Assembly: GCF_032401055.1 (NCBI RefSeq)
Contig: NZ_CP135529.1
Coordinates: forward strand, 1,302,001 to 1,366,000
Direction of reading: 5' to 3'
Length of the DNA: 64,000 nt
Source: Tardiphaga sp. 709
GTDB taxonomy: Bacteria > Pseudomonadota > Alphaproteobacteria > Rhizobiales > Xanthobacteraceae
Part shown: piece after piece, positions 1-64,000 of the stretch
Layout: each line of letters begins with the position of its first letter
Numbering within the stretch: position 1 is the stretch's first letter
Program-made: the position numbers and the translations under genes
Notes under the pieces: model-generated
What the model was told of the DNA's origin: nothing
Databases searched by the model: none
Seen by the model: only the letters and a program-made list of their open reading frames with translations

Positions 1-780
1 CAGCGCGAACAGCAGGAAGCGCAGCGATACGGTATCGTTGGTCAGCTTTGCCAGCACGAGGCCCAGGAAATCGAGCGCCACCATGGAATCGAGCTTGCTC
101 TCGCCATGCAGCCGCGAACCGAAGGTGTAAGGCACTTCGATGACGCGCAGGTCGCCCCCGGCTGTCGCCACGACATCGAGCAGAATTTTGAAGCCCTGAG
201 TGGACAGTCTCGGTGCCAGTTGTTCAAAACGATCGCGGCGGATCATGAAGAAGCCGCTCATCGGATCGGCGATCTCGACCTTCAGCACCCGCTGCGCGAC
301 CGCGGTCGCGAACTTGCTGGCACCGAGCCGCTGCTGATTGAAACTGTCGGCGCTGCCGCCCTCGATATAGCGGCTGCCAATCACCAGTTCGGCGGCGCCG
401 CTCTCGATCAGACCAAGCATCTTGCCTAGCTGGGTCTCATCGTGCTGCAAGTCTCCGTCGATCACGGCCGCGCAGGGCGCGCTGGAGGCCAACATGCCCT
501 CAATGCAGGCGCCGGACAGGCCGCGCCGGCCGATGCGCCGGATGCAGCGCACGCGCGAGTCACCCCGCGCCAGCTCACGTACCGCGTCGGCCGTGCCGTC
601 CGGCGAATTGTCGTCGACGAAAATGACTTCCCAGGAAATGCCGACCAGCGCCGCGTCCAGCCGCTGCACCAGGGTGGCGACATTGCCGCGCTCGTTGAAA
701 GTGGGGACGACGACGGACAGCTGCAGCGGAGCGCCCGCCTGCAATATCTGTCCGGGCCCCGGTCTGATGGCTTCGTTCAT
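1..780 (-). CDS. Glycosyltransferase family 2 (dolichol-phosphate mannosyltransferase-like), partial
   Basis: The reading frame starts at an ATG at 780 and runs off the left edge, giving 260 residues. The N-terminal third has the GT-A signature: LSVVVPTFNERGN near residue 21, VDDNSPDGT near 55 and the DxD-containing IDGDLQHDE near 107, followed by VIGSRY. Proteins of this type transfer a sugar from a nucleotide sugar to a polyprenyl phosphate at the inner membrane. The last visible residues (LRFLLFAL) look like the start of a GtrA-type membrane domain, which is often fused to this family; that is inference because the C-terminus lies outside the window. The substrate cannot be told from sequence. 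Confidence 0.9.
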   Translation of the reverse strand, partial: MNEAIRPGPGQILQAGAPLQLSVVVPTFNERGNVATLVQRLDAALVGISWEVIFVDDNSPDGTADAVRELARGDSRVRCIRRIGRRGLSGACIEGMLASSAPCAAVIDGDLQHDETQLGKMLGLIESGAAELVIGSRYIEGGSADSFNQQRLGASKFATAVAQRVLKVEIADPMSGFFMIRRDRFEQLAPRLSTQGFKILLDVVATAGGDLRVIEVPYTFGSRLHGESKLDSMVALDFLGLVLAKLTNDTVSLRFLLFAL

Positions 781-1235
781 GGCGCCAGCATATATCTGCC
801 GCGCCGGACCATGCCAAGGCGGACAGGGAACGGCGAGGCCTTAACAGGCGCCGGAACAAGCCATCAGAGGGGGAATGGCCAAAAGCGGCCCAGAAATGCC
901 AACGACCCCGAACAACAGGCGCACGTACATCCGGCGCACCGAGCTATTCAAGGTCGTTCCAGCGCCGGAGCTGTTAAGCATCAACGTCGCCGTTGCAGAC
1001 AAGATAGGGATGCTGGAGCCGTTCCGCAAGGGTATCCGGCACTGGTTTCAACGCCACAGTCCGGCCGCAACACCGCACTCTGGCACCATTCTGTTGCTGG
1101 CGAGCTATAGCCAGTCTTGCCCGTGCCCGCTACCTTGCCCCGGTCAACAGCGGCGCGTTCGCGCGGTTTTCTGAGGCGGAAGCCCCGCCTGAACCGCGAC
1201 CACAATCGTCTCCGCGCGTGATAATCGGAGATGCC
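781..1235. other. Divergent intergenic region, no gene seen
   Basis: These 455 bases separate the leftward glycosyltransferase from the rightward M20 peptidase, so promoters for both must lie here. Short open frames exist on both strands, but none has a ribosome binding site, a recognisable motif or a plausible protein composition. I see no hairpin terminator and no convincing promoter pair. Confidence 0.5.
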
Positions 1236-2543
1236 ATGCGACGCTCGCTCGGACCATGCCTATTCGCTGCATCGCTGACGCTGGCATCCTTCGGCACCAG
1301 CCATGTCACCGCGCAGACAATTGATACCGTCACGACGACACTGCTGTCCGATTCGCGCGTCATGGCTGCGCTCGAGGCCATCAAGGCCGACGACGCCCGC
1401 ACCCTGAAAGAGCAGATCCGGATCACCGAAATTCCCGCGCCTCCGTTCAAGGAGAACGTGCGCGGCAACTATATTCTGTCACGGTTTCAGGAACTGGGCT
1501 TCAAGGACGCCGTGATTGACGCCGAGGGCAATGTGATCGCCCGGCGCAAGGGCACCGCCGGAACGCCGAAGCTGGTCATCTCCGCACATCAGGACACTGT
1601 ATTTCCCGAGGGGACCGACGTCACGGTGAAGGAAAAGGACGGCGTCTATCTGGCGCCCGGGATCGGTGACGATGCCCGTGGGCTCGCGGCCCTGTTGTCT
1701 TTGATGCAGACCCTCAACACGCAGCAGATCGCGACGGTCGGGGACGTCATGTTCGTCGCCAGCGTCGGCGAAGAAGAGCTGGGCAATCTGCGCGGCGTCA
1801 AAGCCCTGTTTCGCGACAACAAGGACATCGACGGCTTCATCTCGATCGACGGCCTCGGCGTCACGCGCATCGTCAACCAGGGAACAGGAAGCCACCGCTA
1901 CGAGATGATCTTCAAGGGTCCGGGCGGTCACAGTTTTCAGGAATTCGGCTTGCCGAGCGCGACCCATGCGCTGGGCCGCGCGGTCGCGAAAATCTCGGAG
2001 CTGCAGACACCCGCGGATCCAAAAACCACCTTCACGGTCGGAACGGTGAATGGCGGCACATCCGTCAACGCCATCGCTGCCGAAGCACGCATGACGATCG
2101 ACATGCGATCGAATTCGACCGAAGAACTGTTGAAACTCGAAGCGAGGCTTCTCGATCAGGTGAAGGACGCAGTTGGTGAAGAAAACAAGCGCTGGGGATC
2201 GGACAAGATCACTGTCGAGATCAAACTGATTGGCGACCGTCCGGCGGGCGTTGTCGCGGAAGACTCTCCCCTCGTGCAGGCGACCGCGCGCGCCGTAACC
2301 GCGCTGACCCGCGCGCCCCATGTCACCTTTGCCGGCTCCAGCACGGACTCCAATCTCGCGATGTCGCTCGGCATTCCTGCGGTGACCATCGGCGGCGGCG
2401 GCCAGGGCGGCAACTGGCATTCGCGCAATGAATGGTACAAGCCCGTGGATGCGTATATCGGGCCGCAAAATGCACTGCTCACGATGCTTGTGCTGACCGG
2501 CGTGGAGGGTGTGACCAAGCCAGTGCTGCCGGCGCGACACTGA
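1236..2543 (+). CDS. Exported M20/M25/M40 family metallo-hydrolase
   Basis: This 435-residue protein is a zinc peptidase/amidohydrolase of the M20 family, likely periplasmic. The ATG at 1236 is chosen over an upstream in-frame GTG at 1218 because CGGAG sits 5 bases before it and the signal peptide (RRS, hydrophobic run, cleavage near VTAQT) then starts cleanly. Metal-ligand motifs are visible in order: [30 protein letters not shown] and a C-terminal [17 protein letters not shown] falls where the dimerisation domain places its histidine. The natural substrate is unknown; peptide or N-acyl amino acid cleavage is the family norm. It precedes the DUF72 gene by 35 bases and may share a transcript with it. 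Confidence 0.88.
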
Positions 2544-2578
2544 GTAATACGGCGAATACTGAAAGGATCGGCCTCACA

Positions 2579-3382
2579 ATGGTTGCGAAATCCGGACAAA
2601 TCCGTATCGGCATCGGCGGCTGGACCTTCGAGCCGTGGCGCGGGACATTTTACCCGGAAAAGCTGACCCAGGCGAAGGAGCTTGGCTACGCCGCCTCCAA
2701 GCTGACCTCCATCGAGATCAACGGCACCTATTATGGCTCGCAGAAGCCAGAGAGCTTTCGCAAATGGGCGAGCGAGGTGCCGAATGATTTCGTGTTCTCG
2801 CTGAAGGGCCCGCGCTTCGCCACCAACCGCAAGGTGCTTGCAGAAGCTGGCGATAGCGTGAAGCGCTTTTATGATTCCGGCGTGCTCGAACTCGGCGACA
2901 AGCTTGGCCCGGTGCTGTGGCAGTTCATGCCGACCAAGAAATTCGACGAGGCCGATTTCGGCGGCTTCCTCGAACTGCTGCCACGCGAACTGGATGGCCG
3001 CGCCCTGCGCCACGTGGTCGAGGTGCGGCATAACAGTTTCTGCACGCCGGCTTTCATCGCCCTGCTGCGCGAGCACAAGATCCCCGTTGTGTTCTCCGAA
3101 CACGCGACCTATCCGGCGATCGCTGATGTCACCGCGGACTTCGTTTATCTGCGCCTACAGAAGGGTGAGGATTCGATCCCGACCGCCTATCCGCCCAAGG
3201 CGCTTGATGCCTGGGTCAAGCGCTTTCAGGATTGGGCTGGCGGCGGCGAGCCCGGCGACCTGCCACGTGTCGGCGATGGCAAAGTGAAGAAGCAGCCGCG
3301 CGACGTGTTTGCCTATGTGATTCACGAGGCCAAGGTGCGCGCACCGCACGGCGCGATGGCGCTGATCGAACGGCTAAAGTAA
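2579..3382 (+). CDS. DUF72 family protein (YecE-like)
   Basis: The product has 267 residues and the DUF72 fold pattern: [19 protein letters not shown] at the start, [10 protein letters not shown] near residue 45, FSLKGPRF near 75, and VEVRHNSF near 150. DUF72 proteins are TIM-barrel-like proteins of unknown biochemical role. The start at 2579 is chosen because AAAGGA lies about a dozen bases upstream and the conserved domain begins a few residues later; an open frame continues upstream but only as a shadow of the peptidase gene. The gene is convergent with the Bug receptor gene, with 16 bases between their stops. Confidence 0.88.
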
Positions 3383-3398
3383 CGCCCGCGGGCGCTAC

Positions 3399-4370
3399 TC
3401 AATCCAGCTTGATGCCGGCCTCGCGGATCAATTTCGTCCAGGTCGCGTGTTCGGAGGCGATGAAGCCGTTGAGCTTGTCGTCGGGCATATCCCAGGGCTC
3501 GCCGCCGCTCTTCTCGAAGCGCTCCTTCAGATCGGGCAACACAGCCCGAATATCCTGACGGAGTTTGGCGATCACCGCAGGCGGCGTTTTGGCCGGCACG
3601 AAAATGCCCAGCCATGAATCCACATCGAGACCCGGCACGCCCGCTTCCGCCATGGTCGGCACGTCGGGCGCCAGCGGACTCCGCTTCGACGACAGCACCG
3701 CGATGCCCCTCACCTGCCCCGTCTGCACATAAGGTAGCCCGGCCGCAATCGAGTCGAAGAACAGGTCGATGCGGCCTGCCAGCAGATCGGCGAAGGCCGG
3801 TGGAGATCCCCTGTAAGGCACCTCCTGCAGCTTGACGCCGGCAGACTTCATGAAGGCCGCGGCCACCAATTGCTGGCCGGTCCCGACGCCGGCGGTCGCC
3901 ACGGTGATCGACCCCGGCTTGTCCAGTGCGGCGGCAACGATTTCCTTCGGCGTCTGCTGCGGCAGATCCTTGCGGCCAACCATGACGTAGCCAAACTTGT
4001 AGACCAGCGCGACCGGCACGAAATCCTTGAGCGGATCATAGGCAAGCTTGGCGTAAAGCGCGGAATTGAAGGCCATGTTGGAGAGGCCGCCAACCATCAG
4101 CGTATAGCCGTCGGCGTCGCTCTGGGCCGCAGCCTGCGTGCCCACGACAGTGCCCGCCCCGGGCTTGTTCTCGACAAAGAACGCCTGCCCCGTTCGCTTT
4201 GCCAGCGCATCGGCAAGATGCCGTCCGACCAGATCGTAGCTCCCGCCAGGCGCGATCGGCACGATGATCCTGACCGGACGATCCGGATACGCGCCCTGTG
4301 CCGACACTGCAGAATGAAAAGACACAAGCGCGAGCGCAATCACGCTCAAAGCACCAACCATGCGAAGCAT
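3399..4370 (-). CDS. Bug-type tripartite tricarboxylate transporter substrate-binding protein
   Basis: This 323-residue periplasmic protein has a clear signal peptide (LRMVGALSVIALALVSFHS, cleavage near VSAQG) followed by the Bug-family opening YPDRPVRIIVPIAPGGSYD and the ENKPGAG motif. Bug proteins bind carboxylated solutes and hand them to TctAB-type transporters. No tctA or tctB gene lies nearby, as is common for orphan Bug receptors. The start at 4370 is preferred over an ATG eight codons upstream because GGGGGA is placed 4 bases ahead of it. The ligand is not predictable. Confidence 0.9.
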   Translation of the reverse strand: MLRMVGALSVIALALVSFHSAVSAQGAYPDRPVRIIVPIAPGGSYDLVGRHLADALAKRTGQAFFVENKPGAGTVVGTQAAAQSDADGYTLMVGGLSNMAFNSALYAKLAYDPLKDFVPVALVYKFGYVMVGRKDLPQQTPKEIVAAALDKPGSITVATAGVGTGQQLVAAAFMKSAGVKLQEVPYRGSPPAFADLLAGRIDLFFDSIAAGLPYVQTGQVRGIAVLSSKRSPLAPDVPTMAEAGVPGLDVDSWLGIFVPAKTPPAVIAKLRQDIRAVLPDLKERFEKSGGEPWDMPDDKLNGFIASEHATWTKLIREAGIKLD

Positions 4371-4506
4371 TATTCCCCCGGTGATATCAGCCATTGAATT
4401 GGCGGAGTTTGTTGAGTTGACTATGTGTCATGTTGCAGATCTGAGCAACGCCTCGCGGCTGGCCGCGACATTGTGCCAATCATTTGTCGATCACTTGGAT
4501 GCTCAC

Positions 4507-4971
4507 ATGGCTCGCAAGATACCTCGCCTCTTCACCGTCGGTTACGAGCAGACGCCCGCGAAGGCCGTGCTCGATGAACTGCAAAATGCCGGCGTCAAGC
4601 TGCTGGTCGATGTACGTGCCGTCGCCGCATCGCGGCGGCCGGGTTTCTCCAAGAATCAGCTTGCCGCCGGCCTCGACGAGCGCGGCATCGGCTACATCCA
4701 TCTGCGCGGACTGGGCACACCCAAGGACGGCCGCGAAGCCGCGCGTAGCGGCAAGCTCGCAGCGCTTGAGAAAATCTATATGGCGCATCTCAAGACACCG
4801 CAGGCACGGGAGGAGATGGATGAGCTGGCGGCGCTGGTGACAAAGTCCGGACCGGTCTGCATCCTCTGCTACGAGCGCGACCACGAACACTGTCATCGGC
4901 GATGGATCGCCGAGATCATCGAGGAGCGCGAAGGTGCAAAGGTTCAGAACCTGCTGCCGCCGCAGCTCTGA
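4507..4971 (+). CDS. DUF488 domain-containing protein
   Basis: The 154-residue product begins MARKIPRLFTVGYEQTPA and carries LLVDVRAVAASRRPGFSK and the C-terminal signature CYERDHEHCHRRWIAE, which are the conserved features of DUF488. The family is of uncertain function; the paired cysteines and histidines suggest metal or nucleic-acid binding, which is inference. An open frame extends upstream to 4360, but the conserved domain starts at the ATG at 4507, so the upstream part is probably not translated. The gene is divergent from the Bug receptor. Confidence 0.87.
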   Translation: MARKIPRLFTVGYEQTPAKAVLDELQNAGVKLLVDVRAVAASRRPGFSKNQLAAGLDERGIGYIHLRGLGTPKDGREAARSGKLAALEKIYMAHLKTPQAREEMDELAALVTKSGPVCILCYERDHEHCHRRWIAEIIEEREGAKVQNLLPPQL

Positions 4972-5103
4972 CGGCGTTTAGATCACTCCAAGCAGATTTT
5001 TCGGATTCTCACTTATCCACACTGGACGGCGGCTTATCCCCAAGATAATCTACCTTAAGTTGTATCTCATGATTGTGTTTCTGTTGCGTTGGGTGGGGGC
5101 TCG

Positions 5104-5946
5104 ATGCGTTGGGGACTGGCGTTACGCGCACTCTGTGTCGCCACGACCGCAATGGTCTACGGCAGCGTCGCGGCTCAGGATGCCGGCGAGATCGATGCCA
5201 CGATCGAACCGGCATCCGGCTCATCGAGCTTCTGGTCGTCCCTGTTCGACACGCGTATCAAAAAACGGCGCGCCTTCGATTTTCTCTCCGGAGGCATGCC
5301 AGACCGTCTGATCTATTTCGGCGGCGTGGACGCGTCGCATTGGAGCCTTGGTGCCTATGGCGGCCTGCAATGGGCCCCCGCCGGCCTGAACAAGGATGGC
5401 TTCATCCTGCGTTTCTTTCTGTCGGAAAACCTCGAGCGCTACACGACAGGCACGCGCTCCGACTACACCCAGATCAGCCGCGCGGCGATCCTGCCGGGCT
5501 ACCTCATCCGAAGCGGCAATCTGGAAGTGCAGCTCTTGGCTGGCCTCGATATGGAAGCCGACTATTTCTACCACGATCAGCGCCGCTCCCGGCTTCGCGC
5601 GATGCTCGGCGCGCGCGGCACAATGGATGTCTGGTGGGAGCCAACACGCGAGCTGATGCTGCAATATGCCATCTCAGGCACGACCATCGACACTGGCTAT
5701 ACCACGCGCATTGCGGCCGGCTGGCGCCTGTTCGATTTGTTCTGGATCGGCCCGGAGGCTGCACTGTCGAATGATTATTTCAGCCAGCAGACCCGGATCG
5801 GCGGCCATCTGACTGGCTTGCGCACCGGTCCCTACGAATGGTCATTCGCCGCGGGACATGTGCGGGACAATTTCGAGCGCCAGGGAGTCTATGCGCGCTT
5901 CGGCATGGTCATGCGACCGCCCCGCGCGCCATTCTTCGAGAACTGA
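5104..5946 (+). CDS. bcsS: BcsS-like cellulose biosynthesis-associated outer membrane protein
   Basis: The 280-residue product has a signal peptide (WGLALRALCVATTAMVYG, cleavage near VAAQD) and a body rich in alternating aromatic strands, ending with phenylalanine-containing strands typical of a beta-barrel. The order LIYFGGVD, GGLQWAPAGLNKDGF, WWEPTRELML, GWRLFDLFWIGPEA and HLTGLRTGPYEWS matches my recollection of the BcsS family, found with cellulose synthase genes in alphaproteobacteria. No bcs operon is visible here, so the gene is an orphan and a role in cellulose export is inferred only. The start at 5104 follows GGTGGGGG. Exact family should be confirmed by a profile search. Confidence 0.7.
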   Translation: MRWGLALRALCVATTAMVYGSVAAQDAGEIDATIEPASGSSSFWSSLFDTRIKKRRAFDFLSGGMPDRLIYFGGVDASHWSLGAYGGLQWAPAGLNKDGFILRFFLSENLERYTTGTRSDYTQISRAAILPGYLIRSGNLEVQLLAGLDMEADYFYHDQRRSRLRAMLGARGTMDVWWEPTRELMLQYAISGTTIDTGYTTRIAAGWRLFDLFWIGPEAALSNDYFSQQTRIGGHLTGLRTGPYEWSFAAGHVRDNFERQGVYARFGMVMRPPRAPFFEN

Positions 5947-5954
5947 CGCAGCAC

Positions 5955-7277
5955 TCAGCCCAAGCGCCAGATAGCCTGCGGCAGGTCATAGCCGCGGATC
6001 GGCACATCGCCGAGCAGCTCCGCATCGCTGCAAGTGTCGCCCAAGGCATCGCGTATGGAGGCAGAGATCAGTAATTGCGAGCCGAACTGTTTGTTGAGCG
6101 CCTCAAGCCGAGCCGCGAAGTTCACGGTATCGCCGATGACGGTATATTCCTTGCGGCGCGGGGAGCCAACGTTGCCGGCAATCACGGCCCCAATATGAAG
6201 CCCGATGCCGATGCGCAGGGGCCATTCGCTGTCCCGATTGCTTCTCTCGACAGCTATGAGCATCTCGCGCGCCGCCTGCACGGCGCAATGCGCCGCATTC
6301 GGATCCTCAATGGGCGCTCCGAACAGCGCGAGAAATCCGTCACCGAGAAACTTGTTCACGATCCCGGAATGTCGATCCAGCACGTCGACCAATAGAGCAA
6401 AGGTCTCGTCGAGCCGATCCACCACCTCGCGGGGCGAATGCACACGGGTCGCTGCGGTAAAGTTACGGATATCGACGAACATCACCGCGACCTGACGCAT
6501 CTCGGTCGTAGAGCTCGTTCCCGACGCCAGCAACTGCTCCACAACCTGCGGCGAGACATGCTGACCGAACAGATTGGTGACACGATCGCGCGCCGAAGTT
6601 GCCGCGATGCTCGCCTCGAACTGGCGACGGAGTTGCAAGCCGACCGCGCCTGCAAGAATACCGCAGAGCAGGACCATGGCGCTGCGGATAAGCTGAAACG
6701 CAAAATCCGGCGCGGGTTCCGAGGCGAATTGCACCGGATGATACAGCATGGCCAGCGCGAGCATCTGGGCGGCCGCGACAAAGCCGGTAAACGTCGACAG
6801 CCAGAAATCGAGCCGAAGCGTGGATAGAATGATGAAGATGAAATAGGACAAAGGCGCCGCAAATGCCAACGCCGCCGCCGGCCCCATCCAGCCCATGTGG
6901 AGATGCAGTGCAGCCGTTGGAATGCTGGTCTCGATGAGTGCGCTCAGATAGCGCCGCCCCTGCGCAATATCCTGCCCTGCAGCGATGCGCTGATTGATCT
7001 TGTAAAGAACGAAGAATTCGAACAGCAGCAGCGGGCCCGTGATCATAAAAGACGATGCGAGATCGAACTGGCCATTGGATATGCGCGCGAAGCTCGACGG
7101 CGCCAGCAGATAGGCGATGGACAGCGACAGCGTCACGATCACCACGGTGCCAATGACCGTCCTGACCCGCAACCGTTCGGTCAACAGCATCTCGCGGCTC
7201 AGCGCCTTGCGAAATTCGCGAACGGACGGATCGGCGTCGGCGGCAGACTTCAGAAGTGTCCGGAAAAATTGAATCAT
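5955..7277 (-). CDS. Membrane adenylate/guanylate cyclase (class III)
   Basis: This 440-residue protein has about six hydrophobic segments between residues 40 and 230 and a C-terminal class III cyclase domain from about 250. The first metal aspartate lies in FVDIRNFT and the second in VNKFLGDGFLALFG; the lysine before the second is in the purine-selecting region. YTVIGDTVNFAARLE is the conserved segment carrying the second base- and ribose-contacting residues. It should make cAMP (possibly cGMP) at the inner membrane; what the membrane part senses is unknown. The domain between membrane and cyclase is short, suggesting signal relay by a helical linker. The gene is convergent with bcsS, with 8 bases between stops. 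Confidence 0.92.
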   Translation of the reverse strand: MIQFFRTLLKSAADADPSVREFRKALSREMLLTERLRVRTVIGTVVIVTLSLSIAYLLAPSSFARISNGQFDLASSFMITGPLLLFEFFVLYKINQRIAAGQDIAQGRRYLSALIETSIPTAALHLHMGWMGPAAALAFAAPLSYFIFIILSTLRLDFWLSTFTGFVAAAQMLALAMLYHPVQFASEPAPDFAFQLIRSAMVLLCGILAGAVGLQLRRQFEASIAATSARDRVTNLFGQHVSPQVVEQLLASGTSSTTEMRQVAVMFVDIRNFTAATRVHSPREVVDRLDETFALLVDVLDRHSGIVNKFLGDGFLALFGAPIEDPNAAHCAVQAAREMLIAVERSNRDSEWPLRIGIGLHIGAVIAGNVGSPRRKEYTVIGDTVNFAARLEALNKQFGSQLLISASIRDALGDTCSDAELLGDVPIRGYDLPQAIWRLG

Positions 7278-7330
7278 TGCAGCAGTCTAGCTGCCGCAGA
7301 CCCATTGAACGAGATATTTGTCTGGGAGCT

Positions 7331-7711
7331 CTAGCCCTTGGCGTCGCAGGCCCAGGCCCGGATGACGCATTCCTTACCGCCGTAGTCATAGCATTTCTTG
7401 GTCGCTTGATTCAGCGAACTCGAAATACGGGGCGCCACGGCATAGCCGTGTGCGCCGCAGGGATTCTTCATATCCACGGCGAAGGCTGCACAGGCGCGGT
7501 TCATCGTTACGGTCGTGCATTCGCCCTTGCACTGCTTTTTAGCAGCCGCCAGCGCCGCCCCCTGCGCCGGATAGTCGAATGCCTGGCCATAGGCGCCGCA
7601 CTTGCCCACGGCGAGGGCACCAGCGGCCGAAGCCACATCCATGGCACCGACGCTCATCAACAAGGCAACAGCGAGAATCGCGCGACGACGCGCGGTAGCA
7701 AACAGCGACAA
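7331..7711 (-). CDS. DUF4189 domain-containing secreted protein
   Basis: The 126-residue product has a signal peptide (RRRAILAVALLMSVG, cleavage near ASAAG) and a small cysteine-containing domain with the DUF4189 pattern: GALAVGKCGAYG, AALAAAKKQCKG and CAAFAVDM. Function is unknown; members are secreted or periplasmic. The start is a TTG at 7711, chosen because GGGAGGGG lies just upstream and no later start leaves an intact signal peptide. It is 53 bases from the start of the cyclase gene in the same direction. Confidence 0.8.
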   Translation of the reverse strand: MSLFATARRRAILAVALLMSVGAMDVASAAGALAVGKCGAYGQAFDYPAQGAALAAAKKQCKGECTTVTMNRACAAFAVDMKNPCGAHGYAVAPRISSSLNQATKKCYDYGGKECVIRAWACDAKG

Positions 7712-7811
7712 TTTCCCCTCCCCCGAGGTCGATCGAGGCAGACACTACAGGGAGGGCGTTTCAACTTGGTGAACGAAAGTGAAATGCGGCGGCCGCCGCA
7801 TGCGCCATGGG

Positions 7812-9416
7812 TTAGCCGCTCCGCGCGTCTTCCAGCGCCTGCGGTGTATCGATATCGAGGAAGGCACCGTGACCTTCGACCGCCACATCGGCAACGGCTT
7901 CAGCGTGCTTCACGATCAGGTGCCGAGCCCCGATATCGCCGTCCAGCGTCATCAACTCGTTGAAGAAGCGCCGAGACCACAACACGGGATTACCGCGCCG
8001 GCCGTCGCTCACAGGGACAACGATGAGGTTACCGCGATCCGGCGCGAAGGATTCGATCAACCGGTCGATCAAGCGGGCATCGATCAGCGGCATGTCGCCA
8101 AGACAGACCACAGTTCCATTGGCATCGGCCGGGACTGCTGCGATGCCGGCCTTCACCGAACTGGCGAGACCATCGGCAAAATCCGGATTGTAAACGAACG
8201 CAACCTTGAGCCCGACCAGCGCCTTCTCGACCTCCGGTGCCTGATGGCCCGTAACGACGGTCACGCTGGACGCCTTCGATGCGATAGCCTGTTCGGCGAC
8301 TATCCGGACCAATGCCTTGCCGTTGAGTTCGGCGAGCAGTTTGTTCGGCCCACCCATTCGGGTCGAGCGGCCCGCAGCCAGAACGACCGCCGCGACGTTG
8401 CTGTTGCCATCGGTGCCGACGGGCACGCGCGGTTGCGGCCGGGTGACGATTTCCATCAGCAAACCGCCGACGCCCATGCCGGTGAGATCGGCGCGGGTCA
8501 CCTTGAGGCCGGCCAGCAGCCGCATCAGCACCCAGTCGAAGCCGTTTTCCACCGGCGACCGCGCGCAGCCTGGCGCACCCAGCACCGGCACGTTGCCGGC
8601 CCGGCCGATCAGAAGCAGATTGCCAGGATCGACCGGCATGCCAAAATGTTCGATGGCGCCGCCGATCTGTTCGATCGCCGACGGAATGACATCGCGGCGG
8701 TCGGCAATGGCCGAGGCGCCGAACACAATCACCAGTTCGGCGCCAAGCCCGAGCAGTTCCTTGATTGTCTTCGCGAGCACCTTCTCGTCGTGTGGCACGC
8801 GGCGCTCGGCGATGATCTTCGCACCGGCAGGCGCGAGACGCTCTTCGGTCACACGCAGGGTCTTGTCTATCACCTTCGGCGATAGCCCCGGCAACAGTGT
8901 CGAGACGATACCGACTTTCTTGACCGTATAAGGCGCGATACGCATTGCGCCGCCCGAGGCAGCCTGGACGGCCGCGTCGCGCAGCGTACCGGCGACGCCG
9001 AACGGGATCAGCTTGACGGTCGCGATCATCTCGCCTTCGACAACCGGCTTGTAGGCCGCCAGCGTTGCAAAGGTGATCGCTTCATCGACGGCATTGATGC
9101 GATCGACGATGGCGCGATCGACGACCAGCACACCCGGAGTCCCCGCAAACAGATTGGCGCGGCCCGTGAAGGCTCGCTCGACATTGACGCCCTCGCCCGC
9201 CACCGCCCGCGCGATACTGGCCGCAGCGACGTCTTCGGACACATCACCGTCCTCGAGACGCACCACGACCACATCCTTGACCCCCGCGCCGGTCAGCGCT
9301 GCTACCTCATCGGGACCGATAGTGGTGCCCTTCTTGAGAACGAGCGAGCCCTGACGCAGTGTATGGACGGTCACGCCGCCAAGTGCATCCGCCGGACTGG
9401 CGGGACCGAACTTCAT
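7812..9416 (-). CDS. Molybdopterin-binding/MobA-like NTP transferase fusion protein
   Basis: This 534-residue protein joins two cofactor domains. Residues 1-330 resemble a MoeA/CinA-type molybdopterin-binding domain, with the MPT-pocket segment VFGASAIADRRDVIP. Residues about 345-534 are a MobA-like nucleotidyltransferase with VVLAAGRSTRMGGPNKLL, VVTGHQ and CLGDMPLID. Fusions like this accompany molybdenum hydroxylases and are thought to finish or load the molybdopterin cytosine dinucleotide cofactor. Its ATG overlaps the stop of the large xdhC gene in an ATGA, so translation is probably coupled. It is the last gene of the cox-like cluster. Confidence 0.9.
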   Translation of the reverse strand: MKFGPASPADALGGVTVHTLRQGSLVLKKGTTIGPDEVAALTGAGVKDVVVVRLEDGDVSEDVAAASIARAVAGEGVNVERAFTGRANLFAGTPGVLVVDRAIVDRINAVDEAITFATLAAYKPVVEGEMIATVKLIPFGVAGTLRDAAVQAASGGAMRIAPYTVKKVGIVSTLLPGLSPKVIDKTLRVTEERLAPAGAKIIAERRVPHDEKVLAKTIKELLGLGAELVIVFGASAIADRRDVIPSAIEQIGGAIEHFGMPVDPGNLLLIGRAGNVPVLGAPGCARSPVENGFDWVLMRLLAGLKVTRADLTGMGVGGLLMEIVTRPQPRVPVGTDGNSNVAAVVLAAGRSTRMGGPNKLLAELNGKALVRIVAEQAIASKASSVTVVTGHQAPEVEKALVGLKVAFVYNPDFADGLASSVKAGIAAVPADANGTVVCLGDMPLIDARLIDRLIESFAPDRGNLIVVPVSDGRRGNPVLWSRRFFNELMTLDGDIGARHLIVKHAEAVADVAVEGHGAFLDIDTPQALEDARSG

Positions 9417-10129
9417 GGGTTGCTCACTTTGGACAATTCCGCGGGTATCGTCTTGGGCATGCGCAGTTCGGCGGTGATCTCGGCCATGATCGAGACCGCG
9501 ATCTCCGATGGCGAAACAGCACCGATATTGAGACCGATCGGCGCCTTGATCCGCGCGAAGTCAGCCTCGCTGACGCCCTGCGCCTTCAGCCGGTCACCGC
9601 GCTTGGCGTGCGTCTTTCGCGAACCCAGCGCGCCGATATAGAAGCAGTTCTTCTCGAACGCGTGCAACAGCGCTGGATCATCGATCTTCGGATCATGGGT
9701 CACGGCGACGAAGGCTGTGTAGTGATCGATGTTGAGGCCCGGCAGCGCCTCATCCGGCCATTCGGCGATCAGCTTCACGTCCGGGAAACGCTCGGGGCTG
9801 GCAAAGGCCGTGCGCGGATCGACCACGGTGACGTCGTAATCCAGCGACCGCGCCAGCGGCGCCAGCGCCTGGCTGATATGGACGGCGCCGATGATCACGA
9901 GCCGCGCGGTCGGCGCATAGACGTTGAGAAACTGCTTCTTGCCGTCCACCTCGACCATCGCGCTCTTGCCCATGCGCAGCTGCTTCTCGAGCTCGGCATG
10001 CAGCGGATCAGCGCCGAAATCGGCGGCCTTCACCAGGCGTTGTGTTCCATCGGATATATCGGTGATCAAAATAACGGGGCGCCGAGCGGCGCGTTCCGTG
10101 TTCAGGGTGGCAAGTGTCTCGGCTTTCAC
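9413..10129 (-). CDS. xdhC: XdhC-family protein, large (Rossmann) form
   Basis: The 238-residue protein has the XdhC C-terminal Rossmann region: RLVIIGAVHISQALAPLA and DVTVVDPRTAFASPERFP, then AVTHDPKIDDPALL and YIGALGSRKTHAKR. XdhC/CoxF-type proteins protect, sulfurate or insert the molybdenum cofactor into xanthine-dehydrogenase-type enzymes. The start is taken as GTG at 10129, because it overlaps the previous stop as GTGA, a coupling arrangement repeated at its own end. Open sequence upstream of 10129 in this frame is a shadow of the neighbouring gene. Confidence 0.9.
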   Translation of the reverse strand: MKAETLATLNTERAARRPVILITDISDGTQRLVKAADFGADPLHAELEKQLRMGKSAMVEVDGKKQFLNVYAPTARLVIIGAVHISQALAPLARSLDYDVTVVDPRTAFASPERFPDVKLIAEWPDEALPGLNIDHYTAFVAVTHDPKIDDPALLHAFEKNCFYIGALGSRKTHAKRGDRLKAQGVSEADFARIKAPIGLNIGAVSPSEIAVSIMAEITAELRMPKTIPAELSKVSNP

Positions 10130-10455
10130 GACTGGCCGACCTTCTCGACGAACACACGAATGGTGCCGCCGCAGGACAGACCAACATTCCAGGCGGTCTC
10201 GTCGGCAACGCCGAATTCGAGCAATTTGGGCTCGCCACTCGCAATCACATCGAGCGCCTCGGTGACCACGGCGCCTTCGACGCAACCGCCGGAAACCGAA
10301 CCCAGGAAGGTGCCGTCGTCATTGATGACGAGATTCGAGCCTGCGGGGCGCGGCGCCGAACCCCAGGTCTCAACCACGGTGGCCAGCGCCACGCCGTGCC
10401 CGGCCTTCTGCCACGCCTCGGCAGCCTGCAGGATGTCTTCATCGCGATTGAGCAT
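10126..10455 (-). CDS. XdhC/CoxI-family protein, small form
   Basis: The 109-residue product consists only of the XdhC/CoxI N-terminal domain: GHGVALATVVETWGSAPRPAG at 19-39, then SVSGGCVEG near 53 and LSCGGTIRVFVE near the end. The SGGC and SCGG cysteines are the conserved ones of this domain. It is probably the partner of the downstream Rossmann-type XdhC protein, the two together corresponding to one full-length XdhC. It lies 11 bases after the damaged coxE gene and is part of the same minus-strand run. Confidence 0.88.
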   Translation of the reverse strand: MLNRDEDILQAAEAWQKAGHGVALATVVETWGSAPRPAGSNLVINDDGTFLGSVSGGCVEGAVVTEALDVIASGEPKLLEFGVADETAWNVGLSCGGTIRVFVEKVGQS

Positions 10456-10466
10456 GGAAGCCTCTC

Positions 10467-11670
10467 TTAAGCTGCGGGCCGGATCAGGCTGCGGTGATGG
10501 ACCGGGGGCGCCGATGACAGTGCCTTGATCAATCCGTCGATCGAACTCAAATTATGCACCGGGCGGAATTCGTCAACGTGCGGGAGCATCATTTTGATGC
10601 CCTGAGCCTTCGGCTCGAAGCCGTCGAAGCGTAATAGCGGGTTAAGCCAGATCAGCCGCCGGCAGGAGCGATGCAGCCGGTCCATCTCGAAGGCCAGCTG
10701 CAGAATCCGCTTCGCGCTCCAGCCCGTCCGAGATCAGCAGCACGATCGCCCCTTGGCCGAGCACGCGGCGTCCCCAGAGCTTGTTGAAGTTGTGCAGCGA
10801 CGCGGAAATGCGCGTGCCGCCGGCCCAGTCTTCCACCGAAGCCGAGCACGAGGCAAGCGCCTCGTCGGGATCACGCGACCGCAGCGCCCGCGTCACATTG
10901 GTCAGCCGGGTGCCAAACAGAAAAACCGAGACACGCTTGCGGGCGTCCGTGATGGCATGAAGAAAGTGCAAGAACAGCCGGGTATATTCACTCATCGAGC
11001 CGGAAATATCGAGCAACGCGACAATCGGCGCCGGCTTGTCGATCAGGCCTAGCCTGCGGATATCGATGATGTCGCCGCCCGTGCGCAGGCTGCCACGCAG
11101 CGTGCGCCGCAGATCGAGCCGCGCGCCGTGCTTGTCCGGCTGGGTGCGGCGCGTGCGCAGTTCAGCCTGCGGCAACCGCATATTGGCGATCGCGCGCGTG
11201 ACCTCAGCGATCTCCGCGGCGCTCATCTGCGCAAAATCCTTCTTCTGCAAAACCTCGCGGTCGGAGACCGACAGCCTGATCTCCTGTTCCTGCGGTGCCT
11301 CGCGCTCTTGGCCCTGCGCCGGCTGCGCCATCGCCTCCTGCACGCGGCGCGAGGCCGGCGGCGGCTTCCGCTTGGCATCGTCGGGCAGCGGCACCGAATC
11401 CAGCATCTGCTTCCATTCGTCGGCCGCACGGAAGAATAGATCGAAGGCTTGGGCAAACACCAGCGCATGCTCGTGGCGTTTGACGAAGATCGCTTCCAAC
11501 GTCGTGAACACGTCGGCGCGCTTGCCGATCTCGATCATCTGCAAGGCATTCAGCGCATCGATCACCGCCCCCGGCCCGACCGGAAGCCCGGCAGCGCGGA
11601 GCGCACGCGCGAAGCCGATGACATTGTCGGCCATCTGGCCGGTCGGTGGGTTGAGATGGTCGATGGGCAA
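10467..11670 (-). pseudogene. coxE: CoxE-like VWA domain protein, frameshifted
   Basis: The N-terminal part reads MADNVIGFARALRAAGLPVG and continues through a VWA domain with the metal site LLDISGSMS and VLLISDGLEREAD. The frame then breaks: after GCGGATTC an extra base (TCTGCAG where TCGCAG is expected) near 10700-10706 shifts translation, and the normal C-terminus (MDRLHRSCRRLIWLNPLLRF, then the PHVDEFRPVHNLSS segment) continues in another frame to a stop at 10467. As read, the protein would end at 10642 with a wrong tail. CoxE works with the CoxD ATPase to build the Mo-Cu or Mo site. A sequencing error is equally able to explain one extra base. Start is TTG at 11670 after GGAGTTAGG, or ATG at 11634. 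Confidence 0.72.
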
Positions 11671-11680
11671 ACCTAACTCC

Positions 11681-11822
11681 GTCGTTCCGGGGCGGTCGCG
11701 CCACTTGCGCGACCGAACCTCAGCCACTCCAATTGGAGTGGTGGGGAACCTCGATGTGTTCAACTACTTCGGGATTCCGGGTTCGGGTTCGGCTATCGCC
11801 GCCCGCGCCCCGGAATGACGAG
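11681..11822. repeat. Palindromic intergenic repeat element
   Basis: The ends are inverted copies (GTCGTTCCGGGGCG on the left, CGCCCCGGAATGACGA on the right) and the middle holds a perfect 18-bp palindrome, CCACTCCAATTGGAGTGG, at 11724-11741. The end sequences match those of the element at 36601-36734, so both belong to one dispersed family. It fills the gap between coxD and coxE and ends about ten bases before the chosen coxE start. Confidence 0.8.
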
Positions 11823-11824
11823 TG

Positions 11825-12733
11825 TTAGTCGCTCGTCGCTTCCTTGATCACCTTGGCCAGCGCGTCGCCCTGCATGCGCTGGATGTCGTCCTGATACTTC
11901 AACAGCGCACCCAGCGTATCGCCCACCACCTGCGGCGTCAGCGAGCGGGCGTCGAGTTCAGTCAGCGCGGTCGCCCAATCCAGTGTTTCGGCAACGCCCG
12001 GCGACTTGTAGAAATCCTGATCGCGCAGTGCCTGCACGAATCTCACCACCTGCTGCGAGAGCTTTGCGGAGATGCCCGGCACCCGCGACTTGACGATGGC
12101 GAGTTCGCGCTCGGCGTTGGGATAGTCGACCCAGTGATACAGACAGCGCCGCTTCAGCGCGTCGTGAATCTCGCGGGTGCGGTTCGATGTGACGATGACG
12201 ATCGGCGGCGCCGGCGCCTTGACCGTGCCGAGCTCGGGGATCGTCACCTGAAAGTCGCTGAGGATTTCGAGGAGATAGGCTTCGAACGCCTCGTCCGCAC
12301 GATCGAGTTCGTCGATCAGGAGCACCGGCGCGCCGTTGACGTCCGGCTCGAGCGCCTGCAGCAGCGGACGCTTGATGAGATAGCGCTCAGCGAAGATGTC
12401 GCTGGATAGCTGATCGCGGTCGGTATCGCCGGCGGCTTCCGCCAGTCGGATTGCGATCATCTGCGAGGCGCTGTTCCACTCATAGACAGCGGACGAGACA
12501 TCGAGACCTTCATAGCACTGCAGCCGGATCAGCTTGCGGCCAAGCGCGGCCGACAGCACCTTGGCGATCTCGGTCTTGCCGACGCCGGCCTCGCCTTCGA
12601 GAAACAGCGGCCGGCCCATTTTCAATGCCAGATAGGTAACTGTCGCCAGCGATCGCTCGGCGAGATAGCCGCGCGATGTCAGCAATTCCAGCATGCCATC
12701 GACGGAGGTGGGGAGCGCCGATGGCTTAGTCAT
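11825..12733 (-). CDS. coxD: MoxR/CoxD-type AAA+ ATPase
   Basis: The 302-residue AAA+ protein has Walker A FLEGEAGVGKTEIAK near residue 44, Walker B VLLIDELDRAD near 140 and sensor 1 IVIVTSNRTREIHDAL near 175. CoxD-type ATPases partner with CoxE-type VWA proteins to unfold or insert metal into the apo-enzyme of molybdenum hydroxylases. It lies downstream of coxM by 38 bases and upstream of coxE, the conserved order. The gene itself is intact. Confidence 0.92.
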   Translation of the reverse strand: MTKPSALPTSVDGMLELLTSRGYLAERSLATVTYLALKMGRPLFLEGEAGVGKTEIAKVLSAALGRKLIRLQCYEGLDVSSAVYEWNSASQMIAIRLAEAAGDTDRDQLSSDIFAERYLIKRPLLQALEPDVNGAPVLLIDELDRADEAFEAYLLEILSDFQVTIPELGTVKAPAPPIVIVTSNRTREIHDALKRRCLYHWVDYPNAERELAIVKSRVPGISAKLSQQVVRFVQALRDQDFYKSPGVAETLDWATALTELDARSLTPQVVGDTLGALLKYQDDIQRMQGDALAKVIKEATSD

Positions 12734-12771
12734 GAGAGAACCAATCTGGAAAGGAACGGACCTGACAAATA

Positions 12772-13578
12772 TCAGGCCCGGTTGTTGGCAGCTTCGACCG
12801 CACGCTTGGCCAGCACGCCGATCAGATGCGCGCGATATTCGGCGCTGCCATGGAGATCGCTGTTGAGGCCTTCGGCCGGCACCGTAAGCCCGTCCAGCGC
12901 CTTTGGCGAGAACCGCTTCTGCAACGCAGCCTCGAACGACTCGACACGGAACACGCCGTCCGAACCTGCACCGGTGACCGTGACCCGCACACCCGAGGGC
13001 AGCCGCGCCACGAACACACCGACCAGCGCATAGCGCGAGGCCTGGTTGCGGAATTTGATATAGGCCGCCTTCTTCGGCACCGGGAACGAGACCTTGGTGA
13101 TGATCTCGTCAGCTTCGAGCGCCGTTGTGAACAGGCCCTGGAAGAACTCTTCCGGCTTCAGCTTGCGCTTGTTGGTGGTGATGGTGGCGCCGAGCGCCAT
13201 TACGGCTGCGGGATAGTCCGCGGTCGGGTCGTTGTTGGCGAGCGAACCGCCAATGGTGCCCTTGTGACGCACAGCAGGATCGCCGATCAGGCCGGCGAGT
13301 TCGGCCAGTGCCGGAATGGCTTCGCCAACGATCGGAGAGGACGCGACAGCGGCATGCTTAGCCAGCGCGCCAATCACCAGTGAACGGCCCTTCATCTCGA
13401 TGCCGTCGACACCCTCGATATGCGAGAGATCGATGATATGCGGCGGTGCCGCCAGACGCTGCTTCATGACCGGCACCAGCGTGTGGCCTCCGGCGATCAG
13501 CTTCGCGTCTTCGTTCTTGATGAGGAGATTGGCGGCCTGCCGCACGGTCGACGGACGATGATATTTGAATTCGTACAT
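12772..13578 (-). CDS. coxM: CoxM-type FAD-binding subunit of molybdenum hydroxylase
   Basis: The 268-residue product is the medium, FAD-binding subunit of the CO dehydrogenase/xanthine dehydrogenase family. FAD-contact motifs are AKLIAGGHTLVPVMK near 25 and GTIGGSLANNDPTADYPA near 110, followed by the CO-dehydrogenase flavoprotein C-terminal domain. It passes electrons from the iron-sulfur subunit to quinone or another acceptor. It follows coxS by 46 bases; a catalytic coxL gene expected in this cluster is absent. Confidence 0.9.
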   Translation of the reverse strand: MYEFKYHRPSTVRQAANLLIKNEDAKLIAGGHTLVPVMKQRLAAPPHIIDLSHIEGVDGIEMKGRSLVIGALAKHAAVASSPIVGEAIPALAELAGLIGDPAVRHKGTIGGSLANNDPTADYPAAVMALGATITTNKRKLKPEEFFQGLFTTALEADEIITKVSFPVPKKAAYIKFRNQASRYALVGVFVARLPSGVRVTVTGAGSDGVFRVESFEAALQKRFSPKALDGLTVPAEGLNSDLHGSAEYRAHLIGVLAKRAVEAANNRA

Positions 13579-13624
13579 GGGTGGGGATCCCTGATTCGCG
13601 GTGCGCGATTATCGTTGTGCGTCG

Positions 13625-14110
13625 TTATGCGAGATCGGACTTCGCCATCGCCTTGGCGCCGGCTGCGATCGACGCCACGATGTTCTGATAACCGGTGCAG
13701 CGGCAGAGATTGCCTTCAAGCTCTTCGCGGATCAGATGATCGCTGAGATCATGCCCCTTGCGATGCACGAGATCGACCGCGGTCATGATCATGCCCGGGG
13801 TGCAAAAGCCGCACTGCAGGCCATGATGCTCGCGAAACGCTTCCTGCATCGGATGCAGCGGCGCGCCATCGGCTGCGAGACCTTCGATGGTTTTAACCTC
13901 GTGACCGTCGGCCATGACAGCGAGCGTGGTGCAGGACTTCACGGCCTTGCCGTCGAGATGCACAACGCAGGCGCCGCATTGCGACGTGTCGCAACCCACA
14001 TGGGTGCCGGTGAGCCGCAGATTCTCACGCAGAAACTGCACCAGCAATGTGCGCGGATCGATATTGCCGGTGACGGGATTGCCGTTCACGATCATCGAGA
14101 TTTTGGCCAT
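13625..14110 (-). CDS. coxS: CoxS-type 2Fe-2S subunit of molybdenum hydroxylase
   Basis: The 161-residue protein has both [2Fe-2S] sites of the small subunit family: a plant-ferredoxin-like [18 protein letters not shown] with KSC further on, and the C-terminal helical cluster with [11 protein letters not shown] and [12 protein letters not shown]. It relays electrons between the molybdenum site and FAD. The start at 14110 follows AGAGAG and matches the family's usual MAK-type beginning; upstream in-frame residues look like intergenic translation. No coxL gene lies next to it. Confidence 0.92.
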
Positions 14111-14281
14111 ATGCACTCTCTTGGTCCGCGTCCCATTGCGTGGCGACACGGTCATTAAAATCATTCCAAATGCATAATATGGCCCATCCCGGCAATGAGC
14201 AACCTCAAGTCGGGACGGTCTCCGGTGTGTTTTTCTGCGGTATCAAACATACTTGATCGCCGCTATCAGACGCTCCGGGCC

Positions 14282-14728
14282 TTAGCCCTGAACAGCCTTG
14301 GCGAAGTTCGCGAAGAACTCGTCGGCGATCTTCTTGGCCGAACCGTTGATCAGGCGCTGACCGAGCTGGGCCAGCTTGCCGCCGATCTGGGCTTCCACAT
14401 TGTAGGTCAGGAGTGTGCCGCCGTCCTTGTCGGTCAGACCGACGACAGCGCCGCCCTTGGCAAAGCCGGCCACGCCGCCCTCGCCCTCACCGGTGATCTT
14501 ATAGCCGTTGGGCGGATCGAGATCGCTCAGTGTGACCTTGCCCTTGAAGCGGGCGGAGACCGGGCCGACCTTGATCTTGGCCGTGGCGCGGAAGCCGCCT
14601 TCCTCTGTGGTCTCGAGCTCCTCACAGCCCGGGATGCAGGCCTTCAGCACTGCGGGGTCGTTGAGCTTTCCCCATACCACTTCGCGGGGCGCGGCAAGCT
14701 GGACTTCACCGCTCATCGTCATGGCCAT
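14282..14728 (-). CDS. coxG: CoxG/SRPBCC family protein
   Basis: The 148-residue product is a START/SRPBCC-fold protein of the CoxG family, opening MSGEVQLAAPREVVWGKLND and carrying LKACIPGCEELE and GGKLAQLGQRLI, the latter typical of CoxG. CoxG is linked to membrane attachment or maturation of CO dehydrogenase. A good ribosome binding site (CAGGAGACAG) precedes the ATG at 14728. It is the first gene of the minus-strand cox-like cluster and is divergent from pcaB. Confidence 0.9.
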   Translation of the reverse strand: MAMTMSGEVQLAAPREVVWGKLNDPAVLKACIPGCEELETTEEGGFRATAKIKVGPVSARFKGKVTLSDLDPPNGYKITGEGEGGVAGFAKGGAVVGLTDKDGGTLLTYNVEAQIGGKLAQLGQRLINGSAKKIADEFFANFAKAVQG

Positions 14729-14780
14729 GGGTCTGTCTCCTGAATTTGTCGCCGTCCGGAATTGAGGCTGTCATCCCCAA

Positions 14781-14800
14781 GGGATTGAACCCTCAATCCC
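14781..14800. promoter_or_regulatory. Inverted repeat between coxG and pcaB, candidate operator
   Basis: GGGATTGA and TCAATCCC form a perfect 8-bp inverted repeat separated by 4 bases. It lies in the divergent promoter region of coxG and the pca genes, 139 bases before the pcaB start, as expected for a regulator site. Which regulator would bind is unknown, and a hairpin role in the transcript is also possible. Confidence 0.4.
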
Positions 14801-14938
14801 AAGTAATGCACGGACGGCGCAAAGGAAAGACCGTCCGGCGGGATGGGGCGATGCCTATTCGCAGTGCAACAGGCCACCGCGGCAAGAAGATTGCGGGGGA
14901 TTGGCAGACTCTCGCCGGAATGGTTAGGTCCCGCACAG

Positions 14939-16288
14939 ATGAGCACATCCCTGTCCCCTCTGCTGGCACCCTTGTTGTCGAGCACCGCGATGCGTGCGGT
15001 TTGCGATGATACCGCCCATTTGCAGCATATGCTGGACTTCGAAGCCGCACTGGCGCGGGCCGAGGCCGCAGTCGGGGTGATTCCCGCCAGCGCCGTGACG
15101 GCCATCGAGGCCGCCTGCAAAGCTGACCAGTTCGATCTGGCTGCCCTGGCCGATGCAGCGACGCGTTCCGGCAATCTCGCCATCCCGCTGGTCAAGACGC
15201 TCACCGCCAAAGTGGCGAAGGCCGATGCCGAGGCTGCGCGCTACGTGCATTGGGGCGCCACCAGTCAGGACGTCATCGACAGCGCAACCATGCTCGGCCT
15301 GCGCGCCGCCATTGACGCTCTGCTCGCGGATCTCGATCGCGCCATCGCCGGCTTCGCAGCCCTGGCGATCAAGCACCGCAACACCGCCGTGGTCGCCCGC
15401 ACCTGGTTGCAGCACGCGCTGCCGATGCCATTCGGGCTGAAGCTCGCCGAATATGCTTCGGCGCTGCATCGTTCGCGCTTGCGGCTGAAGCGATTGCGCG
15501 CCGAAGGCCTCGCACTGCAATTCGGCGGCGCCGCCGGCACGCTGGCTGCGCTCGGCGACAAGGGCCTCGTCGTTGCAGAGCAACTCGCCAAGGAATTGCA
15601 GCTGCCGTTGCCCGATGCGCCGTGGCACACCCATCGCGACCGGATCGCCGAAGTGGCTTCCGTGTTGGCGATCCTGTCCGGCAGTTGCGGCAAGATCGCC
15701 CGTGACGTCTCGCTGATGATGCAGACGGATGTCGGCGAAGCGTTCGAGCCGTCCGGCGAAGGCCGAGGCGGCTCCTCGACAATGCCGCACAAGCGCAATC
15801 CCGTGGCGTCGGCCTCCGCGCTTGGCGCCGCGACCATGGCGCCGAATCTCGCTGCAACGATCTTTGCCGCTCAGATCCAGGATCACGAACGCAGCGCAGG
15901 ACCGTGGCACGCGGAATGGCCGACGCTGCCGACATTGCTGCTGGTGACATCGGGCGCTCTTGCCGCCATCGTCGATATTGCCGAAGGGCTCGAGATCAAT
16001 GCCGAGCGGATGCTGCAGAACCTCGATACGACGCACGGCCTCATCATGGCCGAAGCCGTGACCTTTGCGCTCGCCGAAAAGCTCGGCAAGAGCGACGCCC
16101 ATCATCTGGTCGAAGCCGCCACCAAGCGCGCCGTCGCCGAGAAGAAACATCTGCGCGATGTGCTCACGGCCGATCCCAAGGTCAGCGTGCAACTTAGCGC
16201 TGCCGCGATCGCCAAACTGTTCGAGCCGATGGACTATCAGGGCGTCTCGCAAGCCCTCATCGACCGCCAGCTCGCCTCACTCAGTTAA
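14939..16288 (+). CDS. pcaB: 3-carboxy-cis,cis-muconate cycloisomerase
   Basis: The 449-residue protein belongs to the fumarase/aspartase superfamily; the signature GRGGSSTMPHKRNP appears near residue 281 and THRDRIAEVASVLAI further up. PcaB converts 3-carboxy-cis,cis-muconate to 4-carboxymuconolactone in the protocatechuate branch of the beta-ketoadipate pathway. The assignment over other superfamily members rests on the DNA context, since pcaD and pcaC follow immediately in the same direction. The ATG at 14939 starts at the conserved N-terminus; the open frame further upstream is intergenic. Confidence 0.93.
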   Translation: MSTSLSPLLAPLLSSTAMRAVCDDTAHLQHMLDFEAALARAEAAVGVIPASAVTAIEAACKADQFDLAALADAATRSGNLAIPLVKTLTAKVAKADAEAARYVHWGATSQDVIDSATMLGLRAAIDALLADLDRAIAGFAALAIKHRNTAVVARTWLQHALPMPFGLKLAEYASALHRSRLRLKRLRAEGLALQFGGAAGTLAALGDKGLVVAEQLAKELQLPLPDAPWHTHRDRIAEVASVLAILSGSCGKIARDVSLMMQTDVGEAFEPSGEGRGGSSTMPHKRNPVASASALGAATMAPNLAATIFAAQIQDHERSAGPWHAEWPTLPTLLLVTSGALAAIVDIAEGLEINAERMLQNLDTTHGLIMAEAVTFALAEKLGKSDAHHLVEAATKRAVAEKKHLRDVLTADPKVSVQLSAAAIAKLFEPMDYQGVSQALIDRQLASLS

Positions 16289-16310
16289 GAAGAAACTCGG
16301 GAGACACACC

Positions 16311-17090
16311 ATGCCCATGATCGACGCCGACGGCTGCCTGCTGAATGTCTCCGTGGAGGGCCGCGACAGCGGGCCAACGCTGATGATGTCGAATTCGCTC
16401 GGCTGCACCATGGCGATGTGGGAGCCGCAGATGCCGGCGCTGACAAAGCTGTTTCGTGTGATCCGCTACGATCGGCGCGGCCACGGCAAATCCGGCATGA
16501 ACGGCCCGACCTCGATGGAGCGCTATGGCAAGGACGTGCTGGCGATCCTCGACGACCTCAACATCGATAAGGTGCATTGGTGCGGGTTGTCGATGGGCGG
16601 CATGATCGGCCAGTGGCTCGGCGCCAACGCGCCTGAGCGTTTCAACAAGATCATCCTGGCCAACACCAGCTGCTACTATCCGGATCCGACAAACTGGCAC
16701 AACCGCATCAAGGCGGTGCGTGAGGATGGCCTCGCCGCTGTGGCCGATGCCGTCATCGGCGGCTGGCTCACCACCGACTTCCGCGAGCGCGAGCCCGAGA
16801 CCACCGCGAAGATGAAGGCGATGTTGATCGCCTCACCGGTCGAAGGCTATCTTGCTGCCTGCGAGGCGCTGAGCACGCTCGATCAGCGCGCGCTGCTGCC
16901 CAAGATCAAGAGCCCAACGCTGGTGATCGCCGGCCGTCAGGACAACGCAACACCGGTTGCGGCTGGCGAACTGATCCGCAGCAACATCCCCGGCGCCAGC
17001 ATGACGCTCCTGGACGCCGCACACATCTCGAACGTCGAACAGCCCTACGCCTTCACTGACGCCGTCGTTGGCTTCCTGACGCAGCGCTGA
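16311..17090 (+). CDS. pcaD: 3-oxoadipate enol-lactonase
   Basis: The 259-residue alpha/beta hydrolase has the nucleophile elbow GLSMGGMIGQW near residue 92, RYDRRGHGKS near 55, and the late Asp and His regions in RQDNATPV and DAAHISNVEQP. PcaD hydrolyses beta-ketoadipate enol-lactone to beta-ketoadipate. GGGAGAC lies upstream of the ATG at 16311. It sits 22 bases after pcaB and 13 bases before pcaC, so the three are one operon. Confidence 0.93.
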   Translation: MPMIDADGCLLNVSVEGRDSGPTLMMSNSLGCTMAMWEPQMPALTKLFRVIRYDRRGHGKSGMNGPTSMERYGKDVLAILDDLNIDKVHWCGLSMGGMIGQWLGANAPERFNKIILANTSCYYPDPTNWHNRIKAVREDGLAAVADAVIGGWLTTDFREREPETTAKMKAMLIASPVEGYLAACEALSTLDQRALLPKIKSPTLVIAGRQDNATPVAAGELIRSNIPGASMTLLDAAHISNVEQPYAFTDAVVGFLTQR

Positions 17091-17103
17091 ACGGAGACCT
17101 AAG

Positions 17104-17493
17104 ATGGACGAGCAACAGCGCGCCGCCGAAGGCACCGCAAAACGCCGCAAGGTTCTCGGCAATGCCTGGGTCGACAAATCGGCCGCCGGCAAGAACGCAT
17201 TCAATGCGGATTTTCTCGACCTGATCAGCCGCTACGCCTGGGGCGAGATCTGGACGCGACCGCATTTCGACGACCGCACGCGCCGCATATTGGTGATCGG
17301 CACCATGCTGGCGCTCGGCCAGTGGGACGAATTTCGCATGCATGTGCGCGCCGCTCTCACCGAAGGTGGCTTCACACCTGACGACATCAAGGAAATCCTG
17401 TTGCAGCAGGCGATCTATTGCGGCGTCCCGGCGGCCAATCACGCCACCAAGGAAGCCGGCGCGATCATCAAAGAGCTCGGGCTGGCCATTTAG
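17104..17493 (+). CDS. pcaC: 4-carboxymuconolactone decarboxylase
   Basis: The 129-residue protein is a full-length single-domain carboxymuconolactone decarboxylase, with WTRPHFDDRTRRILVIGT, GQWDEFRMHVRAAL and IYCGVPAANHA. It decarboxylates 4-carboxymuconolactone to beta-ketoadipate enol-lactone, the step between PcaB and PcaD. ACGGAGACC precedes the start. In some bacteria pcaC and pcaD are fused; here they are separate. Confidence 0.94.
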   Translation: MDEQQRAAEGTAKRRKVLGNAWVDKSAAGKNAFNADFLDLISRYAWGEIWTRPHFDDRTRRILVIGTMLALGQWDEFRMHVRAALTEGGFTPDDIKEILLQQAIYCGVPAANHATKEAGAIIKELGLAI

Positions 17494-17505
17494 GCGACCT
17501 TTTAT

Positions 17506-18117
17506 TTAGGCAACCTTCTGTAAAAGCTCCGCGTCGTTGGCTGCCTTGCCCGGCTGACCGGGGTCAAGCTCTTGCGCCGCACCGCGGCGTAATGGCGGCT
17601 CGATCGCCATCAACACCGCGGTGCCCAGCAGCAGCAGCAATTCTGTGATGTGCAGCCGCATGGCGACGATCTCGCCGACCTTCGATGCCATGATCATGCT
17701 GGCGAACGAAATCGTGCCGCCGATGCCAAGCGCCATCATCAACGCCTCGTCGCAGCCGCCCGTCTTGCGGATTTTCGGCCGTGTGATGAACACCAGGAAT
17801 ACCGTGAAGAAAGCAACCACCGTCAGCTTGCCGACGGCGAGCAGCCACGCATAGCGCACCGTGCCCATGCTGGAAAATTGCATGTAGTCGCTGAGAAACA
17901 GCGCCAGTGAAATATTGGGGCGCTCATAGAAGCCCTGGATCGGCGAGACCATGATGCGGAACGCGAAGATCGTCCAGGTCGGGATGAAATAGCAGGCGAT
18001 CAGCGCGCCGGTGAATGTGCTGATCCGCCAAGTCTGAAACGTACCAGTCTGAAACGTGCCACCCTGGAGAGTTCGAACCTGATGGGCTCCGGTCTGGTCT
18101 GCGCTGCTCTGGTCCAT
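17506..18117 (-). CDS. Hypothetical four-segment membrane protein
   Basis: I do not recognise this 203-residue protein. It has four hydrophobic segments (near residues 35-60, 95-115, 130-150 and 160-180), so it is probably an inner-membrane protein with short loops. The N-terminal 30 residues contain a short tandem duplication (GGTFQTGTFQTW), visible as repeated AGTCTGAAACGT units in the DNA near 18030-18055. The ATG at 18117 is preferred to a TTG 69 bases upstream because GGTGGA precedes it. It is convergent with pcaC with 12 bases between stops. Confidence 0.6.
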   Translation of the reverse strand: MDQSSADQTGAHQVRTLQGGTFQTGTFQTWRISTFTGALIACYFIPTWTIFAFRIMVSPIQGFYERPNISLALFLSDYMQFSSMGTVRYAWLLAVGKLTVVAFFTVFLVFITRPKIRKTGGCDEALMMALGIGGTISFASMIMASKVGEIVAMRLHITELLLLLGTAVLMAIEPPLRRGAAQELDPGQPGKAANDAELLQKVA

Positions 18118-18270
18118 GACGTCGTCCACCGCTCTGCCGGCGACTCGCAGGAGGCGCGCGCCTGCGCCGACGTAACGCCCGTTCAATCAGACGGACAACG
18201 TAAACCAATTGGTAACCTTAATTCGAGAATGGACGGGATAACGGCCGGGAGATACGATCAGAACTTGGCA

Positions 18271-18300
18271 AACGAAAAGCCCCGCCTTTCGACGGGGCCT
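18271..18300 (-). terminator. Rho-independent terminator of the 51-residue protein gene
   Basis: Read on the minus strand, GCCCCG and CGGGGC form a GC-rich stem around an 8-base loop, followed by TTTTCGTTT. It lies about 50 bases beyond the stop codon of the small gene at 18353-18508. Confidence 0.75.
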
Positions 18301-18352
18301 TCCACATGGGTCACTGAATGACCCAAATCTCGATTGATGCCCGTCTGACGGC

Positions 18353-18508
18353 CTATCTCTGGCCCTGCCGGTGGTCCGGGTCCTGCTCATGGCCGGGTTT
18401 CATTCCACCGCCCTGCTGCTGGCCGGGCTTCTGGCCCTGCTGCCCCGGGTTCTGGCTCTGCTGGCCTGGCTTCTGCTGACCGGGCTTTTGCTGGTTCTGA
18501 TTGGACAT
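18353..18508 (-). CDS. Small Gln/Pro/Gly-repeat protein, 51 residues
   Basis: This gene is short and easily missed. It starts at an ATG at 18508 with a strong ribosome binding site (AAAGGAGATTGAAGA) and ends with TAG at 18353, followed by a terminator. The product is hydrophilic and almost wholly low complexity: the unit QQ(K/S)(P/Q)G recurs about five times (KPGQQKPGQQ, NPGQQGQKPGQQQ), then GGGMKPGHEQDPDHRQGQR. It has no cysteine, no tryptophan and no hydrophobic core, so it is predicted to be disordered. I know no function. It could be a stress-related hydrophilin-like protein; that is a guess from composition. Confidence 0.65.
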   Translation of the reverse strand: MSNQNQQKPGQQKPGQQSQNPGQQGQKPGQQQGGGMKPGHEQDPDHRQGQR

Positions 18509-18827
18509 TCTTCAATCTCCTTTGTTGAACCATTCAACGCCCGACAACGTGCAGCCGCGATCTTCGTTTCGGTTCCCGCGTGATGATTGCAAGGCCGTTG
18601 CACGGCGCAACTGTGACACCGGAACAGCCGCGAATGAGGCGCGGATTTGTGTGCGCTGCGGCGCAAGATAAAGGGAGGTAAATCGCCGCGAAAAACAGCA
18701 TGTACAGGCTACTTTAGCCGCACCGCCCCCTGTTGCCGCCTCCAATGGCCGCTGTTAGAAAACGATACAACGACGCAATGATCCGGCTGCCGGATCATGG
18801 TGGCGCCTCACTCGAATTCGGCAGCGC
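18509..18827. other. Divergent region between the small protein gene and livH
   Basis: No gene is supported here. It should hold the promoters of the minus-strand small gene and of the plus-strand liv operon. The only clear structure is the palindrome at 18778-18798. Confidence 0.5.
18778..18798. promoter_or_regulatory. Perfect palindrome upstream of livH
   Basis: ATGATCCGG-CTG-CCGGATCAT is a perfect 9-bp inverted repeat with a 3-base centre, ending 29 bases before the livH start codon. It could be a repressor site over the promoter or a hairpin in the leader. No thymine run follows, so a terminator is unlikely. Confidence 0.45.
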
Positions 18828-19745
18828 ATGGATTATTTCGCCCAGCAACTGATCAACGGTCTCGTGCTCGGCTCCATCTATGGCCTGATCGCGATCGGCT
18901 ACACGATGGTCTACGGCATCGTCGGCATGATCAATTTCGCCCATGGCGATATCTTCATGATCGGCGGCTTCATCGCGCTGATCACCTTTCTCATTCTCGT
19001 CTCGATCGGCCTTACCGCGGTGCCGGTAATCCTGCTGCTGGTGCTGCTTGTCTCGATGGCGATCACCTCGCTCTATGGCTGGACGATCGAGCGCATCGCC
19101 TATCGTCCCCTGCGCCACTCCTTCCGCCTCGCACCGATGCTGTCGGCGATCGGCATGTCTTTCGTGCTGACCAATTTCTCGCAGGTCGCACAGGGCGCCC
19201 GCGTCAAGCCGGTGCCGCCGATCATCACCGGCGGCTACACGCTGCATGAAGGCGCCGACGGTTTTGTGGTGCGCCTCTCCAATATCCAGATCATCGTGGT
19301 CATCACCACCATCGTGCTGCTGGCGCTGTTCACCTGGCTGGTCGCGCGCACGCGCCTCGGCCGCGACATGCGCGCGTGCGAGCAGGACCAGACCATGGCG
19401 TCATTGCTCGGCGTCGATGTGGACCGCACCATCTCCATGACCTTCGTGATCGGCGCAGCCTTGGCTGCGGTCGCGGGCATGATGTACCTGCTCTATTACG
19501 GCCTCGTGGATTTCTTCATGGGCTTCGTCGCCGGCATCAAGGCCTTCACCGCCGCCGTGCTCGGCGGCATCGGCTCGCTGCCCGGCGCGATGCTCGGCGG
19601 CTTGCTGATCGGCCTGATCGAGACATTATGGGCTGCCTACTTCTCCACCGAATACAAAGATGTCGCCGCCTTTTCGATTCTGATCGTGGTGCTGATCTTC
19701 CTGCCGACCGGCCTGCTCGGCCGTCCCGAAGTCGAAAAAGTCTGA
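18828..19745 (+). CDS. livH: Branched-chain amino acid ABC transporter permease LivH
   Basis: The 305-residue membrane protein starts MDYFAQQLINGLVLGSIYGL and has the LivH family blocks MVYGIVGMINFAHGD, RPLRHSFRLAPMLSAIG and AVLGGIGSLPGAMLGG, with about eight hydrophobic segments. LivH and LivM form the inner-membrane channel of a branched-chain amino acid or related solute importer. It begins the run livH-livM-livG-livF followed by two binding proteins. In this group such systems often import aromatic or amide compounds, so the substrate is open. Confidence 0.93.
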   Translation: MDYFAQQLINGLVLGSIYGLIAIGYTMVYGIVGMINFAHGDIFMIGGFIALITFLILVSIGLTAVPVILLLVLLVSMAITSLYGWTIERIAYRPLRHSFRLAPMLSAIGMSFVLTNFSQVAQGARVKPVPPIITGGYTLHEGADGFVVRLSNIQIIVVITTIVLLALFTWLVARTRLGRDMRACEQDQTMASLLGVDVDRTISMTFVIGAALAAVAGMMYLLYYGLVDFFMGFVAGIKAFTAAVLGGIGSLPGAMLGGLLIGLIETLWAAYFSTEYKDVAAFSILIVVLIFLPTGLLGRPEVEKV

Positions 19746-19755
19746 CGGGATCCAA

Positions 19756-21078
19756 GTGGCAGCAAACGCATCACAAGCTAAGACTGCCCGCGGGCCGGAC
19801 GCCGCATTCATCCTGAAGAAGGCCGTGATCTCCGCGCTGGTCGCGCTGGTGCTATTTTCGCTGATGATCGGCATCCGCACCGAAGCCGGCTCCGACGGGC
19901 AACTGACCTGGTGGACCCGCTTCGGCGATCTCGCCGCCATGGTCGCCGTGGTGTTCGGCGGCAGTATCGTCATGGAGCTGCTGCGCCGCTGGTGGGGACC
20001 GGTGGGTACTGTGCGCGTGGTGCCGCCTTCGGCAACCAAGGCATTCTCCTTCGCCGGCCGTGCGCTGGTGCCGGCGCTGTTGATCTTCACCTTCCTCGTC
20101 CCGGTGATCTTCTACGACGAGCGTTACATCCTCGATCTCGGCATTCTCGTGCTGACTTACGTGATGCTCGGCTGGGGCCTCAATGTGGTTGTCGGCCTCG
20201 CCGGCCTGCTCGATCTCGGCTATGTCGCCTTCTATGCCGTCGGCGCCTATTCCTACGCGCTGCTGGCCACCAATTTCGGCCTGTCGTTCTGGATCTGCCT
20301 GCCACTCGCCGGTATCCTCGCTGCGTTCTTCGGCGTGCTGCTCGGCTTTCCAGTACTGCGGCTGCGCGGCGACTACCTCGCGATCGTTACCCTGGCCTTC
20401 GGCGAGATCATCCGCCTCGTCATCATCAACTGGCAGACCCTCACCGGTGGCCCCAACGGCATCTCCGGCATTCCGCGTCCCACGATGTTCGGCATTCCGC
20501 TGACGCCCGGCGATGACGGCCTCGCTGCCCGCCTTGACATCGAGTTCTCACCGACTCACCGCATCGTCTTCCTGTTCTATCTGATCCTCGCCCTCGCACT
20601 GCTCACCAACTGGGTCACCATCCGCCTGCGCCGCCTGCCGATCGGCCGCGCCTGGGAAGCACTGCGCGAGGACGAGGTTGCCTGCCGTGCGCTCGGCATC
20701 AATACGACGACGACGAAGCTCACCGCCTTCGCCACCGGCGCCATGTTCGGCGGCTTCGCCGGCGCGTTCTTTGCGACCCGCCAGGGTTTCATCAGCCCGG
20801 AATCGTTCACCTTCCACGAGTCGGCGCTGGTACTGGCCATCGTCGTGCTCGGCGGCATGGGCTCGCAGCTCGGCGTGGCGCTCGCAGCGCTCGCGATGAT
20901 CGGCGGCTTCGAACTGTTCCGTGGGCTCGAGCAATTCCGCATGCTCGTGTTCGGCGGCGCCATGGTGCTGCTGATGATCTGGCGCCCGCGCGGCCTGATC
21001 GGCCACCGCGCTCCCACCGTCTTTCTCGAACGCAATACGGCAATCTCATCCGACCTCGTCAAAGAGGGGCACGGATGA
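19756..21078 (+). CDS. livM: Branched-chain amino acid ABC transporter permease LivM
   Basis: The 440-residue protein begins with GTG at 19756, ten bases after livH. About the first 120 residues are an N-terminal extension with three hydrophobic segments; then comes the LivM core with GWGLNVVVGLAGLLDLGYVAFYAVGAYSYA, GDYLAIVTLAFGEIIRLV and GRAWEALREDEVACRALGIN. It pairs with LivH in the membrane. Its stop overlaps the livG start as ATGA. Confidence 0.92.
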   Translation: MAANASQAKTARGPDAAFILKKAVISALVALVLFSLMIGIRTEAGSDGQLTWWTRFGDLAAMVAVVFGGSIVMELLRRWWGPVGTVRVVPPSATKAFSFAGRALVPALLIFTFLVPVIFYDERYILDLGILVLTYVMLGWGLNVVVGLAGLLDLGYVAFYAVGAYSYALLATNFGLSFWICLPLAGILAAFFGVLLGFPVLRLRGDYLAIVTLAFGEIIRLVIINWQTLTGGPNGISGIPRPTMFGIPLTPGDDGLAARLDIEFSPTHRIVFLFYLILALALLTNWVTIRLRRLPIGRAWEALREDEVACRALGINTTTTKLTAFATGAMFGGFAGAFFATRQGFISPESFTFHESALVLAIVVLGGMGSQLGVALAALAMIGGFELFRGLEQFRMLVFGGAMVLLMIWRPRGLIGHRAPTVFLERNTAISSDLVKEGHG

Positions 21079-21901
21079 ACATCAACGACATCCTCAGCGT
21101 TGAAAATCTGACGATGCGCTTCGGTGGCATCGTCGCCGTCAACGATCTCAGTTTCTCGGCCGAGCGCGGCAAGATCACCGCGCTGATCGGCCCCAACGGC
21201 GCCGGCAAGACCACCGTCTTCAATTGCATCACCGGCTTCTACAAGCCGACATCCGGCACCATCAAGCTGCGCCACAGCGATGGTGAATGGCGGCTGGAGC
21301 GGCTGAACGACTTCCGCATCTCGAAGATCGCCAAGGTCGCGCGCACCTTCCAGAATATCCGGCTGTTTCCCGGGATGACCGCACTGGAAAACCTGATGGT
21401 GGCGCAGCACAACACGCTGATGCGCGCTTCGGGCTTCACTCTTCTCGGCCTGTTCGGCGTGCCCAGCTATCGCGCCGCTGAAAAGGCCGCCATCGACCTC
21501 GCGCGCTATTGGCTTGATCAGATCGGCCTGCTGGAGCGCGCCGACGATGCCGCCGGCAACCTGCCCTACGGCGACCAACGTCGCTTGGAGATCGCGCGCG
21601 CGATGTGTACCGAGCCGGCGCTGCTCTGCCTCGACGAACCCGCTGCCGGCCTCAACGCGCGGGAGAGCGCGGCGCTCAATGAGCTGCTGCTGAAGATCCG
21701 CGCCGAGCATGGCACCTCGATCCTGCTCATCGAGCATGACATGTCCGTCGTGATGCAGATCTCCGACCATATCAACGTGCTCGATTACGGCGTGAAGATC
21801 GCCGACGGCACGCCGCAGCAAATTCGCGACAATCCCAAAGTCATCGCCGCCTATCTCGGCGCGGATGAAGAGGAAGCCATTGCGGTGATGGAGGGCGAGA
21901 C

Positions 21902-21905
<4 letters not shown>
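21075..21905 (+). CDS. livG: Branched-chain amino acid ABC transporter ATPase LivG
   Basis: The 276-residue ATPase has Walker A LIGPNGAGKTTVFN near residue 38, a signature in NLPYGDQRRLEIARA (LivG type, in place of the LSGGQ consensus), Walker B ALLCLDEPAAGLN and a switch histidine in LLIEHDMSVVM. With LivF it powers the LivHM permease. Overlapping start and stop codons on both sides show tight translational coupling. Confidence 0.94.
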
Positions 21906-22639
<734 letters not shown>

Positions 22640-22786
22640 CGGATCGATATCCTTCATCGCGTGACGATCGAACACGAAGGGCGATGCAAACAATCGACAC
22701 TATTCTGAAGGTAGAATGATGCGCCAATCGCGATTCCGTCACGGCGTCGCGTTTGTCTGCATTCGAACGGAACACGGGGACTTCCT

Positions 22787-23896
22787 ATGAAATTCATCAA
22801 ACTCATCGGCCTGACGGCGGGTGCTTCGATTGCGCTGGCATCCGTTGCACTGGCACAGGATATTCCTGTCGCCGTCGCATCATCGATGACCGGCAGCGAA
22901 TCCGCCTTCGGCCGCCAGTTCAAGAATGGCGCCGAACTCGCTGTCGCCGATATCAACGCCGCCGGCGGTCTGTTGAACAAGAAGCTGGCGCTGCAGGTCG
23001 GTGATGACGCCTGCGATCCCAAGCAGGCACGCTCGATTGCGGAGAAATTCGCCAGCGCGCGCATTCCGTTCGTCGCCGGTCACTATTGTTCGTCGTCGTC
23101 AATCCCGGCGTCGGAAGCCTATGCCGACGGCAATGTGCTGCAGATCTCGCCGGGCTCGACCAATCCGCTATTCACCGAACGCAAGCTCGCCAATGTGCTG
23201 CGCGTCTGCGGCCGCGACGATCAGCAGGGTTTTGTCGCCGGCGAGTACATTGCCAAGACCTACAAGGGCAAGAATATCGCGATCCTGAACGACAAGACGA
23301 CCTATGGAAAAGGCCTCGCCGACGAGACCAGGAAGGCGCTGAACAAGGCCGGCGTCACCGAGAAGATGTTCGAGAGCTACAACAAGGGCGACAAGGATTT
23401 TAATGCTATCGTGTCGCGCCTGAAGCGCGACAACATCGATCTGGTTTACGTGGGCGGCTATCACCAGGAAGCCGGCCTCATCGTGCGCCAGATGCGCGAC
23501 CAGGGCCTCAAGACGGTGCTGATGGCGGGCGACGCTATCAACGACAAGGAGTTCGCCTCCATCACCGGCCCGGCTGCGGAAGGCACGCTGTTCACCTTCG
23601 GCCCCGACCCGCGCAACAAGCCGACCGCCAAGGCGATCGTTGACCGCTTCAAGGCCAAGAACATCGATCCCGAGGGCTACACGCTCTACACCTATGCCGC
23701 ATTCCAGGTCTGGTCGCAGGCCGTCGCCAAGGCCGGCACCACCGACACCAGGAAGGTGATGGACACGATCAAGGCCGGCGAATGGGACACCGTGCTCGGC
23801 AAGCTGGCCTTCGACGCCAAGGGTGACATCAAGGCGATCGACTATGTCGTCTACAAGTGGGACGCCAAGGGCGACTACGCCGAACTGAAGCAGTAA
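22787..23896 (+). CDS. livJ: Liv-type ABC transporter substrate-binding protein, copy 1
   Basis: The 369-residue periplasmic protein has a signal peptide (KLIGLTAGASIALASVALAQ) and the LivJ-type periplasmic binding fold: PVAVASSMTGSESAFGRQFKNG, DDACDPKQARSIAEKF, SSSSIPASEAYADG and LVYVGGYHQEAGLI. It should deliver the solute to LivHMGF. It lies 147 bases after livF, so it may have its own promoter as well as read-through. It is nearly identical to the next gene except at the N-terminus, evidence of recent tandem duplication. Confidence 0.92.
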   Translation: MKFIKLIGLTAGASIALASVALAQDIPVAVASSMTGSESAFGRQFKNGAELAVADINAAGGLLNKKLALQVGDDACDPKQARSIAEKFASARIPFVAGHYCSSSSIPASEAYADGNVLQISPGSTNPLFTERKLANVLRVCGRDDQQGFVAGEYIAKTYKGKNIAILNDKTTYGKGLADETRKALNKAGVTEKMFESYNKGDKDFNAIVSRLKRDNIDLVYVGGYHQEAGLIVRQMRDQGLKTVLMAGDAINDKEFASITGPAAEGTLFTFGPDPRNKPTAKAIVDRFKAKNIDPEGYTLYTYAAFQVWSQAVAKAGTTDTRKVMDTIKAGEWDTVLGKLAFDAKGDIKAIDYVVYKWDAKGDYAELKQ

Positions 23897-23904
23897 GCCT
23901 GCCG

Positions 23905-23933
23905 GCCGCGCCTCTCATAGCGAGAGGTGCGGC
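23905..23933. terminator. GC-rich hairpin after the first binding-protein gene
   Basis: GCCGCGCCTCTC pairs with GAGAGGTGCGGC across a 5-base loop, with one mismatch. It begins 8 bases after the stop codon. No thymine run follows, so it may protect the transcript 3' end or attenuate rather than fully terminate. The rest of the 300-base gap before the second copy shows no gene. Confidence 0.5.
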
Positions 23934-24196
23934 TCGCCTCACGTCATGATGTCGATGCGGAGCCGACGTGACGCGACTGCCCACACCAGGGCGGTTTCGG
24001 CATCTTTTTTGATCCGCCGGCGCGGGCTCGCACAGCGAAAGCTCTTGCGACGACCTGCCGCAGCCGGACTCACAGGCTGGCTGTTTGCGGCCGAAAATTG
24101 CCGATGACTCGGCATCAAAATAAGTTGAGAATGATCCTATCGTTCGGGCGGCCGGATTGCGTTTGTGGCCGAAAACTCTTTGCGAGGATCATCCCC

Positions 24197-25312
24197 ATGA
24201 AACCATTGAATGTGATCGGCCTGGCCTTTGCCGCGTCGCTGCTCTCAACCGCAGCTTTTGCACAGGACATCAACGTCGCGGTCGCCGGCCCGATGACCGG
24301 CGGCGAATCGGCCTTCGGCCGCCAGATGAAGAACGGCGCCGACCAGGCCGTGGCCGATCTCAACGCCGCTGGAGGCGTGCTCGGCAAGAAGCTGGCGCTG
24401 CAGGTCGGTGACGATGCCTGCGATCCCAAACAGGCCCGTTCCATCGCCGAGAAGTTCGCAAGCTCCAAGGTGCCGTTCGTTGCCGGCCATTTCTGCTCGT
24501 CGTCGTCGATCCCGGCGTCCGAAGCCTATGCCGACGGCAACGTGCTGCAGATCACGCCGGCTTCGACCAACCCGCTGTTCACCGAACGCAAGCTCGCCAA
24601 TGTGCTGCGCGTTTGCGGCCGTGACGACCAGCAAGGTCTCGTTGCTGCCGACTACATTGCCAAGAACTTCAAGGGCAAGAACGTCGCGATCCTCAACGAC
24701 AAGACCACTTACGGCAAGGGTCTCGCCGACGAGACCAAGAAGGCGCTCAACAAGGCCGGTTTCACCGAAAAGATGTTCGAGAGCTACAACAAGGGCGACA
24801 AGGATTTTAACTCGATCGTCTCGCGGCTGAAACGCGATAATATCGATCTGGTTTACGTGGGCGGCTATCATCAGGAAGCCGGTCTCATTCTGCGCCAGAT
24901 GCGCGACCAAGGCCTTAAGACCATATTGATGGCCGGCGATGCCATGAACGACAAGGAATTCGCCTCCATCACCGGTCCGGCCGCAGAAGGCACGCTGTTC
25001 ACCTTCGGACCCGATCCGCGCAACAAGCCGACCGCGAAGGCGATCGTCGAGAAGTTCAAGGCCAAGAACATCGATCCCGAAGGCTACACGCTCTACACCT
25101 ATGCAGCGTTCCAGGTCTGGTCGCAGGCCGTTGCCAAGGCCGGCTCCACCGACACCAAGAAGGTGATGGATGTGATCAAGGCCGGCGAATGGGACACCGT
25201 GCTCGGCAAGATGGCGTTTGACGCCAAGGGCGACATCAAGGCGATCGACTATGTCGTCTACAAGTGGGACGCCAAGGGCAACTACACCCAGATCGACGCG
25301 AAGGGAACCTGA
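24197..25312 (+). CDS. livJ: Liv-type ABC transporter substrate-binding protein, copy 2
   Basis: The 371-residue protein repeats the whole length of the preceding binding protein with scattered conservative changes (for example IIVR to LILR, DRFKAK to EKFKAK) and a short different C-terminus (QIDAKGT). Signal peptide: MKPLNVIGLAFAASLLSTAA, cleavage near FAQDI. The ATG at 24197 is used because it opens the signal peptide and follows GAGGATC; an open frame upstream is non-coding. Two receptors feeding one permease would widen substrate range or dose. Confidence 0.92.
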   Translation: MKPLNVIGLAFAASLLSTAAFAQDINVAVAGPMTGGESAFGRQMKNGADQAVADLNAAGGVLGKKLALQVGDDACDPKQARSIAEKFASSKVPFVAGHFCSSSSIPASEAYADGNVLQITPASTNPLFTERKLANVLRVCGRDDQQGLVAADYIAKNFKGKNVAILNDKTTYGKGLADETKKALNKAGFTEKMFESYNKGDKDFNSIVSRLKRDNIDLVYVGGYHQEAGLILRQMRDQGLKTILMAGDAMNDKEFASITGPAAEGTLFTFGPDPRNKPTAKAIVEKFKAKNIDPEGYTLYTYAAFQVWSQAVAKAGSTDTKKVMDVIKAGEWDTVLGKMAFDAKGDIKAIDYVVYKWDAKGNYTQIDAKGT

Positions 25313-25316
25313 GGCG

Positions 25317-25380
25317 CTTTCTAACCTCTCCCCGCCCCGGCGAAGTGAAGCTTCGCCAGGCGGGGCGAGGTAGAGAAAGC
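25317..25380. repeat. Palindromic repeat of the CTCTCCCCGC family
   Basis: The left arm GCTTTCTAACCTCTCCCCGCC and right arm GGCGGGGCGAGGTAGAGAAAGC form a long near-perfect hairpin, with a nested perfect GGCGAAG/CTTCGCC stem inside. It follows the second livJ stop by 4 bases and could end the liv transcript. Its CTCTCCCCGC core is shared with elements at 37302, 41836, 48094 and 48555. Confidence 0.75.
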
Positions 25381-25381
25381 C

Positions 25382-25446
25382 TCACCCGAAATTCTGCAAC
25401 ACTGGAAACGTCTCCAGCAGCCAGATGCCGGCATTGGACACCATGC
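25382..25446 (-). pseudogene. Fragment of the ccdA 3' end
   Basis: Read on the minus strand this stretch encodes VSNAGIWLLETFPVLQNFG and a stop, matching the intact CcdA C-terminus at 28948 (VSNASIWLLETFPALQNFG). About 50 of 60 bases agree, and differences are mostly silent. No other part of ccdA is next to it, so it is a truncated duplicate. Both copies have the same orientation. Confidence 0.75.
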
Positions 25447-25466
25447 TGGCCGGAGTCCAGACTGAT

Positions 25467-26141
25467 CTAGCTGTGCCGCGCAGGATGATCGCGGCATCCA
25501 TCCAGAAACAGCCTGACGGCGGCAGTGACACGCTCGCGCAGCTCCTTCTCCGATTTGACGATCTTGCCGCTGAGGACCATGGCTCGCACAGGGCCATCGG
25601 CCACCGCGTAGACGAACTGCTCGGCGATGAAGCTGGCATCCCCTGATCGTATCTGTCCGTCGCGCATGGCGTTGGTGAAAATGCCGGCGATCTGCTCTCG
25701 CACGTGAAGGCCAGTCCCGTGATAGGCAGACGCCAGCTCCGGAAATTGATGTGCTTCGGCCATCACCAGCCGTTCCAGCGCAATGGCCGCCGGCGCGAGT
25801 GCGCGCTTTGAAAGCTCCAGTCCGAGTTTGACCAGGGTCGCTTCGATCGGACCATCGCGATTGGAGTCAGTGACGGCCGGCTTGAGAAGATCATTCGTCC
25901 CCTTCCGGATCACCGCCGCATACAGCGCCTCCTTGGAGGCAAAGCGGGCATAGAAGGTCTGCTTCGAGATCCGCGCTGTCGCCGCGATCAGATCGACGCT
26001 GATCGCCTCGAAACTCGACTCCAGGAAGAGTCCTCTCGCCACCTCGACGATGTGGTCGGTAATGCGCCCGGCCTGTTCCTTCGTCGGCCGCCCGCTGCTT
26101 CGTGGCGCGGCTTTGCTCGGCTTGGCCTTGGCAACAGTCAT
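25467..26141 (-). CDS. TetR family transcriptional regulator
   Basis: The 224-residue protein has a TetR helix-turn-helix: FEAISVDLIAATARISKQTFYARFASKEALYAAVI at about residues 46-80, after a lysine-rich N-terminus. The C-terminal ligand domain resembles the TetR_C group seen in AcrR-like proteins. It is divergent from the DUF2147 gene, its most likely target besides itself. The ATG at 26141 follows GGAGAGAAAG; an ATG seven codons upstream is also possible. It lies just right of the ccdA fragment. Confidence 0.87.
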   Translation of the reverse strand: MTVAKAKPSKAAPRSSGRPTKEQAGRITDHIVEVARGLFLESSFEAISVDLIAATARISKQTFYARFASKEALYAAVIRKGTNDLLKPAVTDSNRDGPIEATLVKLGLELSKRALAPAAIALERLVMAEAHQFPELASAYHGTGLHVREQIAGIFTNAMRDGQIRSGDASFIAEQFVYAVADGPVRAMVLSGKIVKSEKELRERVTAAVRLFLDGCRDHPARHS

Positions 26142-26361
26142 CTTGGCTTTCTCTCCGGGCATTCTCTGCGCGCTTCCCGACTGCTTTTACCACCCGGCCC
26201 GCGCAATCGATCATTCGATTTCACCGCATATAGGCTTGCGACAGCGCACGGTAGAGTATAAATAGTACGGCATCGTTTGATTAATCTTATAGAGGTAACG
26301 AAAGAGCGGCAGCCCTCGCGGGAATACGGGCTCCAGCGCTTTCGTGATCCGAGGACCAGAT

Positions 26362-26940
26362 ATGAGACAGATGACATTGGCTTCCCGAATAGTTGTGCGT
26401 GCCGTTATCGCCGTAAGCCAGATGGCTCTCGTCAGCCCCGTCGCGGCAGCACCAGCCGATCCGAGCGGCACATGGCTCACAGAAGATGGCCGCGCGCGCA
26501 TACGCATTGAACGCTGCGGATCGAAGCTGGAGCAGATTTGCGGCTATATCGTCTGGGCCAAAGAGCCCAACGACGCGAATGGGCAACCACTCAAAGACCT
26601 GAACAATCCGGACAAGACGAAGCAATCCCGACCCGTTCTCGGTCACCAATTGATCATGGGCCTGAAGCTCAACCCGGCGGGGCGCTTTGAAGGCCAGATC
26701 TACAATGCAGAGAACGGCAAATCCTACGAGATTTCGCTGTGGCGTGAGGCGATCGACCTGAAGGTCAAGGGCTGCATGATGTCGATTTTCTGCGCCACGC
26801 AGACCTGGACTCAAACCACGAATGCCTTGCCCGGACAGTTGGTGGGCATGACAGGCGATCCGAACGGCCCCAAGGCCGATAAAGAGTGGATGCAGACGGC
26901 CCAGGCGAAGCCGCCAACCACGACACGACCCAGCAAATAG
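26362..26940 (+). CDS. DUF2147 domain-containing exported protein
   Basis: The 192-residue product has a signal peptide (ASRIVVRAVIAVSQMALV, cleavage near VAAAP) and the DUF2147 pattern: DPSGTWLTEDGRARIRIE, LEQICGYIVWAKEP, LGHQLIMGL and GRIYNAENGKSY-like text with LKVKGCM. The family is periplasmic, of unknown role, and lipocalin-like in shape. GAGGA precedes the ATG at 26362. An A/T-rich stretch with GTATAAATAGTAC lies between it and the TetR gene. Confidence 0.85.
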   Translation: MRQMTLASRIVVRAVIAVSQMALVSPVAAAPADPSGTWLTEDGRARIRIERCGSKLEQICGYIVWAKEPNDANGQPLKDLNNPDKTKQSRPVLGHQLIMGLKLNPAGRFEGQIYNAENGKSYEISLWREAIDLKVKGCMMSIFCATQTWTQTTNALPGQLVGMTGDPNGPKADKEWMQTAQAKPPTTTRPSK

Positions 26941-26960
26941 CAGCTGCGGAGCTTCCGATA

Positions 26961-26974
26961 CCACGTCGTATCGG
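26961..26974. repeat. 14-bp direct repeat, left copy, flanking the DUF3313 gene
   Basis: CCACGTCGTATCGG is found here and again at 27691-27704, in the same direction, one on each side of the DUF3313 gene. The left copy is also part of a small hairpin (CCGATAC/GTATCGG). Confidence 0.6.
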
Positions 26975-27025
26975 TGCGGCCGCCTTCATTCACGTTGATC
27001 CCAAATATCGAAACTGGAGTTTGAG

Positions 27026-27688
27026 ATGTACACACTCTCGCGGGTGGACCGTCTGGCGGTCCTCGCGCTCTGCGCTGCCTTGGCGGGATGCGCAAGTATA
27101 GCACCGGTGCCCTATTCGGATGTCGCTTCGTCGTCCCAACTGGCACCGAATCCGTCCGATACGTCGGGACGTATTCCGTATCGCTACTCCACCACTGTAG
27201 ATTGGCGCTCCTACAACAAGGTCATCATCGAACCGATCGTGATTTATCGGGGCGTGGATCAGCAATTCGGCGACATGACCGAAGAAGACAAGGCATCGCT
27301 TGCCCGCACGATGCAGGCGCGGTTCGCGGAGAAGCTGGGCAGCCGCTTCGCGCTCGCAAATCAGCGGGGGCCAAATACACTACGTGTGAGGCTGACCCTG
27401 ACTGGCGCCGTCAAGACCACGCCGGTGCTCGGCACCTTGTCGCGGATCGACGTCGGAGGCCTCGTCTACAACGGCGTGCAAGCCGCCCGCGACGGCGAGG
27501 GATCGATGACGGGCTCTGTCATCTATGCCGTCGAGATCTTCGATGCCGCGACGTCCCGCCTGCTTAGCGCATTCGTCACCAAGCAATATCCGAAGCCGAC
27601 CAACATCAAGGCAACCGTCGGACCGCTGACGGCGGCAGAAACCGGGATCGACCAGGGCGCAGATGCGCTGATTGCACAAATGAGATGA
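27026..27688 (+). CDS. DUF3313 domain-containing lipoprotein
   Basis: The 220-residue product has a lipoprotein signal peptide with lipobox LAGC near residue 22 and the DUF3313 features YRYSTTVDWRSYNKVIIEPIV, LRVRLTLTGA and GGLVYNGVQAARDGEGSMTG. Members are outer-membrane or periplasmic lipoproteins of unknown function. It is flanked by 14-bp direct repeats, and a damaged second copy of its middle part lies at 28790-28947. Confidence 0.85.
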   Translation: MYTLSRVDRLAVLALCAALAGCASIAPVPYSDVASSSQLAPNPSDTSGRIPYRYSTTVDWRSYNKVIIEPIVIYRGVDQQFGDMTEEDKASLARTMQARFAEKLGSRFALANQRGPNTLRVRLTLTGAVKTTPVLGTLSRIDVGGLVYNGVQAARDGEGSMTGSVIYAVEIFDAATSRLLSAFVTKQYPKPTNIKATVGPLTAAETGIDQGADALIAQMR

Positions 27689-27690
27689 TG

Positions 27691-27704
27691 CCACGTCGTA
27701 TCGG
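27691..27704. repeat. 14-bp direct repeat, right copy
   Basis: This is the second copy of CCACGTCGTATCGG, starting 3 bases after the DUF3313 stop codon. Confidence 0.6.
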
Positions 27705-27801
27705 CTTCGTCCCCGTCGCTTGATCAGAACAGCGGTGCACGGGAACACGATTTCATCTGCTACCAACAAACCGTTGGGTCTCGATAACGACGACATGCCA
27801 A

Positions 27802-27838
27802 TGACCAAGAGCCAGCCTCGCAGCCTGGCTCTTGGTCA
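27802..27838. terminator. Hairpin between convergent DUF3313 and outer-membrane protein genes
   Basis: TGACCAAGAGCCAG and CTGGCTCTTGGTCA are a perfect 14-bp inverted repeat around a 9-base loop. It sits between two converging genes, 114 bases after one stop and 55 before the other, so a bidirectional terminator is the likely role, although no long thymine run follows on either side. Confidence 0.65.
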
Positions 27839-27892
27839 GATCACGGCTCGATGCAGATTGACAACGATCAGCCATGGATCAGCTTGAACAGG

Positions 27893-28558
27893 TCAGAAAT
27901 GATAGTTCACACCGACGGTGATCGTTTGGAATTTCTGGGTGCGATCCGGCAAGTCATCCTTTTTGAGGTTCCTGTAGAGATCGGTGTAGAGATATTCGAC
28001 CTTGGCCGACCAGTTCTGCCGAAAAGCCCATTCAACGCCGCCACCAGCGGTCCAGCCAATGCGCATCTTGTCGATCCCTGAGTCCTTCACCTCTCCGAAA
28101 GCCATGCCGCCGGTGCCGTAGACGAGCAGATGTGAATCCATGAACGTGACGCCCGCACGACCGCGGCCGGTCCCGTAGAACGGCAAACTCACTTCGTTGA
28201 TGCCATTGCGGCTCGTCTTGAGACCCGAAGCCATGAAGTCGTTTTCGATGCCGACCACGAACCGCGACGAGACCTGATAGTTGTAGCCGACCTGAAGGCC
28301 GCCAACTACGCCATCGGCCTTGCCGCCGCTCGTTCCCAGATAGCTGTTGAAAGCGTCAGTACCGCTGAAACCGCCGCCCACACTGGCGCCGGCGTAGAAG
28401 CCGGTCCACGAAAAGGCTGCCGGCAGCGCCGGCGCATAAACCGGATCGGCCTTGCGATACGGCAGATCCGCCGCATGCACGGCGCCCGCAGCAAGGGCAA
28501 CCGCCAGGACCAAAGCAGAAGTCGTCTTCCAGTTGTTTATCGAATTTTCGAGGGTCAT
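27893..28558 (-). CDS. Omp25/Omp31-like outer membrane beta-barrel protein
   Basis: The 221-residue porin-like protein has a signal peptide (SALVLAVALAAGAVHA, cleavage before ADLPYRK) and the rhizobial outer-membrane pattern: YRKADPVYAPALPAAFSWTGFYAG, VGIENDFMASG, GRGRAGVTF and a C-terminal YHF, the terminal aromatic typical of barrel insertion. The ATG at 28558 is chosen because it starts the signal peptide; an upstream frame of 64 codons has no protein-like character. Confidence 0.9.
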   Translation of the reverse strand: MTLENSINNWKTTSALVLAVALAAGAVHAADLPYRKADPVYAPALPAAFSWTGFYAGASVGGGFSGTDAFNSYLGTSGGKADGVVGGLQVGYNYQVSSRFVVGIENDFMASGLKTSRNGINEVSLPFYGTGRGRAGVTFMDSHLLVYGTGGMAFGEVKDSGIDKMRIGWTAGGGVEWAFRQNWSAKVEYLYTDLYRNLKKDDLPDRTQKFQTITVGVNYHF

Positions 28559-28789
28559 GGACCCGGTCTCCCCACATTGCTGATCACCCAAGCTCGAAAA
28601 TGACCGCCGGCCATTAATCAAACTATATCGTACCATTAATCTCGACCGTCTGAGACTGCAAGCCGAAATGCAAGGCATCGGGTGATCGAAGCGCACTCGG
28701 TCGAAGGTCACGTCGTCAGCCCTGCTGGGCGCCGAAGCCGCCCAATGCATCTCGATGGATTAGACGAGACATCGCTTCCCGATCACCGC

Positions 28790-28947
28790 GCACCCATGCG
28801 CGACGCATAAGGCTGACGCCGACGGCGCGGCCACGAACATGCCGGAGCTGGACACGCTGTCGGCATTCGATATCGGGGATCTGGTCTATAATGGCGCGGG
28901 ACGCCGTGATGGCGAGACAGCGATGACAGGTTCGGCGATTGATGCGC
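28790..28947 (+). pseudogene. Decayed DUF3313 gene fragment
   Basis: From about 28844 the plus strand reads TLSAFDIGDLVYNGAGRRDGETAMTGSAID, clearly homologous to LSRIDVGGLVYNGVQAARDGEGSMTGSVIY of the DUF3313 protein at 27026. The stretch before it (AGGCTGACGCCGAC at 28810) matches the coding DNA for RLTLTGA but with a one-base deletion. Both ends of the gene are missing, and the fragment stops where the ccdA 3' end begins. The left border is approximate. Confidence 0.72.
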
Positions 28948-29682
28948 CTAGCCGAAATTCTGCAGTGCGGGAAACGTCTCAAGCAGCCAGATGCTGGCAT
29001 TCGAGACGGCACCGGTGAGAAACGCGATGCCGGTGATCACCATCAGCACGCCCATGGCGCGCTCGACATGGACGAGATGTTTCTTCATGCGCGCGAACAC
29101 GCTGGAGAATTGCTCCACCATGAAGGCCGCAATCAGGAACGGGATGCCGAGGCCGAGGGAATAAACCGCGAGCAGCCCTGCGCCCTTGGTCACCGTTGCT
29201 TCTGCCGCCGCCACCGACAGGATCGCCGCAAGGATAGGTCCGATGCACGGCGTCCAGCCAAACGCAAAAGCCAGCCCCATCACATAGGCGCCCCACAGTC
29301 CCACGGGCCTTGGCATGCTCAGACGTCCCTCGCGCATCAACAGCCCGATGCGCGTCAGGCCAAGAAAATGCAGACCCATCAGGATGATCAGGATGCCGGC
29401 AACGATTGACAGTTCCGCCGCATAGGAGCGGATCACGCTGCCAACCAGGCTGGCGCTGGCGCCGAGCGCCACGAACACCGTGGAGAAGCCCAGCACAAAC
29501 ATGCCAGCCGAGATCATCACCGCACGCTTCGAGGCCGCTTCCTGCTCGTCATCGGCAATATGCTCGATGGTCGCGCCCGTGAGATAGATGAGATAGGGCG
29601 GCACCAGCGGCAGCACGCAGGGCGACAGGAATGAGACAATGCCGGCAATCAATGCGGCGGGGATCGTGACATCGGAGATCAT
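28948..29682 (-). CDS. ccdA: Cytochrome c biogenesis protein CcdA
   Basis: The 244-residue protein has six hydrophobic segments and the CcdA hallmarks IVSFLSPCVLPLVPPYLIYLTG near residue 15 and FGWTPCIGPILAAILSVA near 133, each with the conserved proline-cysteine. CcdA passes electrons from thioredoxin across the inner membrane to periplasmic thiol proteins. The C-terminus ending ETFPALQNFG is also found as a loose fragment at 25382. The gene is divergent from the P1 peptidase. Confidence 0.92.
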   Translation of the reverse strand: MISDVTIPAALIAGIVSFLSPCVLPLVPPYLIYLTGATIEHIADDEQEAASKRAVMISAGMFVLGFSTVFVALGASASLVGSVIRSYAAELSIVAGILIILMGLHFLGLTRIGLLMREGRLSMPRPVGLWGAYVMGLAFAFGWTPCIGPILAAILSVAAAEATVTKGAGLLAVYSLGLGIPFLIAAFMVEQFSSVFARMKKHLVHVERAMGVLMVITGIAFLTGAVSNASIWLLETFPALQNFG

Positions 29683-29820
29683 GCGGCTAGATGCACTGCT
29701 GACATGACGGGATGCAAGCGGGATGGATCAAATGCCCGCCACTTCCGGCTGTTGTGATCGTGCGTGATCGGTTGACCGGGCAGCCCTGCTGCGGTCTGGT
29801 CGGGCCAAGAGGGAACCGCC

Positions 29821-30813
29821 ATGAAGAACCTGCTCACCGATATCGCCGGCGTTCGCGTCGGCCACGCGGACGACGCCCAACTGGCCTCCGGCGTCACCGC
29901 CATCCTGTTCGACAAGCCGGCCGTGGCCTCCGTGGACATCCGCGGCGGCGGACCCGGCACGCGCGAAAGCGCCCTGCTCGATCCTGTGAACACTGTGGAC
30001 GCCATCCACGGCCTCGCGCTGGCCGGCGGCTCGGCCTTCGGGCTCGAAGCCGGCGGCGGCGTGCAGGCCTGGCTCGCCGAACAGGGCCGCGGCTACCAGA
30101 TCGGCAATGCCGTCATCCCCATCGTGCCCGGCGCGATCCTGTTCGACCTGCTCAATGGCGGCGACAAAGCCTGGGGCCGCTTTCCGCCCTATCGCGATCT
30201 CGGCTATGCCGCCGCGGCAGCAGCCAGCGATGACTTCAAGCTCGGCAGCGTCGGCGCGGGGCTTGGCGCCACGACAGTCAACTATAAAGGCGGCCTCGGT
30301 TCGGCCTCCGCCGTCACGCCGTCGGGCGTACGCGTTGCCGCACTCGCTGCGGTCAATGCGGTCGGCAGTGTCACGATCGGCGATGGCCCACACTTCTGGG
30401 CGGCGCCCTTCGAAGTCGGCAACGAGTTCGGCGGACACGGCATGCCGAACAAGTTGAAACCCGAGATGCTGGCGATGCGTATCAAGGGCGGACCGGCAGC
30501 AACGTCGATCGAGAACACGACACTTGCCGTCGTTGTTACCGACGCGATCCTGACCAAGGCGCAGGCACGGCGTCTCGCCATGATGGCGCAGACCGGATTT
30601 GCGCGCGCGATCTATCCAGTACACGCGCCGCTCGATGGCGACATCGTGTTTGCGGCCGCGACGGGCGAGAAGCCGATCGATCCGCTGGTGGGTTTGACCG
30701 AACTCGGCATGATCGCGGGTAATGTGATCGCCCGCGCCATCGCGCGCGGCGTGTATGAAGCGACGGCGCTCCCGTTTGCCGGCACGCTTCCGGCATTTCG
30801 CGACCGGAACTAG
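29821..30813 (+). CDS. P1 family peptidase (DmpA-like aminopeptidase)
   Basis: The 330-residue protein matches the DmpA/P1 family: LTDIAGVRVGHADD at the start, GGGPGTRESALLDP, HGLALAGGSAFGLEA, VGNEFGGHG and ENTTLAVVVTDA near residue 233. These enzymes are made as a precursor that cleaves itself at an internal serine or threonine; the NTT segment is the likely site. Known members are aminopeptidases or beta-peptidyl aminopeptidases. No signal peptide is seen. The start follows AAGAGGGAACC. Confidence 0.9.
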   Translation: MKNLLTDIAGVRVGHADDAQLASGVTAILFDKPAVASVDIRGGGPGTRESALLDPVNTVDAIHGLALAGGSAFGLEAGGGVQAWLAEQGRGYQIGNAVIPIVPGAILFDLLNGGDKAWGRFPPYRDLGYAAAAAASDDFKLGSVGAGLGATTVNYKGGLGSASAVTPSGVRVAALAAVNAVGSVTIGDGPHFWAAPFEVGNEFGGHGMPNKLKPEMLAMRIKGGPAATSIENTTLAVVVTDAILTKAQARRLAMMAQTGFARAIYPVHAPLDGDIVFAAATGEKPIDPLVGLTELGMIAGNVIARAIARGVYEATALPFAGTLPAFRDRN

Positions 30814-30879
30814 GTCATCGCTGCGCAACCAATCGCGCCGGTAATCGTTTCTACCCAGGAGACATTTCGGAGGATTGCG

Positions 30880-31131
30880 ATGCCGTCGAGTGCAATTCGA
30901 CATCTCGCTTACGATCCGGTGAGTCGCGAACTACGCATCACCTTCACCAGCGGTCGTCGGTATGCTTATGCGCAGGTGCCGCCGGAAGTTCACGCGGCCT
31001 TCAGCAGCGCCGCATCACGCGGTGCATTTTTCAACCACCGCGTCCGCGATCGTTTTACCTATCGTGAACTGCCACGTTCGGGATCAGAACGCCGATCAGG
31101 CGCTGATCGCCAGCGTCGACTTCGCATTTGA
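30880..31131 (+). CDS. KTSC domain-containing protein
   Basis: The 83-residue product starts MPSSAIRHLAYDPVSRELRITF and contains YAYAQVPPEVHAAFSSAASRGAFFNHRVRDRF, the KTSC domain pattern. The domain is of unknown function and sometimes occurs with lysyl-tRNA synthetase fragments. CGGAGGATTGCG before the ATG is a strong ribosome binding site. The last 36 bases overlap the end of the convergent EF-hand gene. Confidence 0.85.
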   Translation: MPSSAIRHLAYDPVSRELRITFTSGRRYAYAQVPPEVHAAFSSAASRGAFFNHRVRDRFTYRELPRSGSERRSGADRQRRLRI

Positions 31132-31845
31132 AATTTGCTGCGCCTGACGCGCGATCATCTTCTCAATCGCGTTATAGGACGAGCTTGCGGTCGATGTCGT
31201 CGTGGACGACGCCGGGACGGCTGTGGTCGACGTCACCGTCGATCCGTCCGCATATGCGATAGATGTCGTGGTACTGCCATCAGCATTTACCGTGGTCGTT
31301 GTGGTCGAACCGGCAGTGTCGGAGCCACTACCAGATCCACCGCCCATACCGCCGCCGCCAGCGTGATGTGCCTTGCCGCCATTCAGCGCCGGGCTCAGTT
31401 CATCGATATTGACCGAGCCGTCACCGTTCTTGTCGAGCTCGGCGAATACCTTGTCGGCATTGGCGGTGTTGGTGCCGCCGGCGCCAAGTTTCTTCTCGAA
31501 CTCCGCCTTGCTGATGCCGCCGCTGCCGTCGCTGTCGAGCATCCCCATCAGTCTGCTCAGCGCTTCAGATCGTTTCGCCGAAGAGGCTGCCGTCGCGGGC
31601 TGGCTCTGGGCATCGAGCAGCGTACTCATGGTGCCCGGGGCCAGCTTGTAGGAACTGTTCGTGCTGCTGGTGGCGGAGGTTGCCGTCGATGACGTGGCGC
31701 TCGTCGCCGTCGTGCTGGCGACATCGAACGGGCTGGCAGTCTTCTGGGTGACACCGGTCGTGGTGGTCGCGGCCTTCGACTTCGACTTGGTGAGTGCCTG
31801 CAGCGCATCGATCGCGGTGGTGGCAGCAGCAAGGGCTGGCAGCAT
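31096..31845 (-). CDS. EF-hand domain protein
   Basis: The 249-residue protein carries two EF-hands: [18 protein letters not shown] and [18 protein letters not shown] (about residues 103-120 and 135-152), each with the full set of Asp/Asn, Gly and Glu calcium ligands. The rest is low-complexity Ser/Thr/Ala/Gly, with a [13 protein letters not shown] linker and a tail ending [11 protein letters not shown] see no signal peptide, though export by a type I or unusual route is possible. AGGA precedes the ATG at 31845; ATG at 31863 is the alternative. Role is unknown; calcium sensing or buffering is inferred. Confidence 0.82.
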
Positions 31846-32124
31846 CGTCAAATTCCTGATCATGCCGCAGCGTGCGGCGTGAATTCCCTGGGGAATACGG
31901 AGCAAGCCCCATGCCAGCGAAAAAAGTTCGATAAAACAACGGCCTTGGTCGCACGGGCCGCGCGCGTTTCCCGGCAAATCGTGCCCTTGCGGCAGAATGT
32001 GCCGGGACTATCCTGCTGCAGCGCGTCGATGACGCGGCCGTGGCTGGCGCGTTGCCCGTCCCCCGGCCCCATGTTACGCGAGGCGGTCCATTCGCCGCCG
32101 CCCAAAAATGTTCAGGAAACCCCG

Positions 32125-32826
32125 ATGTCCCAGAGCTTCACGCCCCGCCCGCTGGTGATCGCCCCGTCCCTTCTGGCAGCCGATTTCGCAAGGCTTGGCG
32201 AAGAGGTCCGCGCCGTGGATACCGCCGGCGCCGACTGGATGCATCTCGACGTGATGGACGGCCATTTCGTGCCGAACATTTCCTACGGCCCCGACGTCAT
32301 CAAGGCGATGCGCCCGCACACGACAAAGATCTTCGACGCGCATCTGATGATCGCACCATGCGATCCCTATCTCGAAGCCTTCGCCAAAGCCGGCTGCGAT
32401 CACATCACCGTCCACGCCGAGGCAGGCCCGCATCTGCATCGCTCGCTGCAGGCGATCCGCAATCTCGGCAAGAAGGCCGGCGTCTCGCTCAATCCCGGCA
32501 CGCCGCTCTCGGCCATCGAATATGTGATCGATCTCGTCGACCTCGTGCTGGTGATGTCGGTCAATCCCGGCTTCGGCGGTCAGGCCTTCATTCCGTCCGC
32601 GCTCGGCAAGATCTCGGACCTCCGCGCGATGACCGCGGGCCGCCCGATCGATATCGAAGTCGATGGCGGTGTGTCCGCTGCAGTCGCCGGGCAACTCGCG
32701 GCGGCAGGCGCCAATGCCTTCGTCGCCGGCTCGGCCGTGTTCAAGGGCGGCACGGTGGAAAGCTACAAGGCGAATATCGACGGCATCCGCGCGGCGGCAG
32801 CGAATGCCCGCGGCGAGATGGTGTAG
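32125..32826 (+). CDS. rpe: Ribulose-phosphate 3-epimerase
   Basis: The 233-residue TIM-barrel protein has the full Rpe set: [28 protein letters not shown] with the catalytic Asp and metal His, [24 protein letters not shown] and EVDGGVS. It interconverts ribulose 5-phosphate and xylulose 5-phosphate in the pentose phosphate or Calvin cycle. The ATG at 32125 follows CAGGAAAC. It stands alone here rather than in a cbb cluster. Confidence 0.95.
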
Positions 32827-33364
32827 CGCTCTCCGGATTCACATATCAAACAGCCACGCTTCCGCAGTCTCGCGGCTCGATGAGCCCGAGTTTTTCGGAT
32901 AGTCTCCCCTCGAAACGATGAGGGGTGGCGACGCGCCTGACAGCGCGAAGGTGGTTTTTGTCGCGATCCGCTCCACCGGAACGCCGGCAAGCTGCAACCG
33001 CGCAACGCCATCAGGCGCGCCACCGCGACGTTTTTTTAGCTTCGGGACCGTTCTTCCGGGTAAAGGGCAGAGCTCCGCACTCCGCTTATCCCGACGATTT
33101 CGCGCCGTTCACCAATACCACGTCCAGCCAGCATGAGTGGCAGAGCCCCGTAGTGGGCCCGGACGGTGACCCCAAGCCTCCCGAGTGCGCGGGGTACGTC
33201 ACCCCACGTCCGCAGGCGCCGCATCCTGTCCCACTTCAAGACGCCTCTAGAAGCGCCCTCGCGAACCGGACAAATTGGATAATAGTCTCTTAAAGGAATA
33301 TTGTCAACGGCCGCGAAGGCCGATATGCGCATGAACTTTGCTCCGCGTAGCGCGACCAACCGGG
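32827..33364. other. Unassigned 538-base region
   Basis: No gene is supported. Both strands are open over more than 300 bases (plus strand 32925-33293, minus strand 33036-33380), yet neither frame has a ribosome binding site or a motif I recognise. The plus-strand frame ends with proline-rich text (DGDPKPPECAGYVTPRPQAP). It may be a dispersed non-coding repeat or a gene remnant. A seven-T run lies at about 33031-33037 and TTGGAT-N16-AATATT near 33275 could be a promoter for the DUF2259 gene. Confidence 0.4.
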
Positions 33365-34153
33365 ATGACACAGCATTCAATCGCCGGCTTTCGCCGCCTC
33401 CTGTTCGCTCCCCTGCTCTCGCTCGCCCTGCTAGGCACGGCGCAGGCCGGCGACGCCGCCGCGCGCAAAGTGATCGGCTTCTCGCCGGACGGCGCGCATT
33501 TCGCCTTCGAGCACTATACGCAGCTCTATGATGCGACCGAGATCGTCGCCGAGATCCAGGTGATCGACACGCGCACCGACGACTTTGCGAAGGGCACGCC
33601 CTTCTCCATTCGCACCAAAGACGATGACGAGCGCGAGTTGGACGCTGTACGCGCCGAGCTGATGGCCAAGGCCAAGCCGCTGCTGGGCAAACTTGGTATC
33701 ACCGAGCCCGGCACGCGCTTCGCCGGCAAACCGTCGATGGATCTCGACGAGATCGGCATCTATCAGATGGACCCGAAGCCGCTCGCCACCACGCAGGCCG
33801 TCACTTTGCCGGACGGCCGCAAGCTGGTGCTGACGATCTCCGATCAGGCGCTCGGCAAGGCATCATGCTATGGCGCCGGAGGCCGCGGCACCACTGGCAG
33901 CGTCATCGTCACCGGCATGACACTGCAACTGAGCATCGACGGCGCCGCGCCCGTCACCCTGCAGCAGGACAAGCAACTGCCGAAGCGACGCCGCTGCGTC
34001 ACCGCCTACGGGATCGCCGAGGTCTATCATCACCAGGCCAAGGACGGCGCGCAGACGCTGGCTGTGCTGGTGGAGACGGTGGATGCCGACGGCTTTCATG
34101 CCGGGCCGAACAGGCGTTTCATGGCGGTGACGACGAGGTTGCTGAAACCGTAA
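33365..34153 (+). CDS. DUF2259 domain-containing exported protein
   Basis: The 262-residue product has a signal peptide (RRLLFAPLLSLALLGTAQA) and the DUF2259 pattern AARKVIGFSPDGAHFAFEHY, DDERELDAVRAEL and a C-terminal GIAEVYHHQ and ETVDADGFHAGPNRRFMAVT. The opening resembles a WD-like or TolB-like strand. The family is periplasmic and uncharacterised. The start at 33365 begins the signal peptide; a weak ribosome binding site makes the exact start uncertain. Confidence 0.8.
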   Translation: MTQHSIAGFRRLLFAPLLSLALLGTAQAGDAAARKVIGFSPDGAHFAFEHYTQLYDATEIVAEIQVIDTRTDDFAKGTPFSIRTKDDDERELDAVRAELMAKAKPLLGKLGITEPGTRFAGKPSMDLDEIGIYQMDPKPLATTQAVTLPDGRKLVLTISDQALGKASCYGAGGRGTTGSVIVTGMTLQLSIDGAAPVTLQQDKQLPKRRRCVTAYGIAEVYHHQAKDGAQTLAVLVETVDADGFHAGPNRRFMAVTTRLLKP

Positions 34154-34251
34154 ATTCGGCAGCCGCGGCTGCCCGAATGAGCGAAGTGACATCCCGAAGC
34201 AACCTCTCGCGAGTAGTGCCTGTTGCTTCGCGCGATGGTGTCACGCGAAGC

Positions 34252-34330
34252 GTAGGGTGGATTAGCAGGAGGCACAATCCGCCGAGCCTCAGCAAGAGAA
34301 GCCGGACTGTGCCGAGCTAATCCGCCCTAC
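34252..34330. repeat. Inverted-repeat element (79 bases)
   Basis: The ends GTAGGGTGGATTAGC and GCTAATCCGCCCTAC are inverted copies with one mismatch. The middle repeats parts of the same motif (CACAATCCGCCGAG, CTGTGCCGAG). It is non-coding and MITE- or REP-like. Its right end overlaps the last codons of the DUF3800 reading frame. Confidence 0.7.
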
Positions 34331-35152
34331 GAGCTGAGCCACCAAAAAGTTCGGTTGGAATGGTCATTTTAGTATTCTTGTATTCAGTCTTTCGTGGCGA
34401 GGCGCTACGCAACAAAATCTGCATAACTTCGTTCAACCTATCTTCGGTCCAAAGATCGAAGATGTCGTGCTTTGGATTGAACATATTTGCGAAGAAGCGA
34501 TTCGATTGTTCTTTGCTTGGATCTTTTCCTGAGAACTCATCGAAGTAATACCGGCGAGCATGCCACGCGATTAAATCTGCTGCCTGTAAAGGCAATGCTT
34601 CTTCGTCTTTAGCATGCCGACACACAACTCTCTGACTTGCGGGGGCGCTACTGCCATGCACTTCTCGTATTCAGACGTGAGCAATGCCTTGTCTACATCC
34701 TGTGTATCAAAAACAATCTCAAGCTTATCATCCAATTTTAGCCGGTGAGTGAGCTTAAGTAAGTTCACAATGACGCCGAAGAACGACAGGAAATACGGCC
34801 TGTCTAATATATCTGGATTGAACTTTCCCTTCATTAGCCTTTGATACGGCTCAAGCGGTATAACTGAAACAATACCATGCATCGCATATCGGTTTATTGC
34901 TTCGATGAAAGACTTTAATCGCGCGTCGCGCTGGTCGTCAGTCCATCCGTGAAAGCTCGTATTCGGAACTCTATTTCGATAAATATCCTTGGTTTTAAGA
35001 ACACCAATGCGCGACGGTTCTTGGCGGTCTAGAATGACTTGCCATTCTTTTGAAAAGGCAGCCCATTGCTCCGCCTTTGCCACGTAACCAGCCAGCACAA
35101 ACACTGGTGAATTGCCGTCCCAACCGCTGTCATCAATAAAGGCTTGAAGCAT
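34317..35152 (-). pseudogene. DUF3800 domain protein, frameshifted, low GC
   Basis: The N-terminal frame (193 codons, 35152 to 34571) starts MLQAFIDDSGWDG with the DxSG motif of DUF3800 and a strong ribosome binding site (GAGGAGGAGCG). The conserved C-terminal motif EALPLQAADLIAWHARRYY lies in another frame, which ends at 34317. One missing base near 34606-34615 (ATGCTAAAGAC) joins the two. Base composition is clearly lower in GC than the neighbours, pointing to horizontal transfer. DUF3800 has an RNase H-like fold and is often seen in mobile or defence regions; its function is not settled. A sequencing error cannot be excluded. Confidence 0.75.
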
Positions 35153-35277
35153 ACGCTCCTCCTCAAAGCGGAGGCATTATATCGACCACCACCCTTAATT
35201 GCATCCCATCTAGTTATTCCATCCCCCGCCCCAATCTGCTAAAGCGCGGCGTAATCCCCCAAACGTCAGAGTGCGCA

Positions 35278-36588
35278 ATGATCCCTCGCTATACCCGTCC
35301 GGAAATGGCCTCCATTTGGGAGCCGCAGACCCGCTTCAAGATCTGGTTCGAGATCGAGGCGCATGCCGCCGATGCGCTGGCGGAACTGGGCACCATTCCG
35401 AAGGATGCAGCGAAGACGATCTGGGCCAAGGCCAAGGATGCGACCTTCAATGTGGAGCGCATCGACGAGATCGAGCGCGAGACCAAGCATGACGTGATCG
35501 CCTTCCTGACCCACCTCGCCGAAATCGTCGGCCCGGAAGCGCGCTTCGTGCATCAGGGCATGACCTCGTCGGATGTGCTCGACACCTGCCTCAACGTGCA
35601 GCTCACGCGCTGCGCCGATATCCTGATCGCCGATATCGACCGCCTGCTTGCGGCGCTGAAGACCCGCGCCTTCGAGCACAAGATGACGCCGACCATCGGC
35701 CGCTCGCATGGCATCCATGCCGAGCCGGTCACTTTCGGTCTCAAGCTCGCTTATGCCTATGCCGAATTCACGCGTAACCGCGAGCGCCTCGTCGCCGCGC
35801 GTAAGGAAGTCGCGACCTGCGCGATCTCCGGCGCCGTCGGCACCTTCGCGCAGATCGATCCGCGCGTCGAAGAACATGTCGCGAAAGCAATGGGCCTCGT
35901 GCCGGAGCCGATCTCGACCCAGGTGATCCCGCGCGACCGCCACGCGATGTTCTTCGCCACGCTCGGCGTCATCGCCTCGTCGATGGAACGCCTTGCGGTG
36001 GAAATCCGCCACATGCAGCGCACCGAAGTGCTGGAAGCCGAGGAGTTCTTCTCCGAGGGCCAGAAGGGCTCGTCGGCGATGCCGCACAAGCGCAACCCGG
36101 TGCTGACCGAGAACATCACCGGCCTCGCCCGCATGGTGCGCGCCTATGTGACGCCGGCGCTGGAAAACGTGGTGCTGTGGCACGAGCGCGATATTTCGCA
36201 CTCCTCAGCCGAGCGCATGTTCGGCCCCGACGCTACCGTGACCCTCGACTTCGCGCTGAACCGCATGGCCGGCGTGATCGAGAAGCTTCTCGTGTATCCC
36301 GCCAACATGCAGAAGAACCTCGACCGCCTCGGCGGCCTCGTGCATTCGCAGCGCGTGCTGATCGCCCTGACACAGAAGGGCGCATCGCGCGAAGACAGCT
36401 ACAAGCTCGTGCAGCGCAACGCCATGCCGGTGTGGCGCGGCGAAGGCGACTTCCAGACACTGCTAAAGAACGATCCCGAGGTGAAGAAATATCTCACCGA
36501 CGACGAGATCTCCGAAAAATTCGACCTCGGCTATCACCTCAAGCATGTGGACACGATCTTCAAGCGCGTGTTCGGATCGGCGAACTGA
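35278..36588 (+). CDS. purB: Adenylosuccinate lyase
   Basis: The 436-residue protein is of the fumarase/aspartase superfamily, with MIPRYTRPEMASIWEP at the start, TSSDVLDTC near 97, TIGRSHGIHAEP near 139 and the signature GQKGSSAMPHKRNPVL near 262. PurB splits SAICAR and adenylosuccinate in purine synthesis. purL, another purine gene, is at 55231 but not in the same operon. Confidence 0.95.
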   Translation: MIPRYTRPEMASIWEPQTRFKIWFEIEAHAADALAELGTIPKDAAKTIWAKAKDATFNVERIDEIERETKHDVIAFLTHLAEIVGPEARFVHQGMTSSDVLDTCLNVQLTRCADILIADIDRLLAALKTRAFEHKMTPTIGRSHGIHAEPVTFGLKLAYAYAEFTRNRERLVAARKEVATCAISGAVGTFAQIDPRVEEHVAKAMGLVPEPISTQVIPRDRHAMFFATLGVIASSMERLAVEIRHMQRTEVLEAEEFFSEGQKGSSAMPHKRNPVLTENITGLARMVRAYVTPALENVVLWHERDISHSSAERMFGPDATVTLDFALNRMAGVIEKLLVYPANMQKNLDRLGGLVHSQRVLIALTQKGASREDSYKLVQRNAMPVWRGEGDFQTLLKNDPEVKKYLTDDEISEKFDLGYHLKHVDTIFKRVFGSAN

Positions 36589-36600
36589 GGCGACTTGCCC

Positions 36601-36734
36601 AAACTCGTCATTCCGGGGCGCTCGCTCTTGCGAGCGAACCCGGAATCTCGAGATGATGATCTACCATTTCGAGATTCCGGGTCTGCGCTTCAGTCGGCTT
36701 CGCCGACATACGCGCATCCCGGAATGACGAGTTT
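36601..36734. repeat. Palindromic intergenic repeat element
   Basis: The ends AAACTCGTCATTCC and GGAATGACGAGTTT are a perfect 14-bp inverted repeat; inside are further stems (GCTCGC-TCTT-GCGAGC, CGGAATCTCGA/TCGAGATTCCG, GTCGGCTTCGCCGAC). It shares its ends with the element at 11681. The start codon chosen for the MOSC gene lies inside its right end. Confidence 0.85.
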
Positions 36735-37281
36735 GGTATCAAATCCCCACGTTATCGCCGTATGCCTGCGCCGCGGCCATCACTTCAGCAAGACGCCAAG
36801 CCTGAGCATTCGCCTGCTCAGCGGCCTCGGCGTCGAAGGCGACGGCCATATGGGCGCATTGGTGCAGCATCGCTACGACCGCCGCCGCGATCCCGCCAAG
36901 CCGAACCTGCGCCAGGTGCATCTGATCCCCTCCGAGCTATTCGACGAATTGCGCGCCAAGGGGCTCACGATCCAGCCCGGCGATCTCGGCGAGAATGTCA
37001 CCACATCGGGGATCGAACTTGCAGCACTGCCGACCGGCACGCGGCTGCATCTCGGCGCGAGTGCCGTGATTGAACTGACCGGCCTGCGCGAGCCCTGCGT
37101 GCTGATGGACCGCTTTCAGCAGGGGTTGAAGGCAGCGACGCAAGATCGCGATGCGAATGGCCGCGCCGTGTACAAAGCCGGCGTGATGGCGATCGTGGTG
37201 TCGGATGGCGAGGTTGTGCCGGGCGATGCGATTGAGACTGTATTGCCGGAAGGTAAGCAACGGCCATTAGAGCCGGTGTAG
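36724..37281 (+). CDS. MOSC domain-containing protein
   Basis: The 185-residue product has the MOSC features SIRLLSGLGVEGDGHMG near residue 26, RQVHLIPSELFDEL near 60, QPGDLGENVTTSGIEL near 80 and the conserved cysteine in LREPCVLMDRF near 124. MOSC domains carry activated sulfur or handle molybdenum-cofactor-linked reactions, for instance N-hydroxylated compound reduction. The start codon is inside a repeat element and has no good ribosome binding site, so the start is uncertain. Confidence 0.85.
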   Translation: MTSLVSNPHVIAVCLRRGHHFSKTPSLSIRLLSGLGVEGDGHMGALVQHRYDRRRDPAKPNLRQVHLIPSELFDELRAKGLTIQPGDLGENVTTSGIELAALPTGTRLHLGASAVIELTGLREPCVLMDRFQQGLKAATQDRDANGRAVYKAGVMAIVVSDGEVVPGDAIETVLPEGKQRPLEPV

Positions 37282-37301
37282 CCAACCGCGAGCGCGGTAA
37301 G

Positions 37302-37488
37302 CTCCCTCTCTCCGCATCTTGCGCGGGGAGAGGGGTGGGGTGAGGCATTGGCCTGTTCTATGCGTATCGTTTTCGGATCGAAGATTCCGATCCGAGAGAG
37401 CGCAACAAGCGGTGAGCGCGTGCCATGCCCCTCACCCGGCCGCGAAGTCGCGGCGACCTCTCCCCGCGCAAGATGCGGGGAGAGGTAA
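37302..37488. repeat. Composite palindromic repeat, CTCTCCCCGC family
   Basis: The outer arms CTCTCTCCGCATCTTGCGCGGGGAGAGG and CCTCTCCCCGCGCAAGATGCGGGGAGAGG are inverted copies, each itself able to fold. An inner pair GGGGTGAGG and CCCCTCACCC is also inverted. About 100 unrelated bases lie in the middle. It fills the gap between the MOSC gene and murI. Confidence 0.75.
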
Positions 37489-37579
37489 GAAGCCGCCCTT
37501 CCCGAAAAAGCCAGAATGCCCCTGTCTTGATTGCCAGACCCGCAGCAACTCCGCAGTAACCATCCTCCCCTAGGCTCTC

Positions 37580-38374
37580 ATGATGCCGACGCGTCCCACC
37601 ATCCTTGTGTTCGACTCCGGTCTCGGCGGCCTCACCGTCCAGCGCGAGATCGCCAAGGCGCGGCCGGATGCCCGCTATGTCTATGTGGCGGATGACGCGT
37701 TCTTTCCCTACGGCCAGCACACCGAGGAGGCGCTGATCGGCCGCGTGGTGCCGTTGATGGGCGAGCTGATCGCTGCGCACCGGCCGGACCTCGTGGTGAT
37801 CGCCTGCAACACGGCCTCGACGCTGGTGCTCAGCCATCTGCGCGCCGCCTATGCCGTGCCCTTTGTCGGCACCGTGCCGGCGATCAAGCCGGCCTGTGCG
37901 CGCTCGGTCAGCAAGCGCGTCTCCGTGCTCGGCACGTCGGGCACCGTGAAGCGCGAATATACCCAGACGCTGATCCGCGAATTCGGCGGCGGCTGCATCG
38001 TCACGCTGGTCGGCTCCGCCGAACTTGCCGCACTGGCGGAAGGCGCACTCGGCGGCCAAGGCATCGACGACGCCGACCTGTTTCGCGAGATCGCGCCCTG
38101 CTTCGTGCAGGACGCCGCCGGTGCCCGCACCGACACCATCGTGCTCGCCTGTACGCATTATCCGCTGTTGCTTGACCACCTCAATCGCATCGCGCCTTGG
38201 CCGGTGGCATGGATCGATCCGGCTCCCGCCATCGCACGCCGCGTGGTCGGCCTGATCGGAGATCATCAGCCCGGCGTGCCGCCCGGCGATGCCGTGCTGC
38301 TCTACACCTCCGGCAAGCGCCATGCCTGGCCGGAAGCGCTGGCGCCGTTCTTCGGCGGACAGGTCGCGGCATAG
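37580..38374 (+). CDS. murI: Glutamate racemase
   Basis: The 264-residue protein has the racemase set: [16 protein letters not shown] near residue 9, [22 protein letters not shown] with the first catalytic cysteine near 76, and [14 protein letters not shown] with the second near 187. MurI makes D-glutamate for peptidoglycan. The second ATG three bases on is an equal start candidate. Confidence 0.95.
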
Positions 38375-38453
38375 CGAGCGCTCGACTTTCCCTTGCGCGC
38401 TGCTAGCTTTGCGGCGCGCCGTTCCGAAAAGAGAACGGCAAAGGGAGACCAGC

Positions 38454-38861
38454 ATGCTCGATACGAATTTTCTGAAGAATGGCCTTCTCAAGACACTGCT
38501 CGTTGGCGCGGCGATCACGGCCTGCGCCGGTGCTGCCAGTGCACAAGGCATCAAGCGCACGCCGCTGCAGGACGTCAAATATCCCGCCGGCCATCGCATC
38601 GTGACGGTCGTGGCTGAGCTCGGCCCGAACCAGCTCGCCGGCCGCCATACCCATCCGGGTGTCGATACCGGTTACGTCCTCGATGGCGACGCGACGCTGA
38701 TCGTCGAGGGCCAGCCGGACAAGGCCCTCAAGGCCGGCGATTCCTATGCCGTCCCGGCCGGGATTCCGCATGACGTGAAGACCGGCGACAAGGGCCTGAA
38801 GATCATGGCAGTCTATGTCGTGGAAGACGGCAAGCCGCTGGCAACGCCCGCGCCGAAATAA
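38454..38861 (+). CDS. Exported cupin domain protein
   Basis: The 135-residue product has a signal peptide (KTLLVGAAITACAGAASAQ) and one cupin barrel with the metal-binding motif AGRHTHPGVDTGYVLDG and the second motif AVPAGIPHDV. AAGGGAGACC gives a strong ribosome binding site for the ATG at 38454. Small periplasmic cupins of this type have no assigned substrate. It precedes the HpcH/HpaI aldolase gene closely, but a shared pathway is not shown. Confidence 0.88.
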   Translation: MLDTNFLKNGLLKTLLVGAAITACAGAASAQGIKRTPLQDVKYPAGHRIVTVVAELGPNQLAGRHTHPGVDTGYVLDGDATLIVEGQPDKALKAGDSYAVPAGIPHDVKTGDKGLKIMAVYVVEDGKPLATPAPK

Positions 38862-38878
38862 CAGGATTCCATTTGACG

Positions 38879-39649
38879 ATGACGACCCCCGCGCCATTTC
38901 ACGATCTCAAGCAGAAATGGCGCGAGGGCCGCCCCACTTTCGGGGCCATTGCCACCATCCCGAGTATCCAGACCGTGCGCATCATGGCGCAGACGCTGGA
39001 CTGGATCATCGTCGATCTCGAACACGGCCCGATCGATCTCAACACCGCCCACGGGATGATCATGGCCACCGCGGGCACGCCCTGCACGCCGCTGGTGCGG
39101 ATCGCCGCCAACGAGCCGTGGCTGGCGAAAGCACCGATGGATTTCGGCGCGATGGGCATCAACTTCCCGATGATCAACAGCGCCGACGATGCCTATAAGG
39201 CGGCCCGCAGCCTGCGCTATCCGACCCAGGGCGAGCGGCTGTGGGGACCATTCCACGCGCCATTCCGCTGGAACGTGGGCATGCCCGACTATATGGCGCG
39301 CGCGGACGACAGCATGATCTGCATGATCACCATCGAGCATGTCGATGCGGTGAACCGGATCGGCGAGATCATGGCCACACCGGGCATCGACATCGCGGTG
39401 ATCGGCGTCGGCGACCTCGCCACATCCATCGGCAAACGCGGCCAGCCGGGCGATCCCGAGGTGCAGGCGCTGGTGGCAAAGGCCGAAGCGGGAATCCTCA
39501 GGTCAGGCGTCCCGCTGGGCGGCGCGGCGCTGAACGCCGATATGGGCAACGCCATGATCGAGCGGGGCTATGTGGCCCTGGCGCTGGGATTCGATTGGTC
39601 ACTGTTCCAGCGCGGAATCGCCGCCGGCTTCGAGGGCATCAGGCGGTAA
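38879..39649 (+). CDS. HpcH/HpaI family aldolase
   Basis: The 256-residue TIM-barrel protein has WIIVDLEHGPIDLN near residue 41, PLVRIAANEPW near 70, GINFPMINSADDA near 93 and MITIEHVDAV near 143, the metal and pyruvate-binding pattern of class II HpcH/HpaI aldolases. These split 2-keto-4-hydroxy acids to pyruvate and an aldehyde. The start could instead be TTG at 38873, which has the better spacing to AGGA. Confidence 0.9.
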   Translation: MTTPAPFHDLKQKWREGRPTFGAIATIPSIQTVRIMAQTLDWIIVDLEHGPIDLNTAHGMIMATAGTPCTPLVRIAANEPWLAKAPMDFGAMGINFPMINSADDAYKAARSLRYPTQGERLWGPFHAPFRWNVGMPDYMARADDSMICMITIEHVDAVNRIGEIMATPGIDIAVIGVGDLATSIGKRGQPGDPEVQALVAKAEAGILRSGVPLGGAALNADMGNAMIERGYVALALGFDWSLFQRGIAAGFEGIRR

Positions 39650-39734
39650 AACTGCCCTTTCGAGGCCGATTTTGCGTCGAAATCGGCAGGATTGGCGCTA
39701 TAAGCCCGCCAAACGGCAAAAGCCTGTCTTTCAA

Positions 39735-39763
39735 TTGACATAACCGGGCCTTCGCCCTAGAAA
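39735..39763 (+). promoter_or_regulatory. Predicted sigma-70-type promoter of rpsD
   Basis: TTGACA at 39735-39740 and TAGAAA at 39758-39763 are separated by exactly 17 bases. This would start transcription near 39770, leaving a leader of about 190 bases before rpsD. Confidence 0.6.
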
Positions 39764-39774
39764 CCGCCTTGCTC

Positions 39775-39957
39775 GCGGGCCGTTTTCGGCCCGCGAAGCG
39801 TTTCGCACCCGTGGTTCTCCACCCAGCTTTGGGAATGAACCTGTCGGTGCCGAGATTTTCCAGACTCTGGACTGATCACGGCACACAGGAGGGCGCGTCT
39901 CCTCACATCCACCAAAAGAGCCATCGCTTCGCGATGGCTGACAAAACCGAGGACGCG
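39775..39957 (+). promoter_or_regulatory. Long structured rpsD leader
   Basis: The predicted leader holds a GC-rich hairpin near its 5' end (CGCGGGCC-GTTTTC-GGCCCGCG region, 39775-39798), a GGAG/CTCC pair near 39890 and a perfect CCATCG-CTTCG-CGATGG hairpin at 39921-39937, about 20 bases before the start codon. Ribosomal protein S4 controls its own synthesis through a leader structure in other bacteria, so autoregulation here is plausible but not shown. Confidence 0.45.
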
Positions 39958-40575
39958 ATGACAAAGCGTAGTGAAGCTAAATACAAAATCGACCGCCGTA
40001 TGGGCCAGAACATTTGGGGTCGTCCCAAGTCTCCGGTCAACAAGCGTGAATACGGCCCCGGCCAGCACGGCCAGCGCCGCAAGGGCAAGCTCTCCGACTT
40101 CGGCACGCAGCTGCGCGCCAAGCAGAAGCTGAAGGGCTATTACGCCAACATCTCCGAGCGCCAGTTCCACTCCATCTATGTGGAAGCCGGCCGTCTCAAG
40201 GGCGACACCGGTGAAAACCTGATCGGCCTGCTCGAGCGCCGCCTCGACACCGTCGTGTATCGCGCCAAGTTCGTCGCCACCATGTTTGCGGCCCGTCAGT
40301 TCATCAACCACGGCCACATCAAGGTGAACGGCAAGCGCGTCAACATCGCGAGCTACCTCGTGAAGGTCGGCGATGTCATCGAGATCAAGGAAGCCTCCAA
40401 GCAGCTCGCTTTCGTTCTGGAAGCCAGCCAGCTCGGCGAACGCGACACCCCGGATTACGTCGAAACCGACCACAGCAAGATGACCGCCAAGTTCATCCGC
40501 ATTCCGCAGCTGTCGGACGTTCCCTTCGCCGTGCAGATGGAACCGCATCTGATCGTCGAATTCTATTCGCGCTAA
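39958..40575 (+). CDS. rpsD: 30S ribosomal protein S4
   Basis: The 205-residue protein opens [21 protein letters not shown] and has the S4 RNA-binding domain [28 protein letters not shown] and [17 protein letters not shown], the usual length and order. It binds 16S rRNA early in 30S assembly. GAGGACGCG precedes the ATG at 39958; an in-frame ATG at 39934 is less likely because family members start at MTKR. The gene is monocistronic with its own promoter and terminator. Confidence 0.97.
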
Positions 40576-40598
40576 TTTCTGACAGCGCATACGAGATC

Positions 40599-40630
40599 AA
40601 GGCCCCGGATTTTCCGGGGCCTTTTTTGTT
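40599..40630 (+). terminator. Rho-independent terminator of rpsD
   Basis: AAGGCCCCGGA and TCCGGGGCCTT form an 11-bp stem around a tiny AT loop, followed by six thymines, starting 23 bases after the stop codon. Confidence 0.9.
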
Positions 40631-40663
40631 TGGCGCCAATGCATGACCTGGCGTTAAAAACGC

Positions 40664-40753
40664 CGTCATGGCCGGGCTTGTCCCGGCCATCCACGCCTTT
40701 AAGCTCCGCCAAAAAATACGACGTGGATGCCCGGGACAAGCCCGGGCATGACG
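40664..40753. repeat. Palindromic repeat, GTCATGGCCGGGC type
   Basis: The left arm CGTCATGGCCGGGCTTGTCC and right arm GGACAAGCCCGGGCATGACG are inverted copies; CATCCACG and CGTGGATG continue the pairing inward. This is a second repeat family, different from the GTCATTCCGGGGCG type. It ends 15 bases before the threonine aldolase start. Confidence 0.8.
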
Positions 40754-40768
40754 ACTGAGAGATTTCGC

Positions 40769-41836
40769 ATGCCCTTCACCCCTGCTCGCCCCGATCCATC
40801 ACAGCCGGCGGTTCGCATCAATCTGCTGTCGGACACACAGACGAAGCCCACGCCTGCGATGCGCGCGGCGATGGCTGCGGCAGATGTCGGCGATGAGCAG
40901 GTCGGCGACGACCCCACCGTCAACGCACTCTGCGACCGCGTCGCCGAACTGCTCGGCAAGGAAGCCGCAGTGTTCATGCCATCGGGTACCATGTGCAATG
41001 TCGCCGGCCTGCTGGCGCATTGCCGGCCCGGCGACGAGATCCTCGCGCATCGCACTGCGCATATCCTCTCGCGCGAGGGCGGCACCCATGCCGCTCTTGG
41101 CGGCTTCCAGATTACCGGGCTCGACGGCGCCGACGGCAAGTTCACGCCAGATGCGCTGCGCGCCGCATTGCATCCGCGCACGCGCTACGAGGCAGCGCAG
41201 ACCGTGGTCAGCGTCGAACAGACTGCCAATATCGGCGGCGGCACCATCTGGTCGAAATCCGATCTCGCAGCGATCGTCACCATCGCGCGTGACCGCGGCC
41301 TTGCTACGCATATGGATGGCGCGCGACTGATGAATGCCTGCGTCGCCACCGGTATCGGTGCGAGCAGGATGTCCGACGGCTGGGACTCGGTGTGGATCGA
41401 TTTCAGCAAGGGGCTCGGCGCGCCGATCGGAGCCGTGCTCGCCGGCGCGCGCGACTACATTGATGCAGTGTGGCGCTGGAAGCAGGGATTGGGCGGCTCG
41501 ATGCGCCAGGCCGGCATCGTTGCCGCCGCCTGCATCCACGCGCTGGACCATCACGTCGAGCGCCTCGCCGACGATCACGCCAATGCGCACGCGCTGGCGC
41601 GCGGACTGGCCCAGATCGACGGAATCGCCGTGCAGCAGCCGGAGACCAATCTCGTGTTCTTCGATCCCGCGGGCGCAGGCATCAGCGGTGCTGCTATGGT
41701 GAAGGCCTTGCGTGCGAAGGGCGTATTGCTCGCCACCATGGACGGCCGCATCCGCGCCTGCACGCATCTGGATGTCAGTGCGGACATGATCGAGGAGACG
41801 CTGGGATTGATCAGGGACGTGGTGCGCGGGATTTAA
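40769..41836 (+). CDS. ltaE: Low-specificity threonine aldolase
   Basis: The 355-residue PLP enzyme has INLLSDTQTKPTPAMRAAM at the start, FMPSGTMCNVAGLLAH, LATHMDGARLMNA with the PLP-contacting Asp, and WIDFSKGLGAPIGAVL with the PLP lysine near residue 210. It splits threonine or allo-threonine to glycine and acetaldehyde. The ATG at 40769 follows GAGAG; an earlier in-frame ATG lies in the repeat element. Substrate stereochemistry is not predictable. Confidence 0.9.
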   Translation: MPFTPARPDPSQPAVRINLLSDTQTKPTPAMRAAMAAADVGDEQVGDDPTVNALCDRVAELLGKEAAVFMPSGTMCNVAGLLAHCRPGDEILAHRTAHILSREGGTHAALGGFQITGLDGADGKFTPDALRAALHPRTRYEAAQTVVSVEQTANIGGGTIWSKSDLAAIVTIARDRGLATHMDGARLMNACVATGIGASRMSDGWDSVWIDFSKGLGAPIGAVLAGARDYIDAVWRWKQGLGGSMRQAGIVAAACIHALDHHVERLADDHANAHALARGLAQIDGIAVQQPETNLVFFDPAGAGISGAAMVKALRAKGVLLATMDGRIRACTHLDVSADMIEETLGLIRDVVRGI

Positions 41837-41981
41837 CCTCTCCCCGCTCGCGGGGAGAGGTCGGGTTGCGAGCGAAGCGAGCAATCCAGGTGAGGGGGAG
41901 CCAGCGAGTAAAACACTGGCTCCCCCTCACCCGTCGCGGACTACGTCCGCGCCACCCTCTCCCCGCAAGCGGGGCGAGGGA
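41836..41981. repeat. Composite palindromic repeat without internal gene
   Basis: The left arm (ACCTCTCCCCGCTCGCGGGGAGAGGTCGG, then TTGCGAGCGAAGCGAGCAA and GGTGAGGGGGAG) and the right arm (CTCCCCCTCACCC, then GCCACCCTCTCCCCGCAAGCGGGGCGAGGG) fold on themselves and on each other. The same two arms occur at 48094 and 48555, but there a DUF559 gene lies between them. It separates the threonine aldolase gene from the convergent serine hydrolase gene. Confidence 0.8.
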
Positions 41982-41994
41982 GCTACAGTGCTCG

Positions 41995-43275
41995 TTACTC
42001 CAGCGCCTCGGCGATGATCTTCCGCACGTCGATCTCCATCCGCACCCGCTGCGAGGGTGCCTGCGTCATCACCAGCACGAACATGTCGTTCTTCGGATCG
42101 ACCCAGAAGAACGTGCCGCCAACACCGTCCCAGCGATATTCGCCGATCGGGCCGGGCTCGCTGGCAAGCTCCTTGGTGCGCACCGCAAACCCGAGGCCGA
42201 AGCCGCTGCCGGCGCCCGGGAAATAATAATAATCACGTTTCACGCCGCTCTGCGGGCCGACGTGATCGCGCGTCATCTCTGCCACTGTTTCCGGTTTGAG
42301 ATAGCGCTTGCCGTCAAGCGTGCCGCCATTGAGCAGCATCTGCAGGAAGCGCGCATAATCCGAGATCGTGCCGACCAGACCGGAGCCCCCCGCCTCCCAT
42401 TGCATGACCTCCGCGGGATCGTGCATGCCGATCACCGGCCCGACCATGCGATCTCCCGGGAACGGCTCCGCCACACGCGAGCGCCGTTCGCCATCGGTGA
42501 TGTAGAACGAGGTGTCCCGCATCCCCAATGGACCGAACAGCCGTTCCTCCAGGAAATGATAGAGCGACTGGCCGGACACCACTTCGATGACGCGGCCGAG
42601 AATGTCGGTGGAATGGCCGTAGTCCCACAGCGTGCCGGGCTGCTCGGCGAGCGGAAGCTGCGCGATGCGGTCGGCCCAGGAGGCATTGTCCCAGTCGCGG
42701 CCGAAGATATCGAGCTGCGCATAACGTTTCCGCGCGGGATCGTCGCCATAGAAACCGTAAGTGATGCCCGATGTGTGCTTGAGCAGATCGGCGATGGTGA
42801 TCGGCCGTTGCAGCGGCACGAGGCCGAATGTGGCGTGTTCGTCGCCCCCGTTGGTGTCGACGCCCACCTTCGTCTTCGCGAAGGCCGGGATGTATTTCGC
42901 GACGGGATCGTCGAGGCGCAGCTCGCCGTCCTCGACCAGCATCATCGCGGCCACCGAGGTGATCGGTTTCGACATCGAATACAGCCGGAAGATCGCATCC
43001 CCCGTCATCGGATGCCCGCTGTCGAGATTGCCGAACGTATCGAAATAGACCGGCTTGCCGTGCTGTTGCACCAACACCACCGCGCCGGGAATCTTCCGCT
43101 CCGCGACCATGCCGAGAAAATAGCGATCGAGCGCCAGCAGTTTTTCGGCAGAGAATTCGCGCGCAATGGATTGCGGTTTTTCGGCCCGGGCTGGCGGCGA
43201 AGGCACGATAACGGTGCCGACGCAGCAGAGCGCCAGCAGCAGGAGTACGGCGCGCCTATTTCTCCAGCGCTTCAT
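41995..43275 (-). CDS. Serine hydrolase, class C beta-lactamase-like, copy 2
   Basis: The 426-residue protein has a signal peptide (RRAVLLLLALCCVGTVIV) and the class C fold motifs: FRLYSMSKPITSVAAMML with the SxxK nucleophile near residue 95, and WDYGHSTDILG near 215 as the YxN equivalent (Tyr-Gly-His here). KHTSGITYGFYGD is a family-specific block. Such proteins are usually esterases or peptidases, not true lactamases. It resembles the upstream neighbour throughout, and its start overlaps that gene's end by 20 bases. Confidence 0.9.
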   Translation of the reverse strand: MKRWRNRRAVLLLLALCCVGTVIVPSPPARAEKPQSIAREFSAEKLLALDRYFLGMVAERKIPGAVVLVQQHGKPVYFDTFGNLDSGHPMTGDAIFRLYSMSKPITSVAAMMLVEDGELRLDDPVAKYIPAFAKTKVGVDTNGGDEHATFGLVPLQRPITIADLLKHTSGITYGFYGDDPARKRYAQLDIFGRDWDNASWADRIAQLPLAEQPGTLWDYGHSTDILGRVIEVVSGQSLYHFLEERLFGPLGMRDTSFYITDGERRSRVAEPFPGDRMVGPVIGMHDPAEVMQWEAGGSGLVGTISDYARFLQMLLNGGTLDGKRYLKPETVAEMTRDHVGPQSGVKRDYYYFPGAGSGFGLGFAVRTKELASEPGPIGEYRWDGVGGTFFWVDPKNDMFVLVMTQAPSQRVRMEIDVRKIIAEALE

Positions 43276-44554
43276 AGACCAACAGCTTCAAAGACCTTTG
43301 AATGCGCTGTCGCTCCGACGGCGTCTGCTCGAGCAGGATGAAGAAGAAATCCTGTTTGGGATCGATGATGAAATAGCAACCGCTGGCGCCGTCCCATTTC
43401 AGCTCGCCGAGCGATCCCGGCGGCGGCGGCTTGGCATTGCCGGCATCTGTGCGCACGGCGAAGCCATAGCCGAAGCCGAAACCGTCACCGGGGAAATAAA
43501 GATAGTCACGGCCGACACCGGAATCCTTGCCGATGTGATCGGTGGTCATGTCCTTGAACGTCGCCGCGCTCATGAAGCGCTTGCCGTCATATTCGCCGCC
43601 GTTCAGCAGCATCTGTGCGAACTTCGTGTAGTCAGCCAGCGTCGAGACCATGCCGCCGCTGCCGGATTCCCATTTCTGATAGGTGTCTGGGCGACCCTGC
43701 CTGCCGGTGCGGAAATCGCGATCCCAGGCCATCGGCTTGGCGAGCATCACTTCCTTCGACTTCTCCTTCACAAAGAAGCCGGTGTCCTTCATACCGAGCG
43801 GTCCGAGGAACGCCTGCTCCTCGTAACCGAGCAGCGACTTGCCGGTGACGACTTCGACCACACGGCCGAGAATGTCGGTGGAGTGGCCGTAGTCCCACAT
43901 GGTGCCCGGCTGGTGCTCGAGCGGCAGTTGCGCGATGCGGTCGGCGAATTCCTTGTTGTCGAAATCGCCGCTGTAGATATCGGCATTGCCATAGGCGCGG
44001 CGGACCAGGCTCTCGCCATAGAAGCCGTAGGTGATGCCGGACGTGTGCAGCAGCAGATCGCGGATCGTCACCGGGCGGTTGGGCGCCACGATATCCAGCG
44101 CCTTCTCGCCATTCTCCAGCTTCTTCTCGACGCCGACCTTGGCCTTGGCGAAAGACGGAATGTATTGCGAGACGGGATCGTCGAGCTTCAGCTTGCCCTG
44201 ATCGATCAGCATCATCGCCGCAAAGGACGTGATCGGCTTCGACATGGAATGCAGCCGGAAGATCGTGTCATCCGTCATCGGCTGCTTGGTGTCGGGATCG
44301 CGGACGCCGAAGAATTCCTTGTAGACCGGCTTGCCATGCTGCTGGATCAGGACAATGGCGCCAGGGATCTTGCCGTCGGCGATCTGCTTGCGGAAGAACT
44401 CGCCGATCTTGGCCAACTTCTCCTGCGAGAATTTTGCGCCGGCAGGAATGTCGAAGGTGCCTTCGGCGGCAAAGCGATCCTGGGCGAGGACGGGCGATCC
44501 GGCGAGCAACAGCGCTCCGCAGAGCAGCGCGCGTAGTCTGTGCCGCAAATTCAT
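43256..44554 (-). CDS. Serine hydrolase, class C beta-lactamase-like, copy 1
   Basis: The 432-residue protein has a signal peptide (RALLCGALLLAGSPVLAQ) and the same motif order as its neighbour: FRLHSMSKPITSFAAMML, LLLHTSGITYGFYGE, WDYGHSTDILGRVVEVV. The histidine in place of the usual Asn in the YxN motif is shared by both. GGAGCGGCG precedes the ATG at 44554. Substrate is unknown; export suggests cell-wall or extracellular ester or peptide turnover. Confidence 0.9.
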   Translation of the reverse strand: MNLRHRLRALLCGALLLAGSPVLAQDRFAAEGTFDIPAGAKFSQEKLAKIGEFFRKQIADGKIPGAIVLIQQHGKPVYKEFFGVRDPDTKQPMTDDTIFRLHSMSKPITSFAAMMLIDQGKLKLDDPVSQYIPSFAKAKVGVEKKLENGEKALDIVAPNRPVTIRDLLLHTSGITYGFYGESLVRRAYGNADIYSGDFDNKEFADRIAQLPLEHQPGTMWDYGHSTDILGRVVEVVTGKSLLGYEEQAFLGPLGMKDTGFFVKEKSKEVMLAKPMAWDRDFRTGRQGRPDTYQKWESGSGGMVSTLADYTKFAQMLLNGGEYDGKRFMSAATFKDMTTDHIGKDSGVGRDYLYFPGDGFGFGYGFAVRTDAGNAKPPPPGSLGELKWDGASGCYFIIDPKQDFFFILLEQTPSERQRIQRSLKLLVYEALEK

Positions 44555-44600
44555 CGCCGCTCCTTTTGCCTGATCAGAGGAGTGTAACGGCGGGGCGCTC

Positions 44601-45101
44601 TCAGACAAGGGGAAGTGCGCGTGCGAGCGCGAGGCGATGTAGGTCCGCCGATGGCTCGGAAAAGCAGCAGAAGGTGACGGCCGTGACTACCGGCGCATCC
44701 TTCAACGCCGCAATGACCGAGCCGACCGCAATGGGAGCCGCACGCGCGGCCGGAAAGCCATAGACACCGGTGGAGATGGACGGGAACGCAATGGAGGCCA
44801 GACCATGTGCCTGACACAACATCAGCGCCCGCCGGTAGCAGGACGCCAGCGCCTCATCCTCGCCTCTCCGGCCGCCATGCCAGACGGGACCGACCGCATG
44901 GATCACATACGCTGCCGGTAGCTTGTAACCTTTGGTGATTTTGGCGTCGCCGGTCTCGCAACCCTTGAGGGTGCGGCATTCGGCGAGCAGCTCGGGACCG
45001 GCAGCCCGATGGATGGCGCCGTCCACGCCGCCGCCTCCGAGAAGCGACGCATTGGCCGCGTTGACGATGGCGTCAACGCGGAGGGTCGTGATGTCGGCCA
45101 C
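44601..45101 (-). CDS. Macro domain protein (O-acetyl-ADP-ribose deacetylase type)
   Basis: The 166-residue product has the macro-domain features [27 protein letters not shown] near the start, [13 protein letters not shown] and [12 protein letters not shown]. These bind ADP-ribose and deacetylate O-acetyl-ADP-ribose or remove ADP-ribose. The only standard start is GTG at 45101, but the reading frame is open further up and encodes [14 protein letters not shown], the usual first beta strand of the domain. The true start may be a CTG or ATA codon at 45113-45146, overlapping the grxD stop. Confidence 0.88.
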
Positions 45102-45142
45102 GACGACGTCCAGCGTCGCCGTGCCTATTTGTCGACTTGAAA

Positions 45143-45478
45143 TCAGGCCGACGCCGGGGCGGCGATCACGCCCTTCTCGGCCAGCAGGCTCTGCAATTCA
45201 CCAGCCTGGAACATCTCGCGGATGATGTCGCAGCCGCCGACGAATTCGCCCTTCACATAGAGCTGCGGAATGGTCGGCCAGTTCGAATAGGTCTTGATGC
45301 CGTCGCGCAGATCGGCGGATTCGAGAACGTTGAGGCCCTTGTAGCCGACACCCACGTGATCGAGGATCTGGACCACCTGGCCCGAGAAACCGCACTGCGG
45401 AAACTGCGGCGTGCCCTTCATGAACAGCACCACGTCGTTGGTCTTCACTTCGTTCTCGATGAATTGCTCAATGCTCAT
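45143..45478 (-). CDS. grxD: Monothiol glutaredoxin, Grx4 family
   Basis: The 111-residue protein has the CGFS active site in [19 protein letters not shown] near residue 29 and the glutathione-contacting [21 protein letters not shown] glutaredoxins carry [2Fe-2S] clusters, often together with BolA proteins. bolA lies 3.1 kb away in the same direction, separated by egtB, egtD and a DUF559 gene. The start at 45478 follows AGGGACG; an open frame continues 38 codons upstream but is not conserved. Confidence 0.94.
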
Positions 45479-45805
45479 GTCACGTCCCTGTTCAAGGTCC
45501 AGATTCAAGGTCTGGAGTTGGCGGCCCAGCCATCGGGCGCTCCGCCCGGTCAGACTTGTCATATATGTAGCCGAATCCGTTCTGCACCCCAAGTCTTAAG
45601 CACGTGATCAAGCGTCTGAAATCACAGGCCTTGAGGCCTCATTACCGGTCCTTCGCGGTCACTTTCCGCAGTTTTTGCCAAGTCCGGTCCGGCCAAAGAT
45701 CATATGACGACAGGCCTTTTATAACCAATCGGATGACCTATTTAGGACAGGCTGCTCGGGAACCCATCACCAAGAGCAACGTTCTCTCCAAAATCGGAGA
45801 CTTTC
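45479..45805. other. Divergent region between grxD and egtB
   Basis: These 327 bases hold the promoters of grxD and egtB. A short hairpin-prone stretch lies near 45490-45520 (AAGGTCCAGATTC-AAGGTCTGGA). No small gene with a ribosome binding site is visible. Confidence 0.45.
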
Positions 45806-47074
45806 GTGACGAATCCAGCTTTCGCCAAGAGTTCAGGCATGAGTTCAGGCACCGCGTCCCCCGCCTCCGAATCCGCTCCCGCAGGCTCTCTCGCCCAAAA
45901 ACTGGGTGACGCCTTCCTGACGGTCCGTAACGAAACCGAACGCCGCGCCGCCCCGCTCTCCCAGGAAGATCAGTTGGTGCAGTCCATGCCCGACGCGAGC
46001 CCGGCGAAGTGGCACCGCGCCCATGTGACCTGGTTCTGGGAGCAATTCCTGCTCGGCGATCACGCTCCCGGCTACAAGGTCTACCACCCCGATTACGCCT
46101 ATCTGTTCAATTCCTATTACGTCTCTGCCGGCCCGCGCCACGCGCGCGCGCAGCGCGGCCACCTCACCCGGCCCGGCGCCGACGAGGTCACGGCCTATCG
46201 CAAACACGTCGATGCGGCCGTCATCAAATTCTTCAACGACACGTCGGACGAGAAGCTGACCTCGTTGATCCCTCTCCTCGAAGTCGGCTTCAATCACGAA
46301 CAGCAGCATCAGGAGCTGATGCTCACCGACATCCTGCATGCGTTTGCCCAGAACCCGATCCCGCCGGCCTATGACTCTGATTGGCGCTTCCCGGCCTCAA
46401 CCACATCGGGCGATGCGTGGACAACGCTGACCGAAGGCATCCACACCATCGGCCATCAGAGCGACAGCTTCCACTTCGACAACGAGAAGCCCGCGCATCG
46501 TGCGCTTGTCGGCCCCGTGAAGCTCGCACGGAATCTCGTCACCAACCGTGAATGGCTCGCCTTCATGGAAGCCGGCGGCTACGAGGAAGCCACGCTGTGG
46601 CTGATGGATGGCTTTGCCGCCGCGGCCCGCGAGGAATGGCAGGCACCTGGTCACTGGCGCAAGGTCAATGGCGGATGGCAGATCATGACTCTCGCCGGCT
46701 TGAAGCCGATCGATCCCGACGCGCCGGTGTGCCACGTCAGCTATTATGAATGTGACGCCTTTGCGCGCTGGAGCGGCAAGCATCTGCCCACCGAAATGGA
46801 ATGGGAAGTCGCGGCCCGCGCCGGCCAGCTCAACGATGCCTTTGGCATCGTCTGGCAATGGACGCGGTCATCCTACGCCGCCTATCCGGGCTACCGCGCC
46901 ATCGAAGGCGCACTCGGCGAATACAACGGCAAATTCATGATCAATCAACTGGTGCTGCGCGGCTCATCGCTGGCAACCCCGGACGATCACAGCCGCGTCA
47001 CCTATCGCAATTTCTTCTATCCCCACCATCGCTGGCAATTCACGGGCCTGCGGCTGGCCGATTACGGCAACTGA
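45806..47074 (+). CDS. egtB: Ergothioneine biosynthesis protein EgtB
   Basis: The 422-residue protein joins a DinB-like domain and a formylglycine-generating-enzyme (FGE-sulfatase) domain. Iron-ligand histidines are in KWHRAHVTWFWEQFL near residue 70 and FNHEQQHQELMLTD near 161. The FGE part has EKPAHRALVGPVKLARNLVTNREW and ends RNFFYPHHRWQFTGLRLA. EgtB joins cysteine or gamma-glutamylcysteine to hercynine with oxygen. Start is GTG at 45806 after GGAGAC. egtD follows by 45 bases. Confidence 0.94.
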   Translation: MTNPAFAKSSGMSSGTASPASESAPAGSLAQKLGDAFLTVRNETERRAAPLSQEDQLVQSMPDASPAKWHRAHVTWFWEQFLLGDHAPGYKVYHPDYAYLFNSYYVSAGPRHARAQRGHLTRPGADEVTAYRKHVDAAVIKFFNDTSDEKLTSLIPLLEVGFNHEQQHQELMLTDILHAFAQNPIPPAYDSDWRFPASTTSGDAWTTLTEGIHTIGHQSDSFHFDNEKPAHRALVGPVKLARNLVTNREWLAFMEAGGYEEATLWLMDGFAAAAREEWQAPGHWRKVNGGWQIMTLAGLKPIDPDAPVCHVSYYECDAFARWSGKHLPTEMEWEVAARAGQLNDAFGIVWQWTRSSYAAYPGYRAIEGALGEYNGKFMINQLVLRGSSLATPDDHSRVTYRNFFYPHHRWQFTGLRLADYGN

Positions 47075-47119
47075 CTTCCAACATCATCGCGGCGCTTCGA
47101 AAGCGTTGAGGAGACTGAC

Positions 47120-48085
47120 ATGAACGTTCATGCCCCGTTGGCACTGTCGCTGCTGAATGCATCGGCCTCCGCATTTGCCGCGGATGTCGCCGAAGCGCTG
47201 TCGCAGCATCCGAAAAAGCTGTCGCCGAAATACTTCTATGACGAAGCCGGCTCGGAGCTGTTCGAACAGATCACCAGGCTACCGGAATATTACCCGACCC
47301 GTACCGAGCTCGGCATTCTCCGCTCGCGCGGCAAGGACATCAACGCGATCATTCCGAAGAATGCCGCTTTGATCGAATTCGGCGCCGGCGCCACCACCAA
47401 GGTGCGGCTGCTGCTGGATGAATGCGACGTCGGCGCCTATGCGCCGGTCGATATCTCAGGTGACTTCCTGCAAGCGCAGGCAGCCGAGCTGCGCAAGGAT
47501 TTCCCGGGCCTGAAGGTGCTGCCGGTGAATGCCGACTTCACCGCACCGTTCGATCTTCCCGCCGATATCCGGATGATGCCGAAGGTCGGCTTCTTCCCGG
47601 GCTCGACCCTCGGTAATTTCGAGCCGCATGAGGCCTGCGCCTTCCTGCGTTCCGCCCGCGCCATTCTCGGCAAGGACGCCTTGATGCTGATCGGTATCGA
47701 TCTGGAGAAGGACGAGAAGCTGCTGCACGCCGCCTATAACGACGCGGCCGGGGTCACCGGCAAGTTCAACATGAACGTGCTGGTGCGCATCAACCGCGAA
47801 CTCGGCGGCGATTTCGATCTCTCGGCCTTCACGCACCGTGCGATCTACAACAAGGAACGCCACCGCATCGAGATGCACCTGATCGCCAGGAAGCCGCAGA
47901 CCGTGCATGTGCTCGGTCGCAGCTTCGCGTTCCGTGCCGGCGAGAGTATCCACACCGAGAGCAGCTACAAATACAGCATCGAGCGTTTTGCGACGCTGGC
48001 TCGCGGTTCGGGCTGGGAGCCGAAGGCGTCATGGACCGACGCGGACGAGCACTTCTCGGTGCATGCGCTGATGGCGGTGGAGTAG
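47120..48085 (+). CDS. egtD: L-histidine N(alpha)-methyltransferase
   Basis: The 321-residue methyltransferase has KLSPKYFYDEAGSELFEQIT near residue 33, LIEFGAGATTKVRLLL near 84 (SAM site), VDISGDFL, FFPGSTLGNFEP near 157 and IGIDLEKDEKLLHAAYND. EgtD trimethylates histidine to hercynine, the step before EgtB. No egtA, egtC or egtE is in the window. GAGGAGACTGAC is a strong ribosome binding site. Confidence 0.95.
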   Translation: MNVHAPLALSLLNASASAFAADVAEALSQHPKKLSPKYFYDEAGSELFEQITRLPEYYPTRTELGILRSRGKDINAIIPKNAALIEFGAGATTKVRLLLDECDVGAYAPVDISGDFLQAQAAELRKDFPGLKVLPVNADFTAPFDLPADIRMMPKVGFFPGSTLGNFEPHEACAFLRSARAILGKDALMLIGIDLEKDEKLLHAAYNDAAGVTGKFNMNVLVRINRELGGDFDLSAFTHRAIYNKERHRIEMHLIARKPQTVHVLGRSFAFRAGESIHTESSYKYSIERFATLARGSGWEPKASWTDADEHFSVHALMAVE

Positions 48086-48093
48086 CTGCCTGA

Positions 48094-48153
48094 ACCTCTC
48101 CCCGTCCTTTACGGGGAGAGGTCGGATCGCCCTTGCGATCCGGGTGAGGGGCC
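48094..48153. repeat. Left repeat arm next to the DUF559 gene
   Basis: ACCTCTCCCCGTCCTTTACGGGGAGAGGTCGGATCGC-CCTTGCGATCCGGGTGAGGGG matches the left arm of the element at 41836: a CTCTCCCC/GGGGAGAG hairpin, a second small hairpin, and GGTGAGGGG. It begins 8 bases after the egtD stop. Confidence 0.75.
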
Positions 48154-48198
48154 GGGCACGCAATTCCAGCGAAGACATGCTCTCGGGTCGGGGCGGCT

Positions 48199-48540
48199 CT
48201 AATCTAATGTTCGGCCATCTGCACGTAACGCCTGGTCGAGCAGCATCAGCACGCCGTCGATATTGGACAAGACGTCGTTATTCCAGAAACGCACCGCGCC
48301 ATAGCCTTCCGCCCGCAGATACGCGTCGCGAATTTCATCTCGTTTGGATTCGAGGTGTTGCCCGCCGTCGACCTCGATCACGAAGCGTTGTTCCCGACAA
48401 ACGAAGTCGCAGATATAGGGGCCGATCGCTTCCTGCCGGACGAATTTAAAACCGCCGACTTGCCGGTTGCGTATGCGATGCCAGAGCTTGGTCTCGGCAT
48501 CGGTCTGGTTGGCGCGAAGTTTTCGCGAGATCTGACCCGT
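48199..48540 (-). pseudogene. DUF559 endonuclease-domain gene, no recognisable start
   Basis: On the minus strand the frame encodes RKLRANQTDAETKLWHRIRN, then VGGFKFVRQEAIGPYICDFVC and FVIEVDGGQHLESKRDEIRD, and ends at a TAG at 48199. This is the DUF559 domain, related to Vsr/restriction-type nucleases; the D and E-x-D motifs match the nuclease core. The frame stays open upstream to beyond 48600, through the repeat arm, but has no ATG, GTG, TTG or CTG codon, so the 5' end seems lost or replaced by the repeat. It may be non-functional or use an unusual start. Confidence 0.7.
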
Positions 48541-48554
48541 CTTCGCTGCGCGAA

Positions 48555-48587
48555 GCCACCCTCTCCCCGCAAAAGCGGGGCGAGGGA
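48555..48587. repeat. Right repeat arm next to the DUF559 gene
   Basis: GCCACCCTCTCCCCGC-AAAA-GCGGGGCGAGGGA matches the right arm of the element at 41836 (GCCACCCTCTCCCCGCAAGCGGGGCGAGGG) almost base for base. It is the mirror-side partner of the arm at 48094 and lies right at the 5' end of the DUF559 frame. Confidence 0.75.
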
Positions 48588-48589
48588 AA

Positions 48590-48826
48590 TTACGCCTCTG
48601 GCACGCCCGTCTGCAGCGCCAGCGCGTGCAGGACGCCGCCCATCTGGCCTTTCAGAGACTGGTAGACGATCTGGTGCTGGGCGACGCGGGATTTGCCGCG
48701 GAAGGATTCCGAAATCACGGTTGCCGCGTAATGGTCGCCGTCACCGGCCAGATCACGGATCGTCACCTGCGCGTCGGGAATCGCGGCCTTGATCATGGTC
48801 TCGATATCGCGGGCGTCCATCGGCAT
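48590..48826 (-). CDS. bolA: BolA family protein
   Basis: The 78-residue protein has the BolA pattern: IETMIKAAIPDAQVTIRDLAGDGDHYAATVISESFRGKSRVAQHQIVYQSL, with the conserved histidine in AQHQ. BolA proteins partner with CGFS glutaredoxins in iron-sulfur cluster handling; grxD is at 45143 on the same strand. GGAG lies 9 bases before the ATG at 48826. Confidence 0.93.
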   Translation of the reverse strand: MPMDARDIETMIKAAIPDAQVTIRDLAGDGDHYAATVISESFRGKSRVAQHQIVYQSLKGQMGGVLHALALQTGVPEA

Positions 48827-49007
48827 TAATCGGGTCTCCAGAAAGGTTCGAATCGCGGCCAGTCGGTGCCGCCTCGGATTGCGAGCCTATCGCGACTGCC
48901 GCATGACGTCACGGCTTTCTAACGATAATCCCTCGCATGCCCCTTTTAAAGGCCGGAGGGATCGCACATCTGAAGAAGTGAAATATGACCGTCACAAGGG
49001 TTTAACC

Positions 49008-49370
49008 ATGAAGCTTCCCGGCCCGGACCACCCGATCACCATTGCACCCACCGGCAAACACATCCGCGTTTCTGCCGGGGGCATCGTGATCGCCGACACG
49101 ACCAATGCTCTGACCCTCAAGGAGGCCAGCTACCCCGCAGTGGTGTATATCCCCCGCACGGACGCCAATATGGACGCGGTATCGCGCACCGACCGTGTGA
49201 CGCATTGCCCGTACAAGGGCGACGCGAATTATTACAGCATCAAGACATCAGACAAGGTGCTCGACAACGCGATCTGGACCTATGAGACGCCGTTTCCCGC
49301 CATGGCCGAGATCAAGGACTATCTGGCATTTTATCCAGACAAGGTGAAAATCGAGGAAGTGCCCGCGTGA
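49008..49370 (+). CDS. DUF427 domain-containing protein
   Basis: The 120-residue product has the DUF427 features GKHIRVSAGGIVIADTTNALTLKE, PAVVYIPRTDANMD and THCPYKGDANYYSI, then AIWTYETPFPAMAEIKDYLAFY. The family is of unknown function; some members are fused to or near SRPBCC proteins. AAGGG lies 8 bases before the ATG at 49008; an upstream open frame lacks conservation. Confidence 0.9.
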   Translation: MKLPGPDHPITIAPTGKHIRVSAGGIVIADTTNALTLKEASYPAVVYIPRTDANMDAVSRTDRVTHCPYKGDANYYSIKTSDKVLDNAIWTYETPFPAMAEIKDYLAFYPDKVKIEEVPA

Positions 49371-49479
49371 TCCTCGGCTGATTGCCGAAGCGGCTTTCGA
49401 CATTTATCATGACGGCGCGCATCGCTGATGCGCCCGGCGACGCCTGTTGCGCGCGGAAGCGAGGGGGCTCGCCGCTTAC

Positions 49480-50652
49480 ATGTCAGACCGTAACGCTGCG
49501 CTCGATCGCGCCCGCACCTTCGTCACGCTGCTCGTGCTGGCGAACCACGCCGCTGTAGCTTACACCGCCTTCGGCCGCTATTACCCGAACCACTATCTGT
49601 GGTCGACGGCGCCGATCGTCGACAGCCAACGCTGGATCGGCTTCAACATCCTGACGCTGTTCAACGACACCTTCTTCATGTGTCTGATGTTCATGCTGTC
49701 GGGCCTGTTCGTGTGGCCGAGCCTGAAGCGCAAGGGCATCGGCGACTTCCTGCGCGACCGCGCGCTCCGCCTCGGCCTGCCCTTCCTAGCGATGATCTTC
49801 GTGCTGATGCCGATCGCCTATTACGCGTCGTTCAGCCTGTCGACACACAAGACCGGCTTTATCGAATTCTACGTCAACAATTTCAAACAGGGCCAATGGT
49901 TCGCCGGCCCCGGCTGGTTCATCTGGTATTTGCTGTTTCTCGATCTCGTCGCGATCCCGGTCTTCCTGCTCGCACCGCGACTGGTGGACGGCATCAACCG
50001 ACTGTCGATCCGTGCCTTCGAACGACCGTGGTTGTTCGTCGCCGTGCTCGCCGTCATCGCCGTGATCTCCTATGTGCCATTTCTGTTTACGGTCGGCGCT
50101 GTCCGCTGGTTCAGCTGGGGCCCGCTGCAGGTGCAGTTCAGCCGCATGGCGATCTATGGCGTGTTCTTCTTCGCCGGCATGGGCATCGGCGCCGCCAATA
50201 TCGACCAGGGCCTGCTGGCCCGCACCGGTGCACTGGCGCGGCAATGGCTGTGGTGGACCATCGCCGCCGCCGCCTCCTTTGGCTCGCTCGCTTTTCTCGT
50301 CAATTTCCGCCGCATGAAGCTCGCCAATCTCACCGGCGCGCCGCCGTTCTGGTGGCAGTCGAGCTATGGCGTGATCTATGCGGTCGCCTGTACGCTGATC
50401 TGCCTCGCGGTGCTGGCGCTGTTCCTGCGTTTTGGCCAGCGCGAGAAGAGCATCTTCGATCCGCTGCGCGGCGATGCCTATGGCATCTTCGTGCTGCACT
50501 ACATCCCGATGCTGTGGCTGCAATATGCGCTGCTGAACGCACCGCTCGGCGCCGGATCGAAAGCATTGATCGCCTTCGCGGGCACGCTGGCGGCGAGCTG
50601 GGCAGCGACAAGGGCGCTGCGGGCGATCCCGGGCGTGAAACGGATTTTGTAA
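49480..50652 (+). CDS. Membrane acyltransferase (acyltransferase family 3)
   Basis: The 390-residue protein has about ten hydrophobic segments and acyltransferase-3 features: RNAALDRARTFVTLLVLANHAAVAY with the catalytic-region histidine near residue 29, MFMLSGLFVWPSLKRKG near 77 and the C-terminal FVLHYIPMLWLQYALL. It probably O-acylates a sugar or glycan at the inner membrane. The ATG at 49480 is chosen since it begins the conserved region; its ribosome binding site (GAGGGG) is rather distant. Confidence 0.87.
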   Translation: MSDRNAALDRARTFVTLLVLANHAAVAYTAFGRYYPNHYLWSTAPIVDSQRWIGFNILTLFNDTFFMCLMFMLSGLFVWPSLKRKGIGDFLRDRALRLGLPFLAMIFVLMPIAYYASFSLSTHKTGFIEFYVNNFKQGQWFAGPGWFIWYLLFLDLVAIPVFLLAPRLVDGINRLSIRAFERPWLFVAVLAVIAVISYVPFLFTVGAVRWFSWGPLQVQFSRMAIYGVFFFAGMGIGAANIDQGLLARTGALARQWLWWTIAAAASFGSLAFLVNFRRMKLANLTGAPPFWWQSSYGVIYAVACTLICLAVLALFLRFGQREKSIFDPLRGDAYGIFVLHYIPMLWLQYALLNAPLGAGSKALIAFAGTLAASWAATRALRAIPGVKRIL

Positions 50653-50711
50653 TCCGTTCACGCCGCCCTTTTCCGACAACCGACATTGACAGTGATCTGC
50701 AGGAGACCAGC

Positions 50712-51671
50712 ATGCGCGCGCGCAACGGCGACAAGGCGATCAATCTTCTTTTCAACGTCACGCCGGCGCTGTTCGAGGACTATCGCGAACCCATTCTGGA
50801 TGCGCTTCGGCGCCGGAGCATCGACGCGCGAGCCAGTCTCCTGGGTGACATTGCGCATCAGGACGTGGACTACATCATCCACGCGACCGGCGGTCCCATC
50901 ACCGATTTCGCCCCTTTCAGCAATGCGCGCGCCGTATTGAGCCTTTGGGCCGGTGTCGAGAAGATCGTCGGCAACGCGACGCTGACGCAGCCGCTGTGCC
51001 GTATGGTCGATGGCGGGCTGCGGCAGGGCATGGTCGAATGGGTCGTCGGTCACAGTCTGCGCGCGCATCTCGGCATGGACCGCTATGTCTGTGAAAAACC
51101 TCTGACGTGGTCGCAGCATGTACCGCCACTCGCCACAGATCGATCGGTGACGGTGCTGGGTCTCGGCGAATTGGGATCGGCTGCGGCGACGGCACTCGCT
51201 CATCTCGGCTTCCGCGTGACCGGCTGGAGTCGAAGCCTGCGCGAGGTGCCGGGCGTCCGCTGCCTCGCAGGGATGGAGAACCTGCCGAGGGCGCTGGCCT
51301 CGGCGGAAATCCTCGTGGGGCTGCTGCCTCAAACGCCAGAGACCATCGATCTCCTGAATGCTGAACGGCTCGCGCTTCTGCCCAAGGGAAGTTTCATCCT
51401 GAATGCCGGACGCGGCACGCTGATCGAGGATGACGCGCTGATCGCAGCGCTCGACAGCGGACAGGTGGCCCAGGCCACGCTGGACGTCTTCCGCGCCGAG
51501 CCCGTACCATCAGGCCATCCGTTCTGGTCGCATCCGGGGGTGACGATCTCGCCCCACATCGCAGCAGCAACGCGTGTTGCATCGGCGGCCGAAAACATCG
51601 CCGACAATATCGCACGCGCGGAAAGCGGCACGCCGCTGATGAATTTGGTGGATAGGACGTTGAACTATTGA
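50712..51671 (+). CDS. ghrA: Glyoxylate/hydroxypyruvate reductase A type dehydrogenase
   Basis: The 319-residue protein is of the D-2-hydroxyacid dehydrogenase family: VTVLGLGELGSAAATALAHLGF is the NAD(P) site near residue 138, with catalytic Arg in LNAGRGTLIEDDAL, Glu in FRAEPVPSGHPFWSH and His in ISPHIAA. It reduces glyoxylate or hydroxypyruvate. The start follows AGGAGACCAG. A longer open frame upstream is a shadow of the acyltransferase gene. Confidence 0.9.
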   Translation: MRARNGDKAINLLFNVTPALFEDYREPILDALRRRSIDARASLLGDIAHQDVDYIIHATGGPITDFAPFSNARAVLSLWAGVEKIVGNATLTQPLCRMVDGGLRQGMVEWVVGHSLRAHLGMDRYVCEKPLTWSQHVPPLATDRSVTVLGLGELGSAAATALAHLGFRVTGWSRSLREVPGVRCLAGMENLPRALASAEILVGLLPQTPETIDLLNAERLALLPKGSFILNAGRGTLIEDDALIAALDSGQVAQATLDVFRAEPVPSGHPFWSHPGVTISPHIAAATRVASAAENIADNIARAESGTPLMNLVDRTLNY

Positions 51672-51780
51672 GTTGGCGTCCGGACGACGCAGCAAGCTGA
51701 TGCCGCGTCGCAAATCTGGGAGATGTGACCGCCGGCTCGACCCGCGGCACAATAGCTCTGACCTGCGCGAAAACGACGGA

Positions 51781-52938
<1,158 letters not shown>

Positions 52939-52982
52939 GTCTCGTTGTCTCTGAACTGATGGATGTGAAAGACGTGTCGACC

Positions 52983-53993
<1,011 letters not shown>

Positions 53994-54045
53994 TCAAGGA
54001 TCGGGAATCGTGCCGCCGAAGCGACCACAGGCCCGCAGGCCAAAC

Positions 54046-54072
54046 CTAATCAGCTGTCATCATCGTGATTAG
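54046..54072. promoter_or_regulatory. Inverted repeat CTAATCA-N13-TGATTAG
   Basis: A perfect 7-bp inverted repeat with a 13-base spacer lies between the divergent aldo/keto reductase and LysR genes. Its length and spacing fit a LysR-type binding site or a separate regulator site. Confidence 0.5.
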
Positions 54073-54091
54073 ACGGAGTAAATCGCTTAGA

Positions 54092-54112
54092 CTTATGACA
54101 TCATGTCATAAG
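54092..54112. promoter_or_regulatory. Perfect palindrome, likely LysR binding site
   Basis: CTTATGACAT-C-ATGTCATAAG is a perfect 10-bp inverted repeat with the T-N11-A pattern of LysR sites. It ends 22 bases before the LysR start codon, over its own likely promoter, and is 117 bases from the divergent reductase start. Confidence 0.65.
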
Positions 54113-54133
54113 TTGAATTCAGACGGTATCTTG

Positions 54134-55027
54134 ATGCAGAAAGACGATCTCGGAAGCCTCGCCATGTTTTTGGCGGTAGTGGACGAACGAAGCTTCACGC
54201 GCGCTGCGGCCAAGCTGGGCATCTCGCAATCGGCACTGAGTCACGCGATGCGGCGCCTGGAGGAAAAACTGGGTTTGCGCCTCCTCAACCGCACTACGCG
54301 AAGCGTGGCGCCGACCGACGCCGGCAACCGGCTGATTGAAACGCTCCGGCCCGCCCTCGCCGACATCGACAGCAAGCTGATCTCGCTCACGCAGTATCGC
54401 GAACGTCCCGCCGGCACGATTAGGCTTACCGCATCCGAACACGCGGCCCGGACCATTCTTTGGCCGGTCATTGACCAGCTAACGCGCGACAATCCTGACA
54501 TCAAGATCGAGCTCAATATCGAATCCGGTCTGACTGATATCGTCGCGGAACAGTACGACGCGGGTGTGCGACTCGGCGAACGGCTGGCCAAGGACATGAT
54601 TGCGGTGCGGATCGGGCCTCCGCTGCGAATGGCGGTGGTCGGAGCGCCGTCCTATTTCACTCGACGTAGCATCCCGGCGACGCCGCATGACCTCGCGCAG
54701 CATACATGCATCAACTACCGCTTCGTCAGCAACGGCGGACTATACATCTGGGAATTCGAAAAGGCCGGCCGCGAGGTGCGCATCAAGGTCGACGGCCAGC
54801 TCGTGCTCAATCGCGCCGACCTGATGATCGAGGCAGCCGTTGCCGGCCACGGCATTGCGTTCCTGACCGAGGATCAAGTGTCGGATGCGCTGGCAAACGG
54901 CACCCTTATCCGTGTGCTAGATGACTGGTGCGAGCCATTCGACGGCTATCACCTGTATTATGCAAGTCGACGGCAACCCTCGCCGGTCTTCACACTGCTG
55001 CTTGAAGCCCTGCGCGCGAGAAAATGA
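54134..55027 (+). CDS. LysR family transcriptional regulator
   Basis: The 297-residue protein has an N-terminal LysR helix-turn-helix, FLAVVDERSFTRAAAKLGISQSALSHAMRRLEEKLGLRLLNRTTR, and a type 2 periplasmic-binding effector domain from about residue 90. It probably controls the divergent aldo/keto reductases and itself through the palindromes at 54046 and 54092. The ATG at 54134 matches family length; an upstream in-frame ATG at 54065 would add 23 codons that overlap the operator. Confidence 0.93.
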   Translation: MQKDDLGSLAMFLAVVDERSFTRAAAKLGISQSALSHAMRRLEEKLGLRLLNRTTRSVAPTDAGNRLIETLRPALADIDSKLISLTQYRERPAGTIRLTASEHAARTILWPVIDQLTRDNPDIKIELNIESGLTDIVAEQYDAGVRLGERLAKDMIAVRIGPPLRMAVVGAPSYFTRRSIPATPHDLAQHTCINYRFVSNGGLYIWEFEKAGREVRIKVDGQLVLNRADLMIEAAVAGHGIAFLTEDQVSDALANGTLIRVLDDWCEPFDGYHLYYASRRQPSPVFTLLLEALRARK

Positions 55028-55170
55028 AACGCGGCAGGCATGCTGCGTAGTGCTGATGTCATCACACAAATTCAATTGTCATCGTCCGGCCGGGCGCACT
55101 TGCGCACTAGAACCGAGCGATCCATTACACGCTGCCGTCCGTGTTTCACTCGACTGCCAGTGTTTACTGG

Positions 55171-55193
55171 GTCACCCGGTCAAGCCGGGTGAC
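55171..55193. repeat. Short hairpin repeat GTCACCCGG/CCGGGTGAC
   Basis: A perfect 9-bp inverted repeat with a 5-base loop lies in the gap between the converging LysR and purL genes. The surrounding GTTTACTGG and GACGACAGTC text resembles a dispersed repeat of this bacterial group; it may also act as a terminator. Confidence 0.55.
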
Positions 55194-55230
55194 GACAGTC
55201 AGAGATTGGACGAGAGAAAAGATAGGTTTC

Positions 55231-57438
55231 TTACGACGCCTTGCCGCTCATGTAGTTCGGCAACCAGCTCTCATGCGCATGGACGAGTGCCTTGATATCG
55301 ACCGCGCGTTCACCGGCGATGGCCACCGCATGGCCGCCGGTCTTGCCGATCTGCACGCAGGGCACGCCGACATTCTTCAGCTTCGACAGCACGGTCAGCA
55401 ACTGATCTTCCGCGACAGTCACGATATAGCGCGCCTGATCCTCGCCGAACCACCACGCATGCGGCACCGTCGATGACGGCGCTGCGTCGAGCTTGGCGCC
55501 GATGCCCGAGGCCATCGCCATTTCGGTGAGTGCCACCAGCAAGCCACCATCGGCAATGTCATGCACGGCGGTCGCGGTGCCGGCATGGATCATGCCGCGG
55601 ACCACGTCGCCGTTGCGCTTCTCAGCGGTGAGGTCGACCGGCGGCGGAGCGCCCTCTTCCTTGCCGCAGATGTCGCGCAGATAGACCGACTGGCCGAGCC
55701 AGCCCTTGGTTTCGCCGATCAGCAGGATCGCTTCGCCCGGCGCCTTGAATGCGAGCGTGGCCGACTTGGTGAAATCATCGAGCACGCCGACGCCGCCAAT
55801 CGACGGGGTCGGCAGGATGCCGCGGCCGTTAGTCTCGTTGTAGAGCGAGACATTGCCGGACACGATCGGGAAGTCGAGCGTGATGCAGGCTTCCGCGATG
55901 CCCTTCAGGCAACCGACGAGCTGGCCCATGATCTCGGGCCGCTCCGGATTGCCGAAGTTGAGATTGTCGGTGACTGCCAGCGGCTTGCCGCCGACCGCGG
56001 TGATGTTGCGCCAGGCTTCGGCGACGGCCTGCTTGCCGCCCTCGACCGGATCGGCCTCGCAATAGCGCGGTGTGACATCGACGGACATCGCAAGACCCTT
56101 AGGGCCGTCCTCGATGCGCACCACCGCGGCGTCGCCGCCGGGGCGCTGCACGGTGTTGCCGAGAATGACGTGGTCATACTGCTCCCACACCCAGCGCTTC
56201 GAGCACAGTTCCGGCGTGCCGATCAGCTTCTCCAGCGCATCCGGGATCGACGACGGCGCGGCGATGTCGCGCGCATGCACGACAGGCAGTACCGGCGACG
56301 GCACATGCGGACGATCGTAGAGCGGCGCCTCGTCGCCAAGTTCCTTGATCGGCAGATCGGCCATCACCTTGCCGCCATGCTTCACAACGAAGCGCAGCGT
56401 CGGCGTGGTGTAACCGACAATCGCGAAGTCGAGGCCCCACTTCCGGAAAATATCCTCGGCCTGCTTTTCCTTCTCCGGCTTCAGCACCATGAGCATGCGC
56501 TCCTGGCTCTCCGAGAGCATCATCTCGTAGGCGGTCATGCCTTCTTCGCGGGTAGGCACTGCATCGAGATTGAGTTCGACGCCGAGGTCGCCCTTGGCGC
56601 CCATTTCGACGGCCGAGCATGTGAGACCCGCCGCGCCCATGTCCTGGATCGCGATCACGCAATCGGCGGCCATGATTTCGAGGCAGGCTTCCAGCAGCAG
56701 CTTCTCGGCAAAGGGATCACCGACCTGCACGGTCGGGCGCTTCTCCTCGGAATCCTCGTCGAATTCGGCCGAAGCCATCGACGCGCCGTGAATGCCGTCG
56801 CGGCCGGTCTTGGACCCTAAGTAGACGATCGGCATGTTCACGCCAGACGCCGCGGCGAGGAAGATCTTGTCTGCATCGGCGAGGCCGACGGCCATCGCGT
56901 TCACAAGATTGTTGCCGTCATAGCGGGTGTGGAAACGCGTCTGGCCACCCACGGTGGGCACGCCGAACGAATTGCCGTAGCCGCCGACGCCGGCGACGAC
57001 GCCCGACACGAGGTGGCGGGTCTTGGGATGCTCCGGCGCGCCGAACGACAGCGCGTTCAAACAGGCGATCGGGCGCGCGCCCATGGTGAAGACGTCGCGC
57101 AGGATGCCGCCGACACCCGTGGTCGCGCCCTGATAGGGCTCGATATAGCTCGGATGGTTGTGGCTCTCCATCTTGAAGACGATGGCCTGATTGTCGCCGA
57201 TATCGATCACGCCGGCATTCTCGCCCGGCCCCTGCAGCACCCACGGCGCCTTGGTCGGCAGCCCCTTCAGATGGATGCGCGAGGATTTGTACGAGCAATG
57301 CTCGTTCCACATGGCCGAGAAGATGCCGAGCTCGGTGAAAGTCGGCTCCCGCCCGATCAGCTTGAGAATGCGCTCATACTCGTCGGGCTTGAGGCCGTGG
57401 GAAGCGACGAGTTCGGGAGTGATCTTTGGCTCGGTCAT
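55231..57438 (-). CDS. purL: Phosphoribosylformylglycinamidine synthase subunit PurL
   Basis: The 735-residue protein is the small-type Pur[36 protein letters not shown] near the start, [33 protein letters not shown] near 70, [30 protein letters not shown] near 270, and a second repeat half from about 430. It makes FGAM from FGAR using ammonia from PurQ, with PurS; neither partner gene is in the window. All expected motifs are intact. Confidence 0.96.
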
Positions 57439-57654
57439 GGGGTCTCTTGGCTCTGTAAGGCTTCTTCATAGGGAGATCGGAGCATGCGGAAAAGGCCTAT
57501 TCCGGCCCGTTCCCCGCATGTCCCAAGCTTTGCCCGGGCAACGCCCGCATTGCTCGAAAAAGAGCCTGCATAAGGCCCTGCGCCGGCGCCGGATTGCGCC
57601 CGCCGGATGGATCGGATTTAACACTTTTCGCAGCCAATCCAAGGAGTTCAGACC

Positions 57655-58140
57655 GTGAATGTGCCCGCCGATGCCACCATCCCGTTCCACGCCGACGCCT
57701 ATACCGCGACGGAGGGGGAATTTGCGGGCTGGACCACCTGGAAGCGGGATTCCTTCGAATCGGTCTCCGGCCCGTTCTGGCACAAGGTCGAGGCCGACGG
57801 CTCCGTCCGCTGCGCCTTCCGGGTCGAGAAAAAGCACCTCAACGGCATGAAAAACGTCCATGGCGGCTGCTTCATGACCTTTGCCGATTACTGCCTGTTT
57901 GCGCTGGCCTCCCGCGAGCTGCAAGGACCCGGCATCACCGTCTCGTTCGGCTGCGAATTCCTCGATGCCGCCCGCGAAGGCGAGCTGGTCGAATGCCACG
58001 GCGAAATGACCCGGATCGGCGGCTCATTGATCTTCCTGCGCGGAATCCTGAAAGCCGGCGAGCGTTCGCTGCTGACCTTCTCGGGCACCATCAAGCGCGT
58101 GAAGAAGCGCCCGAAGCCGGCGGCCATCGCGGCAGAGTAA
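57655..58140 (+). CDS. PaaI-family hotdog thioesterase
   Basis: The 161-residue protein has the hotdog-fold signature HLNGMKNVHGGCFMTFADYCLFALA, then VSFGCEFLDAAREGELVECHGEM and GGSLIFLRGIL. The HGG motif with an Asp two turns on is the thioesterase active site. It likely hydrolyses an acyl-CoA. The start is GTG at 57655 after CAAGGAG; alternatives are few. It is divergent from purL. Confidence 0.9.
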   Translation: MNVPADATIPFHADAYTATEGEFAGWTTWKRDSFESVSGPFWHKVEADGSVRCAFRVEKKHLNGMKNVHGGCFMTFADYCLFALASRELQGPGITVSFGCEFLDAAREGELVECHGEMTRIGGSLIFLRGILKAGERSLLTFSGTIKRVKKRPKPAAIAAE

Positions 58141-58207
58141 CCGGGCGTCGATTGGCGGGCATTGGCGCACCCTGCTAGGTTCGTCGACGACACATGTGGG
58201 CCCGAAC

Positions 58208-59083
58208 ATGCTGAGTTCATTCGAACGGCTGCGTCATCCGGCAAACGCGGATCTCCTGATCGCGGCGGACGACGAGCACGCGGCTGTCGCCGGCCGCGGC
58301 GATTACGCCATGCCGTGGCACTGGCATGACTGCCTGATGTTCATCCTGCCGAGCCGCGGGACGATCGAGCTGAAGCACGAAGCCGGACGTGAAGGCACTT
58401 GGCTGTCGCAGGACCGGTTCGCGATCGTTCCGCCGAACCAGGCGCATGAGACGCGCGCGGGTATCGGTGCGCACAGCCACGTCGCGATCTACGCAACTGG
58501 CTCGGTCCTGAAGCGCCTCGAAAGAGAGAACGGCTCGCTGAGCGAATTCCGCCGCAGGACATCAACGACCCGGCTGTTTCGCCGATCAGACAGACTGCGC
58601 GCCCTGCAGGCGCTGCTGGTCGGGGATGGCAGGCATGCCTATGGTAATGCGCATGTCCGGCATGGACTGTCGTCTACGCTACTCGTTCAGTGCATCGCCG
58701 AGGCTCTGACCGGCGATGCCGTATCCAGTGCCTCGCATCGCGAACACGGCATGACGCTGGTCACGGAGCTGAGGGACTATCTCACCCTTCATGCCGACCG
58801 GGATGTTCCGCTCGATGCCCTGGAAGAACGGTTCGGCGTTTCGCGACGTCATATCACCCGGCTGTTTCGCGCGGGGACCGGCGCGTCGATCGGCGAATTT
58901 CAGCAACGGATCCGCCTCGACAATGCAAGCGAGCTGTTGAAGACAACCGATCTCCCGATCGGCGAGATCGCGCTCCGTGTCGGCTTCGACAGCGGTGCAG
59001 CGCTGGCCCATGCGATGCGCCGGGCGGACGGCCAATCGCCAAGCGAAGTCCGCAAGCGCATGGCCCGGCCGATCAAAATCTAG
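58208..59083 (+). CDS. AraC family transcriptional regulator with cupin N-terminus
   Basis: The 291-residue protein has a cupin-like sensor domain with PWHWHDCLMFILPSRGTIEL near residue 38 and a C-terminal AraC domain from about 190: PLDALEERFGVSRRHITRLFRAGTGASIGEFQQRIRLDNASELL and IGEIALRVGFDSGAALAHAMRR. It lies just before the PhzF and serine hydrolase genes and may control them. The ATG at 58208 is preferred to GTG at 58196. Confidence 0.9.
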   Translation: MLSSFERLRHPANADLLIAADDEHAAVAGRGDYAMPWHWHDCLMFILPSRGTIELKHEAGREGTWLSQDRFAIVPPNQAHETRAGIGAHSHVAIYATGSVLKRLERENGSLSEFRRRTSTTRLFRRSDRLRALQALLVGDGRHAYGNAHVRHGLSSTLLVQCIAEALTGDAVSSASHREHGMTLVTELRDYLTLHADRDVPLDALEERFGVSRRHITRLFRAGTGASIGEFQQRIRLDNASELLKTTDLPIGEIALRVGFDSGAALAHAMRRADGQSPSEVRKRMARPIKI

Positions 59084-59198
59084 GGCCCGCCGGAACGCGC
59101 GCCGCAGCAACATCCTCCGTAGCTTGATGCCGGTGAATTCCGTGCAGCGTTGGCTGACGCGTATTGCAAACACGCGAAGCGGTTGGAAGGTGCATCAC

Positions 59199-60107
59199 AT
59201 GGCCACGACGTCCGCCGAACCGCAGGTTCGATTTGTCAGTGTCTTTGCGGCAGGCCCGCAGGGCGGCAATCCCGCACCGATCGTCGTCGATGCTGCCGGC
59301 ATGAGTGATGCGGAGATGCAGCAGGTCGCACGCGCCTACGGGCACGAGAGCGGGTTTGTGTTGCCGCCTCCGCCAGGCTCCGACTGCGATTTCGAGTTTC
59401 GCTTCTGGGTGCCCAATCATGAGATGTCCATGTGCGGCCACGCCACCGTCGGCGCGACATGGCTGCTTCAACGGCTCGGCCGGCTGCAGCGCGATCGGAT
59501 CACGATCCTGACGAAGAGCGGCCGCGTCCATGCCCGGATCAGCCAATCAGACGAACGGGATATCTCGGTCGAGGTCTCGCAGCCTGCAGGGATCGTCGAG
59601 CCGCTCCCCGATACGCCCCGAAGCGTCGATGACATTCTCGACGTCCTCGGGATCGGCTCCGACTGCCTCGCGCCGTTCCCGATCCAGAATGCGCGAACGA
59701 GCCGGACCAAAACCCTCATTCCGTTGAAGAGCGTGTCCATCCTCGATGGCCTGAAGCCTGACTTCTCAAGGATGGAGCGCCTGTGCAATGGCATCGACTC
59801 CACCGGTCTCTATCCCTACGCCGTGTCCGACCGGGACAATCAGATCGTCGACGCCCGCCAGTTTCCGAGTTCGTCGGGATATCCGGAAGATGCCGCGACG
59901 GGCATTGCGGCTTCTGCCCTGTCCTTCGGCCTCCTCGCGAACGGGATGGTGGATGCGTCGGAGCGCCAGATCACCATTCGCCAGGGACGCGCCATGAATC
60001 GCCCCTCCGCGATCAAGGTGCGGTTCAGCTTCGACGACGGCGATCTCAACGGCTGCTGGCTCGGCGGTGCCGTTCAGCCAACCGACTGCGAGAGGATTGC
60101 GTCATGA
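59199..60107 (+). CDS. PhzF family isomerase-like protein
   Basis: The 302-residue protein has the PhzF pattern: VRFVSVFAAGPQGGNPAPIVVDA at the start, GHESGFVLPPP with the catalytic-region Glu, RFWVPNHEMSMCGHATVGA and the late PEDAATGIAASAL. PhzF proteins are two-fold diaminopimelate-epimerase-like; most homologs are of unknown substrate. GGAAGGTG precedes the ATG at 59199. It overlaps the next gene by ATGA. Confidence 0.9.
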   Translation: MATTSAEPQVRFVSVFAAGPQGGNPAPIVVDAAGMSDAEMQQVARAYGHESGFVLPPPPGSDCDFEFRFWVPNHEMSMCGHATVGATWLLQRLGRLQRDRITILTKSGRVHARISQSDERDISVEVSQPAGIVEPLPDTPRSVDDILDVLGIGSDCLAPFPIQNARTSRTKTLIPLKSVSILDGLKPDFSRMERLCNGIDSTGLYPYAVSDRDNQIVDARQFPSSSGYPEDAATGIAASALSFGLLANGMVDASERQITIRQGRAMNRPSAIKVRFSFDDGDLNGCWLGGAVQPTDCERIAS

Positions 60108-61303
60108 CGAGCAAAGGACAGCTCTCGGCTTTCGAAGCCGACTATGGCTTTGCGCGAAGCGACGTTCGTCTCGACAACTGGCGTCGGGCGCCCTGGAATG
60201 TCTGGGCATTCCGCCACGTGTCCGAACTCATTCCGACAGCACGCATCGCAGCGACGCCGGGACTGATCGAGGATCCACCTGTCGATCCCGGAGACTTGCT
60301 CAAGCAGACATTCGCTGTCGGTGGGGAAACAGGTGGTGTCTTGGATGTTCTACGCAGAACGTCGACCGACGCGCTCGTCGTGATGAAATCCGGCCGCGTC
60401 GTTGCAGATTACCATGCGCCGAATTTCACGGCGCAATCGCGGCACATTCTGTTCTCCGCGAGCAAGTCGGTGACATCGATCGTCGCGGGAATTCTATACA
60501 GCGACGGCCTGATCGATTTCGACGAGACCGTCTCGCATTACGTGCCGGAGCTGAAATCCTCCGCTTTTGCGGATGCACGGATCCGCGATGTTCTTGACAT
60601 GCGGGTGAGCCTGGATTTCGAGGAAACCTATCAGGATCCGCGCGGCGACTTCGCCAGATATCGTCGCGCCGGGCTGCTTGAACCCTCCAAGCCCGGAGAT
60701 ACCCCGGACTCTCTCATCACCTTCCTGGCTTCCTTGCAAAAGGGTGCCGGCGATCATGGGGGTCCCTTTCACTACTGCTCGCCGAATTCGGATGTGCTGG
60801 GTCTGGTGATCGAACGCGCCTCGGGCCAGCGTTTCGCCGACTTTGCCGCCGCGCGTTTGTGGCAGCCGCTCGGGGCGCGGCAGGATGCTTATATTACGGT
60901 CGATGCAGCCGGCACCCCGCGAACCGGCGGCGGCTTCTGCATGACCCCGCGCGACTTCGCACGCATCGGCGAAATGATGCGACTGGGCGGCATGGCCAAC
61001 GGCCGCCGGATCGTCTCGCAGGATTGGGTATCGGATACGATCACGAACGGCTCCGACGAAGCTTGGCGCGCGGGCAAATTCGTCGAATGGCTGCCAGAAG
61101 GCCGCTATCGCAACAAATGGTATCAAACGGGCGATGCGAGCGGCGCGTTCTTCGCGCTCGGCATTCACGGGCAATATCTCTATGTGAACCCGCGCGCCGA
61201 AATGGTCGTGGCAAAATTCTCGTCGCAGCCGGAGCCGGTGGACAACAATCTGAAGCGCCTCAACCTCGCACTGTTCGATGCGCTGGCGAGATTATGCTCA
61301 TGA
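60104..61303 (+). CDS. Serine hydrolase, class C beta-lactamase-like (cytosolic)
   Basis: The 399-residue protein has the SxxK motif in ILFSASKSVTSIVAGIL near residue 126, the Tyr region YCSPNSDVLGLVIERASG and the C-terminal strand region LYVNPRAEMVVAKFSS. No signal peptide is evident, unlike the pair at 41995-44554. It overlaps the PhzF stop by ATGA, so the two are co-translated. A joint role, such as breaking down an amide or ester, is only inferred from coupling. Confidence 0.9.
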   Translation: MTSKGQLSAFEADYGFARSDVRLDNWRRAPWNVWAFRHVSELIPTARIAATPGLIEDPPVDPGDLLKQTFAVGGETGGVLDVLRRTSTDALVVMKSGRVVADYHAPNFTAQSRHILFSASKSVTSIVAGILYSDGLIDFDETVSHYVPELKSSAFADARIRDVLDMRVSLDFEETYQDPRGDFARYRRAGLLEPSKPGDTPDSLITFLASLQKGAGDHGGPFHYCSPNSDVLGLVIERASGQRFADFAAARLWQPLGARQDAYITVDAAGTPRTGGGFCMTPRDFARIGEMMRLGGMANGRRIVSQDWVSDTITNGSDEAWRAGKFVEWLPEGRYRNKWYQTGDASGAFFALGIHGQYLYVNPRAEMVVAKFSSQPEPVDNNLKRLNLALFDALARLCS

Positions 61304-61343
61304 AGCCCCTGCCCGTTGCCGCCGACGGAGGCCTGCCCCGCGC

Positions 61344-61634
61344 CTAGCTGTCGTCCGAGCGCACGGACGAAGGATGCCGGCACAAAGGTGTCACGCTGAC
61401 GCGCATGAAGGGGAAGAGCGGCAATGTCGACAGAATGTCGTGCAGCGCTTCATTGCTCGCCACATCGAAGATGCTGACATTGGCGTAACGTCCGGCGACC
61501 CGCCAGAGATGGCGCCACTCGCCTGTCTTCTGCAGCTCCTGCGCGCGTTCACGCTCGGTTTTTTTCAGTTGCTCGACCACATCCGGCGCAATGCCGGGCG
61601 GGATCTGTACGTCCATTTCGACCTGAAACAGCAT
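61344..61634 (-). CDS. catC: Muconolactone Delta-isomerase
   Basis: The 96-residue protein matches CatC length and motifs: MLFQVEMDVQIPPGIAPDVVE, then ERERAQELQKTGEWRHLWRVAGRYANVSIFDV and LSTLPLFPFMRVSVTPL. CatC isomerises muconolactone to beta-ketoadipate enol-lactone. Its start lies 3 bases after the catB stop. Confidence 0.95.
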   Translation of the reverse strand: MLFQVEMDVQIPPGIAPDVVEQLKKTERERAQELQKTGEWRHLWRVAGRYANVSIFDVASNEALHDILSTLPLFPFMRVSVTPLCRHPSSVRSDDS

Positions 61635-61637
61635 CGA

Positions 61638-62813
61638 TCAAACTCCTGTTGTTGCGCCGGCCGGTTGAATGCGCGGCGCGTAACCATCGCGGCGGAAGAA
61701 TGCGACGCGGTCCATGTCCAGTTCGACGCCGATGCCGGGCGCCGTCGGCACCTGCAACACGAAGTCACCATACTGCAACGGCGTCGCGAGAATCTCCTCG
61801 GTCAGAAGCAGCGGGCCGAACAATTCGGTACCCCATGCCAGTTTCGGCAGCACGGAGAAAACCTGGGCCGACGCCGCGGTGCCGACACCGCCTTCCAGCA
61901 TCGTGCCGCCATAGAGGCCGAGACCCGCGGCATCGCCGATCGCAGCCATCTTCACCGCATCGTACAGACCGCCAGCCTGATTGATCTTCAGAGCGAACAC
62001 ATCGGCGGCGCCGCGCGCCGCGATGTCGAAGGCATCCGTCGTGCCGTGCAGCGCCTCGTCGGCCATGATGGGCACGGCAAAGCGACCGCTGAGGCGGGCC
62101 TGTGCACCGCGATTGTCGCGCGACAGCGGCTGCTCGATGAGGTCCACGCCGGCCGCCTCCAAGGCGGGAATGCCGCGCCGTGCCTCGGGCTCACTCCAGG
62201 CCTGGTTGACGTCGACCCGCACGCTGGCACGATCTCCGAGGGCGCGCTTGATGGCCGCCACATGCGCCACGTCATCGTCCACGGACCGCAGGCCGATCTT
62301 CAGCTTGAAAATATTGTGGCGGCGCGCGTCGAGCATCCGCTCGGCTTCCTCGATATCGCGCCTGGTATCGCCACTGGCCAAGGTCCAGGCGACCGGCAAG
62401 GTGTCGTGCTGGCGCCCGCCAAGCAGCTCCGACACCGGCAGGCCCAGGCGCTTGCCGAGCGCGTCCAGCAGCGCTGTTTCCACCGCGCATTTGGCAAAGC
62501 GGTTGCCTTTGACCCGTCGCTTCACATCGGCCATGAGCGCGGCAACGCGTGATGCATCCATGCCGATGATGGCCGGAGCGATGTAGGTGTCGACGGTCAG
62601 CTTGATGCCCTCGGGGCTCTCCTCGCCGTAGCTGAGGCCACCGATGGTCGTGCCCTCGCCGATGCCGACCGTTCCATCGGAGCAACGGATGATGACCAGA
62701 ACCAGGGTCTGGCTGTTCATCGTATGCATCGACAACTTATGGGGTCGGATCGTCGGCACATCGACCAGGATGGTCTCGACCTCGTCGACGCGGACTGCCA
62801 CGCTGGTGCTCAT
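61638..62813 (-). CDS. catB: Muconate cycloisomerase
   Basis: The 391-residue enolase-superfamily protein has FKLKIGLRSVDDDV with the catalytic Lys-x-Lys near residue 172, metal ligands in RVDVNQAWSE, LIEQPLS and MADEALHG, and ALKINQAGG with the opposite lysine. CatB converts cis,cis-muconate from catechol cleavage to muconolactone. catC follows directly; catA is not in the window. Product enol-lactone would go to PcaD at 16311. Confidence 0.94.
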   Translation of the reverse strand: MSTSVAVRVDEVETILVDVPTIRPHKLSMHTMNSQTLVLVIIRCSDGTVGIGEGTTIGGLSYGEESPEGIKLTVDTYIAPAIIGMDASRVAALMADVKRRVKGNRFAKCAVETALLDALGKRLGLPVSELLGGRQHDTLPVAWTLASGDTRRDIEEAERMLDARRHNIFKLKIGLRSVDDDVAHVAAIKRALGDRASVRVDVNQAWSEPEARRGIPALEAAGVDLIEQPLSRDNRGAQARLSGRFAVPIMADEALHGTTDAFDIAARGAADVFALKINQAGGLYDAVKMAAIGDAAGLGLYGGTMLEGGVGTAASAQVFSVLPKLAWGTELFGPLLLTEEILATPLQYGDFVLQVPTAPGIGVELDMDRVAFFRRDGYAPRIQPAGATTGV

Positions 62814-62900
62814 GAAAAGCGTTTTCCTGTTGTCTATAGGGCCTTGAACGGATCGCCGATATCTATCCGGCGATCCGTCGCATTGCCGTCTGCCGCAGCG

Positions 62901-64000
62901 TTACTTCTTGACGAGCGGGCAGCGTGAGGCCGATAGCGGCTGGAACGCGTCATCGCCGGAGACGGTCGCCAGCAGCTTGTAATCGTCCCAGCGCGCCTTC
63001 GATTCCGACGGCTTCTTCACTTCGAACAGGTACATGTCGTGCACCATGCGGCCGTCCTCGCGGATCCGGCCGTTCTTCGCGAACATGTCGTTGATCGGCG
63101 TGTCCTTCATGGCCTTCATCACGGCCGCTGAATCGGTGGTGCCTGCCTTCTTCACTGCATTCAGGTAGGTCGTGACGGACGAATAGACGCCCGCCTGCGC
63201 CGACGTCGGCGCGCGCTTGGTACGCTCCATGAAGCGCTTCGCGAATGCGCGCGTTTCGTCGTTGAGATCCCAATAGAACGCTTCGGCCAGCAACAGGCCC
63301 TGCGCAGTTTCAAGACCGACGCTGTCGATGTCGGAAATAAAAGCCAGCAAAGGCGACAGCTTCTGTCCGGACTGGGTCAGGCCGAACTCGGCGGCCTGTT
63401 TGATCGCATTGATGGTGTCGCCACCCGCATTGGCGAGGCCGATCACGCTTGCCTTGGTGCTCTGCGCCTGGAGCAGGAACGACGAAAAATCCGAGGTGTT
63501 GATCGGGTGCTTCACATTGCCGACAACCTTTCCGCCCGCCTTGGTCACGACGCTTGAGGTGTCGCGCTCCAGTTCCTGGCCGAATGCGTAGTCGGCCGTG
63601 AGGAAGAACCAGCTATTGAGGCCGCGCTTCACCGTGGCGAGGCCGGTGACGCTGGCCAGCGCGTAAGTGTCGTAGGTATAGTGGACGATGTAGGGACCGC
63701 ACGCCTCGTTGGTCAGCCTGACCGCGCCGGGACCATTGAACATGATGATCTTGCCGCGCGTCCTGGCCATTTCCGCTGCAGCCAGCGCCGTGGCAGAGCC
63801 AGCCACATCGACGATGGCCTCAACGTTCTGGTTGTCGATCATCTCACGGGTGAAATTAGCGGCGAGATCGGATTTGTTGAGATGGTCGGCAACCACGATC
63901 TGGACCTTGCGCCCAAGAACCTCGCCGCCGAAATCCTCAACGGCCATCTTGGCTGCGGTCTCGCTGCCCGGCCCGGTAATGTCGGCAAACAGGCCGGACA
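62901..64000 (-). CDS. Liv-type ABC transporter substrate-binding protein, partial
   Basis: The frame stays open through the right edge, giving about 366 residues without the N-terminal signal. Visible features are SGLFADITGPGSETAAKMAVEDFGG at the truncated start, SATALAAAEMA, NGPGAVRLTNEACGPY, HYTYDTYALA, GKVVGNVKHPINTSDFSSFLLQAQ and VHDMYLFEVKKPSESKARWDDYK. This is the LivJ-like group that includes aromatic-acid receptors. It lies upstream of catBC on the same strand, which suggests, but does not prove, that it takes up an aromatic or muconate-type compound. Confidence 0.9.
   Translation of the reverse strand, partial: SGLFADITGPGSETAAKMAVEDFGGEVLGRKVQIVVADHLNKSDLAANFTREMIDNQNVEAIVDVAGSATALAAAEMARTRGKIIMFNGPGAVRLTNEACGPYIVHYTYDTYALASVTGLATVKRGLNSWFFLTADYAFGQELERDTSSVVTKAGGKVVGNVKHPINTSDFSSFLLQAQSTKASVIGLANAGGDTINAIKQAAEFGLTQSGQKLSPLLAFISDIDSVGLETAQGLLLAEAFYWDLNDETRAFAKRFMERTKRAPTSAQAGVYSSVTTYLNAVKKAGTTDSAAVMKAMKDTPINDMFAKNGRIREDGRMVHDMYLFEVKKPSESKARWDDYKLLATVSGDDAFQPLSASRCPLVKK

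Follow-up and report, generated by a model that had tools for sequence, protein, structure and literature searches.

Introduction

Can a small nuclease gene lying between palindromic repeats be the enzyme that spreads them? The question is raised by a locus in the window, the 64,000-nucleotide stretch of the Tardiphaga sp. 709 genome analysed here, in which a gene of the DUF559 family sits between two palindromic arms that also occur joined to each other without it. A preliminary description of this DNA had proposed that the arms with the gene are the autonomous form of a mobile element and the arms alone its non-autonomous form. The model for such a pair is REP/RAYT, in which palindromes flank the gene of an enzyme and are also dispersed elsewhere; RAYT is an HUH tyrosine transposase (Y1). 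Rhizobia carry a further intergenic element with large palindromes, RIME of Sinorhizobium, which by its description is akin to the DUF559 element; we know of no link between RIME and a nuclease.

A second point of comparison is the repeat motif type BoxC/PIT/TM, where TM (also TMECO) stands for intrastrand triplex motif; it is present in 23 copies in Escherichia coli MG1655 and forming five inverted pairs of a type A and a type B copy (Holder 2015, PMC4666352). The parts of that paper available to us report excess variability near these repeats, state that mobility-providing activities were never found near them and call their origin unclear. In the open-licence literature, we found no paper linking DUF559 to BoxC/PIT/TM-type repeats and no title or abstract with DUF559, which is named in running text only. 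In excerpts of such texts, a DUF559 gene is assigned to the EDxHD homing family (PMC9403480), and transposase/DUF559 segments are listed as hotspots of mutation and recombination (PMC12308824). Here, we compare the window locus with DUF559 loci across bacteria and ask what lies between such arms, and where.

Results

A DUF559 gene between arms that also occur without it

The features of the window are collected in Table 1. The DUF559 frame matches Pfam profile PF04480 over 48202-48546 of the minus strand (E=1.1e-35, 122.2 bits against a curated cut-off of 20.6), retains an intact EVDGGQH motif, and has neighbours that we take, from their translations, to be egtD and bolA. The left arm aligns to 41836-41897 with a score of 28.0, and the region of the right arm (48533-48590) scores 31.5 against the remaining half of the 41836-41981 element. 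In comparisons with up to 4000 pieces drawn at random from the window, excluding those that fell on the three known elements, the arms scored at most 16.5 (left) and 19.5 (right). The gene thus lies between two arms that match the halves of the shorter element in the order and orientation originally described. The right arm had been placed at 48555-48587; an arm is present there, but this extent is too short: the inner limit of the arm lies at about 48534, so that arm and gene frame overlap at the 5' end of the latter.

Table 1. Features of the window discussed in the text
Feature	Position	Strand	Description
Left arm	48094..48153	+	Outer hairpin CCTCTCCCCG-N-CGGGGAGAGG, inner hairpin, then GGGTGAGGGG
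DUF559 (Vsr-fold nuclease, predicted) reading frame	48199..48546	-	Stop codon 48199-48201; lacks start codon and first residues
Right arm	48534..48587	+	ACCCGTC, inner hairpin TTCGC..GCGAA, then hairpin CCCTCTCCCCG..GGGCGAGGG; overlaps 5' end of gene frame
Gene-less element	41836..41981		Both arms, linked by a short stem-loop (GAGCCAG...CTGGCTC); DNA predicted to fold into a cloverleaf
Second gene-less element (third arm element of the window)	37303..37486 (about)		Interior of ~100 bp ending GTGCCATGCCCCTCACCC

The arms are strongly structured. Three copies of the hairpin CCTCTCCCCG-N-GGGGAGAGG are present in the window, where 100 shuffles give an expectation of 0.00, and predicted single-stranded DNA folding beat all 200 shuffles for the left arm (z -6.96), the right arm (z -5.05) and the whole 41836 element (z -8.87). 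The predicted cloverleaf of the latter consists of an outer stem formed by both ends, two side hairpins and a central stem. Rfam returned nothing at gathering score for window positions 37000-50000, a general repeat search of the window did not place the arms among its 20 largest families, and no match was found for the pattern CCCTCNCCCG..GGGNGAGGG.

The window frame has no ATG, GTG or TTG start. Comparison by eye with the intact copy at the same site in a relative (genome G013), where an ATG stands directly inside the arm, indicates that about 40 bp including the start codon are missing. Because a usable start is absent here and present in this same-site copy, the window copy is, judged from its sequence, a decayed full form. 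Two details depart from the first suggestion that the 41836 element is the non-autonomous form of this gene: the window copy has lost its start, and by eye the short loop of the element is less like the ends of the window gene than like those of a different DUF559 lineage (GAGNCTCCGC...GCGGAGNCTC). The 37303 element is the closer match to the window gene. Next to the 41836 element, at 41995-44608 of the minus strand, the window also holds two tandem paralogous genes whose translations resemble serine hydrolases (direct repeats D3, D4 and D12).

The host genome as a whole contains three PF04480 matches. One (L003) is part of a longer frame, and the two stand-alone copies, that of the window (L001) and L002, are by eye both enclosed by palindromic arms that face each other, the arms of the two copies being of different sequence classes. 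The hairpin pattern CCTCTCCCCG has 45 forward matches in the same genome. That arms so far outnumber DUF559 genes, and that single arms without a partner occur, is what one would expect if DUF559 were a free-standing homing endonuclease invading palindromic repeats spread by something else, the arms being its landing site and not its own ends. The sections below bear on this alternative, which we regard as unlikely overall.

Arms flank DUF559 genes in several phyla

As a measure of facing arms, we scored the complementarity of the 250 bp upstream to the 250 bp downstream of the DUF559 domain. Dummy segments of 310 bp from the same loci served as control, and their 99.9th percentile (15.69) as cut. 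From 111 DUF559 loci, some repeated between collections (e.g., L028 is L047), 106 were testable. The cut was exceeded by 83 of these, as against 3 of 2624 dummies. The two stand-alone copies of the host genome fall below it, the window copy narrowly (15.5) and L002 with 14.0; the arms of both are recognised by eye and motif. Three fused DUF559 proteins (L003, L034 and L035, scoring 9.0, 8.5 and 12.0) are counted among the 106 and were dropped before loci sharing a homologous neighbour on either side were merged, which condensed 108 loci into 57 site clusters; 44 of the 55 testable clusters pass. Among the passing loci are records whose titles name Nitrospirae, Omnitrophica, Chloroflexi, Opitutus and Deltaproteobacteria; they share the layout but not the arm sequences. 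Such variation of the arms by lineage around a constant layout speaks against a homing endonuclease that merely lands in repeats.

A sample from the phylum, the best 30 by profile of 87 positive genomes, gave 14/30 loci above the cut with 300-bp flanks set at the profile ends and 18/30 with domain-anchored 250-bp flanks, 12/30 failing the latter test; without two loci that repeat earlier ones (L231 and L232), the counts are 13/28 and 17/28. At 300-bp flanks, loci of PIN-domain genes passed in 0/28 cases and dummies in 1/348. An upstream G-run combined with a downstream C-run was found at 21/30 and 88/107 DUF559 loci, 1/28 PIN loci and 6/2114 dummies. DUF559 genes are therefore enriched between arms, whereas genes of the PIN control family are not; this enrichment was one of the checks originally called for.

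These controls also bear on the simplest alternative, that the arms are ordinary transcription terminators flanking a small gene by chance. The arms are indeed GC-rich hairpins in intergenic DNA, but they face each other, are able to pair and exist in dozens of copies, no PIN gene passes the same test, and PIT elements lacked terminator activity in earlier work cited in the accessible part of Holder 2015 (PMC4666352). On the PIN and dummy controls we rejected the terminator idea, which the gene-blind search below also contradicts; its probability is very small.

Ten named records from the plasmid collection, compared by eye, illustrate the range of arrangements. Arms stand on both sides of DUF559 in Azospirillum lipoferum, Sphingomonas, Deinococcus, Sinorhizobium and a Synechocystis plasmid. 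In Neisseria, similar repeats flank the gene on both sides, yet in the same orientation, while E. coli and Klebsiella have arms on the 3' side only and Azospirillum brasilense on the 5' side only. In the Geobacillus record, no arms were seen beside DUF559. Covariation of arms and gene was looked at in Bradyrhizobium, where each DUF559 clade sits essentially at one orthologous site. As a separate observation, the DUF559 gene of a Sphingomonas plasmid (L171) is annotated between a GatB/YqeY gene and dnaG, and one site cluster (L092, L095, L100, L104, L117 and L126) has a downstream gene that looks similar to that of L171, a possible insertion hotspot.

DUF559 is the only cargo recognised between the arms

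To see what such arms enclose without reference to genes, we looked in 297 genomes of the order for arm cores that face each other at one of three spacings. DUF559 was present in 16 of 18 places at 335-365 bp, in 2 of 3 at 435-465 bp and in none at the single place with 235-265 bp, that is, in 18 of 22 arm pairs in all. The four remaining pairs are, by eye, neighbouring gene-less palindromes, and two of them (L345 and L353) overlap. Seven of the 22 open frames of at least 50 aa in these four places were scanned and gave no Pfam match at E<=0.01. The possibility that arms stand next to all gene types equally, raised at the outset as the finding that would speak against a link, is thus not what the gene-blind pairs suggest: they hold DUF559 or no recognisable other gene. 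L345 and L353, both from genome G520, are two tandem, near-identical gene-less palindromic elements in the same orientation.

Interior lengths fall into two classes. In 1.86 Mb of sequence, which includes 400 kb of one genome (G158, as L314-L333) as background only, 71 closed arm pairs were present, 37 of them with an interior of 10-150 bp and 34, all with DUF559, with one of 250-500 bp, and none of an intermediate length or of any greater length up to 3000 bp was found there. As DUF559 was the bait that selected these loci, its presence in all 34 long interiors carries no weight of its own, and only the absence of other cargo counts.

Many gene-less copies retain ends of the gene

Among the named loci L047-L126, 26 gene-less interiors were recovered, from which two artefacts were dropped by hand (L057:10221, inside the gene, and L054:958, the gene's own trailer). 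At p<0.05 against 60 block shuffles, 16 of the remaining 24 match the 3' end region of DUF559, 9 its 5' end and 8 both; these eight adjoin DUF559 at one orthologous Bradyrhizobium site and so are not independent. At other positions in these loci, shorter gene-less interiors match a second DUF559 clade, again at the gene ends. The resemblance is weaker in the host genome, where 8/26 interiors match at the 3' end and 5/26 at the 5' end (p<0.05), a set that does not contain the 41836 element because its core differs from the search pattern.

Full and short forms can share their arms directly: in one genome (G215), the same arms are separated by about 140 bp in one arrangement and, with DUF559 between them, by about 480 bp in the other. 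By eye, the arm class of the DUF559 copy is clearly that of the listed gene-less repeats in three of eight comparable genomes (G298, G213 and G215), and differs or is ambiguous in the remaining five. The short forms can be described as copies without most of the gene that keep both arms and often one or both gene ends. Such remnants, held by many gene-less copies, are expected of deletions and not of the pre-insertion sites that a homing endonuclease would leave behind.

At one locus, the unit is present or absent as a block

We compared sites named after their downstream genes, which are presumably psd and lpd. Upstream of the psd-like gene, 5 of 18 congeneric genomes carry the full unit of arms and gene, one (G013) a 5'-truncated remnant, and 12 no arm at all. 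Eleven of these twelve share a related spacer (nine by alignment, in which it is 50-51 bp long; G012 and G016 by eye), G011 being the one that does not. The flanks of the five occupied sites are no more similar to this spacer than shuffles are; arms and gene are thus present or absent together, replacing the 50-51 bp spacer. Since loss of an element would not rebuild the spacer, we read the occupied state as a gain. At this one locus, no target duplication was seen by eye, and the outer palindrome continues as TTCTTTCTT...AAGAAAGAA (also by eye). Upstream of the lpd-like gene, three of 17 genomes have the gene-bearing element, one a gene-less element and two no more than the left arm, while the other 11 have none of it. 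Of 16 genomes compared at the site of the window copy, two carry the gene-bearing and one the gene-less element.

Empty sites in close relatives, a search for which had been proposed, therefore exist at both psd (12/18 without any arm) and lpd (11/17 without). That the 12 psd genomes lacking the gene lack the arms as well is difficult to reconcile with a homing endonuclease invading arms already in place. Unrelated palindromic repeats were seen in the egtD-bolA spacer of congeners without the DUF559 element, one kind in L148-L150, L153 and L158 (CTCATCCTGAGGAGC..CACCATGAGG) and another in L156 (GGATTGCTTCGTCGC..AATGACG).

Repeat number tracks DUF559 across genomes

Across 299 genomes of the phylum, we counted the pattern CCCTCNCCC-N(1,30)-CCTCNCCC and subtracted a reversed-pattern control to obtain net repeats. 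A profile match at E<=1e-15, a cut that also admits the fused type (the host genome counts three), made 87 genomes DUF559-positive. At least 10 net repeats were present in 48/87 positive but only 9/212 negative genomes (Fisher p 1.6e-22), and in a permutation within families (14 informative) the observed value was reached in 0/5000 cases. Moving the three weakest positives (G108, G126 and G189) to the negatives by hand gives 46/84 versus 11/215. There are exceptions: 35/87 positive genomes, many in families f11 and f12, have fewer than 6 net repeats. Four genomes (G247, G175, G049 and G217) are repeat-rich with no DUF559 match at E<=1e-15; the gene may have been lost or have diverged there, or a different mobiliser may act. 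The scarcity of repeats where DUF559 is missing again argues against repeats that owe their spread to something other than this enzyme.

A predicted Vsr-like nuclease under purifying selection

Residues D51, E62, D64, Q67 and H68 are invariant in 36/36 aligned DUF559 relatives and are found in the window translation as well. An AlphaFold model of the L047 protein (pLDDT 88.2, pTM 0.80) has as its nearest folds 3hrl and then the homing endonuclease I-Bth0305I (3r3p_B, E 1.7e-4, TM (target) 0.77), with E. coli Vsr (1vsr) ranking tenth (E 0.044). In line with this, the DUF559 profile matches I-Bth0305I with an E of 0.0052. The catalytic domain is thus predicted to adopt a Vsr/I-Bth0305I-like fold. 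Further profile matches to cholera-toxin B chains (E 0.14-0.3 and similar) were taken as noise, and a reading as defence system was discarded, PADLOC having given weak DpdF matches only, for three relatives.

That I-Bth0305I is the closest fold after 3hrl favours the homing-endonuclease alternative. This predicted likeness of the catalytic domain goes along with a difference in setting: I-Bth0305I is an intron protein (3r3p, "mobile intron protein"), whereas the DUF559 gene sits in a palindromic element that has gene-less derivatives.

In five shared-site groups, median dN/dS lies at 0.07-0.24, synonymous sites being close to saturation. Purifying selection on a gene often found at the same orthologous site across species stands against a purely mobile element and would fit a host function too. 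DUF559 might then be a repair or stress nuclease kept for the cell's benefit, with the palindromes gained secondarily as regulatory or protective borders; the accessible text of PMC12907096 reports that a DNA-damage response needs the Caulobacter DUF559 protein VsrA when a cytosine methylase is missing. We consider this improbable as a full account, as it explains neither the missing other cargo genes nor the gene-less derivatives nor the co-occurrence of repeats and DUF559. It is compatible with the mobile-element reading as domestication, and persistence at orthologous sites, combined with purifying selection, points to a stationary or domesticated state for many present-day copies.

Discussion

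A probable pair of autonomous and non-autonomous forms of one element

We consider it probable that these loci represent a pair of autonomous and non-autonomous elements that uses a Vsr-fold nuclease, comparable to REP/RAYT and built around an unrelated enzyme, with mobilisation as the part that we infer. The reading draws on what the compared sequences show: an architecture that returns at unrelated sites and across several phyla, the two interior size classes and the deletion derivatives, together with whole-unit presence or absence at one locus, genome-level co-occurrence, invariant catalytic residues, purifying selection and the predicted Vsr/I-Bth0305I-like fold. To that extent, the division into autonomous and non-autonomous forms first proposed gains support from the enrichment, the gene-blind pairs, the empty sites and the tracking of DUF559 by repeat number, while the act of mobilisation stays conjectural.

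The full form, about 0.5 kb long, consists of two GC-rich, facing palindromic arms with one DUF559 gene filling the central loop, in place of the loop of the cloverleaf predicted for the gene-less form. The nuclease probably recognises its own folded arms as hairpin or triplex DNA and nicks or cuts there and at a target, and repair of the break would then copy arms and interior into the new place. By such cutting and copying, gene-less copies could spread in trans, as REPs are thought to do with RAYT. Break repair would fit better than classical transposition, because no target duplication is visible and a spacer of about 50 bp is replaced at one locus.

Relation to known systems

The likeness to REP/RAYT, for which we draw partly on the available portion of PMC3733652, extends to many short palindromic copies, to a nuclease gene that is present once or a few times between palindromes of this kind, and to purifying selection on the gene; palindromes flanking the enzyme gene and dispersed copies are both found for the DUF559 element. 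Stationary or domesticated DUF559 copies would resemble RAYTs in this respect too. The enzyme differs: by its profile and predicted Vsr-like fold, DUF559 is not an HUH tyrosine transposase and appears to have a fold of the Vsr/PD-(D/E)XK type with invariant D, E-x-D and QH. The element therefore seems to work like REP/RAYT but is not a member, because the enzymes are unrelated.

For the BoxC/PIT/TM repeats, the likeness lies in the arms. By eye, many DUF559 arms have an X'-loop-X-NNN-X design (e.g., CCCTCTCCC..GGGAGAGGGTTAGGGTGAGGG), and at many DUF559 loci a hairpin is followed by a third, complementary purine block that could form a putative triplex. Such motifs lie 3' of the E. coli DUF559 gene ycjD, one of them a standard type A copy, and the inverted pairs of type A and type B would fit the two ends of one element. 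Two differences remain: BoxC/PIT/TM repeats are known only as non-coding repeats, and the arms of the window genus and of Bradyrhizobium add an inner hairpin between the putative triplex strands. Of 5426 complete E. coli genomes, 3361 match a ycjD query over 80% or more of its length. No matching arm was seen 5' of ycjD, and no clean empty site was found in two ycjD-less strains examined, which have other genes after sapF. Downstream of ycjD in E. coli DH10B (L290, about 2100-2420), a second partial ycjD 3' end is followed by more triplex-type repeats and looks as if it were a deleted second DUF559 element.

Implications

Taken further, these loci may represent a new class of bacterial mobile element, for which we put the chances at slightly below even: a palindrome that folds and can form a triplex, with the gene of one Vsr-fold nuclease (neither HUH nor DDE) in its loop, present in several phyla, moving by cutting of folded DNA and break repair, and the source of the BoxC/PIT/triplex repeats and their relatives. 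Such an element would be a REP/RAYT-like arrangement built around an unrelated enzyme. It would offer a candidate enzyme and a history for a widespread repeat family whose spread is left unexplained in the parts of PMC4666352 available to us, and a testable function for a nuclease family still named a domain of unknown function. With ycjD as its E. coli member, the proposed link between DUF559 and these repeats is testable in laboratory strains, and it may have a bearing on the genome instability reported around BoxC/PIT/TM repeats.
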